In this document: one piece after another, positions 1 to 64,000 of the stretch
Layout: every line of letters starts with the position of its first letter
Numbering within the stretch: position 1 is the stretch's first letter
Origin: Brevibacillus sp.
GTDB lineage: Bacteria > Bacillota > Bacilli > Brevibacillales > Brevibacillaceae
DNA: 64,000 nucleotides
Direction: 5' to 3'
NCBI GenBank assembly: GCA_017656235.1
Contig: JACDOF010000001.1
Coordinates: forward strand, 558,001-622,000
The notes under the pieces: model-generated
Told to the model about the DNA's origin: nothing
Database searches by the model: none
The model's input: only the letters and a program-made list of their open reading frames with translations
Position numbers and translations under genes: made by a program

Positions 1-43
1 ACAATCCGGAAGCAGTGGACGAAGCTGAATAAAAAAGGCGCAA

Positions 44-76
44 AAAAAGGCCGGAGGATATCACCTCTAGCCTTCA
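44..76 (-). terminator. intrinsic terminator, minus strand
   Basis: Read on the minus strand, AAGGC-TA-GAGG pairs with CCTC-CG-GCCTT around a short loop and is followed by seven T's and then a second T run. It could end transcripts that run through the kinase gene at 352-1200. Confidence 0.55.
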
Positions 77-184
77 TGCGTCTTGATCTCCACTATCCAA
101 CGTTCTAGTGGGGAACCGCAGGAATGCGGTTTCGAGGATGGATCGGTCCGAATCGGGGACAATAGCGGTGGGAGGTGATCCGCG

Positions 185-328
185 GTGCGCGGCTTTGACA
201 AAGCGTTTCAACGTCAGATCGAAGAATACCGAACCAATCCGCCGGGAAGCATCAATCAACGGACGGAGAAGGACAGGCACGACAGACAGGAACGTAAAGA
301 GACCCGACTTGACAGCAATAACCGCTGA
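185..328 (+). CDS. small charged protein, 47 aa, unknown function
   Basis: A short frame starts with GTG at 185, six bases after an excellent ribosome site (GGGAGGTGA, 170-178), and stops with TGA at 326. The product starts MRGFDKAFQRQIEEYR and is almost entirely polar and charged, rich in Arg, Asp, Glu and Asn, with no membrane segment and likely helical or disordered. An intrinsic terminator follows 8 bases after the stop, so it looks like a monocistronic transcription unit. No family is recognised. Longer overlapping frames in this stretch lack ribosome sites, which is why this one was preferred. Function unknown. Confidence 0.6.
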   Translation: MRGFDKAFQRQIEEYRTNPPGSINQRTEKDRHDRQERKETRLDSNNR

Positions 329-335
329 CATCCAC

Positions 336-366
336 AAGCAGTATCGTAGGGTTACGGTACTGCTTT
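336..366 (+). terminator. intrinsic terminator after the 47-aa gene
   Basis: AAGCAGTA-TCGT pairs with ACGG-TACTGCTT around AGGGTT and runs into TTTTT. It overlaps the stop codon of the convergent kinase gene. Confidence 0.7.
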
Positions 367-1200
367 TTGGATGAGAAGAAAGCGGTCCAGGTCGTGGATC
401 AGTTCACTTGCGGAACGGTACCCGCCCTCATTTTGGAAGAGTTTCTCTACAATTGCCCGGAGGTCCGGGGAGAGGGATAATTCTTCCCGCCAGCTTCGTT
501 CCGGCTGCGTCTCTTCCGCTTCGTAGGTGGAGTAAAGCAGAAAGAGCAGAAAATGGCCAAGCGCTGTCAAGTCACTGGAGGGGTGAACAGCCCGCTTTAC
601 CTGTTTTTCCTCCGGGTATTCATCCAGCGATTCAGCAGCGTAAGTAGGCGGGTCTCCCAGAAAACGGGCTAAACCAAAATCGATCAGGTATGGCCGGCTG
701 CCGTTCATGACCACGTTGGGGATGCGTACATCGCGGTGAATCACGCCTTGCCGGTGCAGGTAATCGACTATTCCGGCCAGCTGGCGGACCAGGCGAACCG
801 CATCAACTTCGCTGTATTTCCGCTTGTATTCGAACAACAACTGCTCGACAGTCACACCCGGCATATAGGACATCACCAAAAATCCCTGACCGTTCAGAAC
901 AAAATGGTCCACAACCCGTGGAATCTGGGGGTGCTGAAGCGATTCCAGCACGTTTTTCTCATATTGCTGCATCGCCAGCCCCTTGGGGTGACCTTTACGG
1001 CTTGGCTTGGTCTGTTTGACGACTACCAATCCGTCTGCGGAAGGGGAGGAGGCGAGATAAGCAATTCCGTAACTGCCGATCCCCAGAACGGACTCAATCT
1101 GATAACCGCCTACCTTCCGTCCCGGGCGATACGGGCGATCCAGCCAGTACTTGTGATACACTTCTTTCCATTTCCGCCACAAATGATAACACGTCCTCAT
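352..1200 (-). CDS. serine/threonine protein kinase, single-domain, 282 aa
   Basis: Soluble Hanks-type kinase that would phosphorylate protein Ser/Thr. In order: glycine loop GIGSYG at residues 40-45, ATP lysine in VVVK at 62, catalytic loop HRDVRIPN from 155, Mg-binding DFG at 174-176. There is no transmembrane or PASTA segment, so it differs from PrkC and resembles the short cytosolic kinases of spore formers such as YrzF. The catalytic loop has Arg (HRDVRIPN) where most Ser/Thr kinases have Lys, a known variation that may change activity. The ATG at 1200 has only a weak upstream GAAGAG. It lies 132 bases downstream of the DUF2515 gene on the same strand, so co-transcription is possible. 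The substrate is unknown. Confidence 0.85.
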   Translation of the reverse strand: MRTCYHLWRKWKEVYHKYWLDRPYRPGRKVGGYQIESVLGIGSYGIAYLASSPSADGLVVVKQTKPSRKGHPKGLAMQQYEKNVLESLQHPQIPRVVDHFVLNGQGFLVMSYMPGVTVEQLLFEYKRKYSEVDAVRLVRQLAGIVDYLHRQGVIHRDVRIPNVVMNGSRPYLIDFGLARFLGDPPTYAAESLDEYPEEKQVKRAVHPSSDLTALGHFLLFLLYSTYEAEETQPERSWREELSLSPDLRAIVEKLFQNEGGYRSASELIHDLDRFLLIQKAVP

Positions 1201-1332
1201 GAGACACTTTACTCTTCATTATCCGTGATTTTCCCCTTTTTTGAAAGTGTCCGGGAGCCCAGGGCAGGCATGTGATCCATCCCGTATCGCCAATGATGCC
1301 CCCACCGCAGGGAGGATTTGTGCCTCTTACAG

Positions 1333-2376
1333 CTAGGTGAACAACGCAACCATCCGCAGACCGGCCTCGACCATGTTTAGTCCGGTTGCGTAGTCCGTTT
1401 CGTTGATCGCTGCAATCGGCTCGCTTTCTTCCAGATAGCGAAGCCAGCGCTCGTTACGATACCAGTCGACTCCGTCGGCAGCCGGTTGGACTGTGTCGGG
1501 CCATACCTTTCTGAGGGGAGGGCTGTACAGTTTGGGCCGGCCGGGGAGCAAACGTGCCCCTGACAGCCGCTCCTGATACGGTTCTTCAAACCGGATCGGT
1601 CGCACCGGTGTAAACAGATGGGGCCAGTAGTCGGCTCGCGAACCAGTGTGTTTGATCTCTTTGGCCCAGCCGAGGATGGACCGCAAACGCTTGCTGTCGT
1701 CAAACAACAGCTTGTACAAGGTGATGCCGACGTTAATTCTGGTGTCGACGTCAGGGAAATTGTTTATGCTGACACCGATCAATTGCAGCGGCTCATCCCC
1801 GGGGCGTTCCCGGTACGGAAACAGCACCTGATTGAGTGACAAAACGGACTGCGCCAGGAAGGCGAAACTCTGCAAAACCTGATGTCGGTAAAACGGTTGG
1901 CGTACCACCCGCTGTTCCACGTACTGCTGTTCGTTAATGATCAGCGCGCGCGACAGGCGCTGCGAGTCTTGGCTGTACAAAAAATCCCGCCAGATCGGGA
2001 CCATAAAGCGGGAAACGCCTAGTGCAGGCAAAAGCGCAGTCAAGTCCGCCCCTGCGCGTTTCATCTCCGCGTAAAGCAGCAGCTGTGCGTAGGCATCGTG
2101 GAAGATAAGCCAGTTGCTGCGTTCCAGAAAGGCAAAAAACGAGCGGATATCCTCATCCGACATCAGCCGGGGGAGCCACTCGCCGCGCAAGTCAGTCATA
2201 TTCCAACCGCCATTGCGTGAAACAAGGTGGGCGAGCAGCGCCCACTCCACCTCGGGATAACGGGTGAAGAAGTCGAGATAGGCCTGGGTTCGGGTCAAAT
2301 TGTTCCGGTTGAGTGCAGCTGTTTTCCTCCTGATCTTGGCCACCAGGTCAACCGCTTCACTGGTATGCTGCCTCAT
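1333..2376 (-). CDS. DUF2515 (YppC-like) family protein, 347 aa
   Basis: Cytosolic protein of unknown biochemical role. The sequence has the feel of the DUF2515/YppC family of Bacilli, with the stretches VSRNGGWNMTDLRG near the N-terminus and LIINEQQYVEQRV mid-protein. No catalytic motif was recognised. The start is placed at the ATG at 2376 because AAAGGAG lies nine bases upstream; a longer in-frame start would put the ribosome site inside the gene. Neighbours on the same strand are a 46-aa ORF upstream and the protein kinase downstream. The family assignment is from memory of motifs and is moderately secure; function unknown. Confidence 0.7.
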   Translation of the reverse strand: MRQHTSEAVDLVAKIRRKTAALNRNNLTRTQAYLDFFTRYPEVEWALLAHLVSRNGGWNMTDLRGEWLPRLMSDEDIRSFFAFLERSNWLIFHDAYAQLLLYAEMKRAGADLTALLPALGVSRFMVPIWRDFLYSQDSQRLSRALIINEQQYVEQRVVRQPFYRHQVLQSFAFLAQSVLSLNQVLFPYRERPGDEPLQLIGVSINNFPDVDTRINVGITLYKLLFDDSKRLRSILGWAKEIKHTGSRADYWPHLFTPVRPIRFEEPYQERLSGARLLPGRPKLYSPPLRKVWPDTVQPAADGVDWYRNERWLRYLEESEPIAAINETDYATGLNMVEAGLRMVALFT

Positions 2377-2455
2377 CCCGACACGCTCCTTTCCAAGAGA
2401 CGATGGCACTGATTCCTAGCCTATCCGCTTTTCACCCGGGGTATGCAGGCAGAAT

Positions 2456-2596
2456 TCAGCCAATCATCTCAATAACCATCAGCGTGATGAGCAGCCGTTT
2501 TCGTGCTTCTTCGGAGGTGCGGCCATACTTGACAATTCGCTCCGACTGGTAAATGGTTTCAGCCACATATCCTCCATCTCGCTCGTATATGTGCAT
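2456..2596 (-). CDS. small protein, 46 aa, unknown function
   Basis: Starts at ATG 2596, four bases after AGGAG, and ends with TGA at 2456. The product begins MHIYERDGGYVAETIYQ and ends LLITLMVIEMIG. The alternating pattern with a Gly-Gly turn followed by a helix with TSEEARKRL resembles the short beta-beta-alpha fold of HicB-type N-terminal domains, but it is too short to be sure and no HicA partner lies next to it. It is collinear with the DUF441 gene upstream (82 bases) and the DUF2515 gene downstream (80 bases). Codon use looks normal for the region. Function unknown. Confidence 0.55.
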   Translation of the reverse strand: MHIYERDGGYVAETIYQSERIVKYGRTSEEARKRLLITLMVIEMIG

Positions 2597-2677
2597 GACA
2601 CTCCTCGTCCTTTCTGTTTTGACCTACTTCCAACATTGTATGCAGTCAGACGAGGAAAATGTGAGTGCGAAGGGGAA

Positions 2678-3130
2678 CTAAGCTTTTGGCACAAACTGCA
2701 GTACAAAAGCCATGATCCCGGCGGCGATCAGCGGGCCAACCGGCACCCCGCGGAAGACGGCCACGCCGACGATCGTTCCAATCAATAGACCGGTTACAAC
2801 CAGCGGACTTTCCGACATGAGCGTCGCACCGCGTCCCCCCAGATAGGCGACAAAGGCGCCGATCAGAATAGCCAGGAGCGAATGCCAGCTGCCCAGTGTT
2901 TTGTACATGGTTTCCGGGCTAATTTTTCCGCTGGCGATGGGAGCCAATACGCCGATGGTCAGGACGACAATTCCTACCTGGAGCCCGTACTGCTCCAAAT
3001 AGGGAAACACACGGTCGGCCTGCAGCAGCCGAAGGAGCAGCAGAATACATACAGCAATTGAAATGGTCAGATTGCTTCCGAGAATACCCAGCGCCAACAA
3101 AGAAAGCAGGATGATGTTAATGACGTCCAT
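2678..3130 (-). CDS. DUF441 family integral membrane protein (YtwI-like), 150 aa
   Basis: Small membrane protein with four to five hydrophobic segments (about residues 5-25, 28-40, 50-68, 83-100 and 112-148). The family signature is clear in LLALGILGSNLTISIAV at the start and in the glycine-rich GLLIGTIVGVAVFRG block. Length matches DUF441 proteins (about 150 aa). The transport or other role of the family is not established. The ATG at 3130 has a modest ribosome site (GTGAGC). It leads a co-directional set with the 46-aa gene, DUF2515 and the kinase. Confidence 0.85.
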   Translation of the reverse strand: MDVINIILLSLLALGILGSNLTISIAVCILLLLRLLQADRVFPYLEQYGLQVGIVVLTIGVLAPIASGKISPETMYKTLGSWHSLLAILIGAFVAYLGGRGATLMSESPLVVTGLLIGTIVGVAVFRGVPVGPLIAAGIMAFVLQFVPKA

Positions 3131-3304
3131 TGCAGCAGCTCACTTTCTATGGATAGGATAATCTGATTGTTTTCAGACCTGCAGGTTATTCCTTCCTAGA
3201 TCATAACCGACTGCCATGTGAATGTCCAAGGTTTGCCACCTTGCGTGGCGCGCGGTGGCCTTCCGGCAGCTCGTCGGTTGGCTGACCACCACACGCACAT
3301 CCCG

Positions 3305-3622
3305 TTAAAAAGGGGGTGTTTCTGTATCCAGCATTCCAACCGGAAAACCGGTCTGCTCGGTGCTGCCCTGAAAACGCCCCCAGGCGAATACCCCATTGAA
3401 GTATTCAATTTCGAACGGCACATCATGTCCGTAGACCCGGTATCGTCTGCCAATCTGAAATGGTTTTGTTCCCAGGTAGTACGATTTGGCCAGGAAATAT
3501 TTTTGTTCCAGGATGCCGAGGGTGACCATGTCGCCCCGCTTTCGCAGGGTTTCAGCTTCTCTGCGGAGGCGCTCCATTTCCATCTGCAATTCAGCGAGAG
3601 TCATCTCACTGTATCGTTTCAT
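3305..3622 (-). CDS. yfhH: DUF1811 family protein, YfhH-like, 105 aa
   Basis: Small soluble protein conserved in Bacilli. The opening MKRYSEMTLAELQMEMERLR and the later segments ILEQKYFLAKSYYLG and FEIEYFNGVFAWG match YfhH of Bacillus subtilis almost segment by segment: an N-terminal helical hairpin, then a small beta domain. Length equals the family norm (about 104 aa). The ATG at 3622 follows AAAGGAGGATATGTATG, a good ribosome site. Biochemical role unknown. About 175 bases separate it from the DUF441 gene downstream, so it may be transcribed separately. Confidence 0.88.
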   Translation of the reverse strand: MKRYSEMTLAELQMEMERLRREAETLRKRGDMVTLGILEQKYFLAKSYYLGTKPFQIGRRYRVYGHDVPFEIEYFNGVFAWGRFQGSTEQTGFPVGMLDTETPPF

Positions 3623-3713
3623 ACATATCCTCCTTTGACCAGACTGCTTTCTTTCATAACCTAAATTGGATTATGATTTATTATACAAATTTACAAGGAG
3701 GGAAGAAAAAACT

Positions 3714-3869
3714 ATGACAATGCTTGGTATAACGGCGGTGCTAACAATAGGTATTCTAATGTTAGTTGTAGGTTTTGCAAGCAAAAAAAGATGGTTACAG
3801 TTACTATCAATTGTTCCTTTGTCAATATCAATTTTTCAATTGGTCAGGTTGTTGGGAATGGGAATGTAA
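3714..3869 (+). CDS. small hydrophobic membrane peptide, 51 aa
   Basis: Begins MTMLGITAVLTIGILMLV, has a charged turn SKKRW near the middle and a second hydrophobic segment LLSIVPLSISIFQLV, giving two predicted membrane helices. The ATG at 3714 is 11 bases after AGGAGGG; a TTG at 3666 would extend it but would put the ribosome site inside the gene. The gene is visibly more A+T rich than its neighbours (runs of tta, cta and att codons), which suggests recent acquisition or a poorly expressed gene. It stands alone, facing away from the DUF1811 gene. No family recognised. Confidence 0.55.
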   Translation: MTMLGITAVLTIGILMLVVGFASKKRWLQLLSIVPLSISIFQLVRLLGMGM

Positions 3870-3888
3870 ACAACAATTACCTATTGCA

Positions 3889-3923
3889 TAAAAAAAGTGC
3901 ATTCCGTCACAAGGGCGGAATGC
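3889..3923 (-). terminator. intrinsic terminator, minus strand, with no gene upstream
   Basis: GCATTCCG (3899-3906) and CGGAATGC (3916-3923) form a perfect 8-bp stem. On the minus strand it is followed by seven T's (3890-3896). The only minus-strand material upstream within 300 bases is non-coding, so it may end a small RNA, or it may act as a weak plus-strand terminator for the small membrane gene. Confidence 0.6.
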
Positions 3924-4229
3924 AATAGGGGGATGATCGGAAAACAGCCGTCATGCTGTGACAGGCAGCCGCTCTCACCCAACGCCTGCCAACAGCAGGT
4001 TCCCACGCGGTAGACATGCCCAGGTTCACGCACGCATGCTCGACTTGGGTATGCTTACCGGTAGAAGCGTAACAGTTACGGTTGTTTTTTGTAACGTTGA
4101 AATATGTTCGCTCGAAATATAATATATCAGGCAAAAGTAAAGCGAACATAAAACAAAAATAAAATATGGTGAACTTGTTTCAGATTGTTTCTTGTCCTTG
4201 CGCTGTCCGGCTGATCGCTTTATCCCTGG
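3924..4229. other. structured intergenic region, candidate small RNA
   Basis: About 300 bases without a convincing gene. GGTAGACATGCCCAG (4009-4023) pairs with CTTGGGTATGCTTACC (4044-4059). In a plus-strand RNA this gives about 14 pairs with three G-U wobbles, while a minus-strand RNA would have A-C mismatches at those places. A CCTGC-type hairpin lies next to it (3985-3998), and CGTAAcagTTACG followed by GTTGTTTTTTG (4069-4091) could end a plus-strand RNA. Around 4105-4150 the DNA turns A+T rich, with ATGTTCGCT and AGCGAACAT as an inverted pair. No known RNA family was recognised. Confidence 0.35.
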
Positions 4230-4952
4230 TCAGCCCTCCTGGATGGTAATTGACTTGATTTTTACGGGGTTGACCGGCGCGCTGTTCTCATTTAAATGCG
4301 GGTTGTTTTTTGTTTCCCCGGCGGCAATTTTCTGTACCACGTCCATCCCCTTGATCACTTTGCCGAAGATGGTGTAATGGGGGAAGTTATTGAGTCCCGA
4401 CACTTCCTCCCCGGTACCAATGAAGAATTGGCTTCCATTGGTGTCTTTTCCGGCGTTGGCCATCGCTACCACACCAATTTCGTATTTGTGCCCAGTGTCC
4501 AGCTCGTCTTCAAAGGTGTACCCCGGACCTCCGGTGCCGTCGCCTTTCGGATCCCCGGTTTGGATCATGAAGTTCTTGATGATCCGGTGAAAGGTAAGAC
4601 CGTCGTAAAATTTTTCCTTTGCCAGAAAGATGAAGTTGTTCACTGTTTTTGGCGCATCCTTTGCAAACAGTTGGATTGTGAACGTACCTGCGGTCGTGTC
4701 TACGGTTGCCTTGTACGTTTTGCTGGTGTCGATTTGCATGGCCGGTGGTTTGTCGTACTGCCGATCACCGATCTTTTTCGGCGGCTCACCAGGCTGTTCT
4801 GCTTCTTCCTCGTTGTGGTTCGCCTGACCGTCTTGCTGTCCGGCAGGGGTGTCTGGTGGAGAGGCGACATCTTCCTTTCCACTGCAGCCGGCAAACAGCA
4901 GGACAGCACTTGCAAGCAAGCAAAACATAAGCCAGAAACGACGCGTGTTCAT
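4230..4952 (-). CDS. lipoprotein peptidyl-prolyl cis-trans isomerase, cyclophilin type, 240 aa
   Basis: Catalyses proline cis-trans isomerisation, probably helping proteins fold outside the membrane. A lipoprotein signal (MNTRRFW then a hydrophobic run) ends in lipobox FAGC, so the mature protein is tethered at Cys 23. A polar, Glu/Gln-rich linker (to about 75) precedes a full cyclophilin domain: FHRIIKNFMIQTGDP carries the catalytic Arg, GSQFFI the conserved Gln/Phe pair, and FGKVIKGMDVV the C-terminal signature. The ATG at 4952 follows AGGAGG by seven bases. It is monocistronic and divergent from the PLP-enzyme gene. Gene names for lipoprotein cyclophilins vary, so none is assigned. Confidence 0.92.
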   Translation of the reverse strand: MNTRRFWLMFCLLASAVLLFAGCSGKEDVASPPDTPAGQQDGQANHNEEEAEQPGEPPKKIGDRQYDKPPAMQIDTSKTYKATVDTTAGTFTIQLFAKDAPKTVNNFIFLAKEKFYDGLTFHRIIKNFMIQTGDPKGDGTGGPGYTFEDELDTGHKYEIGVVAMANAGKDTNGSQFFIGTGEEVSGLNNFPHYTIFGKVIKGMDVVQKIAAGETKNNPHLNENSAPVNPVKIKSITIQEG

Positions 4953-5195
4953 TGTTCAACCTCCTAATTGGCAAGTGAGATACTTGTCCCCAAATGTCGC
5001 GACCACGATCAGTAGTCCCCCTTCTGGTAACGTGGGTAGAAAAAACGATACAATAAAGCTGTTACCAAAGTGTGACCGAACTATAATCAAACTGTTTACA
5101 TGGGCATCTTCCGGCTGGCGATTTGTGGCAGGCGGCGCATAACAGTGTGAACTGTGGTATGATGATGGAAAATGAAGCGGGAGAGGGCGACATGA

Positions 5196-6350
5196 ATGGA
5201 TCGGTTTGAGACGAAAACAGTACATATCAGTCATGCTCCGCTTGGCGAAGAAAGAAGCAAAACGACACCAATTTACCAAACGTCCGTATTTGCTTTTTCC
5301 GGACTGGAAGAAGTGGAGCAGTACTATGCGGGACAGCGCGGTTACTTGTACACGCGAAACGGCAATCCCAACCAGGTCGAACTGGCGGAAGCGATTGCTT
5401 CCCTGGAAGAAGCGGAGGCAGGGGTCAGTGCGGCGTCAGGGATGGCGGCGATTATGGCGGGACTTTTGACGGTGCTGTCTCCAGGTGATCATATCCTCGC
5501 CTCTGATGAGCTGTACGGCGGCACATATGCACTGTTGGCCAAAGAACTGTCCCGGTTTCAGATCGAACTGGAGCGGATCAACCTGAAGCAGATGACATCT
5601 CTGGACGGGCACGTTCGGCCCGAAACCAGAATGCTGCTGTTGGAGACCATTACCAACCCGCTGCTAACCGTGGTCAACATGCCGCACTGGATCAGGGAAG
5701 CAAAAAAGCATGGTCTGATTACCATGATTGACAATACGTTCGCCACCCCTTATCTGGTTCGACCCATCCTTTTCGGTGCTGATCTGGTGGTACACAGTGC
5801 TACCAAGTACATCGGCGGTCACAGTGATGTAACGGCGGGCGTGCTGGTCGGCCGCACCGATCTGATCGATAGAGCCAGGGAGATTATTGTCAATTACGGC
5901 GCTTCACTTAGCCCGTTTGAAGCCTGGCTGGCCGCCCGCGGCGTGAAAACGTTGGCGCTGAGGATGGAGCGGCAGTGTGAAAACGCGCAGCAGGTTGCCG
6001 CCTTTCTACGCCGTCATCCGGCGGTGCGGGCCACTTACTATCCGAGCGAATCAGATGTCTCGTTTTTCCACAACCCCAAGCGGGGAGCGATGGTTTCCTT
6101 CTCTCTGCGGGATGAAAGCCAGGTCTACTCCTTTTACCGCTCGCTGAAGTGGATCAAGCTGGCGCCTTCGCTGGCAGGGGTGGAGACGTCTGTTTCTCAT
6201 CCCGTTACGACTTCCCATCGTGCGCTCACCGAGGAGCAGCGGCAGGCCAGCGGGATTACCAGAGGACTGGTTCGCCTGTCGGTCGGGATTGAAGCCGATG
6301 AAGATATTATCGCCGAGTTGGCACAGGCTCTTGCAGCATGCATAGACTAA
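5196..6350 (+). CDS. trans-sulfuration PLP enzyme (cystathionine gamma-synthase / beta- or gamma-lyase family), 384 aa
   Basis: Cys/Met metabolism PLP-dependent enzyme of fold type I. Signatures: TRNGNPNQ near residue 60 (substrate/PLP contact), the SAASGMAAI phosphate loop near residue 87, DNTFATPYL around 180, and the PLP lysine in HSATKYIGGHSD at about residue 203. Length is normal for the family. Whether it makes or cleaves cystathionine cannot be read from sequence alone. Upstream is a TGG-TATGAT extended -10 element (about 5155-5163). No SAM riboswitch or T-box was seen. Downstream, CTGCCC/GGGCAG forms a hairpin without a T run. Confidence 0.9.
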   Translation: MDRFETKTVHISHAPLGEERSKTTPIYQTSVFAFSGLEEVEQYYAGQRGYLYTRNGNPNQVELAEAIASLEEAEAGVSAASGMAAIMAGLLTVLSPGDHILASDELYGGTYALLAKELSRFQIELERINLKQMTSLDGHVRPETRMLLLETITNPLLTVVNMPHWIREAKKHGLITMIDNTFATPYLVRPILFGADLVVHSATKYIGGHSDVTAGVLVGRTDLIDRAREIIVNYGASLSPFEAWLAARGVKTLALRMERQCENAQQVAAFLRRHPAVRATYYPSESDVSFFHNPKRGAMVSFSLRDESQVYSFYRSLKWIKLAPSLAGVETSVSHPVTTSHRALTEEQRQASGITRGLVRLSVGIEADEDIIAELAQALAACID

Positions 6351-6433
6351 TGAATTGGCACTCGTTCCTTCTGCCCTGATACCAGCGGGCAGCGGTGGGC
6401 GGGTGTTTTTCTCATGATTTTTTTATGGTTTGA

Positions 6434-6460
6434 TGTGACCTTTTTGCGCTCCTTGCCGTC
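6434..6460 (+). promoter_or_regulatory. predicted ECF-type promoter upstream of the sigma gene
   Basis: TGTGACC (6434-6440) and CGTC (6457-6460), about 17 bases apart with a T-rich block after the -35, match the general form of Bacilli ECF promoters (AAC-type -35, CGTC-type -10). It sits about 35 bases before the sigma factor gene, where an autoregulated ECF promoter is expected. Confidence 0.5.
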
Positions 6461-6496
6461 AAACCGGATAGAGAACAACAGGCTGGAGGAAGTGTG

Positions 6497-7072
6497 ATGG
6501 CAATGCCGTTGGAAAAGGCGGAGGGGGTAAGCTCCTCGCCGCCCAAACAAGAGAACTACGAATCGCGGGATTTTACGGAACTGTATGACGAATACTTTGA
6601 CCGGGTCAACCGCTATCTTCGCTGCCGGGTATGCAATCCCTGGGATGCGGATGACCTGACAACGACGGTCTTCCTAAAAGCATTGGAGAAGTTTGATCAA
6701 TACAGCCGGACCAGTCCGTTCGCTTCCTGGATCTTCCGGATTGCCCACAATACGTTTGTCGACTATTTGCGCAACAACCGGGAAACACCAGTGGATGACA
6801 GCCAGTTGTTAAGCGGGGAAGCCGACGATACCTGGCAGCCGGAACGCCAGGCTCTGACGAATGAAGAGATTCAACTGTTAAAAGAACGTTTGGAGATGCT
6901 GACTCCCGACCAGCGTGACGTGTTGACGCTCCGCTACTTTGCTGATTTGAAAATCAGCCAGGTTGCGGAAGTGTTGGGCAAAACGGAGTCGAGCGTTAAG
7001 ATGATCTCGCATCGCGGGCTGCAGCAGCTGCAAAGATTGTACGAGGAGGGAGACCGTCGTGAAAAGAGATGA
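6497..7072 (+). CDS. ECF-type RNA polymerase sigma factor, 191 aa
   Basis: Alternative sigma-70 family factor. Region 2: YDEYFDRVNRYLRCRV and DADDLTTTVFLKAL, with the core-binding and -10 recognition helix SPFASWIFRIAHNTFVDYLR. Region 4: LTPDQRDVLTLRYFADLKISQVA, then the recognition helix KTESSVKMISHRGLQQL. The ATG at 6497 lies six bases after GGAGGAA; a GTG three bases earlier is too close. Its 3' end overlaps the next gene by 14 bases, the usual sign of a sigma/anti-sigma pair, and an ECF-like promoter precedes it. Probably directs transcription of its own operon. Confidence 0.9.
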   Translation: MAMPLEKAEGVSSSPPKQENYESRDFTELYDEYFDRVNRYLRCRVCNPWDADDLTTTVFLKALEKFDQYSRTSPFASWIFRIAHNTFVDYLRNNRETPVDDSQLLSGEADDTWQPERQALTNEEIQLLKERLEMLTPDQRDVLTLRYFADLKISQVAEVLGKTESSVKMISHRGLQQLQRLYEEGDRREKR

Positions 7073-8120
7073 GCGCCATACGCCACCGCAGACGGAGGAC
7101 GCGACGATTTCACTGTTGTTGGCGCATTTGCAGGAATTGCGCGAGGCGGTCCCGGTCAACTACAAGCTAAAAGAAGAATTGAAACAAAAGCTTAAGGAAC
7201 GGATCGCACAGATGGAGCAGAGTCAGCGAGGTACTGAAGTGGTACTGCAAAAGAGGAGGCGGCGTCATTGGGCATGGATGGCGGGAATACTCCTGGCAGC
7301 CCTCGTCGGTTTTGTGCTTTGGCCGCAGGATGAGCTGCGAATCGGCCGGCCACAGACACTGGAGATCCCCCGGCAGTCTGTTCCTGAGCGGGTGGCGCTG
7401 GCCCCGTATGACGAACATGTCGCCTATCTGGCTGAGGACAACAATCTGTACACATATTCGTTCGCAGACGAACATGAACAGTTGTTTCGACTCCCGGCAA
7501 CCGACGGAAACTACAAGTTCCTCTCCTGGGCCAACCATTCGCCTCGAATTGCCGTGACGGAAGCGGACGGGGAGCGTTCCCGACTTTGGATCGTCAGCAT
7601 GGATACGAACGGTACCCAAGCCAATAGTCAATTGATCTGGGAAGAGGAAACCGGCACACTGGGCAGCCTCGCCTGGTCACCGGACGACCGACAAATCGCG
7701 TTTACAATTATTCGCGGCGGCGAACAGCCTGAAATATGGATTACCGATCTGGTCACGCTGCAAACGAAGAAATGGACGGATGGTGAAGATCCAGCCTTTT
7801 CACCCGCTGGCAACCTGCTGGCATACGTCAAGAACGGTGCGGTCTGGGTGATGAATCTCGCTGACGGGCCAGCGTTTCAAATAGGAGCTGGTGCGCATCC
7901 GTCCTGGGCAGCCGATTACCGCCTGACCTTCACGACGGGCGACGGGCTTCTGACCGCTGTCGACCTTTCAGAGTATCCTCACACCTCCGATTTCATCCCT
8001 CTTGCAGCTGTGCCCGCAGGGGAGTTAATACAGGCCAGTTGGTCAAGAGATGGGAAGCATGTGCTCCTTGCCGTAAAAACGGAAAAAGGCATGTTGTTTT
8101 CCATTGCCGAGCGAGACTAG
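7059..8120 (+). CDS. single-pass membrane protein with extracytoplasmic beta-propeller repeats; candidate anti-sigma factor, 353 aa
   Basis: The first ~65 residues are cytoplasmic, charged and helical (DATISLLLAHLQELREAVP), where an anti-sigma domain would sit. One membrane helix follows at about residues 70-88 (WMAGILLAALVGFVLW). The outer part has TolB/PD40-like blades with repeated cores such as LAWSPDDRQIAFT, DPAFSPAGNLLAYV and ASWSRDGKHVLLAV. GTG at 7059 follows GAGGAGGGAG. Overlap with the sigma gene suggests translational coupling and a partner role. No zinc-binding HxxxCxxC anti-sigma motif is present, so the role is inferred from position and topology. Confidence 0.7.
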   Translation: MKRDERHTPPQTEDATISLLLAHLQELREAVPVNYKLKEELKQKLKERIAQMEQSQRGTEVVLQKRRRRHWAWMAGILLAALVGFVLWPQDELRIGRPQTLEIPRQSVPERVALAPYDEHVAYLAEDNNLYTYSFADEHEQLFRLPATDGNYKFLSWANHSPRIAVTEADGERSRLWIVSMDTNGTQANSQLIWEEETGTLGSLAWSPDDRQIAFTIIRGGEQPEIWITDLVTLQTKKWTDGEDPAFSPAGNLLAYVKNGAVWVMNLADGPAFQIGAGAHPSWAADYRLTFTTGDGLLTAVDLSEYPHTSDFIPLAAVPAGELIQASWSRDGKHVLLAVKTEKGMLFSIAERD

Positions 8121-8139
8121 CGATAAGGAGAGAAAAACA

Positions 8140-10395
8140 ATGTGGAAATGGATTATGGTGCTGATCCTCTCGTTGACAGGGGTGGCTGCATCGCCCGCCG
8201 CAGCGGCGGAAAGCATAGAGATTTCCGTCGACATTCCCTTTAACGGAATCGTCCAGTTCATTCAATGGACGCGGCTTGAAGTCACACTGACCAACAACGG
8301 TGAACCGTTTGCCGGGCAGCTCGTGCTTATCGAAGATCGTTCCCGTTCCGGCGGAAGCGACCGCCAGGTGGGAACCCGGCAGGACGTGGCTTTGGGGGCG
8401 GGGGAAAGCAAGCAGTACCACATTGATCTGTCCGGCGATATGCTTCAATTTCAAATGCGGGTAGACGTGGTGAAGGGAGAGCGCATCATCGCCAGTTACC
8501 CCCTGCCTGTCATCAACGCCAAGGACGAACAAGCGGCCGCTGTCGTCGCCGACGATCCCAACGCCTTTCACTTTTTAACGACCAATGGGCAGCCCTCACG
8601 CGGTCACGTTTCGTTGAAGGTGCGAAACGTCAAGCCGGAGGCGCTGCCCACGGAGTCGTGGATTTATAAAAATGTCGGTTTGTTGGCGCTGGCCGGCTCC
8701 GCGCCAGGGAAGCTGTCTGATGAACAGGTGGCGGCGATCAAGGAATGGGTGGAACGCGGCGGGGTGCTGCTTCTCTCGGCCGGACCGGGGCAGGACGAAG
8801 CGGTACGGCCTTTTGCCGATATCTTGTCCATTCCGGCCGGTTCCGGCGGGGAGACCTCCAGGCTTGACTTCCTTCAGGAGATTCCTGAAAGCAGCCAATT
8901 GCCGGTCAGCTCACTGCCGGTCTATCATCAGGACTCCCCGCTGTTTATCGGCCGCGAATGGGGGGCCGGGCTGATCCTGTTTGCCAATTACGACGTAACA
9001 GCAGAACCGCTGGCTTCGTGGCAGCACAACCGTGCGCTGTGGCAGCACCTGCTGAACCGCTACGGCGCGTATGAGCGGATCGAACGGAACATGCGCAGTC
9101 TGTTTGACTACTCCGGGACGTCGTTGAGCCAGATGATCCCCGGTGTCAGCACGCCTGCTGCCGAGTGGATGTTTGTTTTCTGGGCTGCCTACGTGATTCT
9201 GGTGGCACCATGCCTGTACCTCATCCTGAAACGTCTGGACAGACGTGAGTGGGCGTGGGGGCTGATCCCTGCGCTGGCCATACTGCTGTCGATTGGCGTC
9301 TTTACTGTGGGGCGAGCCCAGGTGGCCAGGGAAAATGCCAGTTATGCCGTCTCTTCCATCGAGATTGTCCACGACAAGCTGGCGGAAGTGCGCACAACGA
9401 CCTCGTTCCTCGATATTTCAGGAGGGTCGAATACAATTGTGGCCGATCCGAGGTTTGTCGTCAGCCCCACCCAAAGGTACGGTGGCTACGATAAAGACAC
9501 GCAGGCACATGTGGTACAGGAAACGGGACAGCCGACCCGGATTACGCTTGAAAACGTACCTTATCTGACGGTCAAGCAGATATCGGCTGCTGGGATGAAA
9601 AGAGATGTCGGCTCCTTTGCGTCGAACCTTTCGGTAGAAGGTGAGCATCTGAGAGGTACCATACGCAATGACACCGCTTTTGACATCGATGAGTTGTATG
9701 TGGATCTTGGCATGCAGCGGGTTGCGCTCGGTCCTCTGAAGCAGGGCGAAGAAAAGATGGTCGACGAGAAAATCGAACCGTACGCCATGCCCCAACCCAC
9801 CGGACAGCGGGCTTCACGTGAAACGCTTACGCGAGAAGAGCGAAACAAAGAGCTGGAACGGGAGGTGTTGGCAGGCGGTGGAACAGGTGTGCGGCTGATT
9901 GGCACCTCCACGCAGCCGCTTCCCATCTTGTCGATGGAAGAAGCACATCAGCCGTACTACTATTCCGTCTTACGCCAGGAGATCAAGCTTGTGCCCAACA
10001 ATACCGGGTTGGTTGTCTACCCTTACGGCACTCTGCCTGTACAGCTCAAAGAAGAGAAGGGTGAATTCTTCACGACTGGCCCGAATGTTTATGAACTGGT
10101 CGAGGGCAGTATGACTTTTGCCCTGGCCGCCGGACAGGCGGAAGTGGAGATCAAGCGGCTGACCGTCCCGCTCGACCTCAGTCCCTACCGCCCGTTTGAA
10201 AAAGAGGTTTTCCACGCCAAAAGCAATACCTGGAAACCGCTGGAACGAACGCAGCGAGTAGTGCTGGAGGAAGAGGTGGACGAGTACCTCAACGATGAGG
10301 GTAACCTTCTGATCCGTTTTCGCAATCCGTCTGCGCAGCGGCTCTCGCTGCCTACGCCGATGTTTCAGGTGGAAGGGGAGGAGGAGAAGCGATGA
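8140..10395 (+). CDS. large membrane protein of an ABC export locus, 751 aa
   Basis: A signal peptide (to AAAAES, about residue 24) is followed by an extracytoplasmic domain of ~310 residues. Its later part has VAAIKEWVERGGVLLLSAGPG, resembling the class I glutamine-amidotransferase-like fold found in GldG-type auxiliary proteins. Two membrane helices lie at about 341-361 and 370-390, then ~360 mostly polar residues. Start at ATG 8140 after AAGGAG. It ends by overlapping the ABC ATPase start (ATGA). The architecture suggests an accessory subunit of the ABC-2 exporter encoded next. No precise family name is offered; function unknown. Confidence 0.65.
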   Translation: MWKWIMVLILSLTGVAASPAAAAESIEISVDIPFNGIVQFIQWTRLEVTLTNNGEPFAGQLVLIEDRSRSGGSDRQVGTRQDVALGAGESKQYHIDLSGDMLQFQMRVDVVKGERIIASYPLPVINAKDEQAAAVVADDPNAFHFLTTNGQPSRGHVSLKVRNVKPEALPTESWIYKNVGLLALAGSAPGKLSDEQVAAIKEWVERGGVLLLSAGPGQDEAVRPFADILSIPAGSGGETSRLDFLQEIPESSQLPVSSLPVYHQDSPLFIGREWGAGLILFANYDVTAEPLASWQHNRALWQHLLNRYGAYERIERNMRSLFDYSGTSLSQMIPGVSTPAAEWMFVFWAAYVILVAPCLYLILKRLDRREWAWGLIPALAILLSIGVFTVGRAQVARENASYAVSSIEIVHDKLAEVRTTTSFLDISGGSNTIVADPRFVVSPTQRYGGYDKDTQAHVVQETGQPTRITLENVPYLTVKQISAAGMKRDVGSFASNLSVEGEHLRGTIRNDTAFDIDELYVDLGMQRVALGPLKQGEEKMVDEKIEPYAMPQPTGQRASRETLTREERNKELEREVLAGGGTGVRLIGTSTQPLPILSMEEAHQPYYYSVLRQEIKLVPNNTGLVVYPYGTLPVQLKEEKGEFFTTGPNVYELVEGSMTFALAAGQAEVEIKRLTVPLDLSPYRPFEKEVFHAKSNTWKPLERTQRVVLEEEVDEYLNDEGNLLIRFRNPSAQRLSLPTPMFQVEGEEEKR

Positions 10396-11318
10396 TCCGC
10401 ACGGAACACTTGACCAAGCAATATGGCAAACTGGAGGCGCTGACCGATCTCAATCTGGAAATTGAGCAGGGGAAGGTGTTCGGATTTATCGGGCCAAACG
10501 GTGCCGGCAAATCGACGACCATGCTGATCCTCGCCACTTTGCTCGCCCCAACCTCCGGAAAGGCGTACGTGGCCGGCTATGATGTGGAGAAAGAACCGAA
10601 GGCTGTACGGCAGTCGCTGGGTTACATGCCTGACTTTTTTGGCGTGTACGACAATCTGAAAGCGACGGAATATCTGGACTTTTACGCCAGTGCTTACAAC
10701 ATTCCGGCTGCCAAACGGAAATCGCTGATTGCGGATCTCTTGGAACTGGTCAATCTGTCCAACAAGGCGGACGCCTACGTTGATTCGTTGTCTCGCGGCA
10801 TGAAACAGCGGCTGGGATTGGCCCGCTGTCTTGTTCACAGCCCGGACGTGCTGATCCTCGACGAGCCGGCATCAGGGCTGGACCCGCGAGCGCGCATCGA
10901 GATGAGGGAGATTCTCAAACAACTGCGCTCAATGGGCAAGACGATCCTGATCAGCTCGCACATCCTGCCGGAACTGGCAGAGTTGTGTGACCAGATTGGC
11001 GTCATTGAAAAAGGACGGCTGATCGCCTGCGGTGACGTGGACGAAGTCAGCGTCGGCACACGGGGCATATCAGTGATGCAGCTCAAGGTATTGTCGAGGC
11101 AGGAACAGGCGGAAGCCATTCTCTCCCAATCGCCGTACGTACGGCGTCTGGACAACAAGAGCAGCCACTTTCGCTTTCACTTCACCGGAACGGAAGAGGA
11201 CAAAGCGGAGCTGCTCAGCCGCCTCATCGCAGAGGGTATTCCGGTCGTCCATTTCGGTGATTCAAATGAAAATTTGGAAGACGTCTTTCTGGCGATAACG
11301 GAAGGAGTGGGCAACTGA
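10392..11318 (+). CDS. ABC transporter ATP-binding protein (ABC-2 exporter type), 308 aa
   Basis: Energises export by the permease encoded next. Walker A GPNGAGKST (about residues 36-44), signature LSRGMKQRLGLAR (about 135), Walker B VLILDEPASGLDP (about 154) and a switch His in ILISSHILPE are all intact. The ~80-residue C-terminal extension is typical of CcmA/NatA-like export ATPases. The start codon overlaps the preceding stop (ATGA), and the stop overlaps the permease start (TGATG), so the three genes are translationally coupled. The substrate is unknown. Confidence 0.92.
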   Translation: MIRTEHLTKQYGKLEALTDLNLEIEQGKVFGFIGPNGAGKSTTMLILATLLAPTSGKAYVAGYDVEKEPKAVRQSLGYMPDFFGVYDNLKATEYLDFYASAYNIPAAKRKSLIADLLELVNLSNKADAYVDSLSRGMKQRLGLARCLVHSPDVLILDEPASGLDPRARIEMREILKQLRSMGKTILISSHILPELAELCDQIGVIEKGRLIACGDVDEVSVGTRGISVMQLKVLSRQEQAEAILSQSPYVRRLDNKSSHFRFHFTGTEEDKAELLSRLIAEGIPVVHFGDSNENLEDVFLAITEGVGN

Positions 11319-12163
11319 TGGGCGCCTTCTTTACCAACCCGCTGATTGTCAAGGAGATGCGGGAGCGGTTTCGCAGCAAAAAAAGCATCTGGATTCTCGC
11401 ACTTTACCTGCTGGTGATGGGAGCGCTCCTGTTTGGATACCTGTATCTGGAGCAAATGAACTCCTTGTCCGTGCCAGGAGAAGAACGGGAAGTGTTTGTG
11501 GTGATGGCTGTCGTCCAGTACGCGATGTTCTGCTTTGTCGCACCGGCGCTGTCGGCAGGAACGATCAGCGGAGAGCGGGAGCGGCAGACGCTCAATATCC
11601 TGCTGACCACCCAATTGTCTCCGTTCAAGATCGTGACAAGCAAGCTGGTAACCTCCCTGGCTTACATTTTCCTATTGGTGGTGGCTTCCGTGCCGCTGTA
11701 CAGCCTGCTCTTTCTGTACGGCGGGATCTCACCCAGCCAATTGCTGACCATGGTCGTCTTTTTTGCCGTCAACATTCTGTTCTTCGGCTCGCTGGGGTTG
11801 TTTTGCTCCACCTGGATCAGGCGGACGGGTGTCAGTACGATCATCGCGTATGGATTGGCATTTTTCTTCGTCGTCGGCACTGGGATCATCGTCTTATTTC
11901 TTGCTCAGCTAATCGAGGAAATATCGCCACCTGGCGTTCATCCGTTTGATTACCTTGGAATGCAGATTCTCTGTTCGCTCAATCCGGTATTTGTCATGTT
12001 TAGTATTCTGGGCGTTGATCCGGGGGATGATTTGCGGCTGTTCATGGACCCGTGGCTGTTCTTTGTCATCGCCTGCTGCTTCTTGAGCGCCGTCCTGGTG
12101 ATCTGGAGCGGGTATCTGCTCAAACCTGTCCGTCGCTCCTGGTTGGGTTGGAAAAAACGGTAA
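11318..12163 (+). CDS. ABC-2 type permease, 281 aa
   Basis: Integral membrane partner of the preceding ATPase. Six hydrophobic segments can be seen (about residues 25-45, 65-85, 105-135, 140-165, 170-195 and 245-270). The N-terminal cytoplasmic helix NPLIVKEMRERFRSKKS and the loop SGERERQTLNILLTTQLS are the usual elbow and ATPase-contact features of ABC-2 permeases. ATG 11318 overlaps the ATPase stop. Last gene of the sigma-propeller-ABC operon unless the 59-aa gene 48 bases downstream is included. Confidence 0.88.
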   Translation: MGAFFTNPLIVKEMRERFRSKKSIWILALYLLVMGALLFGYLYLEQMNSLSVPGEEREVFVVMAVVQYAMFCFVAPALSAGTISGERERQTLNILLTTQLSPFKIVTSKLVTSLAYIFLLVVASVPLYSLLFLYGGISPSQLLTMVVFFAVNILFFGSLGLFCSTWIRRTGVSTIIAYGLAFFFVVGTGIIVLFLAQLIEEISPPGVHPFDYLGMQILCSLNPVFVMFSILGVDPGDDLRLFMDPWLFFVIACCFLSAVLVIWSGYLLKPVRRSWLGWKKR

Positions 12164-12211
12164 CGATTGTGTACAATACAATCATGCTTGATAAGAGGGA
12201 GGGTACTTCCA

Positions 12212-12391
12212 ATGGCCAACCAGGAAGAACGGGAAGTAAAGATTGTCGATTTTGAAGAACTGCTGACCTTTATCGAACGACGTCTCGCCACCGCGGGGAT
12301 GAGAGTCGGGCGGGACGAGATCATTACCATTCTGCAGGCGGAAGAAGCGTTTTTGATGGAAAAGGGCTTGATCGAAGTGCTCTCCGAGTAA
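12212..12391 (+). CDS. small acidic protein, 59 aa, unknown function
   Basis: Starts MANQEEREVKIVDFEELL at ATG 12212, about ten bases after GAGGG. Predicted all-helical, ending EEAFLMEKGLIEVLSE. It resembles in style the tiny helical proteins of Bacilli (YozD type), but no firm family match can be claimed. A 48-base gap with its own GTGTACAATACAATC stretch (12169-12183) separates it from the ABC permease, so it may have a separate promoter. A strong terminator follows. Confidence 0.6.
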   Translation: MANQEEREVKIVDFEELLTFIERRLATAGMRVGRDEIITILQAEEAFLMEKGLIEVLSE

Positions 12392-12406
12392 GGTGGAAAC
12401 GGGCAG

Positions 12407-12435
12407 CGGCATGCCGTGATGGCATGCCGTTTCTT
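12407..12435 (+). terminator. intrinsic terminator after the 59-aa gene
   Basis: CGGCATGCC and GGCATGCCG pair perfectly around GTGAT and run into TTTCTT. Confidence 0.8.
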
Positions 12436-12490
12436 CATGGGGATAAAGGATTTACCTCAGCAGGTGACAAAAGTTCACAGTGAAATATTT

Positions 12491-12519
12491 TTGCATCACG
12501 CTAAAAAAAACAGTAAGAT
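12491..12519 (+). promoter_or_regulatory. sigma-A promoter, TTGCAT-17-TAAGAT
   Basis: The -35 TTGCAT (12491-12496) and -10 TAAGAT (12514-12519) are separated by exactly 17 bases. Transcription would start near 12526, so codons upstream of that point in the next frame cannot be translated from this promoter. This sets the start of the DUF1292 gene. Confidence 0.6.
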
Positions 12520-12563
12520 TGGGAAGAAAGCTGATAAACCCTGGAAAAAAGGACGTGAAGCTG

Positions 12564-12878
12564 TTGAACAGTGAATTGGAAAACAAGGCACTGCAAGTGG
12601 GCGATGTGATCAGTCTGGACGATGAAAACGGTGAGGTTGTCGGCGATTTCGAGGTGATTGCGCTGTTTGAACTGAACGGTCGGCAGTATGTCGCCCTGAC
12701 GCCGGCGCTGGACGAAGCGCCAGCAGCCGACGAAGAGGATGAGCTGGATGTGTTCATCCTCGGTGTGGAAGACAACGAATTGATGGCGTTGGACGAGGCC
12801 GAGGAAGAAGCGGCTTTTGCCAAACTGGACGAGCTGTTGGAAGACGTGCATGTAAACGCCGAGCAGAATCGTGAATAA
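12564..12878 (+). CDS. DUF1292 family protein (YrzB-like), 104 aa
   Basis: Small acidic soluble protein. The beta-rich core VGDVISLDDENGEVVGDFEV followed by IALFELNGRQYVAL matches DUF1292. The C-terminal half is an acidic tail (DEAEEEAAFAKLDELLEDV). The TTG at 12564 is placed as start because AAAAAAGGA ends about ten bases upstream and a promoter at 12491-12519 lies before it. GTG 12555 is too close to that ribosome site, and a frame start at 12480 would be upstream of the promoter. Role unknown. Confidence 0.7.
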   Translation: MNSELENKALQVGDVISLDDENGEVVGDFEVIALFELNGRQYVALTPALDEAPAADEEDELDVFILGVEDNELMALDEAEEEAAFAKLDELLEDVHVNAEQNRE

Positions 12879-12890
12879 CGCTTCCCAAAA

Positions 12891-12917
12891 GGCAAGCCCT
12901 GTGCTTGTCTTTTTTTG
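12891..12917 (+). terminator. intrinsic terminator after DUF1292 gene
   Basis: GCAAGC (12892-12897) pairs with GCTTGT (12903-12908) and runs into CTTTTTTT. Confidence 0.75.
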
Positions 12918-12985
12918 GTGGCGATAGCAGCCAACCACCTGACCAGCGTTGGGGCCTGGTGTATCAACAGGCAGGAGAAGAGGGA

Positions 12986-13363
12986 CTAGGTCAGGTCGAT
13001 GATGTTGTCACGCAGCTCGCGCACGACGAGAATGCAGGTTTTGTCCGTCTCTTCCAGTTCGCGTACCAACGCGGAGGCTTCGTCCTTGTCCAGTCCGAGA
13101 TGCTCCAGCTTGGTACGCAGTTCTTTGCCGCCGTTGTCAAAGAATTGAGCTTTGCTGTCGATGTGGCCCACCGCGTCTTCAAAGTGTTTGCTGTATTTGT
13201 AGTAGTTGTCTCGTTGATTGGAATGGTTTTTATCGGGATTCCACTTTAAGACGTAGATGTCGTCACGGCTGTAACCGGACGAATTGAGCGCTTGGATGTC
13301 GCTTGCGAGCTCCTGGTCGTATTTGTACAACTTGACGAAAGGTTTGGTAGCGTTGACTGCCAT
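12986..13363 (-). CDS. yflT: general stress protein YflT-family (GS17M-like), 125 aa
   Basis: Small cytosolic general-stress protein. The N-terminal half fits the YflT-type ferredoxin-like fold: a beta strand FVKLYKYDQELASDIQALN, then GYSRDDIYVL. The second half contains EHLGLDKDEASALVRELEETDKTCILVV. Length matches the family. The ATG at 13363 follows AAGGAGGAGGACGGAT. It is convergent with the DUF1292 gene and divergent from the yebC-family gene. In Bacillus subtilis the homologue belongs to the sigma-B regulon; no sigma-B promoter was confirmed here. Confidence 0.82.
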   Translation of the reverse strand: MAVNATKPFVKLYKYDQELASDIQALNSSGYSRDDIYVLKWNPDKNHSNQRDNYYKYSKHFEDAVGHIDSKAQFFDNGGKELRTKLEHLGLDKDEASALVRELEETDKTCILVVRELRDNIIDLT

Positions 13364-13430
13364 ATCCGTCCTCCTCCTTGGCTAAGGGATTGCTTTACAC
13401 CGTTAGCCTGCCCGATTGTTGGTCATTTCA

Positions 13431-13470
13431 CACCGCCTGTGAGGTGACCGGCACAGCAGGTCAGGCGGTG
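13431..13470. repeat. perfect 9-bp inverted repeat between divergent genes
   Basis: CACCGCCTG (13431-13439) and CAGGCGGTG (13462-13470) are separated by 22 bases. It lies between the yflT start and the yebC promoter, so it may be an operator or a leader hairpin. No T run follows on either strand. Confidence 0.5.
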
Positions 13471-13495
13471 AAGAGAGGTGTCTTGCGATTTGTCT

Positions 13496-13525
13496 TTGAC
13501 CAAGCTTTTCATCCGATGCTACACT
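13496..13525 (+). promoter_or_regulatory. sigma-A promoter for yebC-family gene
   Basis: TTGACC (13496-13501) and TACACT (13520-13525) with an 18-base spacer, about 40 bases before the start codon. Confidence 0.5.
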
Positions 13526-13564
13526 ATATTGTGGAATTATCGGAGAATGAGGAGAGTTTGCAAC

Positions 13565-14317
13565 ATGCCAAAGTTTAAACTGTTTGCGCACAAAAAAGGG
13601 ATTGCTGACCAAAAGAAAAACAATCAGTTCGTCAAGTTTGCCCGTCAGATATATGTGGAAGCCAAAAAAGGCGGACCCGATCCCAATGCCAATCTGAAAC
13701 TCAAGTCGATCATCGCCAATGCCCGGGCGATCAACATGCCGGTAGAAAACATCGAGCGGGCGATTAAAAAGGCGACCGATGCCGGCAATGCGGACAACTA
13801 CGAAGAGATTCGCTACGAAGGATACGGACCCGGCGGCGTGGCGATCATTGTCGAGTGCCTGTCGGACAACCGCAACCGCACGGCGGCCGACGTACGCGCC
13901 ATTTTCAACAAGCGCGGCGGCAATCTTGGCGAGACCGGATCGGTCAGCTTCATGTTTGACCACAAGGGCGTCATTTTGATCGACAGGGAGCAGTTTGATG
14001 TAGACGAAGACACGATCATGATGCAGGCGCTGGAAGCAGGGGCGGAAGACATCATCGTGCACGACGATTCCTACGAGATTCTCACACACCCCCATGAACT
14101 GGAGTCGGTCAAAAACGGCTTGGAGAAAGAGGGGTACCAATTCGCCAACGCTTCCCTGCAGTGGATTCCGCAGAATACGGTAAAAGTGACAGGGGAAGAC
14201 GCTGCCAATATCCTGAAGATGATGGATGCCTTTGAAGAAAACGACGACGTGCAAAACGTTTATGCCAATTACGAAATTGACGATGAAGAGATGGAACGGC
14301 TGCTGAACAAGAAATAA
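13565..14317 (+). CDS. yebC: YebC/PmpR family regulatory protein, 250 aa
   Basis: Three-domain YebC/PmpR protein; members act as transcriptional regulators or, as reported for some, as translation factors that relieve ribosome stalling. Signatures: NLKLKSIIANARAINMP (N-terminal helical domain), RYEGYGPGGVAIIVECLSDN and RTAADVRAIFNKRGGNLG (central domain). The usual opening MAGHSKW is replaced by MPKFKLFAHKKGIADQKKN, so this is the divergent YeeI/YeeN-like paralogue group. ATG 13565 follows GAGGAG. Monocistronic between a promoter and a terminator. Confidence 0.88.
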   Translation: MPKFKLFAHKKGIADQKKNNQFVKFARQIYVEAKKGGPDPNANLKLKSIIANARAINMPVENIERAIKKATDAGNADNYEEIRYEGYGPGGVAIIVECLSDNRNRTAADVRAIFNKRGGNLGETGSVSFMFDHKGVILIDREQFDVDEDTIMMQALEAGAEDIIVHDDSYEILTHPHELESVKNGLEKEGYQFANASLQWIPQNTVKVTGEDAANILKMMDAFEENDDVQNVYANYEIDDEEMERLLNKK

Positions 14318-14332
14318 CGGCAGGTTTCGGGG

Positions 14333-14361
14333 AAGCTGCCCTGAGGAGGGGCGGCTTTTTT
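14333..14361 (+). terminator. intrinsic terminator after yebC
   Basis: AAGCTGCCC pairs with GGGGCGGCTT around TGAGGA, followed by TTTTTTC. Confidence 0.85.
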
Positions 14362-14453
14362 CTTTTCCGCTGCGGGTCTGCGTCTGTGCCCTGCAGTCTG
14401 TTCCTTCCTGCCTCTTTCAATCCGTATTTTTTTGGCTCATCAATGGATTGGCG

Positions 14454-14483
14454 TTGAATACAACCTTTACCATACGGTACAAT
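14454..14483 (+). promoter_or_regulatory. sigma-A promoter for parE-parC
   Basis: TTGAAT (14454-14459), 18-base spacer, TACAAT (14478-14483), about 60 bases before parE. Confidence 0.6.
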
Positions 14484-14543
14484 AGCGATTAAGTGTTCGC
14501 CTTTTTGTTTGGATGATTGATTTAGGTTAGAGGGGAGAAGCGA

Positions 14544-16499
14544 ATGAAGGACGTGAACACCTTGCGCTACACCGAAGAAGATATTCAGGTGCTGGAGGGC
14601 CTGATTGCCGTTCGGCGCAGACCGGGCATGTACATCGGCTCTACCGGAAGTCGCGGACTCCACCACTTGCTGTGGGAGATCGTGGACAATGCGAAAGACG
14701 AAACCCTGGCCGGGCATAACGATACAATCATCGTCACCCTGTACAAAGATGGCAGCGTCAGTGTGGAAGATCACGGGCGCGGCATTCCCACCGGGATGCA
14801 CAAGACCGGGCGCCCGGTTCCCGAAGTGATCTTTACCACCCTGCATGCCGGGGGCAAGTTTGGCGGCGGTGGCTACAAAAAGAGCGGCGGCCTGCACGGT
14901 GTGGGGTCCAGCGTGGTGTGCGCCCTGTCGAAGTGGCTGGAAGTGGAAATCCACCGCGATGGCAAGATCCATCGGCAGCGTTTTGAGTACGTCATCGACG
15001 AACAGGGCGTCGAGCACGTGGGAAAACCGGTTACCGACCTCCAGGTTGTCGGAGAGACCAACCGGACTGGTACGACAGTTACGTTCCTGCCGGATGAAAC
15101 CGTCTTTACCACGACGCGCTTTGACTACGAGCTGATCCGTGACCGCTTCCGCGAAACCGCATTTCTGCTGAAAGGCCTGCGCATGGTTCTGATCGACAAG
15201 CGTGGACCGGAAGAGAAGCGGGAAGAATTTTGTTACGAGAACGGTCTAAAGTCCTATGTCGAGTATCTCAACGAAGGAAAACAGACGCTTCATCCGGTGG
15301 TCTACTTTGAAGGGGAGAAAGAAAACATCTATGTCGAACTGGCCTTTCAGTACAATGACGGCTACACGGAAACACTCGTCTCCTACGTCAACTCCGTTCC
15401 CACTCATGACGGCGGGACGCACGTCACCGGTTTTCGCAATGGGACAACCCGTGTCTTTAACGAATTCGCCCGGCGCAAAGGATATCTGAAAGAAAAAGAT
15501 GCCAACCTGACCGGTAACGACCTGCGCGAAGGTTTTCTCGGCGTGCTCTCTCTGCAAATGTCAGATGTTCAGTTTGAATCGCAAACCAAGGACAAGCTGG
15601 GCAACGAAGAGGCACGTACGATTGTGGAGCAGATTGTTTCGGAGAAGTTGGGATTTTTTCTGGAAGAAAATCCGGAAATCGCCAAAATGCTGATTGAAAA
15701 GGCGATCCGCTCTGCGGAGATTCGCGAGGAGCTGCGCAAACAGCGGGAGGCGCTGCGCGGTGACAAAAAAGGGAAAGGGTCCAAGAAGCGCAGGTCGATT
15801 TCCGACAAGTTCGCACCGCCCCAGTACCGCGATCCGAAGCGAAACGAACTGTTTCTGGTGGAAGGAGATTCCGCCGGAGGATCAGCCAAACAGGCCCGCA
15901 ATTCCGAGTATCAGGCCATATTCGGCTTGAAGGGAAAGCCGCTCAACACGGAGAAAGCAAAACTCTCCGACGTACTGGCCAACGAGGAGTTTCGCACAAT
16001 TCTGGAAGTGCTGGAAACGGACATTGGCGAAGATTTTTCCATCGAAAACTGCGCCTTTGACAAGATCATCATCATGTCTGACGCCGATGTGGACGGCTCG
16101 CACATCCAGGCGCTGCTGCTTACGTTCTTCTTCCGCTACATGCAGCCGCTGATCGCAGCCGGCAAGCTGTACATAGCGCAGCCCCCCCTTTACAAGGTGA
16201 TCAAAGAAGGGAAGAAGCCGGAGTCGATATACTGCTGGGACGATGACGAACTGGAACAGGCATTGCAGCGCTTGGGGCGCAATGCGCAAATCCAGCGTTA
16301 CAAGGGGCTGGGCGAGATGAATGCGGATCAATTGTGGGAGACGACAATGGACCCGGCCAACCGCAAGCTGATCCAGGTTTCGCTTACCGACCTTGCCCAC
16401 TGTGAAAAGCTGGTTACCGTTCTGATGGGCGACAAGGTGCCGCCGCGTCGGGAGTGGATTGAGAACCACGTCACCTTTGAAGTGGGAGAGGATGAATAG
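14544..16499 (+). CDS. parE: DNA topoisomerase IV subunit B (ParE), 651 aa
   Basis: ATPase subunit of topoisomerase IV, which decatenates daughter chromosomes with ParC. GHKL ATPase motifs: EIVDNAKDE (N box), DHGRGIPTG (G1) and [11 protein letters not shown] (lid). The TOPRIM domain has [12 protein letters not shown] and [12 protein letters not shown] GyrB-type insertion is absent, and the [14 protein letters not shown] wording is typical of Bacilli ParE rather than GyrB (which has [11 protein letters not shown]). Length about 650 aa fits. ATG 14544 follows GAGGGGAGAAGCG. Operon with parC, two bases downstream. Confidence 0.95.
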
Positions 16500-16501
16500 C
16501 C

Positions 16502-19078
16502 ATGCTGTCCAACAAAGTAATCGAACAAAGCTTTGCCGAGATTATGGGCAAGCGCTTCTCTGATTATGCCAATCTGGTTATTTTGTCCAGAGCCATCCCA
16601 GATGCCCGCGACGGATTGAAACCGGTGCAGCGGCGCATCCTGTATTCGATGTATCTGGAAGGCAATACGCACGACAAGCCGTACCGCAAATCAGCCAAGA
16701 CGGTCGGGGCGGTGATGGGAACATTCCATCCGCACGGCGACAGCGCCATCTATGAGACGATGGTCCGTATGGCGCAATGGTGGAAGATGCGCCATGTGCT
16801 GATACAGGGCCACGGCAACTTTGGGAGTCTGGACGCCGATCCGCCGGCGGCAATGCGCTATACCGAATCCCGTCTGTCAGCGCTGGCCAATGAAATGCTT
16901 CGGGATATCGACAAGGAGACGGTTCCGTTTATCCCCAACTACGATAACTCCACCCAACAGCCGGCCGTCCTCCCGTCACGCTTCCCCAACCTGCTGGTAA
17001 ATGGTGCGTCGGGTATTGCTGTCGGCTTTGCGACCGACATCCCGACCCATAACCTGGGCGAGGTGATCGACGCGACGATCGCGCAGATGAAGCGGCCGGA
17101 TATCAGCCTGGACGAACTGATGGAGTACATCAAAGGACCGGACTTTCCAACGGGCGGGATCGTACAGGGCGTCTCCGGCATTCGCAAGGCGTTTGAGACG
17201 GGACGAGGCCAGTTTGTCATTCGCGCCCGTACCGAAATCGAAGAACCAAAGGGCGGCAAGGTCAAGCGAATCGTCATCACCGAACTGCCCTACGAAGTGG
17301 TCAAGTCCAAGCTGGTCACGCAGATTGACGAACTGGTACTGGACCGCAAGATCGAAGGAGCGCTGGCTGTCCGCGACGAGACCGGCCGCAAGGAAGCGGA
17401 AAAGAAGAAAGTGCGCGTGGTAATCGACATCCGCAAAGATGCCGACGCGGAAGCCATTCTCAACTATCTGTACAAGAACACAGACTTGCAAATCTATTAC
17501 AACTACAACATGAATGCGATCTACGAGGGCACGATTCGTCAGATGGGACTGAAGGAGCTGCTTGGTGCCTATATCGCCCATCAAAAGGAAGTGGTCCTCA
17601 ACCGCTCCCGTTACGACCTCCATCGCAAGCAGAACCGCGAACATGTGGTACAGGGGCTGATCCGCGCCAAGTCCATCCTGCGCGAGATTGTCGACACGAT
17701 CATGGCCTCCGAGAACCGGGCGGAAGCGAAGCAGAACATTATCGACAAATACGGTTTTACCGAGGTACAGGCAGATGCGATTCTCAGCATCCAGCTTGCT
17801 TCCCTAACCAGGATCGACATCGTCAGGCTGGAAAAAGAGTTGACCGCTCTGGCAGCCGAGATTCAGGAGCTTACGTCCATTCTGTCCAGCGAGAAAAAAC
17901 TGATCCAGGTCATCCAAAAGGAACTGTTGGAGATCAAGAAAAAATACGCGGAACCGCGGGTGACCGAAATCCAGGGCGAGATTGAGGAGATCAAGCTGGA
18001 CATTGCCATGCAGATCAATGCCGAAGATACCATTGTGACGCTTACCAATGACGGGTATATCAAACGGACCAGCCCCCGTTCCTTCAAGTCGATGGGCGGA
18101 ACGATCGAAACCTGCGGGGTGAAGGAGGGCGACCGTGTTCGCAGGTTTATTGAGACCAACACCTCTCACACGGCGCTGTTCTTTACCCAGGACGGCAAGT
18201 ACTTCGCGCTGTTGGTTCACGATATTCCCGATGCCAAATGGAAGGATATCGGCACGGCTCTGGTCAACGTGATTCCACTGGAGAAACAGCAGCAGATCAT
18301 TGCCTGCCACATCGTGGAAAACTTTGAGCAGCCGCTGTCCATCTGCCATGTCACTCGTTCCGGATTGATCAAAAAGACACCTCTCGCCGAATATGCCACC
18401 AATCGTTCAGGAGCTTTGGTCGCAGCCAAGCTGAAAAGTGAACAGGATGAGTTCATCGACGTGCTGTTGACCGATGAAAGCGGCACCTTCCTGGTGGTAA
18501 CCCGTGATGGCATGGTCATTCGTTTTCCTGAAGCGGACGTATCGGCCACCGGACGGGCGTCCAGCGGCGTAAAGGCGATCAGCCTGAACAAGACGGATGA
18601 AGTGGTCTCCGTACATGTCGTGTCCGCCGATGACCACCGCACGCTGCGGGTGTTAACACAGGAAGGACTGGTGAAGCGAACAGCGCTCACCTCACTGCCC
18701 GTCCAGGGGCGGGCTGGCAAAGGGCTGACCTTGATCCGCAAACGAAAAACTGCGCCGCACGTGATTCTCACCAGTCAGGTGGAAGACGAAGCGGCAGACA
18801 ACTTGTACGTCCAAACCGAGTCAGGCCAGTGGCAGCGGGTTGAATCCGATCACGTGCCCATCAACGAACAGGGCGGCATCGGCCGGCTCGTTTCCGAAGA
18901 ACCGCTGATGAATTGGATGTACGAAGCGGCCATCGGATCTGCCAGGGAAAAGGGGGAAAGCGCAAACCATTCACCAGCCGCCAGCTCTTCCGGGGAAGCG
19001 GCGCCGGTTTCTCCCAACGACGATCCAGACGTCGAGCAGTTCAGCCTGTTCCGTGATGCGTCTGAGGACGAGGAGTGA
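16502..19078 (+). CDS. parC: DNA topoisomerase IV subunit A (ParC), 858 aa
   Basis: DNA cleavage/religation subunit. The winged-helix region has [18 protein letters not shown], followed by the active-site Tyr in [10 protein letters not shown]. The quinolone-determining region reads [13 protein letters not shown], so the Ser equivalent to position 80 is present. The C-terminal beta-pinwheel (about 500-810) carries GyrA-box-like repeats, and a low-complexity Ser/Ala/Pro and acidic tail ends EEE. ATG 16502 lies two bases after the parE stop. Length is at the long end for ParC because of this tail. Confidence 0.95.
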
Positions 19079-19084
19079 GCAAAT

Positions 19085-19414
19085 ATGGCGATGTTGTTCG
19101 AACCGTTTTCCTCTGAGCTGAACTGGCAGCAGGTCTCGCTGCTGCTTGATACCGTGCTGTACTTTGAGGAAGCGCCCAAGTTCCTGTCCATTCCGAACCT
19201 GCGCCAAGAGCGGGTGGCCGTGCCGTTAACGGCTGACAGCCTGCGTGCCATGCTTGGCGAGTTGGATGAGGCGGAGCCCCTGGCTGCCAAAAGGTTTGGC
19301 TTTTCCTTTACCTGGACCGACGAAGCAACACAGTCGGGCGAACTGCTGATCTCTCTCCCGAGCGGCAAGAGCATCCGTCAAGAGACCGATGTGACGCTCT
19401 TTTCTCCCGTGTAG
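19085..19414 (+). CDS. hypothetical protein in parEC operon, 109 aa
   Basis: Starts six bases after the parC stop, so probably co-transcribed. Begins MAMLFEPFSSELNWQQV; mixed alpha/beta, slightly acidic, without membrane segment, cysteine motif or recognised family. Later segments FGFSFTWTDEATQSGELLIS and SGKSIRQETDVTLF suggest a beta sheet. The ribosome site is GAGGACGAGGAGTGAGCAAAT, overlapping the parC stop. Function unknown; position beside topoisomerase IV is the only clue. Confidence 0.65.
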   Translation: MAMLFEPFSSELNWQQVSLLLDTVLYFEEAPKFLSIPNLRQERVAVPLTADSLRAMLGELDEAEPLAAKRFGFSFTWTDEATQSGELLISLPSGKSIRQETDVTLFSPV

Positions 19415-19465
19415 CGCTGGGGGGGTTCAGCTCAAACATACGCAATCATGAAAACGTGCAGCAAG

Positions 19466-19513
19466 AAAAGGCGGACTCTTGCCGGTGACCAACAGGCGTG
19501 AGCCGCCTTTTTT
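19466..19513 (+). terminator. intrinsic terminator closing the parEC operon
   Basis: AAAAGGCGG (19466-19474) pairs with CCGCCTTTT, with an inner GCC/GGC hairpin, then a T run. The symmetric A/T tracts could let it work in both directions. Confidence 0.8.
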
Positions 19514-19606
19514 ACATGTGCATCCACGGGTGCCCGGATGCCTTTTCTTTTTCGTCGAAACATGGTAAAACAGGTGAGAAACGAGCCGCGGGAGGAACGA
19601 ATCACG

Positions 19607-22015
19607 ATGCTGAATCAGGAAAAGCCGGACTGGCTTTTGAACATGGAGAAGGTGCGGGAGCTGTCCGCAGAAGTGCTGTCCGAAGGGGAAGCTTATCAGC
19701 TGCTTCGTCGTCTTCAGGAGGCGAGAAGCCAACTTGCTGTCGCTGGAGCAGCAACAGCTTGCAAACCGGAGGAACTGGACCGCGCGGAGGCCGTTGTGTT
19801 GACTCGCCTGGCCGAAGCCCGAATGGCAAGGCCGGGAGGCTGCTCCCTGGCTGCGGAATGGCTGGAAAAAGCGCGCCGTCTTGATCCGGCTTACGCGCGC
19901 GCCGCCCATCTGCAGAGCAGGCTGTACCTGAAAGAACTGGCCGCGAGCAGGCTGTTTGGGGAACTGCCCGTGATCCGGGAAACAGACAATCCCTCTTCCC
20001 GCAAAAAACAGGCGGCAGCCCTGGTAGGAGCCGTCGGCGAGCAGCTGCGGCAGGTGGAAGCATGGCGGGATAGGCTGGTACAGGGCCGTTCCGCCGCCGA
20101 GGCGGCCCAAGATACGGAGCGAACTGACTGCTATGGCCAGTTGTTGCTGACCCTGGATGAAGTGAAAGCGGCCATGCACCAAGTGGCGGAGTCCGCCGGA
20201 GCGTACGCCGATTCCATTGAGGGAATGTTTTATTCGTCCGATTTGCTGAAGCAGGTTCAACAGGATGTCCGACAATTGGCAGCGAAGCTGGAGGATTGGG
20301 AAAACCTGTTGGCTGCCGCGAACGGTTCGACCGACCAACAGACGGCTGACGAGTTGTCAGCACTGGATATGGTTGACCAACTGGTGGGAATGGAAGAGAT
20401 CAAAACACGGGTCCGGCAATTGGCACAGTTTCTCCGCTATCGTCAACAGCGCAGTGAAAAAGGATGGGTACTGCACGACTCCCCCGAATTGCACCTGGTC
20501 TTGATGGGAAATCCGGGTACGGGGAAGACGACATTGGCCCGACTGATGGCCCGCTTGTACCACGAGTTGAGGCTGCTTGAGCGGGATGAGGTGATTGAAG
20601 TGGATCGCTCCCAATTGATCGGGGCTTACGTCGGACAGACGGAGCAGCGTACGATGGAAGCGATCAAACGAGCGGTGGGAGGCGTGCTGTTTATTGACGA
20701 GGCTTACAGTCTGAAGCGTGCGGACAGCCATGCAAACGATTACGGCCAGGCGGCCATAGACACGCTGGTCGCGGCAATGACCAGTGGTGAATTGGCCGGA
20801 AAGTTTGTGGTGATTCTGGCGGGCTATCCGGAAGAGATGCGCCACTTCCTCGATGCTAATCCTGGATTACGCAGCCGTTTTCCGGAAACTGGCCATCTTG
20901 TCCTGCCTGACTACAGCGATGAGCAGTTATTGGCGATCGCCGAGCAGGTGGCGGAACGAAATGATTTTGTGATCACCCCGGAAGCAAGGCAGGCAATCTT
21001 GCGGCGCATTGAGCGGGCGCGGGTAGATGACACGTTTGGCAATGCCCGTACTGTAAAGAACATCGTGCTGGATGCGATCTTTTCCAAAGCGAGGCGAATG
21101 GATGAGGGCAGGGAGCTGCACCTTGACGACTATACGATCCTGTATCCCGAGGATGTGGCAGCGTATCGGGAGGAGCGATCCACTGAAAACGGCGCCCCTG
21201 TAAACATGTCTGCCGAGGAGCAGCTTGACCAACTGGTTGGTTTGACGGAGCTGAAAGCGGAACTGCGGAAACTTTCCGCTTATTTAACCATCCAGCGGGA
21301 GCGTCAGGAGCGAGGGTTACCTGCCCTGCCGGTCGAAGTGCATGCAGTGTTTTCCGGAAATCCGGGAACGGGCAAAACGACAGTCGCCCGCCTTTACGCC
21401 CAGATGCTGCGTGAGTCGGGCTACCTCAAACGAGGTCACCTGGTAACCGTCAGCCGTGCCGATCTGGTTGCCGGATACGTAGGCCAGACCGCGCTCAGGA
21501 CGAAGCGGAAAATCCGCGAAGCATTGGGTGGTGTGCTGTTCATTGATGAAGCGTACAGCCTGCTCGGGGCAAGCGAACAGGATTTCGGCAGCGAAGCGAT
21601 CAACACCTTGGTTGATGAGATGAGCAGACATGCTGACAACCTGGTGGTTGTGCTGGCAGGCTATCCGGAACAGATGGAACTTCTCATGGCCAGTAATCCG
21701 GGCCTCGCCTCCCGTTTCAAGAAGCACTTCCGCTTTCCCGACTACACCCCGGACGAACTGCTGCAGATCCTGTGCAAGGCAGCAGCCGCGCGAGGCTACA
21801 AATTGTCGGAGGAAGCAGACAGCAAGCTGCTGACCCATTTACAGTCCCGCAAAACGGGGCAGCTCGAAGGAAACGCGCGGCTGGTGCACAACTTGCTGCA
21901 GGAGGCCATTCAGTACCAGGCCGTACGCCTTTCCGAACTGCCGCCAGCGGAACGCTCCACCGAGCGTCTCATGGAACTGCGTTGGGAAGATCTTGCCCCG
22001 CTGTTCTCAGTGTAG
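19607..22015 (+). CDS. tandem AAA+ ATPase, CbbX/SpoVK family, 802 aa
   Basis: Two complete CbbX-type AAA+ modules after a ~250-residue helical N-terminal region that looks TPR-like (AAEWLEKARRLDPAYARAA). Module 1: Walker A GNPGTGKTT near residue 301, Walker B VLFIDEAYSL, GLRSRF arginine finger. Module 2: Walker A GNPGTGKTT near 584, VLFIDEAYSL, GLASRF. Both look catalytically intact, so a hexameric remodeller is expected. SpoVK in Bacillus has a single module and acts in spore maturation; the substrate here is unknown. ATG 19607 follows GGGAGGAA by nine bases; an upstream in-frame ATG at 19538 has no ribosome site. Confidence 0.88.
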   Translation: MLNQEKPDWLLNMEKVRELSAEVLSEGEAYQLLRRLQEARSQLAVAGAATACKPEELDRAEAVVLTRLAEARMARPGGCSLAAEWLEKARRLDPAYARAAHLQSRLYLKELAASRLFGELPVIRETDNPSSRKKQAAALVGAVGEQLRQVEAWRDRLVQGRSAAEAAQDTERTDCYGQLLLTLDEVKAAMHQVAESAGAYADSIEGMFYSSDLLKQVQQDVRQLAAKLEDWENLLAAANGSTDQQTADELSALDMVDQLVGMEEIKTRVRQLAQFLRYRQQRSEKGWVLHDSPELHLVLMGNPGTGKTTLARLMARLYHELRLLERDEVIEVDRSQLIGAYVGQTEQRTMEAIKRAVGGVLFIDEAYSLKRADSHANDYGQAAIDTLVAAMTSGELAGKFVVILAGYPEEMRHFLDANPGLRSRFPETGHLVLPDYSDEQLLAIAEQVAERNDFVITPEARQAILRRIERARVDDTFGNARTVKNIVLDAIFSKARRMDEGRELHLDDYTILYPEDVAAYREERSTENGAPVNMSAEEQLDQLVGLTELKAELRKLSAYLTIQRERQERGLPALPVEVHAVFSGNPGTGKTTVARLYAQMLRESGYLKRGHLVTVSRADLVAGYVGQTALRTKRKIREALGGVLFIDEAYSLLGASEQDFGSEAINTLVDEMSRHADNLVVVLAGYPEQMELLMASNPGLASRFKKHFRFPDYTPDELLQILCKAAAARGYKLSEEADSKLLTHLQSRKTGQLEGNARLVHNLLQEAIQYQAVRLSELPPAERSTERLMELRWEDLAPLFSV

Positions 22016-22107
22016 GCGAGAGGCCCTGGTTATCTTATCTTCTTTTTACGCTTCCTGCCCTTGGCACTTCCGAATCGTGTCCACATGGATACTGCCGTAC
22101 AATAATA

Positions 22108-22131
22108 GCCCCAAGCAGACGCGCTTGGGGC
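22108..22131. terminator. terminator-like hairpin between convergent genes
   Basis: GCCCCAAGC and GCTTGGGGC pair perfectly around AGACGC. It is followed by CGTTTTG on the plus strand and TATTATT on the minus strand. Probably serves both the AAA+ gene and the convergent small gene. Confidence 0.6.
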
Positions 22132-22163
22132 GTGCGGCCGTTTTGCATCAAAAAGGTGGCAGC

Positions 22164-22565
22164 CTAATGGTTGTCGGTGGCAAGAAAGTGCTCGTGGCGG
22201 AAAAACATCGTCGGTTCATGGATGCCGGATGAAGTCCGGCCCACGATGCTGGCTTCCACCTCGTCTGCAAATATGCTGATATCACCCTCGATGGTTACGC
22301 GCAAGATATCGCCTGCATTGTATCCGCTAAAATTGAGCAGATCACATGTTCCCGGCGGAAGGGAGATCGTCTGCGGCGAGTTGGGAAGGGGCTTGTTGCA
22401 GACAGGTACGCCGATTGAACTGGGACAAGAGTGGACGGAGACAGTAACCGACTTCCACTCATTGGTTGGATTGGACAAGATGACCAGCAGCGTTTTGGGA
22501 GGTTCGTTTGTTCCAGGCGTCATCACTGGCACAACAAAGGGACCTGTGGTGAGCATTTTCGACAT
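22164..22565 (-). CDS. hypothetical beta-rich protein, 133 aa
   Basis: Starts MSKMLTTGPFVVPVMTPG. The sequence is Pro/Thr/Val rich with strand-like segments (TLLVILSNPTNEWKSVTVSV, ILRVTIEGDISIFADEVEA), fitting a small beta-sandwich. It ends FFRHEHFLATDNH. No signal peptide. Two Cys residues (HSCPSS, PVCNK) plus one more could form disulfides in a surface or spore-coat setting, but that is speculation. ATG 22565 follows AAAGGAGGTAGGAAA, an excellent ribosome site; an earlier ATG would engulf it. No family recognised. Confidence 0.65.
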   Translation of the reverse strand: MSKMLTTGPFVVPVMTPGTNEPPKTLLVILSNPTNEWKSVTVSVHSCPSSIGVPVCNKPLPNSPQTISLPPGTCDLLNFSGYNAGDILRVTIEGDISIFADEVEASIVGRTSSGIHEPTMFFRHEHFLATDNH

Positions 22566-22655
22566 TTTCCTACCTCCTTTCCCAAATGCGGTCATTATCA
22601 ACCTATGACGGCAATCTCAAAGAGAAACGGCGGCTATCAGCAGGAAACAGAAAGA

Positions 22656-22677
22656 ACGCTCGCAGTCAGGAACTGAG
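22656..22677 (+). repeat. direct repeat copy 1 (similar to terminator at 23825)
   Basis: ACGCTCGCAGTCAGGAACTG is repeated, with one change, as ACGCTCGCAGCCAGGAACTG at 23824-23843. The first copy lacks the T run. The pair brackets the palindromic repeat and the broken gene. Confidence 0.5.
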
Positions 22678-22691
22678 AGATCAGATCGCAG

Positions 22692-23092
22692 ACAAAGCGT
22701 CGTGAGTTCGAGTGGGTAGTTTTTCGCGCTCACGTAAGGTGGCCAACCAGCAAAGAAGCATCTCAGATCGCTCCACGACGATCCGCAGGGGCAGCGGCAA
22801 AACGATGTCTATCAGCGATGTGACGCTGTTGCCGCTGCGATTTCCCTGCGGATACGCTGTTTCGCTAGCAGGTTGGCCAAATCCGTTCGCTTGCGAAAAA
22901 CCGCCCACACTCGTCCCATGCGAGAGCGTTGAAACTCGTTCAGCACCGTTTGCTGCCTGTTCACCTCAAGATGCGCTCGACATCCTTCAGATAGAATCCA
23001 AAGCGAGTTCTGACAGGAGAGAGGCCATTTTTCCGCACGAATGACTTTGCCAACCTTCCAAGCGGAGCAAGACCGAAGCGGGGGCATACGAT
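22692..23092. repeat. dispersed palindromic repeat, copy 1 (non-coding)
   Basis: Fills most of the ~630-base gap between 22565 and 23194. Bases 22709-22913 form a long imperfect palindrome: GAGTGGG..GTTTTTCGC, TGGCCAACC and ATCCGCAGGG..GCAGCGGCAA on the left are mirrored by TTGCCGCTGC..CCCTGCGGAT, GGTTGGCCA and GCGAAAAACCGCCC on the right. Bases 22979-23081 match, in reverse orientation, the element at 40869-40972: by eye about ten mismatches and one indel in ~104 positions. Frames crossing it are broken and lack ribosome sites. Confidence 0.75.
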
Positions 23093-23193
23093 GTGAATAT
23101 GGGAGCTGGTGGTTCGAATGCTCAATGATATTGAAGATGAAATCGTAGACAAGGGCTGCTCTTCTCAAGTACGGGTATATGGGATGTGATCTG

Positions 23194-23768
23194 ATGAAAC
23201 GATTCAGAGCGACAAAATCAATATGGTTGTTAGCAGTACCTGCTCTACTGGTGACAGCCGCTATTTAACTTTCTGATGCAGGAGCCGCTCCTTCACCATA
23301 TGCCGGTTTACCAGAGGAAAAGAAAAAGCTGGAGGAAAGAGCGGAAATGCTTAAGCAAGCGGCCAAAGCAAAAAAATAGATAAGGTTGAAATCGGTCCAA
23401 AAATCAAACAGAAAGACAAGCCGGTTAAGACTGAGATATTGGACGTCGTAGACGATCCTCTCAGTAAAAAGGTAATCACGTTTACGAACGGATGGGTAAG
23501 TGAAACCAATGGCACGATGAACGGAAAAACGGTAGGGGTTGGGGTCGGTTCTCTAACCGACGATCCGGAACAGGGAGTCGTACTGGTGAGAGAGTTTGAT
23601 GAAAAGAGGGCTCTGATCTCCACAGTACAGGTGTTGACTCCTGAGAAAGTGGGACCGGTAAAAATTGTCGATTACGGGGGAATGAAGCTGACCCTCGCGG
23701 CTGAAGGGGGACAGCAGTTTATTTTCAACGTAGCCGCCAAAAAGTTTGTGGAACGGGAACAGGAATAG
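23194..23768 (+). pseudogene. broken gene for a small secreted protein
   Basis: Starts MKRFRATKSIWLLAVPALL, a clear signal peptide. It hits an in-frame TAA at 23266, resumes as LSDAGAAPSPYAGLPEEKKK, then hits TAG at 23377 inside a run of seven A's. Adding one A there restores the frame IDKVEIGPKIKQKDKPV..., which continues to a normal stop at 23766. Reading it this way gives one exported protein of about 190 residues with a C-terminal beta-rich domain (NGWVSETNGTMNGKTVG). Two independent lesions make it a likely pseudogene, although the A-run lesion could be a sequencing error. The parent family is not recognised. A weak ribosome site precedes it. Confidence 0.7.
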
Positions 23769-23825
23769 CCGAACAAAGGGGCGATTTCACCACGGATGAG
23801 ATCGCCCCGGTTGAAAACAGAACAC

Positions 23826-23854
23826 GCTCGCAGCCAGGAACTGCGAGCTTTTTC
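23826..23854 (+). terminator. intrinsic terminator after the pseudogene
   Basis: GCTCGCAG and CTGCGAGC pair around CCAGGAA and are followed by TTTTTC. A second hairpin, GGGGCGAT/ATCGCCCC, lies just upstream (23778-23807). Confidence 0.75.
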
Positions 23855-23897
23855 GTGTTGTTATGACCTGTCCACATCTGTCACAACCCCATTTCGA

Positions 23898-25658
23898 TCA
23901 GTTGGGGAAATATTCCTTCCAGCGTCTGGTGACCAGATCAGCGATGTCTTCGCGGGGTTCCACCTCGTCCGGGTAAAACGGCTTCATCCGCGCGTCGATC
24001 ACCAGCGGCCCTTCGTAACGGATCTTGTTGCGAACCAGATGTCCTTTGGCGTACAGGTCGTGGGCCGGGTCAAAGCGAGTGAATACGGTCCACAAAAAGC
24101 TGCTTTGCGCCTGAGCGACGGAGGCGTCGTCAACGAGACATACCAGCGGCCATTCGGCAAGATGCTCATTGGCAAATGCCAGCAGCCGTTCGGCAAAAGC
24201 AGGCTCATCCGTAAAGCTGGGGCCGGAGACAACGAGACATCCGGGGCAAAACACTTCAATCCGGGTGACCTGCGGGATGTCGCCGCTTAGATAGCCGGAG
24301 GGCAGCTCTCGAACCGGCTCACCGATACCGAGCAGAATGCCTTTGCTGCCGTGATTGAACTTGCGCCCGGTGTAGTCCAGCGTATCATTCGACGTGTCAT
24401 TGATGATCAGAAGATCCCGTTCCGGCTGGAAGCGGGCCAGGACGATCTGCAGAAACGTCTTGAAATCGGCGAGATTGCACGAAACATCTGTCACCATCAA
24501 AAATTTGGTCAACGTTAGCTGACCTTCGCCCATGATCCGGAATGCATGGGCCATCGCTTCTTTATAGTAGCTTTCCCGCACGACAGCACCGGCCAGAGCG
24601 TGAAAGCCGGTTTCCCCGTAGGTCCAAAGCGCCTTCACGCCTGGCATTACCACCGGAAAGAGCGGGGAGAGCAGCCGCTGCAGATACTCGCCGATGAAAT
24701 AGTCCTCCTGGCGTGGTTTACCGACGACGGTGGCAGGATAGATCGCATCTTTGCGGTGCCACATGTGCTTGACTTCAAACACGGGAAAGTCGTGCGTCAA
24801 CGAGTAGTATCCGAAATGATCCCCGAACGGGCCTTCCGGATGGCGGACATGCGGCGGCACGATTCCGCCAAAGACAAATTCCGCTTCCGCGACCAGCGGA
24901 TGAGGATGATTCGGCACCTCCACCAAAGACAGCTTTTCCCCCATAAGCAGGGAAGCGAAGACCAGCTCCGGCACCATTTCCGGAAGCGGAGCGATTGCGG
25001 AGATGATCAGTGCAGGCGGTCCGCCAATGGTCAGGGTCACGGGAAGCGCCTGGTTGCGACGTTCCGCCTCGTAGTGATGGAATCCGCCGCCTTTGTGAAT
25101 CTGCCAGTGCATGCCGGTTGTTTGTTTGTCATAGATTTGTATCCGGTACATGCCCAGGTTGTGCTCCTTGGTTTCGGGATGTTCGGTGTAGACGAGCGGC
25201 AGGGTAACGAATGGGCCCCCGTCGAGGTGCCAGCTCGTCAGTGCTGGCAATTTCTCCAGATCCACTTCCGGCGTGGAGACGGCTAGCACGGGAGCGCGAT
25301 TGGCAGACACCCGCCGCGTCCCGGTTTTCAGCAGTCCAAGCAGCGGTTCCCGCAGCTGCCACAGCGCAGCAGGGCGCGGGGGAAGCAGTTTGTCCAGGCT
25401 GCCCACCAGTTGACGGATGATTGTTTCCGGTTTGGGCCCAAAGGCCATGTCCACCCGTCGGGGGGTACCGAACAGATTGGTTACAACGGGGAATGATTTC
25501 CCCTTCACATTTGTAAACAAAAGCGCCGGCCCTTCCTCAGCGATCACCCGGCGGTGAATCTCAGCCAGTTCCAAATAGGGATCGACGGGAGCGTGTATTT
25601 CGACAAGTTGGCCTTCGCGCCGCAGCTGATCGAGAAAGGAACGCAGATTGTTATGCAT
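23898..25658 (-). CDS. UbiD-family decarboxylase, probably menaquinone (futalosine) pathway, 586 aa
   Basis: Prenylated-FMN-dependent (de)carboxylase. Family features: GMYRIQIYDKQTTGMHWQIH with GGGFHHYEA (metal/prFMN binding), PLPEMVPELVFASLLMG, and the catalytic acidic patch around EFVFGGIVPPHVRHPEGPFGDH. At 586 aa it fits the longer branch often annotated as menaquinone biosynthesis decarboxylase rather than the ~490-aa UbiD. Start at ATG 25658 (MHNNLRSF), eight bases after GAGGTGA; the ATG six bases earlier is too close. No UbiX partner lies in the window. Monocistronic. Confidence 0.85.
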   Translation of the reverse strand: MHNNLRSFLDQLRREGQLVEIHAPVDPYLELAEIHRRVIAEEGPALLFTNVKGKSFPVVTNLFGTPRRVDMAFGPKPETIIRQLVGSLDKLLPPRPAALWQLREPLLGLLKTGTRRVSANRAPVLAVSTPEVDLEKLPALTSWHLDGGPFVTLPLVYTEHPETKEHNLGMYRIQIYDKQTTGMHWQIHKGGGFHHYEAERRNQALPVTLTIGGPPALIISAIAPLPEMVPELVFASLLMGEKLSLVEVPNHPHPLVAEAEFVFGGIVPPHVRHPEGPFGDHFGYYSLTHDFPVFEVKHMWHRKDAIYPATVVGKPRQEDYFIGEYLQRLLSPLFPVVMPGVKALWTYGETGFHALAGAVVRESYYKEAMAHAFRIMGEGQLTLTKFLMVTDVSCNLADFKTFLQIVLARFQPERDLLIINDTSNDTLDYTGRKFNHGSKGILLGIGEPVRELPSGYLSGDIPQVTRIEVFCPGCLVVSGPSFTDEPAFAERLLAFANEHLAEWPLVCLVDDASVAQAQSSFLWTVFTRFDPAHDLYAKGHLVRNKIRYEGPLVIDARMKPFYPDEVEPREDIADLVTRRWKEYFPN

Positions 25659-25813
25659 CAACATGTCACCTCATCGACTTGTCTATCCTTTCCTTACTCT
25701 ACACGAACCCGTCTGCATGTTCCAGTCTAACTCTGGTTTCTGATAAAAGCTTTGCCTTATCGCGCATTCCAGAACCGTCGATTCCCCGCCGGTCATGTTC
25801 CAACTGACAACCG

Positions 25814-26440
25814 CTAGCTCGAGAGGCTGTCGTTTTCGTCTTTTCGGTGGTCCGCACTTTTCAGCATCGCCCGCAGTCGCTGGTCGACTTCCGGCCATTC
25901 CCGGTCGATCACGCTGAAGTAGACGGTGTCACGGACGTATCCGTCACGCGTGATCATGTGATTGCGCAGCACTCCTTCCCGGACTGCGCCGATGCGGGCG
26001 ATCGCCCGCTGGGAATTGAGATTGCGGGCATCGGTCTTCAGGCTCACCCGGATACAGCCCAACTCTTCAAAACAGTGGCGCAGCAGCAGCCACTTGCACT
26101 CGGTGTTGACCGGTGTCTTCCAGTACGCCGGGGTGATCCAGGTCCATCCGATCTCCAATCCCCTGTCTTTATGGGCGATATTGCCGAAACGGGTACTGCC
26201 GATGGCCTTGCCGGTCCCCAAATGAATAATCGCAAACGGCAGTGCAGCCCCAGATCTGGCTGCTTCCAGCGCTTGGGCCATGTACAGGGTCAGGTCGTTT
26301 CTGTTTTCAATTTTTGTCGACATGTACGTCCAGATCCGTTCGTCCAGGGCGGCTGCCAGCAGATCGTCGGCGTGCCGCTCTGCCAGAGGCTCCAGCCGGA
26401 CGTGCGTTCCCGTTAAGGTGACGGGCTTAATATTCAGCAT
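25814..26440 (-). CDS. GNAT family N-acetyltransferase (RimJ/RimL type), 208 aa
   Basis: Transfers an acetyl group from acetyl-CoA to an amine. Visible motifs: LTGTHVRLEPLAERHADDL at the start, GSTRFGNIAHKDRGLEIGWTWI (strand 4), and the CoA loop region around ECKWLLLRHCFEELGCIRVSLKTDARN, followed by NSQRAIARIGAVREGVLRNH, typical of RimJ/RimL and ribosomal-protein-like acetyltransferases. Start at ATG 26440 because AGGAG lies eight bases upstream; longer in-frame starts would include that site. Substrate unknown. Stands alone between the UbiD and DUF3054 genes. Confidence 0.88.
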   Translation of the reverse strand: MLNIKPVTLTGTHVRLEPLAERHADDLLAAALDERIWTYMSTKIENRNDLTLYMAQALEAARSGAALPFAIIHLGTGKAIGSTRFGNIAHKDRGLEIGWTWITPAYWKTPVNTECKWLLLRHCFEELGCIRVSLKTDARNLNSQRAIARIGAVREGVLRNHMITRDGYVRDTVYFSVIDREWPEVDQRLRAMLKSADHRKDENDSLSS

Positions 26441-26653
26441 GGTCATCACTCCTGCTTCACGTTTGGAAAGGAATGGCGAAATTTTACCCAATCTAACAAC
26501 GAATCAAGGCGAATGTCAAGGGGAAATGTTGCTGTTTCGTGAACAAGCGATTTCCCGGCAGGAAAAGCGAGAGCGGATTGCGAAAAGGTAGGCAAGAGGA
26601 ATTGCGTCTCAAGCATGACAAAATCCGCATGCCATCTTGGGAGGAAAAGGGAA

Positions 26654-27031
26654 ATGGCTCAATTGACGACTGTCATCCTTGGCGATTTCATCGCCTTTTT
26701 GCTGTTTGCTTACATCGGAAAAACGGCCCACGCACAAACGGTCACGCTGTTGGGAGTGTTGGAGACGGCGGCCCCGTTTTTCCTTTCCTGGCTGTTCGTC
26801 GGGTGGTTGTTTGGCGTGTTTCAGCCGGAGGCGTACCGTACGGCAGCGGCAGCAGCCAAAAAAACGCTGTTTGTCTGGATCATTGCTGGTTTGGCGGGAC
26901 TGGCGCTCCGTTCCATCCTGCTCCTGCGAATCCCGGACTGGCCGTTCATGGTGATCACGCTGGTGACGATTGGTGTCCTGCTGCTGCTGTGGCGGACGGC
27001 GTACGCCTGGTTGGCCCGTCGGACGAATTGA
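26654..27031 (+). CDS. DUF3054 family membrane protein, 125 aa
   Basis: Small integral membrane protein with four hydrophobic segments (about residues 5-24, 32-55, 72-92, 98-116). The opening VILGDFIAFLLFAYIG and the middle AAPFFLSWLFVGWLFG are typical of DUF3054. ATG 26654 follows GGGAGG; an upstream in-frame ATG lacks a ribosome site. Function of the family is unknown. It lies 67 bases before the thiamin operon promoter and is not part of that operon. Confidence 0.78.
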   Translation: MAQLTTVILGDFIAFLLFAYIGKTAHAQTVTLLGVLETAAPFFLSWLFVGWLFGVFQPEAYRTAAAAAKKTLFVWIIAGLAGLALRSILLLRIPDWPFMVITLVTIGVLLLLWRTAYAWLARRTN

Positions 27032-27097
27032 CGGACACGGGAAGCGGTGTGAATCCGGGAATCTGACAGAACCGATCTTGTTTTTTCTCGAACACGG

Positions 27098-27125
27098 TTG
27101 CTTTTTGGGAAAATTGCGCTATGAT
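27098..27125 (+). promoter_or_regulatory. sigma-A promoter of the thiamin operon
   Basis: TTGCTT (27098-27103), 16-base spacer, TATGAT (27120-27125). It lies about 110 bases upstream of the TPP riboswitch, with a small ACGATG/CATCGT hairpin in between. Confidence 0.55.
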
Positions 27126-27237
27126 AACTAATAGAGGTTAGCTGCGGCTTGACGATGATTGCGGTCATCGTTGTGACAGCCGTTCAAGCGATTCATTCAC
27201 AAGCGTATTTTGCAGCCGTACACAACTTCATAACATC

Positions 27238-27333
27238 TACCAAACGGGAGCCGAGCATGGTCGGCTGAGAGTGTAACACCTGCGTTACTAACCGTAGAAC
27301 CTGACCTGGGTCATGCCAGCGGAGGAAGAGGTA
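27238..27333 (+). ncRNA. TPP riboswitch (THI element)
   Basis: The aptamer is recognised by its conserved segments in order: ACGGGAGC, GGCTGAGAG, ACCGTAGAACCTGACCTGGG and TCATGCCAGCGGAGGAAG. TACC and GGTA close the outer helix. It binds thiamin pyrophosphate and lowers expression of the downstream thi genes. Two T-rich terminators lie between it and tenI. Confidence 0.95.
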
Positions 27334-27416
27334 CGAATGAAGACTGGAAAGCGGCCAGTCGCGGCACGTCGGCGAAGTCTCGCCAGATGGTGTCGCGCTG
27401 CTTGCTGTCGGCGTAT

Positions 27417-27444
27417 AACCATCCGTATGGCGGATGGTTTTTTT
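27417..27444 (+). terminator. first leader terminator of the thi operon
   Basis: AACCATCCG and CGGATGGTT pair perfectly around TATGG, then TTTTT. Likely the expression platform of the TPP riboswitch. Confidence 0.8.
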
Positions 27445-27508
27445 GCTGTTTAGATGCCATTCGCCAAACCGGAGGAAACAGTCGACCGGCTGCTGTTGTT
27501 CCGGCGTG

Positions 27509-27559
27509 AAGCCTCTTTTGTCAACCGGTGTGTACCGGGCTGGCAAAGGAGGCTTTTTT
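27509..27559 (+). terminator. second leader terminator of the thi operon
   Basis: AAGCCTCTTTTGTCA pairs with TGGCAAAGGAGGCTT (12 of 14 core positions, the rest G-U) with ACCGG/CCGGG inside, then TTTTTT. It ends three bases before the ribosome site of tenI. Confidence 0.65.
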
Positions 27560-27576
27560 GCAAGGAGGGGGGATGG

Positions 27577-28191
27577 ATGAAGCGATCATTACACTTGATT
27601 ACCAGCGGAGAGCAGTCGCTTCCCGAAATACTGCGGGTAGTGGAAGCAGCCGTGCGCGGCGGAGTGGACTACGTGCACATCAGAGAAAAAACGCGCACAG
27701 CTCGTGAACTGCTGGAGTGGATCGAAGAGATCAGCCAGGTCATGCCCGCGGACAGACTGATCGTCAACGATCGTCTTGATGTGGCGGCATGTGTACCTTG
27801 CGGCGGCGCTCATCTGGCCTGGCACAGTCTGCCGCCACAGATGGCAAGGCAGCTGCTTCCGGCGAATCGTCTGCTAGGTCAATCGGTTCACTCGCTGAAA
27901 GAAGCGCTTAAAGCGGAGCAGCACGGAGTTTCCTACGTATTGTACGGTCATATTTATGCCACCAGGTCCAAGCCGGGGCTTGCCCCGCGAGGGACTGGCG
28001 AACTTCAGACGATTGCGGCCAGACTTACGATACCGCTCATCGGGATCGGCGGGATCAAGCCAGAACACGTACCTGACGTGATGGCTGCAGGCTGTGCGGG
28101 GGTTGCCGTCATGTCGGGCATTACTGCATCGGATGACCCGGAAACGGCGGCGCGTGCCTATCGCGAAGCGCTTGACCGCTTCTCTCATTAG
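27577..28191 (+). CDS. tenI: thiazole tautomerase TenI, 204 aa
   Basis: TIM-barrel ThiE homologue that aromatises the thiazole product of ThiG. It follows Bacillus subtilis TenI closely: DYVHIREKTRTARELL, RLIVNDRLDVA, GQSVHSLKEALKAEQ, and YVLYGHIYATRSKPGLAPRG carrying the His used for tautomerisation; it ends IPLIGIGGI and VAVMSGI. The ThiE-type GPxxxTxTK motif is absent, consistent with TenI rather than thiamin phosphate synthase. ATG 27577 is eight bases after AGGAGG, just past the second leader terminator. First gene of the thi operon. Confidence 0.9.
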   Translation: MKRSLHLITSGEQSLPEILRVVEAAVRGGVDYVHIREKTRTARELLEWIEEISQVMPADRLIVNDRLDVAACVPCGGAHLAWHSLPPQMARQLLPANRLLGQSVHSLKEALKAEQHGVSYVLYGHIYATRSKPGLAPRGTGELQTIAARLTIPLIGIGGIKPEHVPDVMAAGCAGVAVMSGITASDDPETAARAYREALDRFSH

Positions 28192-28309
28192 CGTCGGGTA
28201 ATCCCTGAACGGGGTATCAGGCCGGGGCGAAGTGAGGTGTCGTACAAACCAGAACATCGGAAGATAAATTGGTCGTGCAATACCGCGTTAGAGGAGGGGG
28301 GAGATAATC

Positions 28310-28510
28310 GTGACGATTCGGCTCAATGGAAAACCCGTCGAGCTGGAAGGGATCGCAACGGTAAGTGCGCTGCTTGCCCATTACAACCTGCAGCAAAAGA
28401 TCCTTGTCGTGGAGCGAAACGGGGAAATCGTTGATCGCTCCGCTTATGAACGGACGCCCATTATGGATGGAGACAAAATCGAAATCGTACACTTCGTCGG
28501 AGGGGGATGA
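28310..28510 (+). CDS. thiS: sulfur carrier protein ThiS, 66 aa
   Basis: Ubiquitin-like sulfur carrier that delivers sulfur as a C-terminal thiocarboxylate for thiazole formation. [14 protein letters not shown] at the start and the required C-terminal Gly-Gly (HFVGGG) are present. GTG 28310 follows GGAGGGGGGAGA. Its adenylating enzyme ThiF is not in the window. The 118-base gap from tenI holds no other gene. Confidence 0.93.
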
Positions 28511-28514
28511 CAAC

Positions 28515-29279
28515 ATGTTGCAGATTGGCCCTTACAAATTTCGTTCCCGCCTGTTGTTAGGCACGGGGAAGTTTCCTGATCTGGAGACGCAAAGCAGGGC
28601 AGTGGAGGCTTCGGAAGCGGAAATTCTCACCTTTGCGATTCGCCGCCTCAATATTGACAATCCTGATGCGCCCAATTTTTTGGAACAGCTGGACTTGAAG
28701 AAATATACGCTCCTGCCGAACACCGCGGGAGCCTACACCGTAGACGAGGCAGTCCGTATTGCCCGATTGGCAAAAGCGTCAGGACTTTGCGACATGATCA
28801 AGGTGGAAGTTATCGGTGATCAGCGCACACTGCTGCCGGACCCGTTTGGAACCTTGGAAGCATCCCGGATTCTTGTGGAAGAAGGGTTTATCGTGCTCGC
28901 CTACACCAACGACGATCCCATTTTGGCCAAGCGCCTGCAAGAAGTGGGGGTACACGCGGTTATGCCCGGCGCTTCTCCCATCGGTTCGGGGCAAGGAATC
29001 CTCAACGAAAACAACCTGCGCTTCATCATTGAGGAAGCAACCGTTCCCGTGATCGTCGACGCAGGTATCGGCTCACCAGCTGATGCGGCCAAAGCGATGG
29101 AGTTGGGCGCCGACGGAGTCCTGCTCAATACGGCGGTGGCCCTGGCGGACGATCCGGTGCTGATGGCCGAAGCGATGAAACTGGCAGTGGAAGCGGGGCG
29201 CAAGGGATACCTGGCCGGACGAATCCCCAAGAAGCGTTATGCCTCGGCGTCTAGTCCGGCTGAAGGGATGATCGAGTAA
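28515..29279 (+). CDS. thiG: thiazole synthase ThiG, 254 aa
   Basis: Builds the thiazole phosphate carboxylate from DXP, dehydroglycine and ThiS thiocarboxylate. Clear ThiG sequence: [22 protein letters not shown], the Schiff-base lysine in [10 protein letters not shown], and the phosphate-binding [27 protein letters not shown] 28515 lies four bases after the thiS stop, with GGAGGGGG upstream inside thiS. Full length for the family. Confidence 0.96.
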
Positions 29280-29280
29280 G

Positions 29281-29961
29281 ATGGCAACCGCGCACCCGTC
29301 GGCACAGACACTGATCGAAAAATTGCGGGTCTATCTGGTGATTGGCAGCCAGGACTGCGGTTACTCAACCGACCGGACCATTCAGATCGTCCGAGAGGCT
29401 TTGGCGGGGGGAGTGGGGGCGGTCCAGTTTCGTGACAAGGGAAGCCGTCTCCATCCTTCCGAGCAGATGGCATTGGCTGCCGGGATCCAGGAACTCTGTC
29501 AAAGACACCAAGCCCTGTTTGTCGTAAATGATGATGTCTCACTGGCAATACGGCTCAAGGCGGACGGTGTACATGTGGGGCAGGAGGATATGGACGTTGT
29601 TGAGGTACGCCGGCTGGTGCCGCCGGGGATGATCATCGGTGTCTCGGCCGGCAGCCCGGCGGAAGCACAGGCGGCCAAACGGGATGGTGCGGATTACATT
29701 GGCGTGGGGGCCATGTATCCCACTGCTTCCAAAGCAGATGCCGGTGCTCCGATTGGTCCGCAAGGATTGGCGGAGATTCGGGCCGCGGTAGGGGCAGGGT
29801 ATCCCATCGTGGGGATTGGGGGGATTCAGGAGGATAACGCCGCCGCTGTCATTGCGGCTGGTGCAAACGGCCTGGCTGTTATCTCTGCCATCACCAAAGC
29901 GAACGATCCCGGTGAAGCGGCGCGCCGGTTAAGGAGGTTGTACCGCCATGACCGGACCTGA
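29281..29961 (+). CDS. thiE: thiamin-phosphate synthase ThiE, 226 aa
   Basis: Couples HMP pyrophosphate and thiazole phosphate into thiamin phosphate. TIM barrel with VQFRDKGSRL, LFVVNDDVSLAIRLKADGVHVGQED, and the pyrophosphate-binding DYIGVGAMYPTASKADAGAP; phosphate site VGIGGI. ATG 29281 comes one base after the thiG stop. Together with tenI the operon therefore carries two ThiE-fold proteins with different jobs. The 3' end overlaps the next gene by 14 bases. Confidence 0.95.
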   Translation: MATAHPSAQTLIEKLRVYLVIGSQDCGYSTDRTIQIVREALAGGVGAVQFRDKGSRLHPSEQMALAAGIQELCQRHQALFVVNDDVSLAIRLKADGVHVGQEDMDVVEVRRLVPPGMIIGVSAGSPAEAQAAKRDGADYIGVGAMYPTASKADAGAPIGPQGLAEIRAAVGAGYPIVGIGGIQEDNAAAVIAAGANGLAVISAITKANDPGEAARRLRRLYRHDRT

Positions 29962-31240
29962 CAAGGTGGAACGTGTGGTTCAAGCCATCACCGAACGACA
30001 GGATCAATTGTTCGACCTCCTGGGAGAGGCGATTGCCTTTCCTACCGTAAGTCCCCCCGCCCGTAACACTGCCGCCGCCCAGAGCTGGCTGGCCGGGCAG
30101 CTGCGGGACTGCGGTTTTTCCATCGACCGCTGGGCCCTCTACCCTGGTGATGAAAACGTGGTCGGCCTTTTGCGCGGAACAGCTTCGGGCGAGTACCGCA
30201 GTCTGATCGTCAATGGCCATATGGATGTCGCTGAAGTAGGCGGCGATTCAGGGTGGCGCCATCCGCCGTTTTCCTTGACGCGCGGGACGGATGGCCGCTG
30301 GTACGGACGAGGTACCGCCGACATGAAAGGTGGTTTGGTGGCCAGCCTGTTCGCCATCCGCATGCTGCGTGAACATGACGTCGAATTGAAGGGGGATCTC
30401 ATCTTTCAATCCGTTATCGGGGAAGAGGCGGGAGAAGCCGGTACGCTCTCGGCACTGGAGCGGGGCTATACGGCTGATTTCGCCGTCGTCGCGGACACCA
30501 GTCATCTCCATCTGCAGGGGCAGGGTGGCGTAATTACCGGCTGGATTACGGTGAAGAGCCCAACCACCTATCACGACGGCATGCGCTCGCGGATGATCCA
30601 CGCCGGCGGCGGCGTGAAGGGGGCGAGCGCGATCGAAAAGATGATGAAGATCATTGCTTCTCTGCAGGAATTGGAGCGTCACTGGGCGGTCACGAAACAG
30701 TATCCCGGCTTTCCGCCCGGCACCAACACGATAAACCCGGCGGTGATCGAGGGAGGACGTCATGCCGCTTTCATTGCCGACACGTGTTCACTTTGGATTA
30801 CGGTCCATTTTTACCCCGACGAAACGTACGAGCAGGTAACACGGGAGATTGAACATCATGTTCTGGCAGCGGCAAAAGCGGATCCGTGGCTGAGAGAGCA
30901 TCCGCCGCTTTTCCGCTGGGGCGGACGCTCGATGATTGAGGAGCGTGGAGAGATTTTTCCCGCCCTTTCCCTCGATTTGACGCATCCGGCAATGCAGCAG
31001 TTGATGGGCGCTTACGAACAGCAGTGCGGCGAACGGCCGGTAGTGGAAATGTCCTCAACCGTCACCGACGCAGGCTGGTTCAGCCATATGGGCATCCCGG
31101 CCGTCATCTTTGGTCCGGGAGAGTTGTCGCATGCGCATGCCGTGGACGAGTCGATTGATCCGCAGGAGCTGATTCACTTTGCGCAAATCATGGCTCGCTT
31201 TATCGCGGAGTGGTGCAACACCCCAAAAAGGAGCGAATGA
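29948..31240 (+). CDS. ylmB: M20-family formylaminopyrimidine deformylase, YlmB-like, 430 aa
   Basis: Metal-dependent M20 amidohydrolase (ArgE/DapE fold). Zinc ligands visible in LIVNGHMDVAEV (His, Asp), GRGTADMKGG (Asp) and SVIGEEAGEAGT (catalytic Glu pair); the dimerisation domain lies in the middle. The general family would be read as acetylornithine deacetylase, but the length (430 aa), the position directly before tenA and the ThiXYZ-like transporter point to YlmB, which removes formyl from N-formyl-aminopyrimidine in thiamin salvage. ATG 29948 overlaps thiE. The specific role is inferred from context. Confidence 0.82.
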   Translation: MTGPDKVERVVQAITERQDQLFDLLGEAIAFPTVSPPARNTAAAQSWLAGQLRDCGFSIDRWALYPGDENVVGLLRGTASGEYRSLIVNGHMDVAEVGGDSGWRHPPFSLTRGTDGRWYGRGTADMKGGLVASLFAIRMLREHDVELKGDLIFQSVIGEEAGEAGTLSALERGYTADFAVVADTSHLHLQGQGGVITGWITVKSPTTYHDGMRSRMIHAGGGVKGASAIEKMMKIIASLQELERHWAVTKQYPGFPPGTNTINPAVIEGGRHAAFIADTCSLWITVHFYPDETYEQVTREIEHHVLAAAKADPWLREHPPLFRWGGRSMIEERGEIFPALSLDLTHPAMQQLMGAYEQQCGERPVVEMSSTVTDAGWFSHMGIPAVIFGPGELSHAHAVDESIDPQELIHFAQIMARFIAEWCNTPKRSE

Positions 31241-31244
31241 GACG

Positions 31245-31925
31245 ATGAGCAAATTTTCCGAGCGTTTGTACCAACGTGTTCAGCCGATCTGGGAGCAGAC
31301 CCATCAACACCCGTTTGTCACCGGTCTTGGTGACGGCTCGCTGCCGAAAGATTCGTTCGTCTTTTACATGAAACAGGACTACTTGTTTTTGATCGACTAT
31401 GCCAAGCTGTTTGGAATCGCCAGCGCCAAGGCACATGATTTGGCAACCAGCGCTCGCTTTGCAGCCCTCCAGGAAGCGACGCTCAATCAGGAAATGGCCC
31501 TGCACCGGGGCTATGCCGATCGCCTTGGTATCAGCCAGGATGAGTTGGAGAGCACGGAGCCCTCTTTCGTTTTGCTGGCATACACCAGCTATATGTTGAA
31601 AGTGGCATGGCAGGGTTCACTTCCCGAATTGATCAGTGCGCTCCTGCCGTGCATGTGGAGTTACGCCGAGATCGGAAAAAGGCTGGCGACCAAGCCCGGC
31701 GCCTTGGAACACCCGCTGTACGGCGAGTGGGTCAGCATGTACAGTTCTGCCGAATTTGGAGAGTTGGCCGAGTGGCTGATCCAGCTCCTGGATCGGTTGA
31801 CGGAGGGGATGGACGAGCAGGAACTGGCTCGTTTGGAAGAGCATTTTTTGAATACATCCCGCATGGAGTACCAATTCTGGGACATGGCATATCGAAAGGA
31901 ACGATGGCCTTGCTTGACAAGTTGA
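31245..31925 (+). CDS. tenA: aminopyrimidine aminohydrolase TenA, 226 aa
   Basis: Hydrolyses 4-amino-5-aminomethyl-2-methylpyrimidine (and thiamin) to HMP. All-helical TenA fold; VTGLGDGSLPKDSFVFYMKQDYLFL holds active-site Asp/Tyr residues, and the catalytic Cys lies in LLPCMWSYAEIG (about residue 136), so it belongs to the Cys-type TenA class. ATG 31245 lies eleven bases after AGGAG. Its 3' end overlaps the transporter ATPase gene by 22 bases. It acts on the product of the preceding deformylase. Confidence 0.94.
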   Translation: MSKFSERLYQRVQPIWEQTHQHPFVTGLGDGSLPKDSFVFYMKQDYLFLIDYAKLFGIASAKAHDLATSARFAALQEATLNQEMALHRGYADRLGISQDELESTEPSFVLLAYTSYMLKVAWQGSLPELISALLPCMWSYAEIGKRLATKPGALEHPLYGEWVSMYSSAEFGELAEWLIQLLDRLTEGMDEQELARLEEHFLNTSRMEYQFWDMAYRKERWPCLTS

Positions 31926-32686
31926 CGTTCCGCGGGGTCAGCTTCGCATACGGCGATCAGCCAATCGTGGCGCAGCTTAGCTTCCACGTGGCACGCGGTC
32001 AGTTTATCAGTCTGATCGGCCCGAGCGGAGTGGGTAAAAGCACCTTGTTTCGGTTGGCCAGCGGGCTGGCGGAGCCCGATGCCGGTCAGATTTTACTCGA
32101 TGGCAAGGAACAGCAGAAAAGACTTGGTCGGGTCGGGTACATGCCGCAAAAGGACTTGCTGTTGCCGTGGCGAACGATCACCGAAAATGCGATGCTGCCG
32201 CTGGAACTGAAGTCAGTCCCACGGGCACTGGCCAGGGCCAAAGTGGCAGAACAACTGCCGCTGTTCGGTCTTGGCGGCTGTTCTGATGCCTATCCGGACC
32301 AGCTGTCCGGCGGAATGCGGCAGAGGGTTTCCTTGCTGCGTGCCACCCTGACCGGCTCAGACCTGCTGTTGCTTGATGAGCCATTCAGTGCATTGGATGG
32401 CATAACACGGATGGAGATGCAGGATTGGCTGCTGGAAATGTGGCAGCGGTTGAAGATTACCATTTTGATGATTACCCATGACATTGAGGAAGCGCTGGTG
32501 ATGTCCGACAAGGTATTCTTGCTCACTGAAAAGCCGATCCAAAAAATCGTTGAAATCACACCGCCACCGGTTTCCGATCGGCGCGAGAGGCGGCATGATC
32601 CCAGGCTTGGCCCGCTGCGCCGCGAGATCTGGCGTCTGCTCATCCGACGTGCGCAGCCTCAGCCATTGCCAGGGAGGGAAGCGTGA
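31904..32686 (+). CDS. thiZ: pyrimidine ABC transporter ATP-binding protein, ThiZ-like, 260 aa
   Basis: ATPase of a nitrate/sulfonate/taurine-type importer. Walker A GPSGVGKST, Q-loop GYMPQKDLLLPW, signature LSGGMRQRVSLLRA, Walker B LLLLDEPFSALD, switch His in LMITHDIEEAL. The MPQKDLLLPW motif is typical of the SsuB/TauB/ThiZ branch. ATG 31904 is used because it opens the conserved domain and has AAAGGA just upstream. Context (tenA, deformylase, NMT1-like binding protein) assigns it to formylaminopyrimidine uptake. Confidence 0.9.
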   Translation: MALLDKLTFRGVSFAYGDQPIVAQLSFHVARGQFISLIGPSGVGKSTLFRLASGLAEPDAGQILLDGKEQQKRLGRVGYMPQKDLLLPWRTITENAMLPLELKSVPRALARAKVAEQLPLFGLGGCSDAYPDQLSGGMRQRVSLLRATLTGSDLLLLDEPFSALDGITRMEMQDWLLEMWQRLKITILMITHDIEEALVMSDKVFLLTEKPIQKIVEITPPPVSDRRERRHDPRLGPLRREIWRLLIRRAQPQPLPGREA

Positions 32687-33465
32687 TGGGAGAGCGCGGC
32701 CAAACCCCAGTGATCTGGTTTTTTGCCTCCATGTCGATTTTTCTCATCGGCTGGGAACTGGCCTGCCGACTGCTGCAGATCCCGCCGTTTATCCTGCCGC
32801 CGCCCAGTGCCGTAATTTTGTCACTGTGGGAACTGCGCGGTCTTCTGTTCGGGCAGCACTTGTGGGCGACGCTTAGGGAAGTGGCACTCGGCCTTTGCGT
32901 CTCCATTCTGTTCGGGGTCGGCCTTGCCTTGGCGATGAATTTTTCGCGCCCGGTGCAGCGGATCGTTTACCCGTATATCGTCATTTCCCAGACCATCCCG
33001 ATCATCGCCCTCTCTCCCATCTTCATCTTGTGGTTCGGGTACAGCTTGTCGGGAAAAATCGCGATTACGATCCTGTTCACGTTTTTCCCGATCGTGGTCG
33101 GCACGTATGACGGTTTGCGTGCGGCCGACCGGGAAATGGTGGATCTGATGAAAACGATGGGGGCGACCCGCTGGCAAATTTTCTGCAAACTGCAAATTCC
33201 TTCTGCGCTGCCATCCTTTTTCAGCGGTTTGAAAGTGGCTGCCACCTACAGCGTAGCCGGGGCGACAATCGGTGAGTGGCTGGGAGCGAGTGAAGGGTTG
33301 GGCTATTTTGGCAGGCGTGCTTCCGGTAACTTCCAGGCCCCGGCTCTCTTTGCCTCCGTCCTGCTGCTTTCGGCCCTGGGTATGCTTTTGTTTGGCTTGG
33401 CCCATCGCGCCGAACAGCGATTTATGCAGAAAAGCAGACGTTATCAACAATCATTACGAGAATAG
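32686..33465 (+). CDS. thiX: pyrimidine ABC transporter permease, ThiX-like, 259 aa
   Basis: BPD-type permease with six membrane segments. The EAA loop, EMVDLMKTMGATRWQIFCKLQIPSALP split over the usual Gly, contacts the ATPase. IPPFILPPPSAV near the start is the hallmark of the SsuC/TauC/ThiX family. ATG 32686 overlaps the thiZ stop by one base and lies eight bases after GGGAGG; a GTG three bases earlier is less well spaced. Confidence 0.92.
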   Translation: MGERGQTPVIWFFASMSIFLIGWELACRLLQIPPFILPPPSAVILSLWELRGLLFGQHLWATLREVALGLCVSILFGVGLALAMNFSRPVQRIVYPYIVISQTIPIIALSPIFILWFGYSLSGKIAITILFTFFPIVVGTYDGLRAADREMVDLMKTMGATRWQIFCKLQIPSALPSFFSGLKVAATYSVAGATIGEWLGASEGLGYFGRRASGNFQAPALFASVLLLSALGMLLFGLAHRAEQRFMQKSRRYQQSLRE

Positions 33466-33477
33466 GAGATAGCAGAA

Positions 33478-34554
33478 ATGAAGCTGAATACACATTGGTC
33501 AAAACGACTTCGTGTCATGAGCGTCACCTGGCTGTCGCTGATGGGTCTCGTCGGCTGCGCAAGCCAACCGGAAGCAGTCGACGGCTCGCACGCGCAGGCA
33601 GGCGATGCGGCAAATACGGCCCAATCACATGCGGCCACCACCGCTGAACATCCAGCTGAATTGACGATCGTACTGGACTGGTATCCCAATGCGGTGCACA
33701 GTTTCCTTTACGCCGCAGAGGAACAAGGTTACTTCCGGGAAGAAAACCTGCGGATCAACCTGCAAATGCCTTCTGATGCCAACGATCCGCTGAAACTGGT
33801 TGCCGCCGGCCAGGTGGATGCGGCGATCAGCTATCAACCGCAGATTGTCCAGGCTCGTTCGGAAGAAATACCGGTAGTCTCCGTTGCTGCACTGGTCCGT
33901 CATCCGCTCAACGTGATCATGGTCAGAGAGGACAGCGGCATCACCAGACCGCGAGAGTTGGCTGGGAAAAACATCGGTTATCCTTCCATACCACTGGATG
34001 AATCGATTGTGCGTACCGTGGTGAAAGCGGACGGAGGTGACGACAGCGGCCTTTCCTTCACCGACATCGGGTTTGACATTGTTCCGGCTCTTACCGGAAA
34101 GAAAGTGGATGCGGTCGTCGGGGGATACATCAATCACGAAAAGCTGATCCTGGAGAAAAACGGCATCCCGGTACGTACGTTTGTCACCAGCGAATACGGC
34201 GTACCTGACTACTACGAACTGGTACTGGCAACCAGTGACGAAACCCTGTCCAGGAAAAAGGAGGTCCTGGCCGCCTTCCTGCGGGCTGCTGCCAAGGGAC
34301 AGGATTATGTTCGCCGACACAAGGAGGAGGCGCTAAAGCTGCTGCTGGCTAAACAGGCGAGCGAGTTCCCGCTGGAAGAGGACATCGAGACGAAAAGCCT
34401 CGACATTTTGCTTCCGCTCATGGATGCGGGCGGTGAACCATTCGGAAGCCAGAGTGAGGAGCGTTGGCAGCAGTTGATTGACTGGATGAAGGAGCAAGGA
34501 TTGATCCAAAAGGAGGTTGCGGTCGACAACGTGATGGTAAATCTGGCTGAGTGA
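33478..34554 (+). CDS. thiY: pyrimidine ABC transporter substrate-binding lipoprotein, ThiY-like, 358 aa
   Basis: Extracytoplasmic binding protein of the NMT1/THI5-like type. Lipoprotein signal ends GLVGC (Cys at about residue 23), then a His/Ala-rich linker. The mature domain opens LTIVLDWYPNAVHSFLYAAEEQGYF, the conserved NMT1/ThiY opening, followed by GQVDAAISYQPQIVQA. Binds N-formyl-aminopyrimidine in known ThiY proteins; substrate here is by analogy. ATG 33478 follows AGGAGATAGCAGAA. Last gene of the thi operon. Confidence 0.93.
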   Translation: MKLNTHWSKRLRVMSVTWLSLMGLVGCASQPEAVDGSHAQAGDAANTAQSHAATTAEHPAELTIVLDWYPNAVHSFLYAAEEQGYFREENLRINLQMPSDANDPLKLVAAGQVDAAISYQPQIVQARSEEIPVVSVAALVRHPLNVIMVREDSGITRPRELAGKNIGYPSIPLDESIVRTVVKADGGDDSGLSFTDIGFDIVPALTGKKVDAVVGGYINHEKLILEKNGIPVRTFVTSEYGVPDYYELVLATSDETLSRKKEVLAAFLRAAAKGQDYVRRHKEEALKLLLAKQASEFPLEEDIETKSLDILLPLMDAGGEPFGSQSEERWQQLIDWMKEQGLIQKEVAVDNVMVNLAE

Positions 34555-34643
34555 GTGTCGGGAAGCCAGTGGTTCACCTCCAATCTCCCCGGTTATATCG
34601 AATAGTCACCCCCCTGCTGGAAAATAGTGACGCAGCCCTCCCG

Positions 34644-34672
34644 TTGCAATCCACTGCATTCTTTAGCATAAT
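34644..34672 (+). promoter_or_regulatory. sigma-A promoter upstream of the 303-aa gene
   Basis: TTGCAA (34644-34649), 17-base spacer, CATAAT (34667-34672). The transcript would begin just before the hairpin at 34693-34716. Confidence 0.4.
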
Positions 34673-34692
34673 CGAATAATAAAAAAAAAGAA

Positions 34693-34716
34693 GCGACGCC
34701 CAACCACGGGCGTCGT
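34693..34716. terminator. terminator-like hairpin in the thiY downstream region
   Basis: GACGCCC and GGGCGTC pair around AACCAC. The minus strand reads into CTTCTTTTTTTTT, so it is a good minus-strand terminator. On the plus strand only GTTTG follows. No minus-strand gene lies to its right, so its role may be a 5' hairpin of the downstream transcript. Confidence 0.45.
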
Positions 34717-34835
34717 TTGCGCACTTGCCGGACGATTGACAACAGGTCTGACCGAGTGCCTGGCTGATTGACGGAGGTCGTGCATGAAACGTGCAGTTAC
34801 CGCCGGGCTGCCCGGATCTACGAGGAGGGAGAGAA

Positions 34836-35747
34836 ATGAAACCCCCATTGTACAAAATCGGCTATGATCTCGTGAGCAAACGGGAATTGTTGGAGCGGCT
34901 CGGCCTGACTGACTGTCTTTTGGCGGAACACAAGTGGCTGAAGCCGTCTCTCGCTGAAAGGTCCGACACTCCCCCAGAAGAGGAACGGCATGCCATCCTG
35001 GTCCGCTTTCGACGACGCCCCAGCGAGTGGATCACGTTTTCCGGGCTGTACGAAATTATCTCGCGGGAGGTTATTCCCTGGATCGACTCTCCGCTGGAGT
35101 ATCATTTGTACGGAACAGAACTGTTTCCGGCCAACACCCGCCGCGAGAAGGCGCCGGAAGCGCGCATTCCGGCCCGAACCAAGCTGGAAATCACCGCAAT
35201 CCGGCAGGAAACGGTATTCGTCAAGGTACCTGGTCATCCATCACGTCGTTACGAGATGTCACTTGCCCATGCCCGTTTTGCCAGAGACTTTCCGACTGAA
35301 TTGGAACTGCGGCTGCAGGTGTATGCGTTCCCGCCCCGTTCGGATGTACTGGTGGATTGGCTGCTGGAGGAGGGGCGCAAGAAAGGATTCATTACGACAG
35401 CAAACGGCGACCGAGTGGAGCGATCCGCTTTCCAGGTGTGGGATGAGCTTCGCCAGGAGTACGACCTCAGCGTCAGTGCCGCTCTTTTGGCGATCAAGCA
35501 GGCACTGATCGTGCTGGATCGGGCGGGGCTGGAAAGCGACTTTCCCTATCCGATACAGGAGGTTTCCGATCTTTCCTCATCCACTGCAGAGGAGCGGGAC
35601 GCCTTTTACTCCTACCACACGGTTCGCGCCGCACTGGCTGCCGTCGCCGCGCTGCTGACGCATGACCCCCGCGATCCGCTGCAGGACTTGTTACTGGTCG
35701 ACGTCATGCTGGAGCAGCAGGTGAAGAGGCGAAGGCAGGGAGAATAG
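34836..35747 (+). CDS. hypothetical protein, 303 aa
   Basis: Soluble, strongly charged protein beginning MKPPLYKIGYDLVSKRELLE. A central beta-rich region (LEITAIRQETVFVKVPGHPS) is followed by helical segments ending MLEQQVKRRRQGE. No membrane segment, signal peptide, metal motif or nucleotide-binding loop was seen. ATG 34836 follows GAGGAGGGAGAGAA, a very strong ribosome site. It stands between the thi operon and a two-component system with separate promoters likely on both sides. Family not recognised. Confidence 0.68.
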   Translation: MKPPLYKIGYDLVSKRELLERLGLTDCLLAEHKWLKPSLAERSDTPPEEERHAILVRFRRRPSEWITFSGLYEIISREVIPWIDSPLEYHLYGTELFPANTRREKAPEARIPARTKLEITAIRQETVFVKVPGHPSRRYEMSLAHARFARDFPTELELRLQVYAFPPRSDVLVDWLLEEGRKKGFITTANGDRVERSAFQVWDELRQEYDLSVSAALLAIKQALIVLDRAGLESDFPYPIQEVSDLSSSTAEERDAFYSYHTVRAALAAVAALLTHDPRDPLQDLLLVDVMLEQQVKRRRQGE

Positions 35748-35941
35748 CGGGCCGATGAAGTCCTTCCCTTTTTCGCGGGGGATGCCCGTCAAACGAGTAT
35801 GGTATCCCGGAACTGACGTGAGTCTCCCGTCATGGGAATGAAATACCATATATTGTAAACCTGCTAGTACGACGTACGTTTGTGTGTTACGATAAAAGAG
35901 TCGCAACTTCGATGCTTTTGGCTTTTCAAGCGGGACATGAA

Positions 35942-35959
35942 CACGCCGTTTGGCGGCGT
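35942..35959 (+). promoter_or_regulatory. hairpin just upstream of the response-regulator ribosome site
   Basis: CACGCCG and CGGCGTG pair around TTTGG, ending two bases before GAAGGGAGG. It could modulate translation of the TTG-started response regulator. Confidence 0.4.
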
Positions 35960-35977
35960 GGAAGGGAGGTTGTTGGC

Positions 35978-36673
35978 TTGAACCATACAAAAGTTCTGGT
36001 TGCTGATGATGACCCAAACGTATGCGAGATTATCAGACTGTATTTCAGCAAACAGCAGATGGAACTGGTCGTCGCCAACGATGGCAAGGCCGCTCTGGAA
36101 CTGATTGAAAAAGAATTGCCAGACGTGATCATTCTGGACGTGATGATGCCGCACATGGACGGCTTGGAAGCTTGTCGTGAGATTCGCAAAAAATGGGATA
36201 CACCGATTATTATGCTGACAGCCAAGGATGAAGAGATAGATCGAGTGCTGGGGCTAGAACTGGGAGCGGATGATTACGTCACAAAACCATTCAGCCCACG
36301 TGAGCTGGTCGCCCGGATCAAGGCCATCCAACGCCGTCTTCAGCCTCGTGAGGTGAAGGAGGAAGAAACGGCTCATACCCTGCACTTCGACCAATTGACC
36401 ATTGACATCGCCAAACGGGAAGTCATCGCTTGCGGTGAGAAGCTTACTTTCCGCCCCAAAGAGTTCGACTTGCTGGTTCACATGGCCAAATCGCCAGGAA
36501 GTGTGTTTACCCGCGAGCAGCTTCTGGAGCAAATCTGGGGGTACGATTACTTTGGCGACATCCGTACGGTTGACGTGCATATCAAAAAAATCAGGCAGCG
36601 GCTGAGCGTCCTGCCTTACGAGTGCATCCATACCGTCTGGGGTGTCGGGTACAAGTTCGGAGTTGATTCATGA
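35978..36673 (+). CDS. OmpR/PhoB-family response regulator, 231 aa
   Basis: Receiver plus winged-helix DNA-binding protein. Acidic pocket VADDDP, phospho-acceptor Asp 54 in IILDVMMPHMDG, Thr and Lys in LTAKD and TKPFSPREL. The C-terminal wHTH has FRPKEFDLLVHMAKSPG and the recognition helix IRTVDVHIKKIRQRL, ending WGVGYKF. TTG 35978 lies eight bases after AAGGGAGG; longer frames upstream lack a site. It overlaps the histidine kinase start by four bases. Signal and targets unknown. Confidence 0.92.
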   Translation: MNHTKVLVADDDPNVCEIIRLYFSKQQMELVVANDGKAALELIEKELPDVIILDVMMPHMDGLEACREIRKKWDTPIIMLTAKDEEIDRVLGLELGADDYVTKPFSPRELVARIKAIQRRLQPREVKEEETAHTLHFDQLTIDIAKREVIACGEKLTFRPKEFDLLVHMAKSPGSVFTREQLLEQIWGYDYFGDIRTVDVHIKKIRQRLSVLPYECIHTVWGVGYKFGVDS

Positions 36674-38145
36674 TGCTGGGAATGTCCAAGAGCATTTTCC
36701 GTCGTCTGCTGTTTAGCTATCTGGTCACCGTATTGGTGGGCATCGGCGTGGCCGGTGTCCTTATGTCTTTTTTTGCCAAGGAGTACTTCTACGAGGCCAA
36801 GCAGGAAGAGCTGCTGCGCAAAGCAAAGAAGGTTAACGCTGCCATCCAGGATGCCCCGAAAAAAAACGAGGCGGGCGAGATCACAGGAATGGACGACGCC
36901 AAGCAGGGGACACTCGCGTTTCTCGATGAGACCTTTGATACCCGCATCTGGGTGTTTAAACAAAACGGGGAGATCATCGCCACTTCGATGAGAGACGAGG
37001 TGTTTATCGGCAAGTCGGTTGCCTCTTCCATCGTCAAAAAGGTGATACAGGGGCAGGATGTGATCACCGAACTGAAGTTTGAAGGACTGGACGATCCCAT
37101 GCTTTCGGTGGCGATACCCTGGGGAAAAAAGGACGAAGTGTACGGCGGCATCGTGCTTCACGCTCCGATCGAAGGAGTGGAGCGAACCATCGCCCAGATG
37201 AGGGAGACAATTCTTTGGGCCACCCTGTTTGGTCTGGTGCTCTCTACGGCGATGGTCTCCTATCTTTCCTGGTCCATCTCCCGCCCGTTGAAGAAAATCG
37301 AGCGCACCGCCTCCGAGATCGGCAGAGGAAATTACACCGAACGCGTAAACGTGAGCACGACCGACGAAATTGCAGATTTGGCCCAAACGATCAATACCTT
37401 GGCAGAAAAGCTGGAAAAAGTGGAGCAGGAGCGGCGCAGTCTGGAGCAGGTGCGAAACGATTTTTTGGCCAACGTCTCACACGAACTGCGCACTCCCCTG
37501 ACCGGCATGCAGGGCTTTATTGAAGCACTGCAGGATGGGTTGGTGGAAGAAGAAGCGGCTCGAAAGAAGTATTACGAAGTGCTCTACAACGAGACCATGC
37601 ACCTCACCCGGTTGGTAGACGATTTAATGGATTTGATGAAATTGGAGAGCAATGAGATTACCCTTTCCCGCTTCCCGGTGGATGCGGGTGAAGTGATGAA
37701 CAAGGTGGCCTTCACCTTCCGTGCGGAAGCGGCGGAGAAAGAAACAAGCATCGAGGTAGAGGTGGCGGAAAATCTGCCCAAAGTATACGCTGACAAGGAC
37801 AGGCTGGCCCAGATCTTGAACAATCTGGTCAAAAATGCTGTCAAGTTTACCGAAAAAGGCGTGATTCGACTGACGGCAGAGGCGGATGGGGAATGGGTCG
37901 TCATCCATGTCTCTGACACCGGTATTGGCATTTCTGCGGACGATCTCAACCGCATTTGGGAGCGTTTCTTTAAAGTAGACAGAGGGCGCTCCAAGAAAAA
38001 CCGCGGAACAGGATTGGGACTGGCCATCGTCAAGGAACTGGTTGAACTTCATGAAGGAACGATTACCGTAGAGAGCGAACCGGAAAAAGGAACCACGTTT
38101 ACCCTGCGGCTGCCAACGGTAGAGCGATACAAACAGGGCAGGTAG
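36670..38145 (+). CDS. membrane sensor histidine kinase with HAMP domain, 491 aa
   Basis: Partner of the preceding regulator. TM1 at about residues 14-36, an extracytoplasmic sensor region of ~140 residues with a strand-rich core (FDTRIWVFKQNGEIIA), TM2 at about 178-200, and a HAMP linker (RPLKKIERTASEIGRGNY). HisKA has FLANVSHELRTPLTGM (His near residue 271), and the ATPase domain has NLVKNAVKF, DTGIGI and GTGLGLAIVKEL. The sensor looks like the double Cache/PAS-like folds of YycG/ResE-type kinases. Starts within the regulator's stop region (CATGATG). Confidence 0.93.
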   Translation: MMLGMSKSIFRRLLFSYLVTVLVGIGVAGVLMSFFAKEYFYEAKQEELLRKAKKVNAAIQDAPKKNEAGEITGMDDAKQGTLAFLDETFDTRIWVFKQNGEIIATSMRDEVFIGKSVASSIVKKVIQGQDVITELKFEGLDDPMLSVAIPWGKKDEVYGGIVLHAPIEGVERTIAQMRETILWATLFGLVLSTAMVSYLSWSISRPLKKIERTASEIGRGNYTERVNVSTTDEIADLAQTINTLAEKLEKVEQERRSLEQVRNDFLANVSHELRTPLTGMQGFIEALQDGLVEEEAARKKYYEVLYNETMHLTRLVDDLMDLMKLESNEITLSRFPVDAGEVMNKVAFTFRAEAAEKETSIEVEVAENLPKVYADKDRLAQILNNLVKNAVKFTEKGVIRLTAEADGEWVVIHVSDTGIGISADDLNRIWERFFKVDRGRSKKNRGTGLGLAIVKELVELHEGTITVESEPEKGTTFTLRLPTVERYKQGR

Positions 38146-38290
38146 CGGCGGAAGGACATAATTTTTTCATATTTTTTTCAAGGATTTCTCTCCTTTCTCT
38201 CACAGAATGGATATGTTTACGAGCTACCTTATAGGTGTAGCGCGAGAGGCGCCACAAAAAAAAGCTGGGATGCGGAAAGGAGAGAGAGCC

Positions 38291-38650
38291 TTGCAAAAGA
38301 AATGGTTTCTTCTCAGCGCAGTCGCTTTGATGCTTGCAGGTAGTCTGGTAGCCTGCTCCAACGGCGGTGATACCCCTGAACCCGCTACAGAGAGCAGCGG
38401 AAATGTAAGTGAACCGGTACCGAGTGTCGGTACGGACAACTCTGATTCAACGACTGATTCGTCCACTTCCGATACTGAGACTGACAGCGACTCTGCGGAT
38501 GCGTCGAGTGATGACAGCACATCTTCGGACAGCTCGTCTGACGCGAATTCGGACTCCTCGATGAGCGGGGAATCCGACACCGACAGTAGCGACAATGCTG
38601 ACGGCAGCGACAATGCTGACGGTACCGATGACAGCGCAAACGCGTCTTAA
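38291..38650 (+). CDS. Ser/Asp-rich lipoprotein, 119 aa
   Basis: A lipoprotein signal (LQKKWFLLSAVALMLAGSLVAC) gives a lipid-anchored Cys near residue 20. Everything after it is low complexity, about 70 residues of Ser, Asp, Thr and Asn in irregular SD/DS runs with short GSDNADG-like repeats. Such acidic stalk sequences are unstructured and bind divalent cations or space a protein off the surface; here there is no folded domain beyond the stalk. TTG 38291 is eight bases after AAAGGAGA. It follows the two-component genes, so it may be a target or sensor partner. Function unknown. Confidence 0.7.
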   Translation: MQKKWFLLSAVALMLAGSLVACSNGGDTPEPATESSGNVSEPVPSVGTDNSDSTTDSSTSDTETDSDSADASSDDSTSSDSSSDANSDSSMSGESDTDSSDNADGSDNADGTDDSANAS

Positions 38651-38757
38651 GAGCAAAGCCAACGGCCTGAAAGCGAAAACAGCAGCAAGTACGTAGTCTC
38701 TAACCAGTAAGCTTGTAACATTCCCTGTACAGTATGATACTTCCCCTCTGGCTTTTT

Positions 38758-38787
38758 GGGCGCCCGGCAGCGCCCTTTTTTTTTTTT
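38758..38787 (+). terminator. intrinsic terminator after the lipoprotein gene
   Basis: GGGCGC and GCGCCC pair around CCGGCA, followed by a run of twelve T's. Confidence 0.9.
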
Positions 38788-38887
38788 GCAGGATTTCATG
38801 AATGGAGTTGTACTGACTCCTTTTTTTGTTTTGCTGCATAAAAGCGTTGCTTCTGCTTCGCGTTAAACAATTGAATTATAAACTTTT

Positions 38888-38942
38888 TTTGCTCTTTTCT
38901 GAACAGTTTTATGATAAAATGGAGGTTAAGAAAACGCTTACA
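38888..38942 (+). promoter_or_regulatory. promoter region and candidate CcpA (cre) site of the hydroxylase gene
   Basis: A TATGAT -10 (38910-38915) with weak -35 candidates about 16 bases upstream is followed by AGAAAACGCTTACA (38929-38942). That matches the cre consensus TGWAANCGNTNWCA at all but the first base. A site just after the transcription start would act as a roadblock. The rest of the 326-base gap (38651-38976) holds the terminator and A+T-rich DNA. Confidence 0.4.
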
Positions 38943-38976
38943 AAAATGTCCAAACCATGCAAGGGGGCTGTAAAGG

Positions 38977-40740
38977 ATGAACCACACCGAATCCGATGTA
39001 TCTCTCGTTCGCGTACCTGTCCATCTGCGCCAATTTGTTGTCGAACAACATTATGAACGGTATACGCCGATTGATCATGCGGTATGGCGCTACGTCATGC
39101 GGCAAAACCGCAACTATCTCGGCCAGCGTGCACACAGCGCCTACCTGGAAGGGCTTCGGACCTCCGGAATCGGAGTCGAGCGGATTCCCAAAATCTCTGA
39201 AATGAACGAATGCCTGGCCCAGATCGGCTGGGGGGCCGTCACGATCAACGGATTTATTCCGGCGGTTGCGTTCTTTGACTTTCAGGCACACGGTATTCTG
39301 CCCATTGCCTGTGACATCCGCACGTACGATCACATCGCGTACACACCGGCCCCGGACATCATTCACGAGGCAGCGGGACACGCTCCGATCATCAAGGATG
39401 AAAAGTATCGCACCTTTCTGAAAATATTCGGGGAAATCGGCTCCAAAGCCCTTTCCTCCCGCGAAGATTATGAAGTGTACGAAGCCATACGCCGCCTCTC
39501 CGTGGTCAAGGAGGACCCCAGTGCCACGCCGGAAGAAGTGGCGGAAGCGGAAGCCGATCTGGAGCGGAAAGTGGCGGCTGTCACGGAGGTGTCGGAAGCG
39601 GCGCAGGTGTCCCGGCTCTATTGGTGGACAGTGGAATACGGGCTGATCGGCGAATTGGACGATCCGCAGATCTACGGTGCCGGGCTGCTTTCTTCCGTGG
39701 GCGAGAGCATCAGCTGCATGAAAGAGGATGTAAAGAAACTTCCCTTCTCGCTGAAAGCCTGCATCGAAACAGATTTCGACATTACCAAGCCGCAGCCGCA
39801 GTTGTTTGTCTGTAAAGATTTTGACGAACTGATCGAGGCCGTCCGTGAGTTTTCCAAGACGATGGCTTTTTCCGTTGGCGGAACCGAAAGCCTGCGCAAA
39901 GCCTTGCAGATGGGGCAGGTCTCAACCAGCGTATACAGCTCCGGTTTGCAGGTGAGCGGCGTATTGAGCGAACTGGAGTACGATGCTGCGGGAGAGGCGG
40001 TCTACTTGAAAACCAGCGGTCCGACAGCACTCGCCGTCAACGACAAGGAACTACCCGGGCACGGCAAGTCCTATCACCGCGAAGGGTTTGGTTCGCCGAT
40101 CGGGCTGTTGGCCGACGAACCGACGCCGCTGGAGTCGTTTTCGGACGCACAGCTTGCCGAGAAAGGCATTGTCGTGGATGAAACGGTGACATTGACATTT
40201 GCCTCAGGTGTGCAGGTGTCCGGAAAAGTAGCCTACATCCGGAGGGAAAACGACAAGGTCGTGCTGATTGGTTTTGACGATTGCACTGTCCGCTACGGGG
40301 AAAAAACGTTGTTCCGTTCGGAATGGGGCACGTTTGACATGGCCGTTGGGGCGAAGATTGTCTCCGTCTTTGCCGGCGCTGCCGATCGTGAGGCGTTTGA
40401 GACCGGTACGCATCAACCGTCGGCCGTGCAGATCAAACCGCCGGTTTACACGGAAGCCCAAAAACGGCAGCATCAGCTTTACCAAATTGTGCGCGATATC
40501 CGCGAAGGGGAGCCGGAAGCTGATGAAGCGGCGGAAGGTCTGCTGCATGTTCTCCGCGAGTTGGAGCAGCACTATCCTACCGACTGGCTGCTGCGTTTGG
40601 AAATTCTGGAAATCCTGCATGAGCGTAACATGCGGGGGGATGTGCAAACCTCAATACGCCGCCAACTGGAAGAGATCGGCGCAGGAAACCCCGAAGCTCG
40701 TCCTTTGATCGAGAACGGGTTGGCCCTGCTTGCGGCATAA
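38977..40740 (+). CDS. aromatic amino acid hydroxylase (phenylalanine 4-monooxygenase type), 587 aa
   Basis: Fe(II)- and pterin-dependent hydroxylase turning phenylalanine into tyrosine (substrate by analogy). Iron ligands His 130 and His 135 in PDIIHEAAGHAP and Glu 220 in YWWTVEYGL are present. The catalytic domain ends near residue 310. The remaining ~270 residues are an unusual C-terminal extension with a beta-rich part (VDETVTLTFASGVQVSGKV) and a helical tail. Bacterial enzymes of the Pseudomonas type are ~260 aa, so this is the long Bacilli form. ATG 38977 follows AAGGGGG by about nine bases. Possible catabolite control from an upstream cre. Confidence 0.9.
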   Translation: MNHTESDVSLVRVPVHLRQFVVEQHYERYTPIDHAVWRYVMRQNRNYLGQRAHSAYLEGLRTSGIGVERIPKISEMNECLAQIGWGAVTINGFIPAVAFFDFQAHGILPIACDIRTYDHIAYTPAPDIIHEAAGHAPIIKDEKYRTFLKIFGEIGSKALSSREDYEVYEAIRRLSVVKEDPSATPEEVAEAEADLERKVAAVTEVSEAAQVSRLYWWTVEYGLIGELDDPQIYGAGLLSSVGESISCMKEDVKKLPFSLKACIETDFDITKPQPQLFVCKDFDELIEAVREFSKTMAFSVGGTESLRKALQMGQVSTSVYSSGLQVSGVLSELEYDAAGEAVYLKTSGPTALAVNDKELPGHGKSYHREGFGSPIGLLADEPTPLESFSDAQLAEKGIVVDETVTLTFASGVQVSGKVAYIRRENDKVVLIGFDDCTVRYGEKTLFRSEWGTFDMAVGAKIVSVFAGAADREAFETGTHQPSAVQIKPPVYTEAQKRQHQLYQIVRDIREGEPEADEAAEGLLHVLRELEQHYPTDWLLRLEILEILHERNMRGDVQTSIRRQLEEIGAGNPEARPLIENGLALLAA

Positions 40741-40760
40741 ATATCATAGGTATAGGCAAC

Positions 40761-41016
40761 GGGGACAGCGGCCATTTACCATTCCTCTCCGTTGCCAACC
40801 ACCAAGGAAGCGGGCGGGCGCAAAAGCAGCGCTGCTGCGCCGTTTGTCACAGGTTGCGCCCGTACGCTCCCGCTTCGGGCTTGCTCCGCTCGGATGGTTG
40901 GCAAAGTCGTTCGTGCGGAAAATGGCCGCTCTCCTGTCAGAACTCGTTTTGTATTCAATCTGCAGGATGACGAGTGCGGGCGAAAAACGCCCCACTCGTG
41001 TTCACGACACTTTGCC
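40761..41016. repeat. dispersed palindromic repeat, copy 2 (non-coding)
   Basis: Fills the 326-base gap after the hydroxylase. A large imperfect palindrome runs 40761-40934: GACAGCGGCCATTTACC, GCCAACCA, GAAGCGGG, CGGGCGCAA on the left; TTGCGCCCG, CCCGCTTC, TGGTTGGC, GGAAAATGGCCGCTCTCC on the right; AGCAGCGCTGCT (40825-40836) lies inside. A second strong hairpin, CGAGTG..GGGCG/CGCCC..CACTCG, sits at 40971-40998. Bases 40869-41016 match copy 1 (22692-22726 and 22979-23081) in opposite orientation. Confidence 0.75.
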
Positions 41017-41066
41017 TGCAAACTGAAGCCATCCAACGGGAAAGAAGAGACGCAGCCGCTGACCGT

Positions 41067-41327
41067 TTACCGGCACCAACTGTGCTTAAAAATCGAATAC
41101 ATGATTGCCGCCTTCCTACCTTTCACGGTCCGGAAGTCACGTTTGGTACGGAGGCACCTCAGAAACAGGCGGTTACATTTGCAGGAGAAATAGCCATGAC
41201 GCTTGTAGCATCTGTCGTGCTGACGGCAGCAGGCATCTACATCGTCAATCGGTGGATCGGGTCCGTGACATCCGGGGCCGCACCAGTTCCCGTGGAAGCA
41301 GGGAAACAGCGGCTGGCTCGTTCGCAT
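41067..41327 (-). CDS. phospholipase A2-like miniprotein (viral/VP1 type), 86 aa
   Basis: Cys-rich small protein. It carries the calcium-loop motif NWCGPGCHG and the PLA2 active-site helix DACCRQHDRCYKRHG with the catalytic His-Asp pair, then CKCNRLFLRCL. This is the order and spacing of the short parvovirus-VP1/plant-like PLA2 fold, which lacks the venom-enzyme extensions. Eight Cys could form stabilising disulfides, yet no signal peptide is seen. ATG 41327 lies eleven bases after GAGGAG; a GTG six bases earlier is an alternative. It is divergent from ccdA. Lipase activity is inferred from the motifs only. Confidence 0.75.
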   Translation of the reverse strand: MRTSQPLFPCFHGNWCGPGCHGPDPPIDDVDACCRQHDRCYKRHGYFSCKCNRLFLRCLRTKRDFRTVKGRKAAIMYSIFKHSWCR

Positions 41328-41398
41328 ACCCACCTCAGCTCCTCACATCCTTTCTCCGTCACCCGGATTTTTGCGCATTTATGAAGCGGAATCAGAAT

Positions 41399-41428
41399 AG
41401 TATATGAAACTTGACACCAGTTCGACAA
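41399..41428 (-). promoter_or_regulatory. sigma-A promoter for the PLA2-like gene
   Basis: On the minus strand TTGTCG (41428-41423), 18-base spacer, TATACT (41404-41399), about 70 bases before the start codon. Confidence 0.5.
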
Positions 41429-41461
41429 TTTCCTGCCGTTCCAGCACCGCCCATCTCGTTG

Positions 41462-41467
41462 TATAAT
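41462..41467 (+). promoter_or_regulatory. -10 element (TATAAT) upstream of ccdA
   Basis: A perfect TATAAT preceded by GTTG; the -35 is weak (TTCCAG). A GCCCC/GGGGC hairpin (41493-41525) lies in the leader before the ribosome site. Confidence 0.4.
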
Positions 41468-41548
41468 CGAGACGAGACTGTCGTGGAGGCAGTGCCCCGG
41501 TGGATGACCCGCTGTACGACGGGGCAAATGGGGGGGGGGAGAGACATT

Positions 41549-42259
41549 TTGGAACCGAATGTAACCTTGCTGCTCGCTTTTGGAGCCGGGTTTTTGTCGT
41601 TTGTCTCGCCATGTTGTCTGCCTTTGTATCCTTCGTTTTTGTCCTATATCACAGGGATAACGGTAGATGAAGTGAAGCAGGGGCGAACCGTGTTCCGCCG
41701 ACAGGCCTTCTTGCATACGCTGTTTTTCATCATTGGATTTTCCATCGTCTTTGTTGCGCTCGGCCTGTCTACATCTTGGCTGGGGTATTTTTTCACCTCA
41801 CAAAAAGATTTGATCCGCCAGCTTGGGGGCATCCTCTTGGTTGCAATTGGGTTGGTCATGCTGGGTTGGCTGCGGATGGACTGGATGATGAGAAGCTGGA
41901 AGATAGATTTAAAAAAACGCCCGCTTGGGTATACTGGTTCCATACTGGTAGGCATCACGTACGCCGCTGGATGGACCCCTTGCGTCGGTCCCATTCTCTC
42001 CGGCATCGTCATCATCGGAGTCACCGACCCATCGCGTGCACTCTCCTACACCCTGGCCTACACGGTCGGGTTCGCCATTCCGTTTTTTTTGATGACCTTC
42101 TTCGTCAGCAGGATCTCCTGGCTGATGAAGTATTCGGAGCGGATGATGAAACTGGGCGGCTCGTTGATGATCTTGTTCGGCATTCTGCTCTACACTGACA
42201 AAATGACCGATATTACCGCCTACCTGATCGACCTGTACGGAGGTTTCACGGGTTTTTAG
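41549..42259 (+). CDS. ccdA: cytochrome c biogenesis protein CcdA, 236 aa
   Basis: Membrane electron carrier of the DsbD/CcdA family that moves reducing equivalents outward for cytochrome c maturation. Six membrane helices. The two redox cysteines are in SFVSPCCLPLYPSF (helix 1) and GWTPCVGPILSG (helix 4). Length matches Bacillus CcdA (~235 aa). TTG 41549 follows GGGGGAGAG; the in-frame extension upstream has no membrane or coding character. Eighteen bases upstream of the ResA-like gene, with the caa3 oxidase genes 3 kb away. Confidence 0.92.
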   Translation: MEPNVTLLLAFGAGFLSFVSPCCLPLYPSFLSYITGITVDEVKQGRTVFRRQAFLHTLFFIIGFSIVFVALGLSTSWLGYFFTSQKDLIRQLGGILLVAIGLVMLGWLRMDWMMRSWKIDLKKRPLGYTGSILVGITYAAGWTPCVGPILSGIVIIGVTDPSRALSYTLAYTVGFAIPFFLMTFFVSRISWLMKYSERMMKLGGSLMILFGILLYTDKMTDITAYLIDLYGGFTGF

Positions 42260-42277
42260 AGGAGGCAGCAGAACAAG

Positions 42278-42880
42278 ATGAAACAGTTGGCCACCATTGC
42301 GTTTGTGCTGGCGCTTTTCTCGCTGGCTGTACTGACCAATCTGCGTTCCACCGATACGCTGCAGCAGCAGGCATCAGTTGGGAAGGGAGGCACGGCCAGT
42401 GAAACGGCCGAAGTGGAACGCTACCAGGTACAAGAAGATCCGCCGAAGCAGCAGCCGGCAATTGGCTACGAAGCCCCACACTTTTCGCTGAACAGCATCG
42501 ATCATGAAACCTATCGACTGAACGGCCCACGTGAAAAACCGCTGATACTCAACTTTTGGGCGTCCTGGTGCGGTCCTTGCCGCGAGGAAGCTCCCGTCTT
42601 GAAACAGTTGTACGAGAAGTACCGGGATCGGCTCGATCTCTACGCCGTCAACCTGACGACAGACGACAATCTGGAAGATGCCAAAGCGTTCGTGGAAAAG
42701 TATGAACTGCCGTTTCCCATTCTGTTGGACACGGAAGGGAAAGTGGGAAGATTGTACCTGATTCAAGGGATACCTACCACGTTTTTCGTGGACAGATCAG
42801 GCGTGATCCGCAATATGATGCTGGGCATGCCGAGTAAGGAACTGTTTGAACAAGAAGTGAAAGCGTTGTTGGACGGGTAG
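42278..42880 (+). CDS. membrane-anchored thioredoxin-like protein, ResA/TlpA type, 200 aa
   Basis: Extracytoplasmic thiol-disulfide oxidoreductase that reduces apocytochrome c using electrons from CcdA. An N-terminal membrane anchor (about residues 5-22) is followed by a spacer of ~55 residues and a thioredoxin fold with FWASWCGPCREEAPVL (CGPC active site) and the cis-Pro in IQGIPTTFFVDR. Upstream GAGGAGG is rather distant (13 bases). Operon with ccdA. ResA is the likely role; StoA is the alternative. Confidence 0.9.
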   Translation: MKQLATIAFVLALFSLAVLTNLRSTDTLQQQASVGKGGTASETAEVERYQVQEDPPKQQPAIGYEAPHFSLNSIDHETYRLNGPREKPLILNFWASWCGPCREEAPVLKQLYEKYRDRLDLYAVNLTTDDNLEDAKAFVEKYELPFPILLDTEGKVGRLYLIQGIPTTFFVDRSGVIRNMMLGMPSKELFEQEVKALLDG

Positions 42881-42898
42881 TTGCAGCACAGAACAGGG

Positions 42899-42926
42899 TT
42901 GCGTCTCAGTCGAGATGTGTTACAAT
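42899..42926 (+). promoter_or_regulatory. promoter of the candidate antisense RNA
   Basis: TTGCGT (42899-42904), 16-base spacer, TACAAT (42921-42926) with a TG one base before the -10, an extended -10 promoter. It is followed by no gene, only by the antisense of the toxin 3' region. Confidence 0.55.
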
Positions 42927-42932
42927 AGATTC

Positions 42933-43070
42933 GTAACAGCATGGAAAAAAAGCCGCAGGCGATGCAGCACCTGCGGCGGGTACAATAGGACGTTCCCCAA
43001 GGGGATCGGCTCAAATCGCAAAGAAGTAGATCACCCGGTTGCCAGACTCAAGGGTGATCTATTTCTTTTT
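42933..43070 (+). ncRNA. candidate antitoxin antisense RNA
   Basis: Predicted to run from about 42933 to a terminator formed by TAGATCACCC (43027-43036) and GGGTGATCTA (43052-43061) followed by TTTCTTTTT. It would be antisense to the 3' part of the toxin transcript, including its stop codon, the arrangement of txpA/RatA and bsrG/SR4. RNA ends are predicted, not observed. Confidence 0.5.
42945..42977 (-). terminator. terminator of the toxin transcript
   Basis: GCCGCAGG and CCTGCGGC pair perfectly on the minus strand and are followed by seven T's (plus-strand A run 42945-42951). Confidence 0.8.
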
Positions 43071-43142
43071 CTGGAAGGACAGCATGGCGATGACCAGCAA
43101 CCCAAACGTCAGCATCAGGGAGATGGCTTCGTATACTGTCAT
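43059..43142 (-). CDS. holin-like small membrane toxin, 27 aa (type I toxin)
   Basis: MTVYEAISLMLTFGLLVIAM then LSFQKKK: a single hydrophobic helix with a Lys tail, matching the putative holin-like toxin family (Hol_Tox), whose members start MTVYEALxLML and act by membrane insertion. ATG 43142 lies about nine bases after AAAGGGGGTG; an ATG six bases earlier is too close. The ribosome site is partly paired in a CATC..CCCC/GGGG..ATG hairpin (43146-43170). An extended -10 (TGG-TATAAT) at 43214-43222 and a terminator at 42977-42945 give a short mRNA. The reverse strand has a matching antisense RNA. Confidence 0.8.
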   Translation of the reverse strand: MTVYEAISLMLTFGLLVIAMLSFQKKK

Positions 43143-43145
43143 AAG

Positions 43146-43170
43146 CATCACCCCCTTTCGAGAGGGGATG
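43146..43170 (-). promoter_or_regulatory. ribosome-site hairpin in toxin mRNA
   Basis: In the minus-strand RNA, CATCCCC pairs with the Shine-Dalgarno GGGG and following GATG around a loop containing TCGAAAG. Pairing would hold back translation of the toxin. Confidence 0.5.
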
Positions 43171-43213
43171 AGCTGACCACCCTTGAGGAGCCGTTAGCTA
43201 TTGTACGTACCAT

Positions 43214-43222
43214 ATTATACCA
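43214..43222 (-). promoter_or_regulatory. extended -10 promoter of the toxin gene
   Basis: Minus strand reads TGG-TATAAT. The -35 region is poor, as is common with extended -10 promoters. The start would be about 65 bases before the toxin ATG. Confidence 0.5.
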
Positions 43223-43359
43223 TAAAGAACGTATGCTCGCCTAGTGCGTTGTACGCATTTTGTTCAGAACAGCAGCATACCCCATGTATTCCCGTCGAAT
43301 GTGCAGCCTGTCCTCTTCATCTGGATGAAAACGGGTCCCGGTCTGTACTGTTCTCCCGA

Positions 43360-44703
43360 TTACCCGGTTTGCCGCCGGTACGGGACCTTGAGATGAATCA
43401 CCAGCCCGATCAGTACAAGCAAGGCCAGCGAGGCCATTGCTACTCGGCTGGCAAGTGTGCCGTACTGGCTTAACAGCAGGACAATCGTACCGTAGAGGGC
43501 TGGGCCGACCAGGGACGAAACTTTTCCAGAGAAGGCAAACAGTCCGAAGAACTGACCACGTTTTTCCGGTGGGGTCAACTCCACGATCAATGTCCGGGAG
43601 GTGACCCAGGTTGAACCCATCGCGATTCCGTACAAGCCTCCTGCCAGCCAGAACATCGCCTGGTGCGTCGCCAAAGCACCCATACCGATCGCCGCAAGCA
43701 GCAGCACGGCGATCCAGGTCATTGCCTGTTTGGCGCCAATGGCCCGGGTGATGTAACCAAACATCAGCGACCCGCCGATGCTGAATACTGTCGAAACCAG
43801 GTACAGGCCGATAAACTGACCGATTGAAAAGCCGACAACAGCCTTTGCATAGACAGCCATCATGGCGATTGCAGTGGCAATGGCATCATTAAAGAAAAAA
43901 TAGGCCAGCATGAACAGGAAAATCGGTCGGAAACGACGCATTTCCCGAAAGGTTTCGATGACATCGGCATAACCGTGCAGAAATGACGGTCGGTTCATTC
44001 GCTTTTTTTCAGAGTGCGGCCGGGGTGGGTTCACATCTTCTTTAAAAAAGAAAAACAGTGGCAGCGAAAAGAGCAGAAACAAAGCCCCGCTGGCCAAAAA
44101 CACCAGACCGTAACCGTCGTCGCCGGCCAATGGGTAGACGGACAGGCCAACCAGCGTACCCGCATACCCGACAGCCACGCCGAAGCCGGATATCAGAGGG
44201 AGTTCCTTCATGGTACCGAGGCGGGAAAGCAGGGAATCGTAAAAGATCAGGCTGGATTGGTAGCAAAACTTGCCGACCATGAACAGCAGAAGTACGCAGG
44301 CGACGGACAGCGGCATACCGGCCACGGTCCACTCCGTCTGCCACAGTGCGAACACCCCCATGCCAATCGTGCAGCCAATGCAAATCAGCGCAAACGGCGT
44401 CAAATAGGCTTTTGCCCTGCCGGTGCGGTCAATCCATACCCCGAACAACGGCGCGAGCAAGACAAGGAACAGACTGGACAGTGCATTGGTGTAGCTGACA
44501 AATGTGCTGGCAATCTGATCCAGCACGGCATTACCGCCGACGACATGCTGCATGTAAAACGGGAAGAATATGGTGACCACATTGGACGAAAAAATGGTAT
44601 TGGCAAAATCGTAAAGTGCCCAGGATAGGACCGGTAAAGAAAAAAACAACGACAAATCCTTGCGCGGTCCTCTCGGCGATTGGGGGAGTTCTGCTTGCGG
44701 CAT
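43360..44703 (-). CDS. MFS transporter, UMF1 family, 447 aa
   Basis: Twelve-helix major facilitator of the UMF1/Atg22-like branch. The opening SWALYDFANTIFSSNVVTIF is the family signature; APLFGVWIDRTGRAK is the MFS loop 2-3 motif. A central hydrophilic loop (KEDVNPPRPHSEKKR) splits the two halves. The start is set at ATG 44703 because AAAGGGG lies about nine bases upstream. Substrate unknown; probably an efflux or amino-acid/sugar carrier. Lies alone, convergent with the toxin region and divergent from the cta operon. Confidence 0.88.
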   Translation of the reverse strand: MPQAELPQSPRGPRKDLSLFFSLPVLSWALYDFANTIFSSNVVTIFFPFYMQHVVGGNAVLDQIASTFVSYTNALSSLFLVLLAPLFGVWIDRTGRAKAYLTPFALICIGCTIGMGVFALWQTEWTVAGMPLSVACVLLLFMVGKFCYQSSLIFYDSLLSRLGTMKELPLISGFGVAVGYAGTLVGLSVYPLAGDDGYGLVFLASGALFLLFSLPLFFFFKEDVNPPRPHSEKKRMNRPSFLHGYADVIETFREMRRFRPIFLFMLAYFFFNDAIATAIAMMAVYAKAVVGFSIGQFIGLYLVSTVFSIGGSLMFGYITRAIGAKQAMTWIAVLLLAAIGMGALATHQAMFWLAGGLYGIAMGSTWVTSRTLIVELTPPEKRGQFFGLFAFSGKVSSLVGPALYGTIVLLLSQYGTLASRVAMASLALLVLIGLVIHLKVPYRRQTG

Positions 44704-45293
44704 GGGAGACAACCCCTTTCAGATAGATAATCGGCTTCTACTTTTTTGGACATCCACTGCCATTATTCCTCTATTGACGATGGACGAGGCAGAAAAATGC
44801 CTCGCCATGAGGGCGCTGAACCCGCTCTTCGCGTGCGCTCTCTCCCTTTTGTCTTGATTTTGACACGAAAGTTTCACGATTTTTTTGCTTGAAAAATGGT
44901 AAAATGGCATTGACAGCAGCACGTACCGCGTGGATGCTGATAAAAGAACGTATGATTCTTGGAGAATCCCGTCGCAAAAATCGCTGATCTGACGGGAACA
45001 TTATTGACAATCGGCGGGCAACCTTTTCATAATGGTTAAGGTGACAGTTTATTCGTCAATTCTCGACACGACGTTCCGTGTCATTCTGACAGCTTCATGT
45101 TTCGTTTTTATTTGCATGGTTTTGTATAAACTATGCGAGTAAATAAAAAAATGGTTTGTAGGTCTTTTTTTCTTTTTTTTTGTTAACTAGGAACGGAGAT
45201 CAAATGCCTGTGCCAGTCTGAAAAGGGCGAACCTAGTTTCTTAGTTCCAGTGAATGTACTATTAACACGTCAGAGAAAGTGGGGTTGGATGTA
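44704..45293. other. 590-base control region before the oxidase operon
   Basis: No convincing gene. It contains a perfect CGAGGCA/TGCCTCG hairpin (44789-44808), a TCCCGTC/GACGGGA hairpin (44967-44998), three TTGACA-like sequences (about 44859, 44914 and 45004), a GACACG/CGTGTC hairpin (45065-45083), a T-rich run (45165-45183) and AACTAGG/CCTAGTT (about 45185-45235). The multiple -35-like hexamers suggest more than one regulated start for ctaC. Confidence 0.4.
45004..45033 (+). promoter_or_regulatory. sigma-A promoter of the cta operon
   Basis: TTGACA (45004-45009), 18-base spacer, CATAAT (45028-45033). The leader to ctaC would be about 250 bases. Confidence 0.5.
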
Positions 45294-46313
45294 ATGGTAA
45301 AACGTTGGCAACATGTATGGCGTCTGCTGGCCCTGACCATCGTGACGGCACTCACGCTGACAGGGTGCGGTGACCCGACACTGTCTGCCCTCATTCCATC
45401 AGGACCGGTGGCAGAAGAACAATTAACGCTGATTAAACTTAGCTTGTTCATCATGGTTGGCGTAATTGCAGTCGTCATGTTTATTTTTGCTTACGTCATC
45501 ATTCGCTACCGTCAAAAGCCTGGACAAACCGGCATTCCTGAACAAGTGGAAGGGAACACCAAACTGGAAATTATCTGGACTGTAATTCCGATCATTCTCT
45601 TGTTCATCCTGGCAGTGCCGACAGTTATGACTACGTTCACTTTGGCGAAGGACTACTCCGAGGAAGAAGGAGCCGTTAACGTCAAGGTGACAGCGCACCA
45701 GTTCTGGTGGGAGTTTGAGTATCCTGATCTCGGTGTTGCTACAGCACAAGACCTCTACATTCCGACTGGCAAAAAGATCATGTTCCAGCTTACCTCCAAA
45801 GACGTCGTGCACTCCTTCTGGGTGCCTTCTCTGGGGGGTAAGACGGACACCGTTCCTGGACTTGTTAACAAAATGTGGCTGCAAGCCGACAAAGAGGGAG
45901 TCTACCAAGGGAAATGTGCCGAGCTGTGCGGCGCTTCTCACGCCCTGATGGACTTCCGCGTGGTAGCTGTTTCTCCCGAAGAGTTTGACAGCTGGGTAGA
46001 AAAGATGAAAGCGGGTCCGGCAGAGCCGACCACCGCAACAGCCCAGGAAGGACAGCAGCTGTTCCAGCAAAACTGCTTGTCCTGTCACGCCGTTGGCGGT
46101 CAAGGCGGTAAATTGGGACCGAACCTGACCGCGTTTGGCGATCGTCAAAAACTGGCAGGGATTCTGGAGAACAATCCGGAAGTGCTGAAACAGTGGATTG
46201 CCAACCCGGCCCAATTCAAAGAAGGCAACCTGATGCCGTCGTTTGAGGGTACGCTCAGCAAGGAGCAGATTGACGCTTTGGCTGAGTACCTGTCCGGTCT
46301 GAAGATCAGGTAA
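45294..46313 (+). CDS. ctaC: cytochrome c oxidase subunit II with fused cytochrome c (caa3 type), 339 aa
   Basis: Copper-A subunit that accepts electrons from cytochrome c. A lipoprotein signal ends LTGC; two membrane helices follow (about 45-68 and 88-108). The CuA site is GKCAELCGASHALM with an upstream conserved His in VKVTAHQFWWEFEY. A C-terminal cytochrome c domain has CLSCH (heme attachment) and a Met in GNLMPSF as axial ligand, so this is the caa3 form. ATG 45294 is taken; GTG 45279 is an alternative. Starts the ctaCDEFG set. Confidence 0.95.
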   Translation: MVKRWQHVWRLLALTIVTALTLTGCGDPTLSALIPSGPVAEEQLTLIKLSLFIMVGVIAVVMFIFAYVIIRYRQKPGQTGIPEQVEGNTKLEIIWTVIPIILLFILAVPTVMTTFTLAKDYSEEEGAVNVKVTAHQFWWEFEYPDLGVATAQDLYIPTGKKIMFQLTSKDVVHSFWVPSLGGKTDTVPGLVNKMWLQADKEGVYQGKCAELCGASHALMDFRVVAVSPEEFDSWVEKMKAGPAEPTTATAQEGQQLFQQNCLSCHAVGGQGGKLGPNLTAFGDRQKLAGILENNPEVLKQWIANPAQFKEGNLMPSFEGTLSKEQIDALAEYLSGLKIR

Positions 46314-46366
46314 CAGCTGCAAGTTGCAATAGTTCTAGCTTACTAGTTGCCTAAGGGGGTAAGAAC

Positions 46367-48217
46367 GTGTCTGGTCAAGTCACATATGCAGGACGAAAAG
46401 GCTTATGGGATTGGCTTACCACGGTAGACCACAAGAAGATCGGCATCCTCTATTTGATCGCCGGCGGCATTTTCTTCCTGCTGGGTGGTCTCGAAGCCAT
46501 TCTGATACGCATTCAATTGATGTATCCCAACTACGACTTTGTCGGTGGTTCTACGTTTAACGAATTGATTACGATGCACGGGACAACGATGATCTTCCTG
46601 GCGGCGATGCCGATCATTTTCGCTTTGATGAACGCCGTGGTTCCGCTGCAAATCGGGGCGCGCGACGTCGCGTATCCGTTTATCAACGCGCTTGGTTTCT
46701 GGTTGTTTTTCTTTGGCGGCCTGCTGCTCAACCTGAGCTGGTTCTTGGGCGGAGCCCCTGATGCCGGGTGGACAGCGTATCCGCCTCTCTCTTCCGGTCA
46801 CGATTTCAGCGATCAAGGTGTCGACTTCTACGTCATCGGCCTGCAGATCGCCGGTATTGGTACGTGGATCGGGGGGATTAACTTCCTGGCCACAATCGTC
46901 AACATGCGTGCGCCGGGCATGACCTACATGCGCATGCCTCTGTTCACCTGGGCGACGTTTGTTACATCGCTGTTGATCCTGTTCGCCTTCCCGGCGATTA
47001 CGGTCAGCCTGGTACTGTTGATGTTTGATCGCCTGTTCGGGGCAAACTTCTTCGATGTCAACGCGGGTGGTAACGTCATCATCTGGCAGCACCTGTTCTG
47101 GGTATTCGGACACCCGGAAGTGTACATCCTGATTTTGCCGGCGTTCGGGATTATTTCCGAAGTTGTCTCCACATTCGCCAAAAAGCGTCTGTTCGGATAC
47201 AGTGCAATGGTATTTGCCACGGTGTTGATCGGCTTCCTCGGCTTCATGGTATGGGCACACCACATGTTTACCGTAGGGATGGGGCCGATTGCCAATGCCC
47301 TGTTCGGTGTGGCCACGATGTTGATTGCCGTGCCAACCGGTATCAAGATCTTCAACTGGCTGTTTACCATGTGGGGCGGTCAAATCCGCTTTACCACTGC
47401 CAATCTGTTCGCTACCGGGTTCATCCCGACATTCGTCATGGGTGGTACGACCGGGGTTATGCTGAGTGTGCCGCCTGCTGACTATCAATATCACGACAGC
47501 TACTTTGTCGTTGCGCACTTCCACTACGTCATCGTTGGTGGGCTGGTCTTCGGTCTGTTTGCCGGACTCTATTACTGGTGGCCAAAGATGTTCGGCAAAA
47601 AGCTGAACGAGACGCTTGGTAAATGGAACTTCTGGCTGTTCTTTATCGGGTTCCACCTGACTTTCTTCCCGCAGCACTTCCTGGGTCTGATGGGAATGCC
47701 GCGCCGGGTGTACACCTACCAAGCTGACACGGGCCTTGATCTGGGGAACTTTATCAGTACAATCGGTGCGTTTGGCATGGGACTGGGTACCATCGTTCTC
47801 CTGATTAACATTATCGTGAGCATCAGGAAGGGCGAGCCTGCCGGTGCTGACCCGTGGGATGGCCGCACGCTGGAGTGGGCGATTCCTTCGCCGGCGCCGG
47901 AGTACAACTTTGCACAGACGCCGTTGGTACGTGGTTTGGACGCACTCTGGACGGAAAAAATGTCAGGCAACGGAAAAATGCTGCCGGCAGAACCACTTGG
48001 CGAGATTCACATGCCGTCCCCATCCGTGCTGCCGATCATCATGTCGATTGGCTTGTTCATTGCCGGTTTTGGCTTCATGTATCACAACATTCCCGTCATC
48101 ATCGGCGGTATGGCCATCACCTTCATCTGCATGATCATCCGTTCGCTTGTTGACGATCACGGATATCATGTGAAGCCGAAGGAACTGGAAGACGGAGAAA
48201 AGGGGGTTAAGGCATAG
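46367..48217 (+). CDS. ctaD: cytochrome c oxidase subunit I, 616 aa
   Basis: Catalytic heme-copper subunit. Visible: MHGTTMIFL with the low-spin heme His, WQHLFWVFGHPEVYILILPAF with the CuB His and the Tyr cross-linked to it, and YFVVAHFHYVIVGG with the heme ligands. Twelve or more membrane helices. GTG 46367 follows AAGGGGGT. Its TAG stop overlaps the ctaE GTG by one base. Confidence 0.97.
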   Translation: MSGQVTYAGRKGLWDWLTTVDHKKIGILYLIAGGIFFLLGGLEAILIRIQLMYPNYDFVGGSTFNELITMHGTTMIFLAAMPIIFALMNAVVPLQIGARDVAYPFINALGFWLFFFGGLLLNLSWFLGGAPDAGWTAYPPLSSGHDFSDQGVDFYVIGLQIAGIGTWIGGINFLATIVNMRAPGMTYMRMPLFTWATFVTSLLILFAFPAITVSLVLLMFDRLFGANFFDVNAGGNVIIWQHLFWVFGHPEVYILILPAFGIISEVVSTFAKKRLFGYSAMVFATVLIGFLGFMVWAHHMFTVGMGPIANALFGVATMLIAVPTGIKIFNWLFTMWGGQIRFTTANLFATGFIPTFVMGGTTGVMLSVPPADYQYHDSYFVVAHFHYVIVGGLVFGLFAGLYYWWPKMFGKKLNETLGKWNFWLFFIGFHLTFFPQHFLGLMGMPRRVYTYQADTGLDLGNFISTIGAFGMGLGTIVLLINIIVSIRKGEPAGADPWDGRTLEWAIPSPAPEYNFAQTPLVRGLDALWTEKMSGNGKMLPAEPLGEIHMPSPSVLPIIMSIGLFIAGFGFMYHNIPVIIGGMAITFICMIIRSLVDDHGYHVKPKELEDGEKGVKA

Positions 48218-48834
48218 TGGCTACTCATCACGCAGTAAACGGTACCCTGCCACCTGAGCCGGAGAAAGCCACGCTGGAAGGCCGCAACAAAGTGTTGGGC
48301 TTCTGGCTCTTCCTCGGTGGAGAGTGTGTCCTGTTCGGCAGCTTGTTCGCAACGTTTATCGCCCTGCGCGATCAGGTAAACGGCGGGCCGACCGCATCAG
48401 AGCTGTTCCAGATGCCGGTCGTGGCCCTCGCCACCTTCATCCTGTTGACCAGCAGCTTGACCAGCGTGCTCGGCATTTTGGCCATGCATCGCAACAAAGT
48501 GGGGCAAATGCAGGCATGGTTTGCCATCACCGTCCTCTTGGGACTGGCGTTCCTCGGTCTGGAGATTTACGAGTTCGTGGAATACTATCATCACGGGCAC
48601 ATGCTGACCAGCAGTGCGTTTGGTTCCGCCTTCTACACGCTGGTCGGTTTCCACGGCGGCCACGTACTGTTTGGGGTACTCTGGATCGCGCTTCTGATTG
48701 CCCAGTCGTTTAAGAAAGGATTGACGCTGGTGACGGCGCCGAAGTTTTACGTCGCCAGCTTGTACTGGCACTTCGTCGATCTGGTCTGGGTGTTCATCTT
48801 TACCGTAGTTTACTTGATGGGGATGGTGGAATAA
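48217..48834 (+). CDS. ctaE: cytochrome c oxidase subunit III, 205 aa
   Basis: Five-helix subunit III, the shorter Bacilli form. KVLGFWLFLGGECVLFGSLFAT opens the first helix and FHGGHVLFGVLWIALL and YWHFVDLVWVFIFTVVYL are conserved. GTG 48217 shares one base with the ctaD stop. Predicted to stabilise CtaD and its proton pathway. Confidence 0.95.
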   Translation: MATHHAVNGTLPPEPEKATLEGRNKVLGFWLFLGGECVLFGSLFATFIALRDQVNGGPTASELFQMPVVALATFILLTSSLTSVLGILAMHRNKVGQMQAWFAITVLLGLAFLGLEIYEFVEYYHHGHMLTSSAFGSAFYTLVGFHGGHVLFGVLWIALLIAQSFKKGLTLVTAPKFYVASLYWHFVDLVWVFIFTVVYLMGMVE

Positions 48835-48837
48835 GTT

Positions 48838-49170
48838 ATGGAGAATCATATGCACAGTGAAGCGCATACGTCCACATCTCAACGCAAGCCTGTCCATCGT
48901 CACGCTGGTGCAAAGAATCACCTGATTACCTTTGCCGTATCGATCATCCTTACTGCCATTGCGTTTATTGCAGTAGCAAGTGAAAGTGTCGACCGCAACA
49001 CGCTGGTGCCGCTGCTGCTTATTCTGGCCTTCGTCCAGGCGCTGTTTCAGCTTTATGTCTGGATGCACATGGATCAAAAGGGGCATGGATTTGCGGCACT
49101 TGGCATGTTCAGCGGAACACTGGTCGCATTGGTTACAATTATCGCTTTTGTCCTGTGGGTTTGGTGGTAG
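48838..49170 (+). CDS. ctaF: cytochrome c oxidase subunit IV, 110 aa
   Basis: Small subunit with three membrane helices (about 30-50, 57-78, 87-108). It opens with a polar His/Ser/Thr-rich stretch, then LITFAVSIILTAIAFIAVAS and LYVWMHMDQK are the family signatures. ATG 48838 comes three bases after the ctaE stop. Assembles with CtaCDE. Confidence 0.92.
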   Translation: MENHMHSEAHTSTSQRKPVHRHAGAKNHLITFAVSIILTAIAFIAVASESVDRNTLVPLLLILAFVQALFQLYVWMHMDQKGHGFAALGMFSGTLVALVTIIAFVLWVWW

Positions 49171-49264
49171 GACGTGGAATGAAGGAGGGGGTTGACGCAT
49201 CACCCCTCCTTTTTGTCCACTGATGTCGTAAAGCTTCCTGAGTACCTGTAAGGGGGTGCACGAG

Positions 49265-50185
49265 ATGACGCACGATCACAGCAGCCATCTGACGCATCAC
49301 GACGTTATTGACATACCGGGATTCTGGAACGCCTGGGACATGGACTACGTGTTCTTGACCGTCCTGCTGGCCGTTTTGTACTTTACTGTGTTCGGACCGC
49401 TGCGGGAGCGTATCCCCCAGTCGGAACCGCTTACCCGGCGACAGGTTGTGATGTTTGTAACAGGTCTTGGCCTTTTTTTCACTGCCAAGGCGAGTCCGCT
49501 TCACTTTTACGGCATGCATTACCTGTTTAGCGCGCACATGGTGCAGATGTCGTTGCTGTTCTTCGTCATGCCGCCGTTTTTGTTGGCCGCCATTCCGCCG
49601 TGGGCAGTGCGTGCCGCATTCCGCATCCGCTGGGTGGAACGAGTCGTCGGTGTGCTGACGCATCCGTTCATCACGATTCTGCTGTTTAACTTCCTGTTCT
49701 CGATGTACCATGTACCGATAGTCTTTAACACGGTTGCCGCCGACCACGCCCTGCACACGCTTTTTCACAGCGTACTGCAGTTTGCCGCTTTCATGATGTG
49801 GTGGCCGGTCGCCTGCCCTGTACCGGAGCTGAAGCGTCTGACGCCTCTCAAAAAAATTGCTTACATCTTCATCGACGGTGCAGCCTTGCTGCCAGCCTGC
49901 GCGCTGATCATCTTTGCCGGAGTGCCGCTGTACGATGTGTATCGTGACGCTCCGCAGCTGATTCCGTTTCTGACGGTGGTGGATGATCAGCAGTTGGGTG
50001 GCGTCCTGATGAAGTTGATCCAGGAGGTTGCGTACGGTTTTGCCCTCTGGTTTGCTTTCTTCGAATGGTATCGCAAGGAAAAGGAAGTCGACAAACTGGA
50101 TCTGGCCGCGCCGCCGCGTGACCTGGCCTTCTCCATCCCGACACACCGCCAAGTGACGGGAAGGCCCGGCGTAAACAGCCAATAG
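49265..50185 (+). CDS. ctaG: cytochrome c oxidase assembly factor CtaG (Bacillus type), 306 aa
   Basis: Polytopic membrane protein needed to assemble the caa3 oxidase; unrelated to the Cox11 protein that shares the name in proteobacteria. About seven hydrophobic segments. His-rich motifs such as LHFYGMHYLFSAHMVQMSLLFF may bind copper. The N-terminus is His-rich (MTHDHSSHLTHHD). ATG 49265 follows AAGGGGG; a GTG nine bases earlier is less likely. Follows ctaF by about 95 bases. Confidence 0.9.
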   Translation: MTHDHSSHLTHHDVIDIPGFWNAWDMDYVFLTVLLAVLYFTVFGPLRERIPQSEPLTRRQVVMFVTGLGLFFTAKASPLHFYGMHYLFSAHMVQMSLLFFVMPPFLLAAIPPWAVRAAFRIRWVERVVGVLTHPFITILLFNFLFSMYHVPIVFNTVAADHALHTLFHSVLQFAAFMMWWPVACPVPELKRLTPLKKIAYIFIDGAALLPACALIIFAGVPLYDVYRDAPQLIPFLTVVDDQQLGGVLMKLIQEVAYGFALWFAFFEWYRKEKEVDKLDLAAPPRDLAFSIPTHRQVTGRPGVNSQ

Positions 50186-50204
50186 GTGGGAAGGAGTAGT
50201 CGGT

Positions 50205-50663
50205 ATGCCGCAATTGATCGCGTTTTTGCTGACCAGCTTTATTGTAATCAGTGCGATTCTGACTGCGATTGGCTGGTACCAAATCCGCCGGCGGAAGATG
50301 GAGCAGCACCAGAAATTGATGGTGGCTGCCTCCGTCTTTGCCACTGTTTTTTTCGTACTATACGTGGCCAAAACGTTTTTGATTGGATCGACCCAGTTTG
50401 GCGGTCCGGATGACGTCAAGCTGGCCTATCTGATCTTCCTTTTCTTCCATGTTGTATTGGCGACGGTAGCCGGAGCGATGGGAATCATTACGCTGGTGTA
50501 TGCGTACAAGAAACAGTTTCAAAAACACAAACGCATTGGCCCTTGGGCTTCTGCGATTTGGTTTTGTTCCGCAGTGACGGGAGTCATGGTCTATCTGCTG
50601 CTGTACGTTATCTACCCCAGCGGAGAAACAAAAAGCGTGACGGAACTCTTTACGTCTTACTGA
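50205..50663 (+). CDS. DUF420 family membrane protein (YozB-like), 152 aa
   Basis: Four-helix membrane protein typical of the ends of oxidase operons. The conserved features are FLLTSFIVISAILTAIGWYQIRRR, the His in KMEQHQKLMVAA, and YLIFLFFHVVLATVAGAMG. Length matches DUF420. ATG 50205 follows GGGAAGGAGTAGTCGGT. A role in oxidase assembly or copper handling is often suspected but unproven. A strong terminator follows. Confidence 0.88.
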   Translation: MPQLIAFLLTSFIVISAILTAIGWYQIRRRKMEQHQKLMVAASVFATVFFVLYVAKTFLIGSTQFGGPDDVKLAYLIFLFFHVVLATVAGAMGIITLVYAYKKQFQKHKRIGPWASAIWFCSAVTGVMVYLLLYVIYPSGETKSVTELFTSY

Positions 50664-50676
50664 CAGCGATTTGGCC

Positions 50677-50727
50677 AAACCTTGACTGGTGGAAGCAATC
50701 AGCTTTCCGCCAGTCAAGGTTTTTTTG
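50677..50727 (+). terminator. intrinsic terminator closing the cta operon
   Basis: ACCTTGACTGG and CCAGTCAAGGT pair over 11 bases, with GGAAGC/GCTTTCC inside, then TTTTTTT. Confidence 0.92.
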
Positions 50728-50806
50728 TTTTGGGATGGTGTACATCTTGTATAAACCATGTACCAAAATTTTATCTTTTTTGTATAGCGTGATACTTTGA
50801 ATATTC

Positions 50807-50815
50807 TGATACAAT
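50807..50815 (+). promoter_or_regulatory. extended -10 upstream of the amino acid ABC operon
   Basis: TGA-TACAAT with no good -35 in the A+T-rich upstream DNA, about 65 bases before the permease start. Confidence 0.35.
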
Positions 50816-50879
50816 CTATACCACGTTCTTCCACTTCTCCTTGCTTGTCAGGCTGAGATGAAGGAAGAGGAGGTACCAG

Positions 50880-51536
50880 ATGAATGGATTTGTCGACATA
50901 TTTTTGGGCAGTATTGAAGGCTTTGCACGGGCAGCATGGGTAACCCTGCAAATCACGATTGTCTCCTTGCTGTTGGCAACTGTAATCGGACTTGTTTTTG
51001 CATTTATGAAACTGTCACGCAAACGACTGCTCCGCTTGCTGGCTGACGGCTATATTGGGCTGATTCGCGGGACGCCCTTGATCGTACAGATCATGTGGTT
51101 GTACTTCGGCATCACACACTTCCTCGTCTTGTCCAAGTTCTGGGCTGGAGTCCTGGCTCTGGCCATTCACAGCGGGGCGTATATTGCGGAAATTTTTCGC
51201 GGGGCGATCCAGTCCATCGACAAAGGGCAGATGGAGGCTGCGCAGTCTTTGGGGATGAGCCACTGGCTGGCGATGCGCCGGATCATCCTGCCGCAGGCAT
51301 TTCGCCGATCCATCCCACCCTTGGGCAACCAATTTATCATCGGTTTGAAAGATTCATCCTTGGTTGCGTTCATCGGCGTAACGGAAATTTTCCATCTCTC
51401 CATGAGTCAGGCAGCAGCGACATTCAAACAACTTGAGTACTACACGATCGCCGGATTGTATTACCTGATTCTGGTTGTGCTGTTTACCCTGATTCTGCAC
51501 CGCATTGAGAAGCATTTGGATAAAGAAAGCAGGTGA
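50880..51536 (+). CDS. polar amino acid ABC transporter permease, 218 aa
   Basis: HisM/GlnP-type permease with five membrane helices. IVSLLLATVIGLVFAFMKLS and RGTPLIVQIMWLYFG are family signatures, and the EAA loop GQMEAAQSLGMSHWLAMRRIILPQ contacts the ATPase. ATG 50880 follows GAGGAGGTACCAG. It leads a permease-ATPase-binding protein operon. Confidence 0.94.
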   Translation: MNGFVDIFLGSIEGFARAAWVTLQITIVSLLLATVIGLVFAFMKLSRKRLLRLLADGYIGLIRGTPLIVQIMWLYFGITHFLVLSKFWAGVLALAIHSGAYIAEIFRGAIQSIDKGQMEAAQSLGMSHWLAMRRIILPQAFRRSIPPLGNQFIIGLKDSSLVAFIGVTEIFHLSMSQAAATFKQLEYYTIAGLYYLILVVLFTLILHRIEKHLDKESR

Positions 51537-51542
51537 GACAGA

Positions 51543-52265
51543 TTGATTCGCATTCGTAATCTGCACAAATATTTTGGTCATCTGCATGTCCTCAAAGGCA
51601 TTGATCTGGACATCAGGCCGCAGGAAGTGGTGGTGCTGATCGGGGCAAGCGGGTCGGGAAAAAGTACGCTGCTGCGCTGTCTTAACTTTTTGGAGATGAA
51701 GGATGAGGGAGAGATTTGGTTGATGCAGGAGCGAATCGAGCCGGATCGTGTCAAGCTGAACAAGATCCGGGAGCAGGTGGGCATGGTCTTTCAGCATTTC
51801 AATCTGTTTCCTCACATGACAGTTCTGGAAAATGTGATCGAAGCTCCTGTTCACGTTCTGCGCAGAGACAAGCGTGAAGCGACCGAGCAGGCTCTCTCCC
51901 TGCTGGAGAAAGTGGGGCTCAGGGAGAAGGCAGACGTCTATCCGAACAAACTCTCAGGCGGACAAAAACAGCGTGTGGCCATTGCCAGGGCACTGGCGAT
52001 GAACCCGAAGATCATGTTGTTTGACGAACCAACCTCAGCGCTCGATCCTGAACTGGTTGGGGAGGTTCTGCAGGTGATGAAAACGCTGGCCCGGGAAGGG
52101 ATGACCATGGTTGTGGTTACGCATGAGATGGGATTCGCTCGCGAAGTGGCTGACCGGGTAGTGTTTATGGATGACGGGAAAATTGCGGAAGAGGGGACAC
52201 CCGAGCAATTTTTTACCAATCCGCAGCATCCGAAAGCGAAACAATTTTTGAAAAGTGTGTTGTGA
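51543..52265 (+). CDS. polar amino acid ABC transporter ATP-binding protein, 240 aa
   Basis: GlnQ/HisP-type ATPase: Walker [11 protein letters not shown]-loop [15 protein letters not shown], signature [15 protein letters not shown], Walker [17 protein letters not shown], His switch in [16 protein letters not shown] 51543 is used with AGGTGAGACAGA upstream. Starts six bases after the permease stop. Confidence 0.95.
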
Positions 52266-52297
52266 GGATTGCAAGTGAGATATAGGGGGAGAGTGGC

Positions 52298-53068
52298 ATG
52301 AAAAAGAACAGGCTGCTGCAGATGATTCTCAGTTTGACACTGGTGGTTTCGGCCCTGTACGGCTGCGCTGGGCAAACAGAGAGCGGGGCAGACAAACCGG
52401 AGTTTGTGTTTGCGATGAGCGGCATGTATCCGCCGTTTAACTATCAGGAGAACGGGGAGTTGGTTGGATTTGATGTAGAGATTGGCAAGGCGTTGGCCGA
52501 AAAGATGGGGATGACTCCAAAACCGGTAACCAATCCGTGGCAGACGATCCTGGCCGCATTGAAAGCTGACAAGTTTGACGCCATCATTGGCAGTATGGCG
52601 ATTACAGAAGAGCGGCAGAAGGAAGTAGATTTCACCAAACCCTATTACGAATCGGGTGCGCAAATATTCGTCAGTCAGGATAATCAGGAAATCACTTCGG
52701 CCGATGATTTGAAAGGAAAGCGGATCGGTGTGGTTGTATCCAGCACGTTTGAACAGGTGGCCAAGGAGTACACGGACAAAGTAGAGGCGTATGACAGTGA
52801 CGTCACAGCGCTGCAGGAATTGTTGGTGGAAGGGCGGCTGGATGCGGTGATTACGGATGAATTGGTGGGAAAATACGCGATCACAAAGAACAACTTGCCG
52901 ATAAAAGCTGTGGGAGAGCCGCTTTATCTGGATCAGATGGGGATACCGGTCAAGAAAGGGAATCAGGCTTTGCTGGAGAAACTGAACAAAGCGCTGGAAG
53001 AGATCAAAGCAGACGGGACATATGAGCAAATCAGCAAAAAATACTTTGGTGAAAACATTTTACGGTAA
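52298..53068 (+). CDS. polar amino acid ABC transporter substrate-binding lipoprotein, 256 aa
   Basis: SBP family 3 binding protein. Lipoprotein signal ends ALYGC (Cys 23). The mature part has FAMSGMYPPFNYQENGELVGFDVEIGKALAEKMG split over the family motif, and DAIIGSMAITEERQKEVDFT, the typical ligand-binding hinge. Ends KKYFGENIL. Specificity (Gln, Cys, Arg or similar) cannot be told from sequence. Upstream GGGGGAGAGTGGC. Confidence 0.94.
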   Translation: MKKNRLLQMILSLTLVVSALYGCAGQTESGADKPEFVFAMSGMYPPFNYQENGELVGFDVEIGKALAEKMGMTPKPVTNPWQTILAALKADKFDAIIGSMAITEERQKEVDFTKPYYESGAQIFVSQDNQEITSADDLKGKRIGVVVSSTFEQVAKEYTDKVEAYDSDVTALQELLVEGRLDAVITDELVGKYAITKNNLPIKAVGEPLYLDQMGIPVKKGNQALLEKLNKALEEIKADGTYEQISKKYFGENILR

Positions 53069-53086
53069 AAATTATGAGGTTTCGAC

Positions 53087-53127
53087 AACCACCCTCTGCC
53101 CCGGAGAGGGTGGTTTGTGCTTTTTTG
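53087..53127 (+). terminator. intrinsic terminator after the ABC operon
   Basis: AACCACCCTCT pairs with AGAGGGTGGTT around GCCCCGG, followed by TGTGCTTTTTT. Confidence 0.85.
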
Positions 53128-53396
53128 TAATATTTTAGAAGGATTGAACAACGAAGGTGTAGAATGGAGTAAACGAGAAAACAAGTGGATGGTGATTGAA
53201 TCAGCTTTCCCACTCGGCGCTGCAGAACGAAAAAGGGAGTCGATGCATTATATACATAATTAATCTTATGTTGACATTTGGGTCAGGTAAGACAGCTTGT
53301 CATTATGGTATGATGTTGGTGAGAAACAGCGAAGGATGACCGCAAGCGTGATACCAAAAAAGAGGAATGGACCGGTGAAAAGCTGGGGGCGGCAGT
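53128..53396 (+). promoter_or_regulatory. leader and promoter region of the soluble histidine kinase
   Basis: An extended -10 (TGG-TATGAT, about 53306-53314) follows A+T-rich DNA that contains TTGACA (53274-53279), too far upstream to pair with it. No gene of its own was seen here. Confidence 0.4.
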
Positions 53397-54632
53397 ATGC
53401 TTCTGCCAGCTTGCTCCACCGTCTGTGGGGGTTGTGTTGGTGTGGAACGAGAACGGGCAAAAGCGATCCTGCTGCCAGAATTGATCAGGCTGATACCCAA
53501 AGTAATCGAGCGCAATTATCAAGAGATGTTGGCTCGGGGTGGGGACTGCGCCAAATACGTCCATGAATACGGAGTAGAAGTCATGGCGCTCAACCGACAC
53601 ACATTGGAACGCCTTTTTTACGCACTTTTTGCACCAGAGGAGGAGTATGAGCGTTTCAAATCCGAACTGGAAAAGGAAGCGGCTGTACAGGGAGTTGCCG
53701 CCATCAGACAGGGGATTCCCGTAAATGTGGTGATGGCTGCCATCACCGGTATGCGGATCTGTCTGTTTGAGCTTGTGGCGGAAACCTTGCTTCGTGTGCA
53801 AAATCAAGTCCTGTCCGTATCTGCCTACGGGATTTTTTGCCGCTTAAATGAGGTCATGGCCCTTCGCTGTCAGCACTTCATCCATACATACTTTTCCCAA
53901 CAAGAAGAACAAATGGATCATCTGCACGAGCAGAAGATTTCGGTCATTGGACACATGGCGGCAGGGATGGCTCATGAACTGCGCAATCCACTCACTTCGT
54001 TCCAGGGGTTCCTGAAATTGATGGAGGAAAGCATCAGGCAGGACAGTATGGATTCAGCCTCCTTTCTTGCCTACATACGTATCTGCCAGGATGAGCTAAA
54101 AGGATTGCAGGAGTTGTTGTCGAACTTTCTGATCATGGCGCGCAAGCAAGAGACAGCAAAAAAAGAAGTAAACGTCCTTGGCCTGAAGCCGATCATGCAG
54201 CGCATTCATGATGTTTCCCGCCACTTTGCGATTGAAAAGGATGTCAACCTAAGGTTCGGGCAGATGGATGATTCCATTTGTGTGCGTGGGGTTGCCTCAT
54301 ACATTGAGCAGGTGGGCCTGAATATTCTCAAGAACGCCGTGGATGCCGTTTCGGTCGGCGGACAGGTAAATGTGGAGGTGCTCACTGATCCTGATGAGCG
54401 AGTTGTCAGAATTTGCTTTGCCGATAACGGGGCGGGTATGGAACGTGACCAATTGGCACACATCTTTGACCCCTTTTATACGACGAAAGAAAAAGGAACC
54501 GGACTCGGACTGGCGATTTGTCGTCAACTGGTGACAGAAATGGGCGGCACGATCCACGTCGAATCACAGCCGGGGAAGGGAACCAGAGTAATTGTGGAAC
54601 TGCCGAGAGTGGAAGGGAGAGCACAGCAATGA
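53397..54632 (+). CDS. soluble sensor histidine kinase, 411 aa
   Basis: No membrane helix. The N-terminal ~170 residues are helical (LLPELIRLIPKVIERNYQEM and FKSELEKEAAVQGVAAIRQG) and resemble RsbRD-type sensory N-terminal domains. The HisKA domain has IGHMAAGMAHELRNPLTSF (His near 191) and an HATPase domain has NILKNAVDAV, DNGAGM and GTGLGLAICRQL, as in sporulation kinases (KinA/KinB group). No response regulator is adjacent, so it is an orphan that could feed a phosphorelay. ATG 53397 has a weak GGGGGCGG; GTG 53442 is an alternative start. Confidence 0.85.
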   Translation: MLLPACSTVCGGCVGVERERAKAILLPELIRLIPKVIERNYQEMLARGGDCAKYVHEYGVEVMALNRHTLERLFYALFAPEEEYERFKSELEKEAAVQGVAAIRQGIPVNVVMAAITGMRICLFELVAETLLRVQNQVLSVSAYGIFCRLNEVMALRCQHFIHTYFSQQEEQMDHLHEQKISVIGHMAAGMAHELRNPLTSFQGFLKLMEESIRQDSMDSASFLAYIRICQDELKGLQELLSNFLIMARKQETAKKEVNVLGLKPIMQRIHDVSRHFAIEKDVNLRFGQMDDSICVRGVASYIEQVGLNILKNAVDAVSVGGQVNVEVLTDPDERVVRICFADNGAGMERDQLAHIFDPFYTTKEKGTGLGLAICRQLVTEMGGTIHVESQPGKGTRVIVELPRVEGRAQQ

Positions 54633-54877
54633 GAGTGCCGATTTACCAGATTGCCAATCGGGTGGGTATGCATCCGAGTGAGCTGGCTATGGCGGTCCGG
54701 GATGGTGAGGTAACCGGCGAGGTGCCGGATGGAACCGGACAGTCCAAACAGGCGTGGGTCGACCTGATATCGTTTCAAAACTACATTCAGTGGCTGTACG
54801 AGCAAGGCTCGCTGAATGAGACGCGCTACTTCAAGGCGCTTCGACATCTGGAGCGATTGCGCCGACAGATGAGCTGA
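54629..54877 (+). CDS. small helix-turn-helix-like protein, 82 aa
   Basis: ATG 54629 overlaps the kinase stop (ATGA), so the two are translationally coupled. It begins MRVPIYQIANRVGMHPSELA, close to a MerR/excisionase-type helix-turn-helix opening, and continues QAWVDLISFQNYIQWLYEQG. No wing or metal ligands were seen. It may regulate or bridge the kinase, but the function is not known and the family is not firmly recognised. Confidence 0.65.
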   Translation: MRVPIYQIANRVGMHPSELAMAVRDGEVTGEVPDGTGQSKQAWVDLISFQNYIQWLYEQGSLNETRYFKALRHLERLRRQMS

Positions 54878-54886
54878 TCAGGATGG

Positions 54887-54922
54887 AACGTGAACCTGTT
54901 TTCTACGGGGTCACGTTTTTTT
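54887..54922 (+). terminator. intrinsic terminator after the kinase operon
   Basis: AACGTGAACC pairs with GGGGTCACGTT around TGTTTTCTAC and runs into a T tract. Confidence 0.8.
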
Positions 54923-55000
54923 CACATTATTAACCATACATTTTCTACAACATCAATGACCCGCTTCATGGGTGGATTTGTGCAAAATAGATCCAGGAAA

Positions 55001-55068
55001 ACACCTGATGACACCTGTCGTATCATAGACACCGGGCGCTCTCGTCAGCTATTGGCATAGGAATTGCT
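55001..55068 (+). promoter_or_regulatory. sigma-54 promoter of the PTS operon
   Basis: TTGGCATAGGAATTGCT (55052-55068) has GG (55054-55055) and GC (55066-55067) exactly 12 bases apart, the -24/-12 layout read by sigma-54. Upstream, TGAT-GACA-CC-TGTC with a following ATCA (about 55003-55024) is an inverted repeat that could bind the activator encoded at 60145-63051. Confidence 0.7.
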
Positions 55069-55115
55069 TTCTTACCTGGGTAAGTTGGAGGGGAAAGGAG
55101 GGAGGAAAACGACGG

Positions 55116-55592
55116 ATGCACGGGCTGCTTACACCGGAACATCTCCTAGTGTTGAATCAGCCATGTGACCGCATCGGTGTCCTGCAGCGGCTGGGCGCTC
55201 TCTTGGTGAAGAGCGGGACGGTTGAGCAGGCTTATGTGGATGCCGTAGTGGCGCGGGAAGGGGAGTATCCGACGGGATTGGAGATCGGAGAGATAAACGT
55301 GGCCATCCCACACGCAAATACGACTTCTGTTTGCCGGTCGGGGATTGCGTTGGGAATTGTCAAACCAGGTGTCAAGTTTTGCAGCATGGCGGAACCCGAC
55401 AAGGAGATTCTTGTACAGGTTGTCATCCTGCTTGCTGCCCAGAAGAGCGAACTGCAGCTTCACGTATTGGAACAGATCATGGAGTTTATACAGGACCAGG
55501 GACGGCTGCAGACAATGTTGGAAGCAGCAGATGAACAGGAGCTGTACACGCGACTTACGCAACATCTTGCGTTGGGAGAACGACAGGGATGA
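55116..55592 (+). CDS. PTS enzyme IIA, galactitol/fructose-mannitol type, 158 aa
   Basis: Phosphocarrier of the EIIA fru/mtl superfamily. The active His lies in INVAIPHANTTSV; the fold reads LEQIMEFIQDQGRL near the end. ATG 55116 follows AAAGGAGGGAGGAAAACGACGG. First gene of the sigma-54 operon. The EIIB and EIIC that follow are galactitol-type, so the EIIA probably serves that complex (GatA-like). Confidence 0.88.
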   Translation: MHGLLTPEHLLVLNQPCDRIGVLQRLGALLVKSGTVEQAYVDAVVAREGEYPTGLEIGEINVAIPHANTTSVCRSGIALGIVKPGVKFCSMAEPDKEILVQVVILLAAQKSELQLHVLEQIMEFIQDQGRLQTMLEAADEQELYTRLTQHLALGERQG

Positions 55593-55634
55593 ATGGATTT
55601 GACTGGTGAATGACACCCTCCCTACTCAAACAAA

Positions 55635-55648
55635 TGTAAGCGTTTACT
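55635..55648 (+). promoter_or_regulatory. candidate CcpA (cre) site inside the PTS operon
   Basis: TGTAAGCGTTTACT matches the cre consensus TGWAANCGNTNWCA at all but the last base. It lies between the EIIA and EIIB genes, where a CcpA roadblock could stop transcription when glucose is present. Confidence 0.45.
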
Positions 55649-55675
55649 AAAAACCAGAGAAAGGTGGATGGAAAG

Positions 55676-55957
55676 TTGAGCAAAAAAGTGGTGGTAATAT
55701 GTGGTACGGGAGTCTGCACATCTACAGTGGTGATGGGAAAATTGAAAGCGTTTTTACAAGAGAAGGGTCTCAACGTAAACCTGACTCAGTCCAAGGTGTC
55801 AGACGTGATGAACCGCGCCTCCGACTATGATTTGATTATTTCCACGACGGCAGTACCTTCGACGATCGGCACAAAAGTAATCAACGCTGTACCGGTCTTG
55901 ACAGGCGTTGGTAAGGAGAAGTTCTTTGCAGAGCTGGAAGCAGCTTTAAAAGAGTAG
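55676..55957 (+). CDS. PTS enzyme IIB, galactitol type, 93 aa
   Basis: Cys-phosphorylated EIIB of the GatB family. The active Cys is in VVVICGTGVCTSTVVMGK; a Rossmann-like fold follows. TTG 55676 lies eight bases after AAAGGTGG; a GTG 12 bases earlier would put that site inside the gene. Starts 84 bases after the EIIA stop, across the cre site. Confidence 0.88.
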   Translation: MSKKVVVICGTGVCTSTVVMGKLKAFLQEKGLNVNLTQSKVSDVMNRASDYDLIISTTAVPSTIGTKVINAVPVLTGVGKEKFFAELEAALKE

Positions 55958-56008
55958 TGGAAGTGTTGCTCCGGAAGCAGTCTTAACAACAAAGAGGAGG
56001 AATGTGGC

Positions 56009-57358
56009 GTGCAAGTGATTCAATATTTGATTGATCTAGGCCCTTCCGTCATGTTACCGATTATTATTTTCATCTTCGGTCTTATTCTTAAATCGAAACC
56101 AAGTTCGGCTTTCCATGCAGGGCTGACGGTTGGAATAGGCTTTATTGGAATCAACCTCGTAATTGGTTTGTTGATGGACAGTCTGGGGCCTGCTGCAAAG
56201 GACATGGTAAGCCGATTGGGTATTCAACTCAGCGTCATTGATGTTGGCTGGCCGGCGACGGCAGCTGTGTCCTTTGGTTCTACCGTCGGAGCGCTGGCTA
56301 TCCCGATCGGCTTGGCCGTCAACCTGGCGTTGTTGGTGTTTGGTCTGACCAAAACCTTGAACGTCGATTTGTGGAACCTTTGGCACGTCGCTTTTACGGG
56401 AGCGCTTGTCAGCATCATGACGGACAGCTTCACGATGGGGGTATTGACCTCGATTGTCCACACAATCGTAATCTTGGTTCTGTCTGACTTAACTGCCAAG
56501 CACGTTGAAAAATACTACGGATATCCCAATGTCGCGTTTCCGCACGGAACCTCGACGCCATACTATTTGTTCGCCCTACCACTGGAAAAACTGTTTAACG
56601 TGATTCCTGGAATCAAGGATTGGAAAGCTGATCCGGAGGCGATTCAGAAGCGGCTCGGAGTATTTGGTGAATCGATTGTTCTTGGACTAATCCTTGGAAT
56701 TATTATCGGGATCCTCGCTGGTTGGAATATTCAGGATATTCTGCAATTGGGCGTGAAGACAGCAGCGGTGATGCTGTTGTTGCCTCGTGTCGTGTCAATT
56801 TTGATGGAAGGGTTAATGCCCATCTCGGAAGCGGCCGGGGAGTTCGTCAAAAGGCGTTTCCCGGACAGGGAACTGTATATCGGGATGGACTCGGCACTGG
56901 CTGTCGGACACCCGGCCGTTATCGCCGCGTCCTTAATACTGATCCCTGTATCGTTGGGACTGGCGGTGCTGGTACCGGGCAACAAGGTTCTTCCATTTGG
57001 TGACCTGGCCACGATTCCGTTTATGATTTGTTTGATGGTACCGATCTTCCGCGGAAATGTCGTGCGAACTGTAATTGCAGGCGCAATTGCCATCGGATTT
57101 GGCCTGTTGATTGCCACTTACGCCTCGCCGTACTTCACGGAAGCAGCAAAAAATGTGGGCTTCCCGTTTCCGGAAGGAGCTACCGCCATCTCTTCCTTGG
57201 TGGATGGAGCGGTACCGACAACAGCGATCTTCATGTTCGCTGCCAAGCTGGGTTATGCAGGCGTGATTGCAATCGGCCTGATTACCTTGGGGGTTGCTTT
57301 TTACCAGCGTAAAAAAGACAAACAGCTGGCACAACAACAAACCGATCTCGTGTCGTAA
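56009..57358 (+). CDS. PTS enzyme IIC, galactitol type, 449 aa
   Basis: Membrane channel/transporter domain of a Gat-type PTS. Many membrane helices; AGLTVGIGFIGINLVIGLL and the family-typical GTSTPYYLFALPLEKLFN are visible. It ends in a basic tail (YQRKKDKQLAQQQ). GTG 56009 follows GAGGAGGAATGTGGC. The sugar is a hexitol or pentitol by family, but galactitol itself is not proved. Confidence 0.9.
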   Translation: MQVIQYLIDLGPSVMLPIIIFIFGLILKSKPSSAFHAGLTVGIGFIGINLVIGLLMDSLGPAAKDMVSRLGIQLSVIDVGWPATAAVSFGSTVGALAIPIGLAVNLALLVFGLTKTLNVDLWNLWHVAFTGALVSIMTDSFTMGVLTSIVHTIVILVLSDLTAKHVEKYYGYPNVAFPHGTSTPYYLFALPLEKLFNVIPGIKDWKADPEAIQKRLGVFGESIVLGLILGIIIGILAGWNIQDILQLGVKTAAVMLLLPRVVSILMEGLMPISEAAGEFVKRRFPDRELYIGMDSALAVGHPAVIAASLILIPVSLGLAVLVPGNKVLPFGDLATIPFMICLMVPIFRGNVVRTVIAGAIAIGFGLLIATYASPYFTEAAKNVGFPFPEGATAISSLVDGAVPTTAIFMFAAKLGYAGVIAIGLITLGVAFYQRKKDKQLAQQQTDLVS

Positions 57359-57467
57359 TCAAGCAATGGTGGAAGGGGACTGTGGCTCAGGCACTTGGCT
57401 GACGGGTCACCCTTTGACAGCAGTGAACCAAAACGGTGATGGATGACAGCCGGGAAGGGGGAGAACT

Positions 57468-58121
57468 GTGTTAGAAAATTTGAAACAGCTTGTATGGGAA
57501 TTGAATCTGGAACTTCCGAAAAACCGATTGGTTACCATGACAAGCGGAAATGTTAGTGCACGAGACCTGGAGACCGGCTACGTCGTGATCAAGCCAAGCG
57601 GTGTACCATACGAAAGACTGGCACCTGCTGATATGGTCGTAGTCGATCTGAACGGACAGGTGATCGAAGGTTCCCGGAAACCGTCGGTTGATACCGACAC
57701 CCACCTGTACATTTACCGAAACCGGGACGACGTCAACGGGGGGGTTCACACCCATTCGCCCTATGCTACCAGTTTTGCCGTGCTAGGACAGGGCATACCT
57801 CCAGTATTGACCTCGGTAGCCGACATCTTTGGCGGGCCGGTGCCAATCGGTCCATATGCGGCGGTAGGTGGAGAGCAGATCGGTCGGGCTGTGTTGGAAC
57901 ACATTGGAGAATCACCGGCTATCTTGATGAAAAATCACGGTGTGTTTGCAATTGGGCCGACGCCGGAGCTCGCACTCAAGGCAGCCGTCGTCCTGGAAGA
58001 TGTGGCCAAAATTGTGCACCTTGCCATGCTAAAAGGTACTCCGCTTGAAATTCCTGAACACGAGGTAGCGCGGGCGCATCACTACTATCAAACGATGTAC
58101 GGTCAAAAACAAAGCTGCTGA
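57468..58121 (+). CDS. class II aldolase / ribulose-phosphate epimerase family (AraD/FucA), 217 aa
   Basis: Zinc-dependent enzyme acting on a ketose-phosphate. Metal ligands are in GVHTHSPYAT (two His) and LMKNHGVFAIG (third His), with SGNVSARD and KPSGVPYERL binding phosphate. The DTDTHLYIY segment before the HTH ligands fits ribulose-5-phosphate 4-epimerase (UlaF/AraD-like) as well as fuculose-type aldolases. GTG 57468 follows GAAGGGGGAGAACT. It probably metabolises the product of the EIIABC uptake, so the substrate may be a pentitol or hexulose. Confidence 0.85.
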   Translation: MLENLKQLVWELNLELPKNRLVTMTSGNVSARDLETGYVVIKPSGVPYERLAPADMVVVDLNGQVIEGSRKPSVDTDTHLYIYRNRDDVNGGVHTHSPYATSFAVLGQGIPPVLTSVADIFGGPVPIGPYAAVGGEQIGRAVLEHIGESPAILMKNHGVFAIGPTPELALKAAVVLEDVAKIVHLAMLKGTPLEIPEHEVARAHHYYQTMYGQKQSC

Positions 58122-58148
58122 GCGACAGGCTCAGCAGCTTTGTTTTTT
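58107..58148. terminator. strong bidirectional terminator
   Basis: AAACAAAGCTGCTGAGC pairs with GCTCAGCAGCTTTGTTT around GACAG over 17 bases, with a T run on both strands. The aldolase stop codon lies inside the left arm. It ends both the PTS operon and the convergent enzyme I gene. Confidence 0.93.
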
Positions 58149-58174
58149 GATCAGCCATGGCTGCGGTCCTGATC

Positions 58175-59836
58175 CTACAATGTTTGCTGCACCCGCTCTC
58201 TCAGCTCTGCGTAAGTATGCTGCGAGATTTCGTACTTGATCTGCGGGATCAGGCTGGCGGTCATGCTCAACTCTTTTACACCCAGTCCAATCAGGGCCTT
58301 GGCGTATTCCGGAACGCCGGCCATTTCGCCGCAAACCCCCACCCAGATGCCGTTGGCGTTGGCGTGTTCAACGACTTGCCGGATGAGACGCAGGACTGCC
58401 AGATGGCCGGGATCGTACAGATAACCCACTTTTTGGTTCATCCGGTCGGCGGCAAACGTGTACTGGATCAGATCGTTGGAACCGATACTGAAAAAGTCGA
58501 CGTGCCTGGCCAGTTTGTCAGCGATGATGGCCGCTGAAGGCACTTCGATCATGATCCCGGTCTCAATGTGTTTATCGTAAGCGACTCCTTCTTTATCCAG
58601 TTCCGCCTTGGCCTCATGGAGTATGGACAGCGCCTGGGTCAATTCCGCTTCCGTGGCGATCATGGGGAACATGATCCGCAGTTTGCCGTAGTGGCTGGCT
58701 CTGAGAATCGCACGCAATTGAGTCATGAACAGCTCTTTTCGCTCCAGGCAGAGACGAATGGCCCGAAAACCGAGAAATGGATTCATTTCCTCTTCCAGCG
58801 GAAGAGCCGGTACCTGCTTGTCCCCTCCGATGTCCAGCGTACGGATGATCACTGGTCGGCCGCCCATCCCTTCAGCCACTTGACGATATGCCTGGAACTG
58901 TTCTTCTTCATCCGGTAGTGTATCGCGGTCAAGGAAGAGGAATTCGGAGCGGAAAAGTCCGATCGCTTCACCGCCATTCTCCAGCACCGCTTTTACATCA
59001 GAGGGATTCCCAATGTTGGCCGCGACCTCAATCCGTCGTCCGTCTGCCGTAACTGCTTCTTTCTGTGCGGAAGCTTTCAAGCGCTGCTGATTGGCTTGAA
59101 AGACGGTCTGTTTTTCCTGATATTCCCGCATCAATTCGGGAGTGGGATGAAGGATGACGTCACCATTGGTACCGTCCAATACCACCATGTCTCCCGTTGC
59201 CACCTTGCGGGTGATCTCCGGGCAGCCAACGACAGCCGGAATCTGCAGATTGCGGGCCAGGATGGCAGAGTGGCTGGTGGAACCGCCGATTTCGGTGATT
59301 ATGCCTTTGATCGTATCAGGGTTGAGACGGGCTGTATCGGATGGGGTCAAATCGTACGCGACGAGGATCACCGGTTCTGCAATCGACTCCAGCGAAGCGT
59401 CGTTCAGACCCAAGAGATGCTTGAGAACCCGCTTTTCAAGGTCGCGGAAATCGCTGGCCCGCTCTTTCAGGTAGGGATCGTCCAAAGACGCAAACATCGC
59501 CGCGTGTTTGGCGAACACTTCGCGAACAGCCCAAGCGGCATTTTTGCGCTCGGATTGAATCTCCTTTTTGAGTTCATCCGTCAGTACCGGGTCTTCCAGG
59601 ATCATTAAATGGGACTCGAAGATAGCGCTTTCTTCATCTCCGATGCGTTTGGCCACATCCTGTTTTGTCTCCCGCAGATCCTGTTTCGTCTGTTCCAGGG
59701 CTTGAAGCAGGTGGTTCCATTCCTGTTCGACTGCCTCGCTCCCAATCTGCTCGGTTGAAATGGTCAGTTCCGCTTCCTGCAAGAGAAACACAGATCCGGC
59801 TGCATATCCCGGGGATGCGGCAATACCTTTGATCAT
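58175..59836 (-). CDS. ptsI: PTS enzyme I (phosphoenolpyruvate-protein phosphotransferase), 553 aa
   Basis: Takes phosphate from PEP and gives it to HPr. The phospho-His lies in EIGGSTSHSAILARNL (about residue 188). Pyruvate/PEP-domain signatures follow in GIGLFRSEFLFLDRD, FLGFRAIRLCLERKELF and FFSIGSNDLIQYTFAADR, with the catalytic Cys in GVCGEMAG. At 553 aa it is slightly shorter than the usual ~570-575. ATG 59836 follows AAGGGGGAATTACAT. Unlike most Bacilli it is not downstream of HPr: HPr lies at 63072 on the other strand. Confidence 0.95.
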   Translation of the reverse strand: MIKGIAASPGYAAGSVFLLQEAELTISTEQIGSEAVEQEWNHLLQALEQTKQDLRETKQDVAKRIGDEESAIFESHLMILEDPVLTDELKKEIQSERKNAAWAVREVFAKHAAMFASLDDPYLKERASDFRDLEKRVLKHLLGLNDASLESIAEPVILVAYDLTPSDTARLNPDTIKGIITEIGGSTSHSAILARNLQIPAVVGCPEITRKVATGDMVVLDGTNGDVILHPTPELMREYQEKQTVFQANQQRLKASAQKEAVTADGRRIEVAANIGNPSDVKAVLENGGEAIGLFRSEFLFLDRDTLPDEEEQFQAYRQVAEGMGGRPVIIRTLDIGGDKQVPALPLEEEMNPFLGFRAIRLCLERKELFMTQLRAILRASHYGKLRIMFPMIATEAELTQALSILHEAKAELDKEGVAYDKHIETGIMIEVPSAAIIADKLARHVDFFSIGSNDLIQYTFAADRMNQKVGYLYDPGHLAVLRLIRQVVEHANANGIWVGVCGEMAGVPEYAKALIGLGVKELSMTASLIPQIKYEISQHTYAELRERVQQTL

Positions 59837-59899
59837 ATGTAATTCCCCCTTTTTATTGGTTGATTGATCAGGCAGAAGGATACGAAGGATACAAAGAAA

Positions 59900-59918
59900 G
59901 TCAGGGAGCATCCCTGAC
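59900..59918 (-). promoter_or_regulatory. hairpin in the ptsI leader, possible attenuator
   Basis: GTCAGGGA and TCCCTGAC form a perfect 8-bp stem with a 3-base loop and, on the minus strand, are followed by TTTCTTTG. It lies about 65 bases before the ptsI start codon and downstream of its promoter. Confidence 0.5.
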
Positions 59919-59947
59919 CCATGATCCACGGGAATGTATCTTTCCCT

Positions 59948-59976
59948 ATCTTACTATCGCCAGACTGGGCAGTCAA
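59948..59976 (-). promoter_or_regulatory. sigma-A promoter of ptsI
   Basis: On the minus strand TTGACT (59976-59971), 17-base spacer, TAAGAT (59953-59948). Transcription would start about 100 bases before the ptsI ATG. Confidence 0.65.
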
Positions 59977-60103
59977 TTCTGCTGTATATTTTGTGTTTCA
60001 TTTTTTCTCAATTTATGCCACAATAATAGATGCGGCAGGATTTGTGCGTAAGAAGTCTGCGTCATCCGGCTGCGGGCGGTACGGCTGCCGCAGTCGCAGA
60101 ACA

Positions 60104-60120
60104 TTGGCACGAGAATTGCT
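60104..60120 (+). promoter_or_regulatory. sigma-54 promoter of the regulator-HPr operon
   Basis: TTGGCACGAGAATTGCT is a near-perfect sigma-54 -24/-12 element (GG 60106-60107, GC 60118-60119). It lies 25 bases before the activator gene, suggesting that the activator drives its own synthesis. Nearby CTGCGG/CCGCAG (60069-60092) may be an upstream binding site. Confidence 0.8.
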
Positions 60121-60144
60121 TCAGCATGAGCAGGAGGGATTGTA

Positions 60145-63051
60145 ATGAGGGAGCGCCTCAAACAGATCATACGGGAGGAAGACAAGCGGAATCCACTGAC
60201 AGACGAGCAGATTGCCCGTCTGCTCCATATCAGGCGTGACGAGGTGACGGTGCTGCGCCACGAGTTGGGCATCGCCGATTCTCGCAAACGGCGCCTGCCC
60301 GTATTGAAGAAAGAGATGGCTGCTCTGCTCGCCCGTTATCCCGACCTATCAGACCGGGAGCTGACCAACCGGCTGAATCAGCAGGGTTTCGATGTCTCCC
60401 GCTTTACGGTTCTCAATGTGCGAAAGGAGATGCAAGCGCTCTCACCGGGAGAGGCCAACAGTCGCTCACGCCGCAAACCACAAACAACATCTGCTGCCAA
60501 CCACGCATTTTCTGCCATCATTGGAGCGAAGGGAACCTTAAAGGCGGCGATCCAGCAGCTTCAGGCAGCGGTGCTTTATCCCCCCAACGGTCTGCACACG
60601 CTGCTGTTTGGCGCGACTGGTGTCGGCAAAAGCAGATTGGCGGAAGCGATGTACCAGTACGCCTTGGAGCAAAACGTTCTCAAGCGAAACGCTCCGTTTG
60701 TTGTGTTTAACTGTGCCGATTATGCCAAAAATCCGCAGTTGCTGATGTCCCAGTTGTTCGGTTACGTGAAGGGAGCGTTCACCGGGGCTGATCAAGAGAA
60801 AGCGGGTTTGGTGGACAAGGCAAATGGGGGCATCCTTTTTCTGGATGAGATCCATCGCTTGCCGCCGGAAGGGCAAGAAAACCTGTTTTATCTGATTGAC
60901 AAAGGCGTATACCGCCGGGTGGGGGAGGTAGACTTTCAGCGCAAGGCGAATCTCCTGATTGTCGGTGCGACTACGGAACGGCCTGAATCCAGCTTGCTGC
61001 TGACACTCAGGCGCAGGATTCCGATGATGGTGGAACTTCCCGCGTTGGCCGAGTGGTCAGAGAAGGAGCGGCTGGCGCTGATCTTCCACTTTTTCAATCA
61101 GGAAGCGAACCGCATCGGCAGAGAAGTGTTGGTGGAAAAGGAAGTGCTGCAGGCGCTGCTGACGTATGACTGCCCCGGCAACACGGGACAGCTGCACAGT
61201 GACATCCGCGTCCTGATGGCGCGCGCTTTTCTCAACAGCATGAGCAGCGAGGAACAGTCCGTCCTGGTGCGATGTCACGATCTGCCATCGCACGTTACTA
61301 CGAATCGGACGGGGAGCAGCCGTGACCTGACCATGCTGAAGAAGGAGCGCTACCTGTTCATTCCCGGCCAGGAGTCTCTCCCGGTTGAGCCAGAAGAACC
61401 GGGTTCCGGCGTAACCAGATTGTACGAGTGGATTCAGCAGAGGTACGAAAACCTGAAGGAACAGGGGCAAAACGAGGATTTGATCAACCTGATCGTCAGG
61501 CGAGAGCTGGAGGCGCGACTTGATCAGCTGGCAGCGGACGGGGAGGAGCGAATTGAAGAGCGGCTGATGCAGCTTTCCAAGCTGGTTGGGGAACGGGTAG
61601 TCCAAACCGTGGAACAGATGCTCTGGATTGCCGAGAAGCATCTCGTGTTCGACTACCACCGTGTCCTGTACGTGCTGGCCATTCACTTGAAAGGGGTACT
61701 GGATCGCTATCAGGCGGGCAGTCTTCCGCCTGTCGGCGAAGAGGAGACTGTGGAGCTGGATTCGCTTGCCTTTCAGGTGGCCAAGGAAATGAGCAAGATC
61801 GTGCAGAGAATGTGGGGGGTGGATCTTCCCGACCGGGAGATCAACTTCCTTGCCATGTACCTTTCGGAGAGCGCCATCCGTGTTTCGCCAAAGCCGAAGA
61901 TCGGCGTAGTGGTCGCCTCTTACGGGCAGGTGGCCAAAAGCATGGTCGACGTCGCCCATCGCTTGTTTCAGAAGCAGCATGCACTGGCGGTTGAGCTGTA
62001 CTGGAATGACGACATTCAGCAGGCGGTGGAACGGATTGGCCAGCATATCAGACAGGCCGATCAAGGCGCTGGTGTGATTCTGCTGGCAGACATGGGTACA
62101 CTGTTTTTAAAGGAAGCGGAATGGCAGGAGACTTTCGGCGTACCGACGCGGGTTATTGCTCCAGTTACCACCTCGCTCGTGGTGGAAGTACTGCGCAAGT
62201 GTTTGTACAGCGACTTGACTCTGGAGCAGTTGGTAGCTGATCTGGCCCCTGGCGGACAGCCCCCCCAGCCGACAATGACCATCCCTGGATCGGCAAAGGA
62301 AAAAGCGATTGTGTCTGTCTGTCTGACAGGTGACGGTGCGGCACACCGCCTGATCTCACTATTAAAGGAAAAGTTGGGAACAAGGGCCGAACAGATCCAC
62401 TTTCTCAACACCAGTTCCCTTTCGATCCGCAAAAAGGCTGCGGAATGGCAGCAGCAGTTTGAGATGCTGGCGGTGGTTGGCACGGTTAATCCGATGCTGG
62501 AAGGGATTCCGTTCGTCTCGATGGAGGAGATCCTGGACGAACGAGGTCTGGTTTTTTTAAAAAGACTGCTGGCCGTACATGACGCTGCCGAATGGCGAAA
62601 CGATGCGCCGAAACCGCTTCACTTGAAGGACTTGATCAAGCCGGAATTGGTGTTCGACTCACTGCAGGCAAACAGCAAGCGCGAAGTGATTGAGCTGCTC
62701 TCCCGGGCCCTGGTCGCAAATGGTTATGTCAAAGAGGAGTTTGCGGCCAAGGTATGGGAGCGGGAAGCGGTGGGAAGTACCCACATCGCCGGTTACGCTG
62801 CCATCCCGCATGCCGAGACGTCTCAGACAATCAAGCCAGCGATCGCCCTCGCCAATCTCCGTTCGCCGGTCGAATGGGATACAGGGGTTGACGTACGCTG
62901 CGTATTCATGCTGGCAATCAATGAGCGGTGTCAACCCGCGGTGGAGGAACTGTTTGAGGGGATCACCTCTCCCCAACTGGCCGCTTACGCCAAACAAGGG
63001 CAGCCGCTGGATCTGGTTGCCCACATCTTGCAGCATTCTAACGCATCATAA
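60145..63051 (+). CDS. LevR-type sigma-54 activator with PTS regulatory domains, 968 aa
   Basis: Transcriptional activator using sigma-54. An N-terminal helix-turn-helix region (to ~110) precedes the AAA+ domain: Walker A GATGVGKS near 156, GAFTGA near 211, Walker B ILFLDEIHR near 232. The PRD (about 470-570) contains DYHRVLYVLAIHLKG. A mannose-EIIA-like domain follows (~585-690); its usual phospho-His is replaced (VVVASYGQ, Tyr). A GatB-like EIIB with Cys (IVSVCLTGDG, ~720) and a mtl/fru EIIA with active His (AAIPHAE, ~889) come last. Such proteins sense PTS phosphate flow. It likely activates the EIIABC operon at 55 kb and itself. ATG 60145 follows AGGAGG. Confidence 0.92.
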   Translation: MRERLKQIIREEDKRNPLTDEQIARLLHIRRDEVTVLRHELGIADSRKRRLPVLKKEMAALLARYPDLSDRELTNRLNQQGFDVSRFTVLNVRKEMQALSPGEANSRSRRKPQTTSAANHAFSAIIGAKGTLKAAIQQLQAAVLYPPNGLHTLLFGATGVGKSRLAEAMYQYALEQNVLKRNAPFVVFNCADYAKNPQLLMSQLFGYVKGAFTGADQEKAGLVDKANGGILFLDEIHRLPPEGQENLFYLIDKGVYRRVGEVDFQRKANLLIVGATTERPESSLLLTLRRRIPMMVELPALAEWSEKERLALIFHFFNQEANRIGREVLVEKEVLQALLTYDCPGNTGQLHSDIRVLMARAFLNSMSSEEQSVLVRCHDLPSHVTTNRTGSSRDLTMLKKERYLFIPGQESLPVEPEEPGSGVTRLYEWIQQRYENLKEQGQNEDLINLIVRRELEARLDQLAADGEERIEERLMQLSKLVGERVVQTVEQMLWIAEKHLVFDYHRVLYVLAIHLKGVLDRYQAGSLPPVGEEETVELDSLAFQVAKEMSKIVQRMWGVDLPDREINFLAMYLSESAIRVSPKPKIGVVVASYGQVAKSMVDVAHRLFQKQHALAVELYWNDDIQQAVERIGQHIRQADQGAGVILLADMGTLFLKEAEWQETFGVPTRVIAPVTTSLVVEVLRKCLYSDLTLEQLVADLAPGGQPPQPTMTIPGSAKEKAIVSVCLTGDGAAHRLISLLKEKLGTRAEQIHFLNTSSLSIRKKAAEWQQQFEMLAVVGTVNPMLEGIPFVSMEEILDERGLVFLKRLLAVHDAAEWRNDAPKPLHLKDLIKPELVFDSLQANSKREVIELLSRALVANGYVKEEFAAKVWEREAVGSTHIAGYAAIPHAETSQTIKPAIALANLRSPVEWDTGVDVRCVFMLAINERCQPAVEELFEGITSPQLAAYAKQGQPLDLVAHILQHSNAS

Positions 63052-63071
63052 ATGGAGTGGAGGTATTCACG

Positions 63072-63335
63072 ATGGAAAAACAAGTGACAATCCAAAACAA
63101 AACAGGACTGCACGCTCGTCCCGCAGCCGAATTTGTGAAGACGGCATCGAAGTTCCAGTCGGAGATCACACTGATTAAGGACGGGAAAGAAATCAATGCG
63201 AAGAGCGTGATCGGCGTGATGTCGCTGGCTGCCGCAAAAGGGACGGTGCTCACAATCCGCGCGGAGGGGGCGGATGAACAGGAGGCGATTGATGCCCTCG
63301 TTCAGTTGATTGAAAGCAAGTTCGGCGAAGAATAA
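63072..63335 (+). CDS. ptsH: HPr phosphocarrier protein, 87 aa
   Basis: General PTS carrier. Phospho-His 14 in KTGLHARPAAEF (His 15 in usual numbering) and regulatory Ser 45 in AKSVIGVMSLAAAKG, the site of HPr kinase, are both present, so it could also act in CcpA control. ATG 63072 follows GGAGG by eight to nine bases. It starts 20 bases after the regulator gene and so may be under the same sigma-54 promoter. Confidence 0.95.
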   Translation: MEKQVTIQNKTGLHARPAAEFVKTASKFQSEITLIKDGKEINAKSVIGVMSLAAAKGTVLTIRAEGADEQEAIDALVQLIESKFGEE

Positions 63336-63344
63336 TCGCCGGAC

Positions 63345-63374
63345 TTGACATCAAATGCAGACAATTCTTATAAT
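63345..63374 (+). promoter_or_regulatory. sigma-A promoter, TTGACA-18-TATAAT
   Basis: Perfect -35 TTGACA (63345-63350) and perfect -10 TATAAT (63369-63374), with an 18-base spacer. Drives the small gene at 63430. Confidence 0.85.
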
Positions 63375-63429
63375 AACTTTACAAGTGTAACACTTCAGAA
63401 CATATGTAAAAGTCCGGAGGTGACACACG

Positions 63430-63591
63430 GTGAAACCGCTGGAAAGAGTAACTCCCGGAACGAAAGTCTATAAACTGTTTGATTCTGAAAAGTGGATTTG
63501 TGAAGGAAAAGACGACGTGTTTATCATCTCGGTTGAGAAGCTGTCGAAGGAAGAATATCAGCGCAAGCAGCAAGAGGTGGCAGCGCGTTGA
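63430..63591 (+). CDS. small protein, 53 aa, unknown function
   Basis: GTG 63430 lies seven to eight bases after GGAGGTGA and downstream of a consensus promoter, and a terminator follows, so it is a complete small transcription unit. The product begins MKPLERVTPGTKVYKLFDS and ends KEEYQRKQQEVAAR, a small beta part (WICEGKDDVFIISVEKLS) followed by a charged helix. No family recognised. The consensus promoter suggests strong, constitutive expression. Confidence 0.68.
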   Translation: MKPLERVTPGTKVYKLFDSEKWICEGKDDVFIISVEKLSKEEYQRKQQEVAAR

Positions 63592-63614
63592 CGTTTTCCG
63601 GCACTTGGACCGCG

Positions 63615-63650
63615 GGTCAGGTGGGGTGTTCCCTATCTGGCCTTTTTTTT
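63615..63650 (+). terminator. intrinsic terminator after the 53-aa gene
   Basis: GGTCAG..GGG pairs with CCC..CTGGCC around TGTT with two mismatches, then eight T's. Confidence 0.8.
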
Positions 63651-63696
63651 GACCTGTGAACAGAGGACCAACCAACACGTCGAAGGAGGAATTGTG

Positions 63697-64000
63697 ATGA
63701 CATCCAATCTTACCCTGCCTTCCATGGTGAAGCCGGAGTCGCTTCCCGAATTGCTTTACCAGATGTGGCTGATCCGCTACTTTGACGAGAAAGTGGACGA
63801 ATTCTTTGCCAAAGGAATGATCCACGGAACGACCCACCTTTGTGTCGGCCAGGAGGCGTCTGCGGCCGGAGCATGCGCAGTCTTGGAGGAGCGGGACAAG
63901 ATCACCAGCACCCACCGCGGGCACGGTCACTGTATCGCCAAAGGAGCGGATGTTAACCGCATGATGGCCGAACTCTTCGGCCGGGCCACCGGGTACTGCA
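63697..64000 (+). CDS. TPP-dependent dehydrogenase E1 alpha subunit (acetoin/pyruvate type), 5' part
   Basis: Runs off the window, with 101 codons visible. It begins [20 protein letters not shown]. The conserved E1-alpha segments [37 protein letters not shown] and [20 protein letters not shown] are present; the last is most like acetoin dehydrogenase E1 alpha (AcoA), although pyruvate dehydrogenase E1 alpha cannot be excluded. The TPP motif GDG lies beyond the end. ATG 63697 follows AAGGAGGAATTGTG. The operon continues outside. Confidence 0.85.

Follow-up and report, generated by a model that had tools for sequence, protein, structure and literature searches.

How did two stretches of DNA that match each other on opposite strands come to stand near genes in a Brevibacillus genome, and what kind of element are they? 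The window analysed here is the whole stretch of 64,000 nucleotides, G000:C1:558001-622000, where G000 denotes the window's own genome (3.6 Mb in 31 contigs). The match had been proposed by eye in an earlier note for 22979-23081 against 40869-40972, and the pairwise alignment bears it out: 98 of 110 columns of the main block are identical, with one gap column, and the score of 157 is far from the chance level, the best of 200 shuffles reaching 24. The second block, proposed for 22692-22726 against 40981-41016, has 37 identical positions out of 46 (the shuffles were run for the main block only). The repeat scan of the window yields inverted arms at 23029-23090/40861-40922 (62 nt, 90%), 22973-23031/40919-40977 (59 nt, 88%) and 22681-22733/40974-41026 (53 nt, 79%). 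A tandem domain repeat within one ORF is also present at 20374-21700, its direct repeats being 849 bases apart; we take the repeated domain to be ATPase-like from its GNPGTGKT motif.

Many further genomic copies place both stretches in one repeat family, here in two orientations. With the stretch around 41 kb (copy 2) as a query at least 69 matches are found in G000, and with that around 23 kb (copy 1) at least 54. Merging the matches gives at least 61 clusters in G000, at least 15 and at least 31 in two congeneric species (G001 and G002, respectively), and at least 107 over the three genomes. At E 0.001 copy 1 matches these three genomes only out of 39, and none of the 36 further genomes; copy 2 was used as a query for the genus genomes only. 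The core of the repeat is overlapped by a codon-scored ORF in three of 91 copies of the genus-wide part, the A module.

Complete copies are about 262 bp long in G001 and G002, and G000 has a long form of 546-613 bp; the ends are CAGnnTGYWGACAAAG...CTTTGTCTnCAnnCTG. The common left end, CAGnnTG..GACAAAG, in many copies directly follows a hairpin that varies between copies. The right boundary in G001 and G002 is CTTTGTCTnCAnnCTG or a near match to it, after which many copies show their hairpin a second time. Of the 44 A-type copies of these two genomes put through an automatic junction search, 30 have a target duplication of 14-32 bp (at least 20 bp in 27 of them) and 14 have none; at 176 displaced control junctions there was no duplication. 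Among copies with both end repeats scoring at least 12 of 16, duplications are present in six of seven (G001) and 23 of 27 (G002). With the junctions fixed, a strict scan for end pairs, which requires both ends to be well kept and has wrong pairings among its pairs, gave duplications of at least 10 bp in 20 of 57 pairs versus 12 of 710 displaced controls.

Most of these duplications are hairpins: for 25 of the 30, at least 98% of their own shuffles fold no better than they do, the other five being one 14-bp A/T match without a hairpin, two partial matches, and two under the threshold (p 0.05 and 0.08). In 23 of the 28 duplications of at least 17 bp, the far copy is followed by a T-rich tract or the near copy is preceded by an A-rich one. 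The duplicated hairpins are thus intrinsic terminators by form, as predicted from their sequence. In codon-scored gene calls, the 30 duplication-bearing copies have neighbouring genes arranged ++ in 11 cases, convergently in ten, -- in seven and divergently in two; for comparison, the gaps of at least 60 bp in the 64-kb window are ++ in 18 cases, divergent in seven, -- in five and convergent in four.

Paired hairpins could also be local tandem duplications, if recombination or gene conversion between terminators had been what spread the repeats. Some loci indeed contain nested or tandem copies (C10:89447-90355, C11:46214-46940); in the former, two copies with identical printed left parts are 526 bp apart. 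However, in most of the 30 cases the junctions are no more than a few bases away from the end repeats, while displaced junctions yield nothing, and we consider such spread very improbable. Rather, the repeat looks like a miniature inverted-repeat transposable element (MITE): it is short and multicopy, has terminal inverted repeats and target duplications, and, as described below, has an autonomous partner with the same ends.

The partner was seen in the search with the end pattern, which produced pairs about 1,545 bp apart in G001. They are insertion sequences (ISs) of about 1.54 kb with the same ends as the MITE. Their transposase matches NF033551 at 486 and 479 bits (cut-off 270) and PF13751, PF05598 and PF01609 above the cut-offs, which is the IS1182 family; there are 14 transposase matches in G001. 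Out of ten IS copies in this genome, six have perfect hairpin duplications of 20-31 bp, L207 is flanked on both sides by slightly different versions of its hairpin, L208 and L277 have one hairpin in common at their outer ends, and L205 shows no more than 8 bp. A 25-bp hairpin duplication bounds copy L229, and no exact repeat of 12 bp or longer was found around copy L239. L208 and L277 have the same orientation, and while their outer flanks are the same hairpin, the inner flanks differ; the region G001:C1:2309612-2317029 looks like a 7.4-kb composite transposon that moved as a unit. In the copies read, the transposase frame stays open throughout the IS: the stop TGA of L207 is made up of the right-end TG and the first base of the target, A, and in L209 the frame continues into the target hairpin.

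No IS1182 transposase was found in the 31 contigs of G000, either at E 1e-5 with one protein or at E 1e-60 with the family, hence the G000 copies look orphaned; an IS may have been missed in an assembly gap. In G002 the transposase matches seen all belong to a single decayed copy of 942 bp.

Of the 20 loci examined from a family-wide search (L216 being the L207 copy again), ten, coming from G001, G014, G018 and G052, have the IS enclosed by hairpin duplications. Class-wide, 48 of 151 genomes matched the IS1182 transposase, and seven of the 30 loci listed combine CAG/CTG ends with hairpin duplications of 18-28 bp, one locus, L254, being the G014 copy L217 again. L247 has CAG/CTG ends but different hairpins on the two sides. 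A transposase tree was built for 28 of the 37 loci; those with the longest ORF under 400 aa were left out, including the hairpin-duplicating L254, L259, L230 and L240, and two rows, L269 and L251, are probably not transposases, judging by branch lengths. Seven of the eight rows labelled as hairpin-duplicating fall in a clade of 11 (support 100/99), and none in a clade of nine (support 98/99), some members of which have AGAGGCTGGGACA-type ends. The label changes four times on the tree, and two of 500 shuffles are as low; since four changes are needed, the tree does not establish a single origin of hairpin duplication.

Group IIC introns insert beside intrinsic terminators, and the insertion of the repeats beside terminator-like hairpins resembles this target, which would suit entry by an intron-like or retro route favouring terminators and involving no DDE transposase. 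Such introns are retroelements without inverted ends or target duplication. The repeats, in contrast, end in inverted repeats, lie between direct duplications (mostly of 20-32 bp) and share their ends with the IS1182-family elements, and no group II intron family was found by Rfam in the window at the gathering score. Hence the probability of this route is close to nil, and a group IIC intron as such is ruled out by the inverted ends and the duplications, the elements with the same ends encoding a DDE transposase.

Thus, the two stretches in the window are very probably decayed copies of a MITE that owes its spread to a DDE transposase of the IS1182 family, one that chooses hairpins, in particular terminators, and duplicates them. 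It remains to describe which parts of the element each of them has.

The long form in G000 consists of the A module, then a vestigial right end, then about 300 bp comprising two further modules, B and C. It is bounded as one unit by duplications at C1:1118147 (32 of 33 bases), C4:141441 (22 of 23) and C9:23194 (18 of 21), as well as at C15:26627 (15 of 17) and C1:984798 (23 bases, exact). A scan of G000, which had no control, turned up duplications at ten end pairs. Six of these are hairpin-like (C1:124323, C1:1118147, C12:23174, C4:141441, C9:23194, C15:26627), and the four that are short or weakly folded (C1:473981, C1:946436, C13:83334, C18:10632) may be due to chance. Copies of 437 and 376 bp with duplications lack inner parts. 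The possibility that B-C is a separate MITE was rejected, as C5:152722 and C6:54734 begin with the left end of the A element and thus derive from the long form by internal deletion. The long form may itself be a composite, the genus-wide element of about 262 bp with about 300 bp of DNA perhaps captured behind the vestigial right end.

A second MITE family of about 253 bp has the same ends and 41 matches in G000. Three of its copies, L280:205-457, L281:202-454 and L282:209-459 (in G000:C2, C5 and C1, respectively), have hairpin duplications of 24/24, 20/21 and 26/27 bases, and L283, a 105-bp end pair, has none. The last 70 bases of the 613-bp copy of the main family belong to this second family, thus the copy is a hybrid.

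The coordinates of both window copies are given relative to the complete long copy G000:C9:23194-23757. Copy 2 (40767..41025, plus strand) aligns to its positions 35-73, 103-269 and 513-559, the alignment being seen also in the multiple alignment. Compared to the long copy, it has lost 34 bases on the left, including the terminal inverted repeat, and two internal segments of 29 and 243 bases. The A module, the left palindrome, occupies 40767..40977 (plus strand) and is the genus-wide part, common to the element of about 262 bp of the two congeneric species; positions 28-155 of the copy 2 query match copies in G001 and G002, the longer matches having 73-80% identity. The C module, the right end of the long form, occupies 40974..41025 (plus strand) and is directly joined to A through the loss of the 243 bases, long-copy position 269 being followed by 513 at window position 40974. 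The right terminal inverted repeat (41010..41025, plus strand) ends with ...AACTG and reads CAGTTTGCAGGCAAAG on the minus strand, a pattern match with one mismatch at G000:C1:599010-599025.

Copy 1 (22682..23090, minus strand) is of the long form; it lacks the left 155 bases and runs without a break from long-copy position 156 up to the right end. Positions 156-556 of the long copy and window positions 23090-22690 are 90.6% identical. Its right terminal inverted repeat (22682..22697, minus strand) reads CAGATCGCAGACAAAG on the plus strand, again a one-mismatch pattern match (G000:C1:580682-580697). The B module, the middle palindrome, lies at 22732..22972 (minus strand; GGCCAACC...GGTTGGCC), with approximate boundaries from the multiple alignment and the architecture table; it is present in complete long copies and absent from copy 2.

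The earlier note had correctly observed that the two blocks adjoin in copy 2 and are separated in copy 1, the separation being about 243 bases as measured on the complete long copy. The direction of change it had suggested, a palindrome inserted into copy 1, should be reversed. The duplication-bounded copies of 546-613 bp carry the middle palindrome, hence it was copy 2 that lost it, and insertion into copy 1 is ruled out, the long form being a duplication-bounded unit. As for the suggestion to align all copies, define the ends and see whether copy 1 is a composite, the ends have been found and copy 1 is a 5'-truncated long form, with the compositeness possibly residing in the long form itself. 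At the ends of copies 1 and 2, neither a target duplication nor a clear hairpin was found at either site, and only the right terminal inverted repeat is retained in both. As neither copy keeps a duplication, the mode of their insertion is deduced from the relatives. The window copies are worn, ordinary relics of a MITE, and the interest rests with the family.

Position just after a gene end had been claimed for both copies, and it holds for copy 2. The alignable part of this copy starts 27 bases downstream of a 587-aa ORF (38977..40740, plus strand, from the ORF list), presumably an aromatic amino-acid hydroxylase-like protein. For copy 1 the position is not confirmed by codon-score gene calls, which place it between genes beginning at 22601 (minus strand, with a weak score) and at 23439 (plus strand). 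Judged by the 587-aa protein, the nearest named relatives are Anoxybacillus sediminis PCH 117 (76% identity) and Brevibacillus thermoruber 423 (75%). Behind the orthologue of this ORF the repeat is absent in nine of nine named relatives. In six of the nine (L061, L062, L064, L066, L068, L071) a plain stem followed by T's is seen by eye shortly after the stop of the orthologue. A stem scan behind the orthologue, made without a shuffled control, gives scores of 8-13 in the nine relatives versus 8 in the window's own region and does not separate them; moreover, the score-8 stem in the window uses bases just left of and within copy 2. The site might fit, weakly, an insertion into the terminator of that gene with later loss of both hairpin copies.

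Another possibility is that the repeats are structured RNA genes or regulatory elements of 3' untranslated regions maintained at gene ends by selection, the end repeats and flanking hairpins being parts of the RNA. A long hairpin is common to 18 A-type sequences from three species: 95.6% of the cells are paired, as compared to 36-50% with the partners slid by 1-3 columns. In 15 of the 59 pairs both sides have changed. Gene 3' ends are favoured as well, 28 of the 30 duplication-bearing copies lying outside divergent gaps. The covariation score is 0.248 versus 0.132 in shuffles, and none of 500 shuffles reach 0.248, with the structure derived from the same alignment. On the other hand, 70 of the 500 shuffles reach 15 such pairs, and with 35 further pair types the alignment has fewer than the shuffles do on average (40). 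The flanking hairpins vary between copies yet match within one copy, as target duplications and not as a conserved part, and the same ends and duplications bound the transposase-bearing IS of about 1.5 kb. No Rfam family over the repeats reaches the gathering score. Therefore selection for an RNA gene or regulatory element is an improbable explanation of the repeats. The hairpin is maintained between species, be it as RNA or as DNA. Elsewhere in the window, a full-length Rfam BsrG match (42954-43205, minus strand) scores 144.9 bits versus the gathering score of 55 and contains a short ORF, MTVYEAISLMLTFGLLVIAMLSFQKKK, resembling a type I toxin-antitoxin locus in sequence; and a TPP riboswitch at 27234-27344 (plus strand), with 55.2 bits, is barely over the gathering score of 54.3.

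The MITE reading suggests the following scheme. The complete element, with its short terminal inverted repeats (CAGnnTGYWGACAAAG), would fold as a long imperfect hairpin. An IS1182-family transposase, presumably also the one that moved the window copies, would pick hairpin-forming DNA, in practice intrinsic transcription terminators, cleaving it at the two feet of the hairpin. The element ends would be joined there, and gap repair would give a complete hairpin on each side, mostly of 20-32 bp. Most of the T-tract would stay with the far hairpin and be lost to the near one; hence the upstream gene would gain the element as a 3' tail and would still end at a terminator. The longer version in G000, A with about 300 bp added, would have arisen probably via a downstream surrogate right end and then spread, and the window copies would afterwards have lost their ends and inner parts.

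A bolder proposal, which we put forward tentatively and consider rather doubtful, is that a clade of the IS1182 family reads the terminator as folded DNA, cuts at both feet and copies it whole, so that its MITEs become host-tolerated transcribed domains of 3' untranslated regions ending at the copied terminator, their hairpin being kept for its action in the 3' end of many mRNAs.

This provides a clear, testable rule for a transposase family that has received little study, some members duplicating whole terminator hairpins and others leaving none, and structure-guided target choice by a DDE transposase becomes directly testable. Entry at gene ends with the terminator given back may be a route to high copy number with little harm; the load, about sixty clusters of the main family and 41 second-family matches in a small genome of 3.6 Mb, shows the scale. 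Gene-end repeats elsewhere can be screened for the same hairpin-duplication signature.

Among described systems, the MITEs of ISMac2 from Methanosarcina acetivorans are also IS1182-derived, with lengths of 160 and 169 bp, but their direct repeats are of 4 and 0 bases, and terminator targeting is absent from the available part of their description (PMC3852290). BOX, RUP and SPRITE of Streptococcus pneumoniae are alike in being numerous short intergenic repeats, clustered and inserted into each other (PMC10969869, PMC3049150); they differ, by description, in that no hairpin target duplication is reported for them in the passages available (PMC10969869). In the accessible text of the same MITE review the word IS1182 does not occur, and the passages on terminators do not describe terminator duplication (PMC10969869). 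No account of whole-terminator duplication by IS1182-family elements or their MITEs was found in the titles, abstract openings or available passages of the papers listed by the literature search, ISfinder and subscription papers lying outside it.

According to the part available of a 2025 paper, IS1182-type elements are little known and variable in duplication, deletion and structure recognition (PMC12056078). ISPse1, a captured member of the family, is described with a 4-bp direct repeat in the section seen (PMC3281130), hence the hairpin-duplication rule is not family-wide. The hairpin-duplicating ISs seen here have CAG/CTG ends, whereas several class relatives without hairpin duplications have AGAGGCTGGGACA-type ends. 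In the accessible portion of a large survey, IS1182 is one of the families that occur in excess between convergent genes (PMC9208149), which fits a terminator target.

The closest likeness is to IS1272/TnSha1 of staphylococci. As presented in the passages available (PMC4923244), these too have an IS1182-family transposase and target hairpins, many of them terminators, with no primary sequence specificity; the transposase frame likewise has no stop inside the IS; and a degenerate end of IS1272 is used to mobilise a neighbouring gene, which may be compared with the surrogate right end proposed for the long form. The outcome at the target is different. The hairpin attacked by IS1272 is partly deleted and no duplication is formed (PMC4923244), whereas in the elements described here the hairpin stands on both sides in most copies. 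What is new relative to the known hairpin targeting is the duplication of the entire hairpin.
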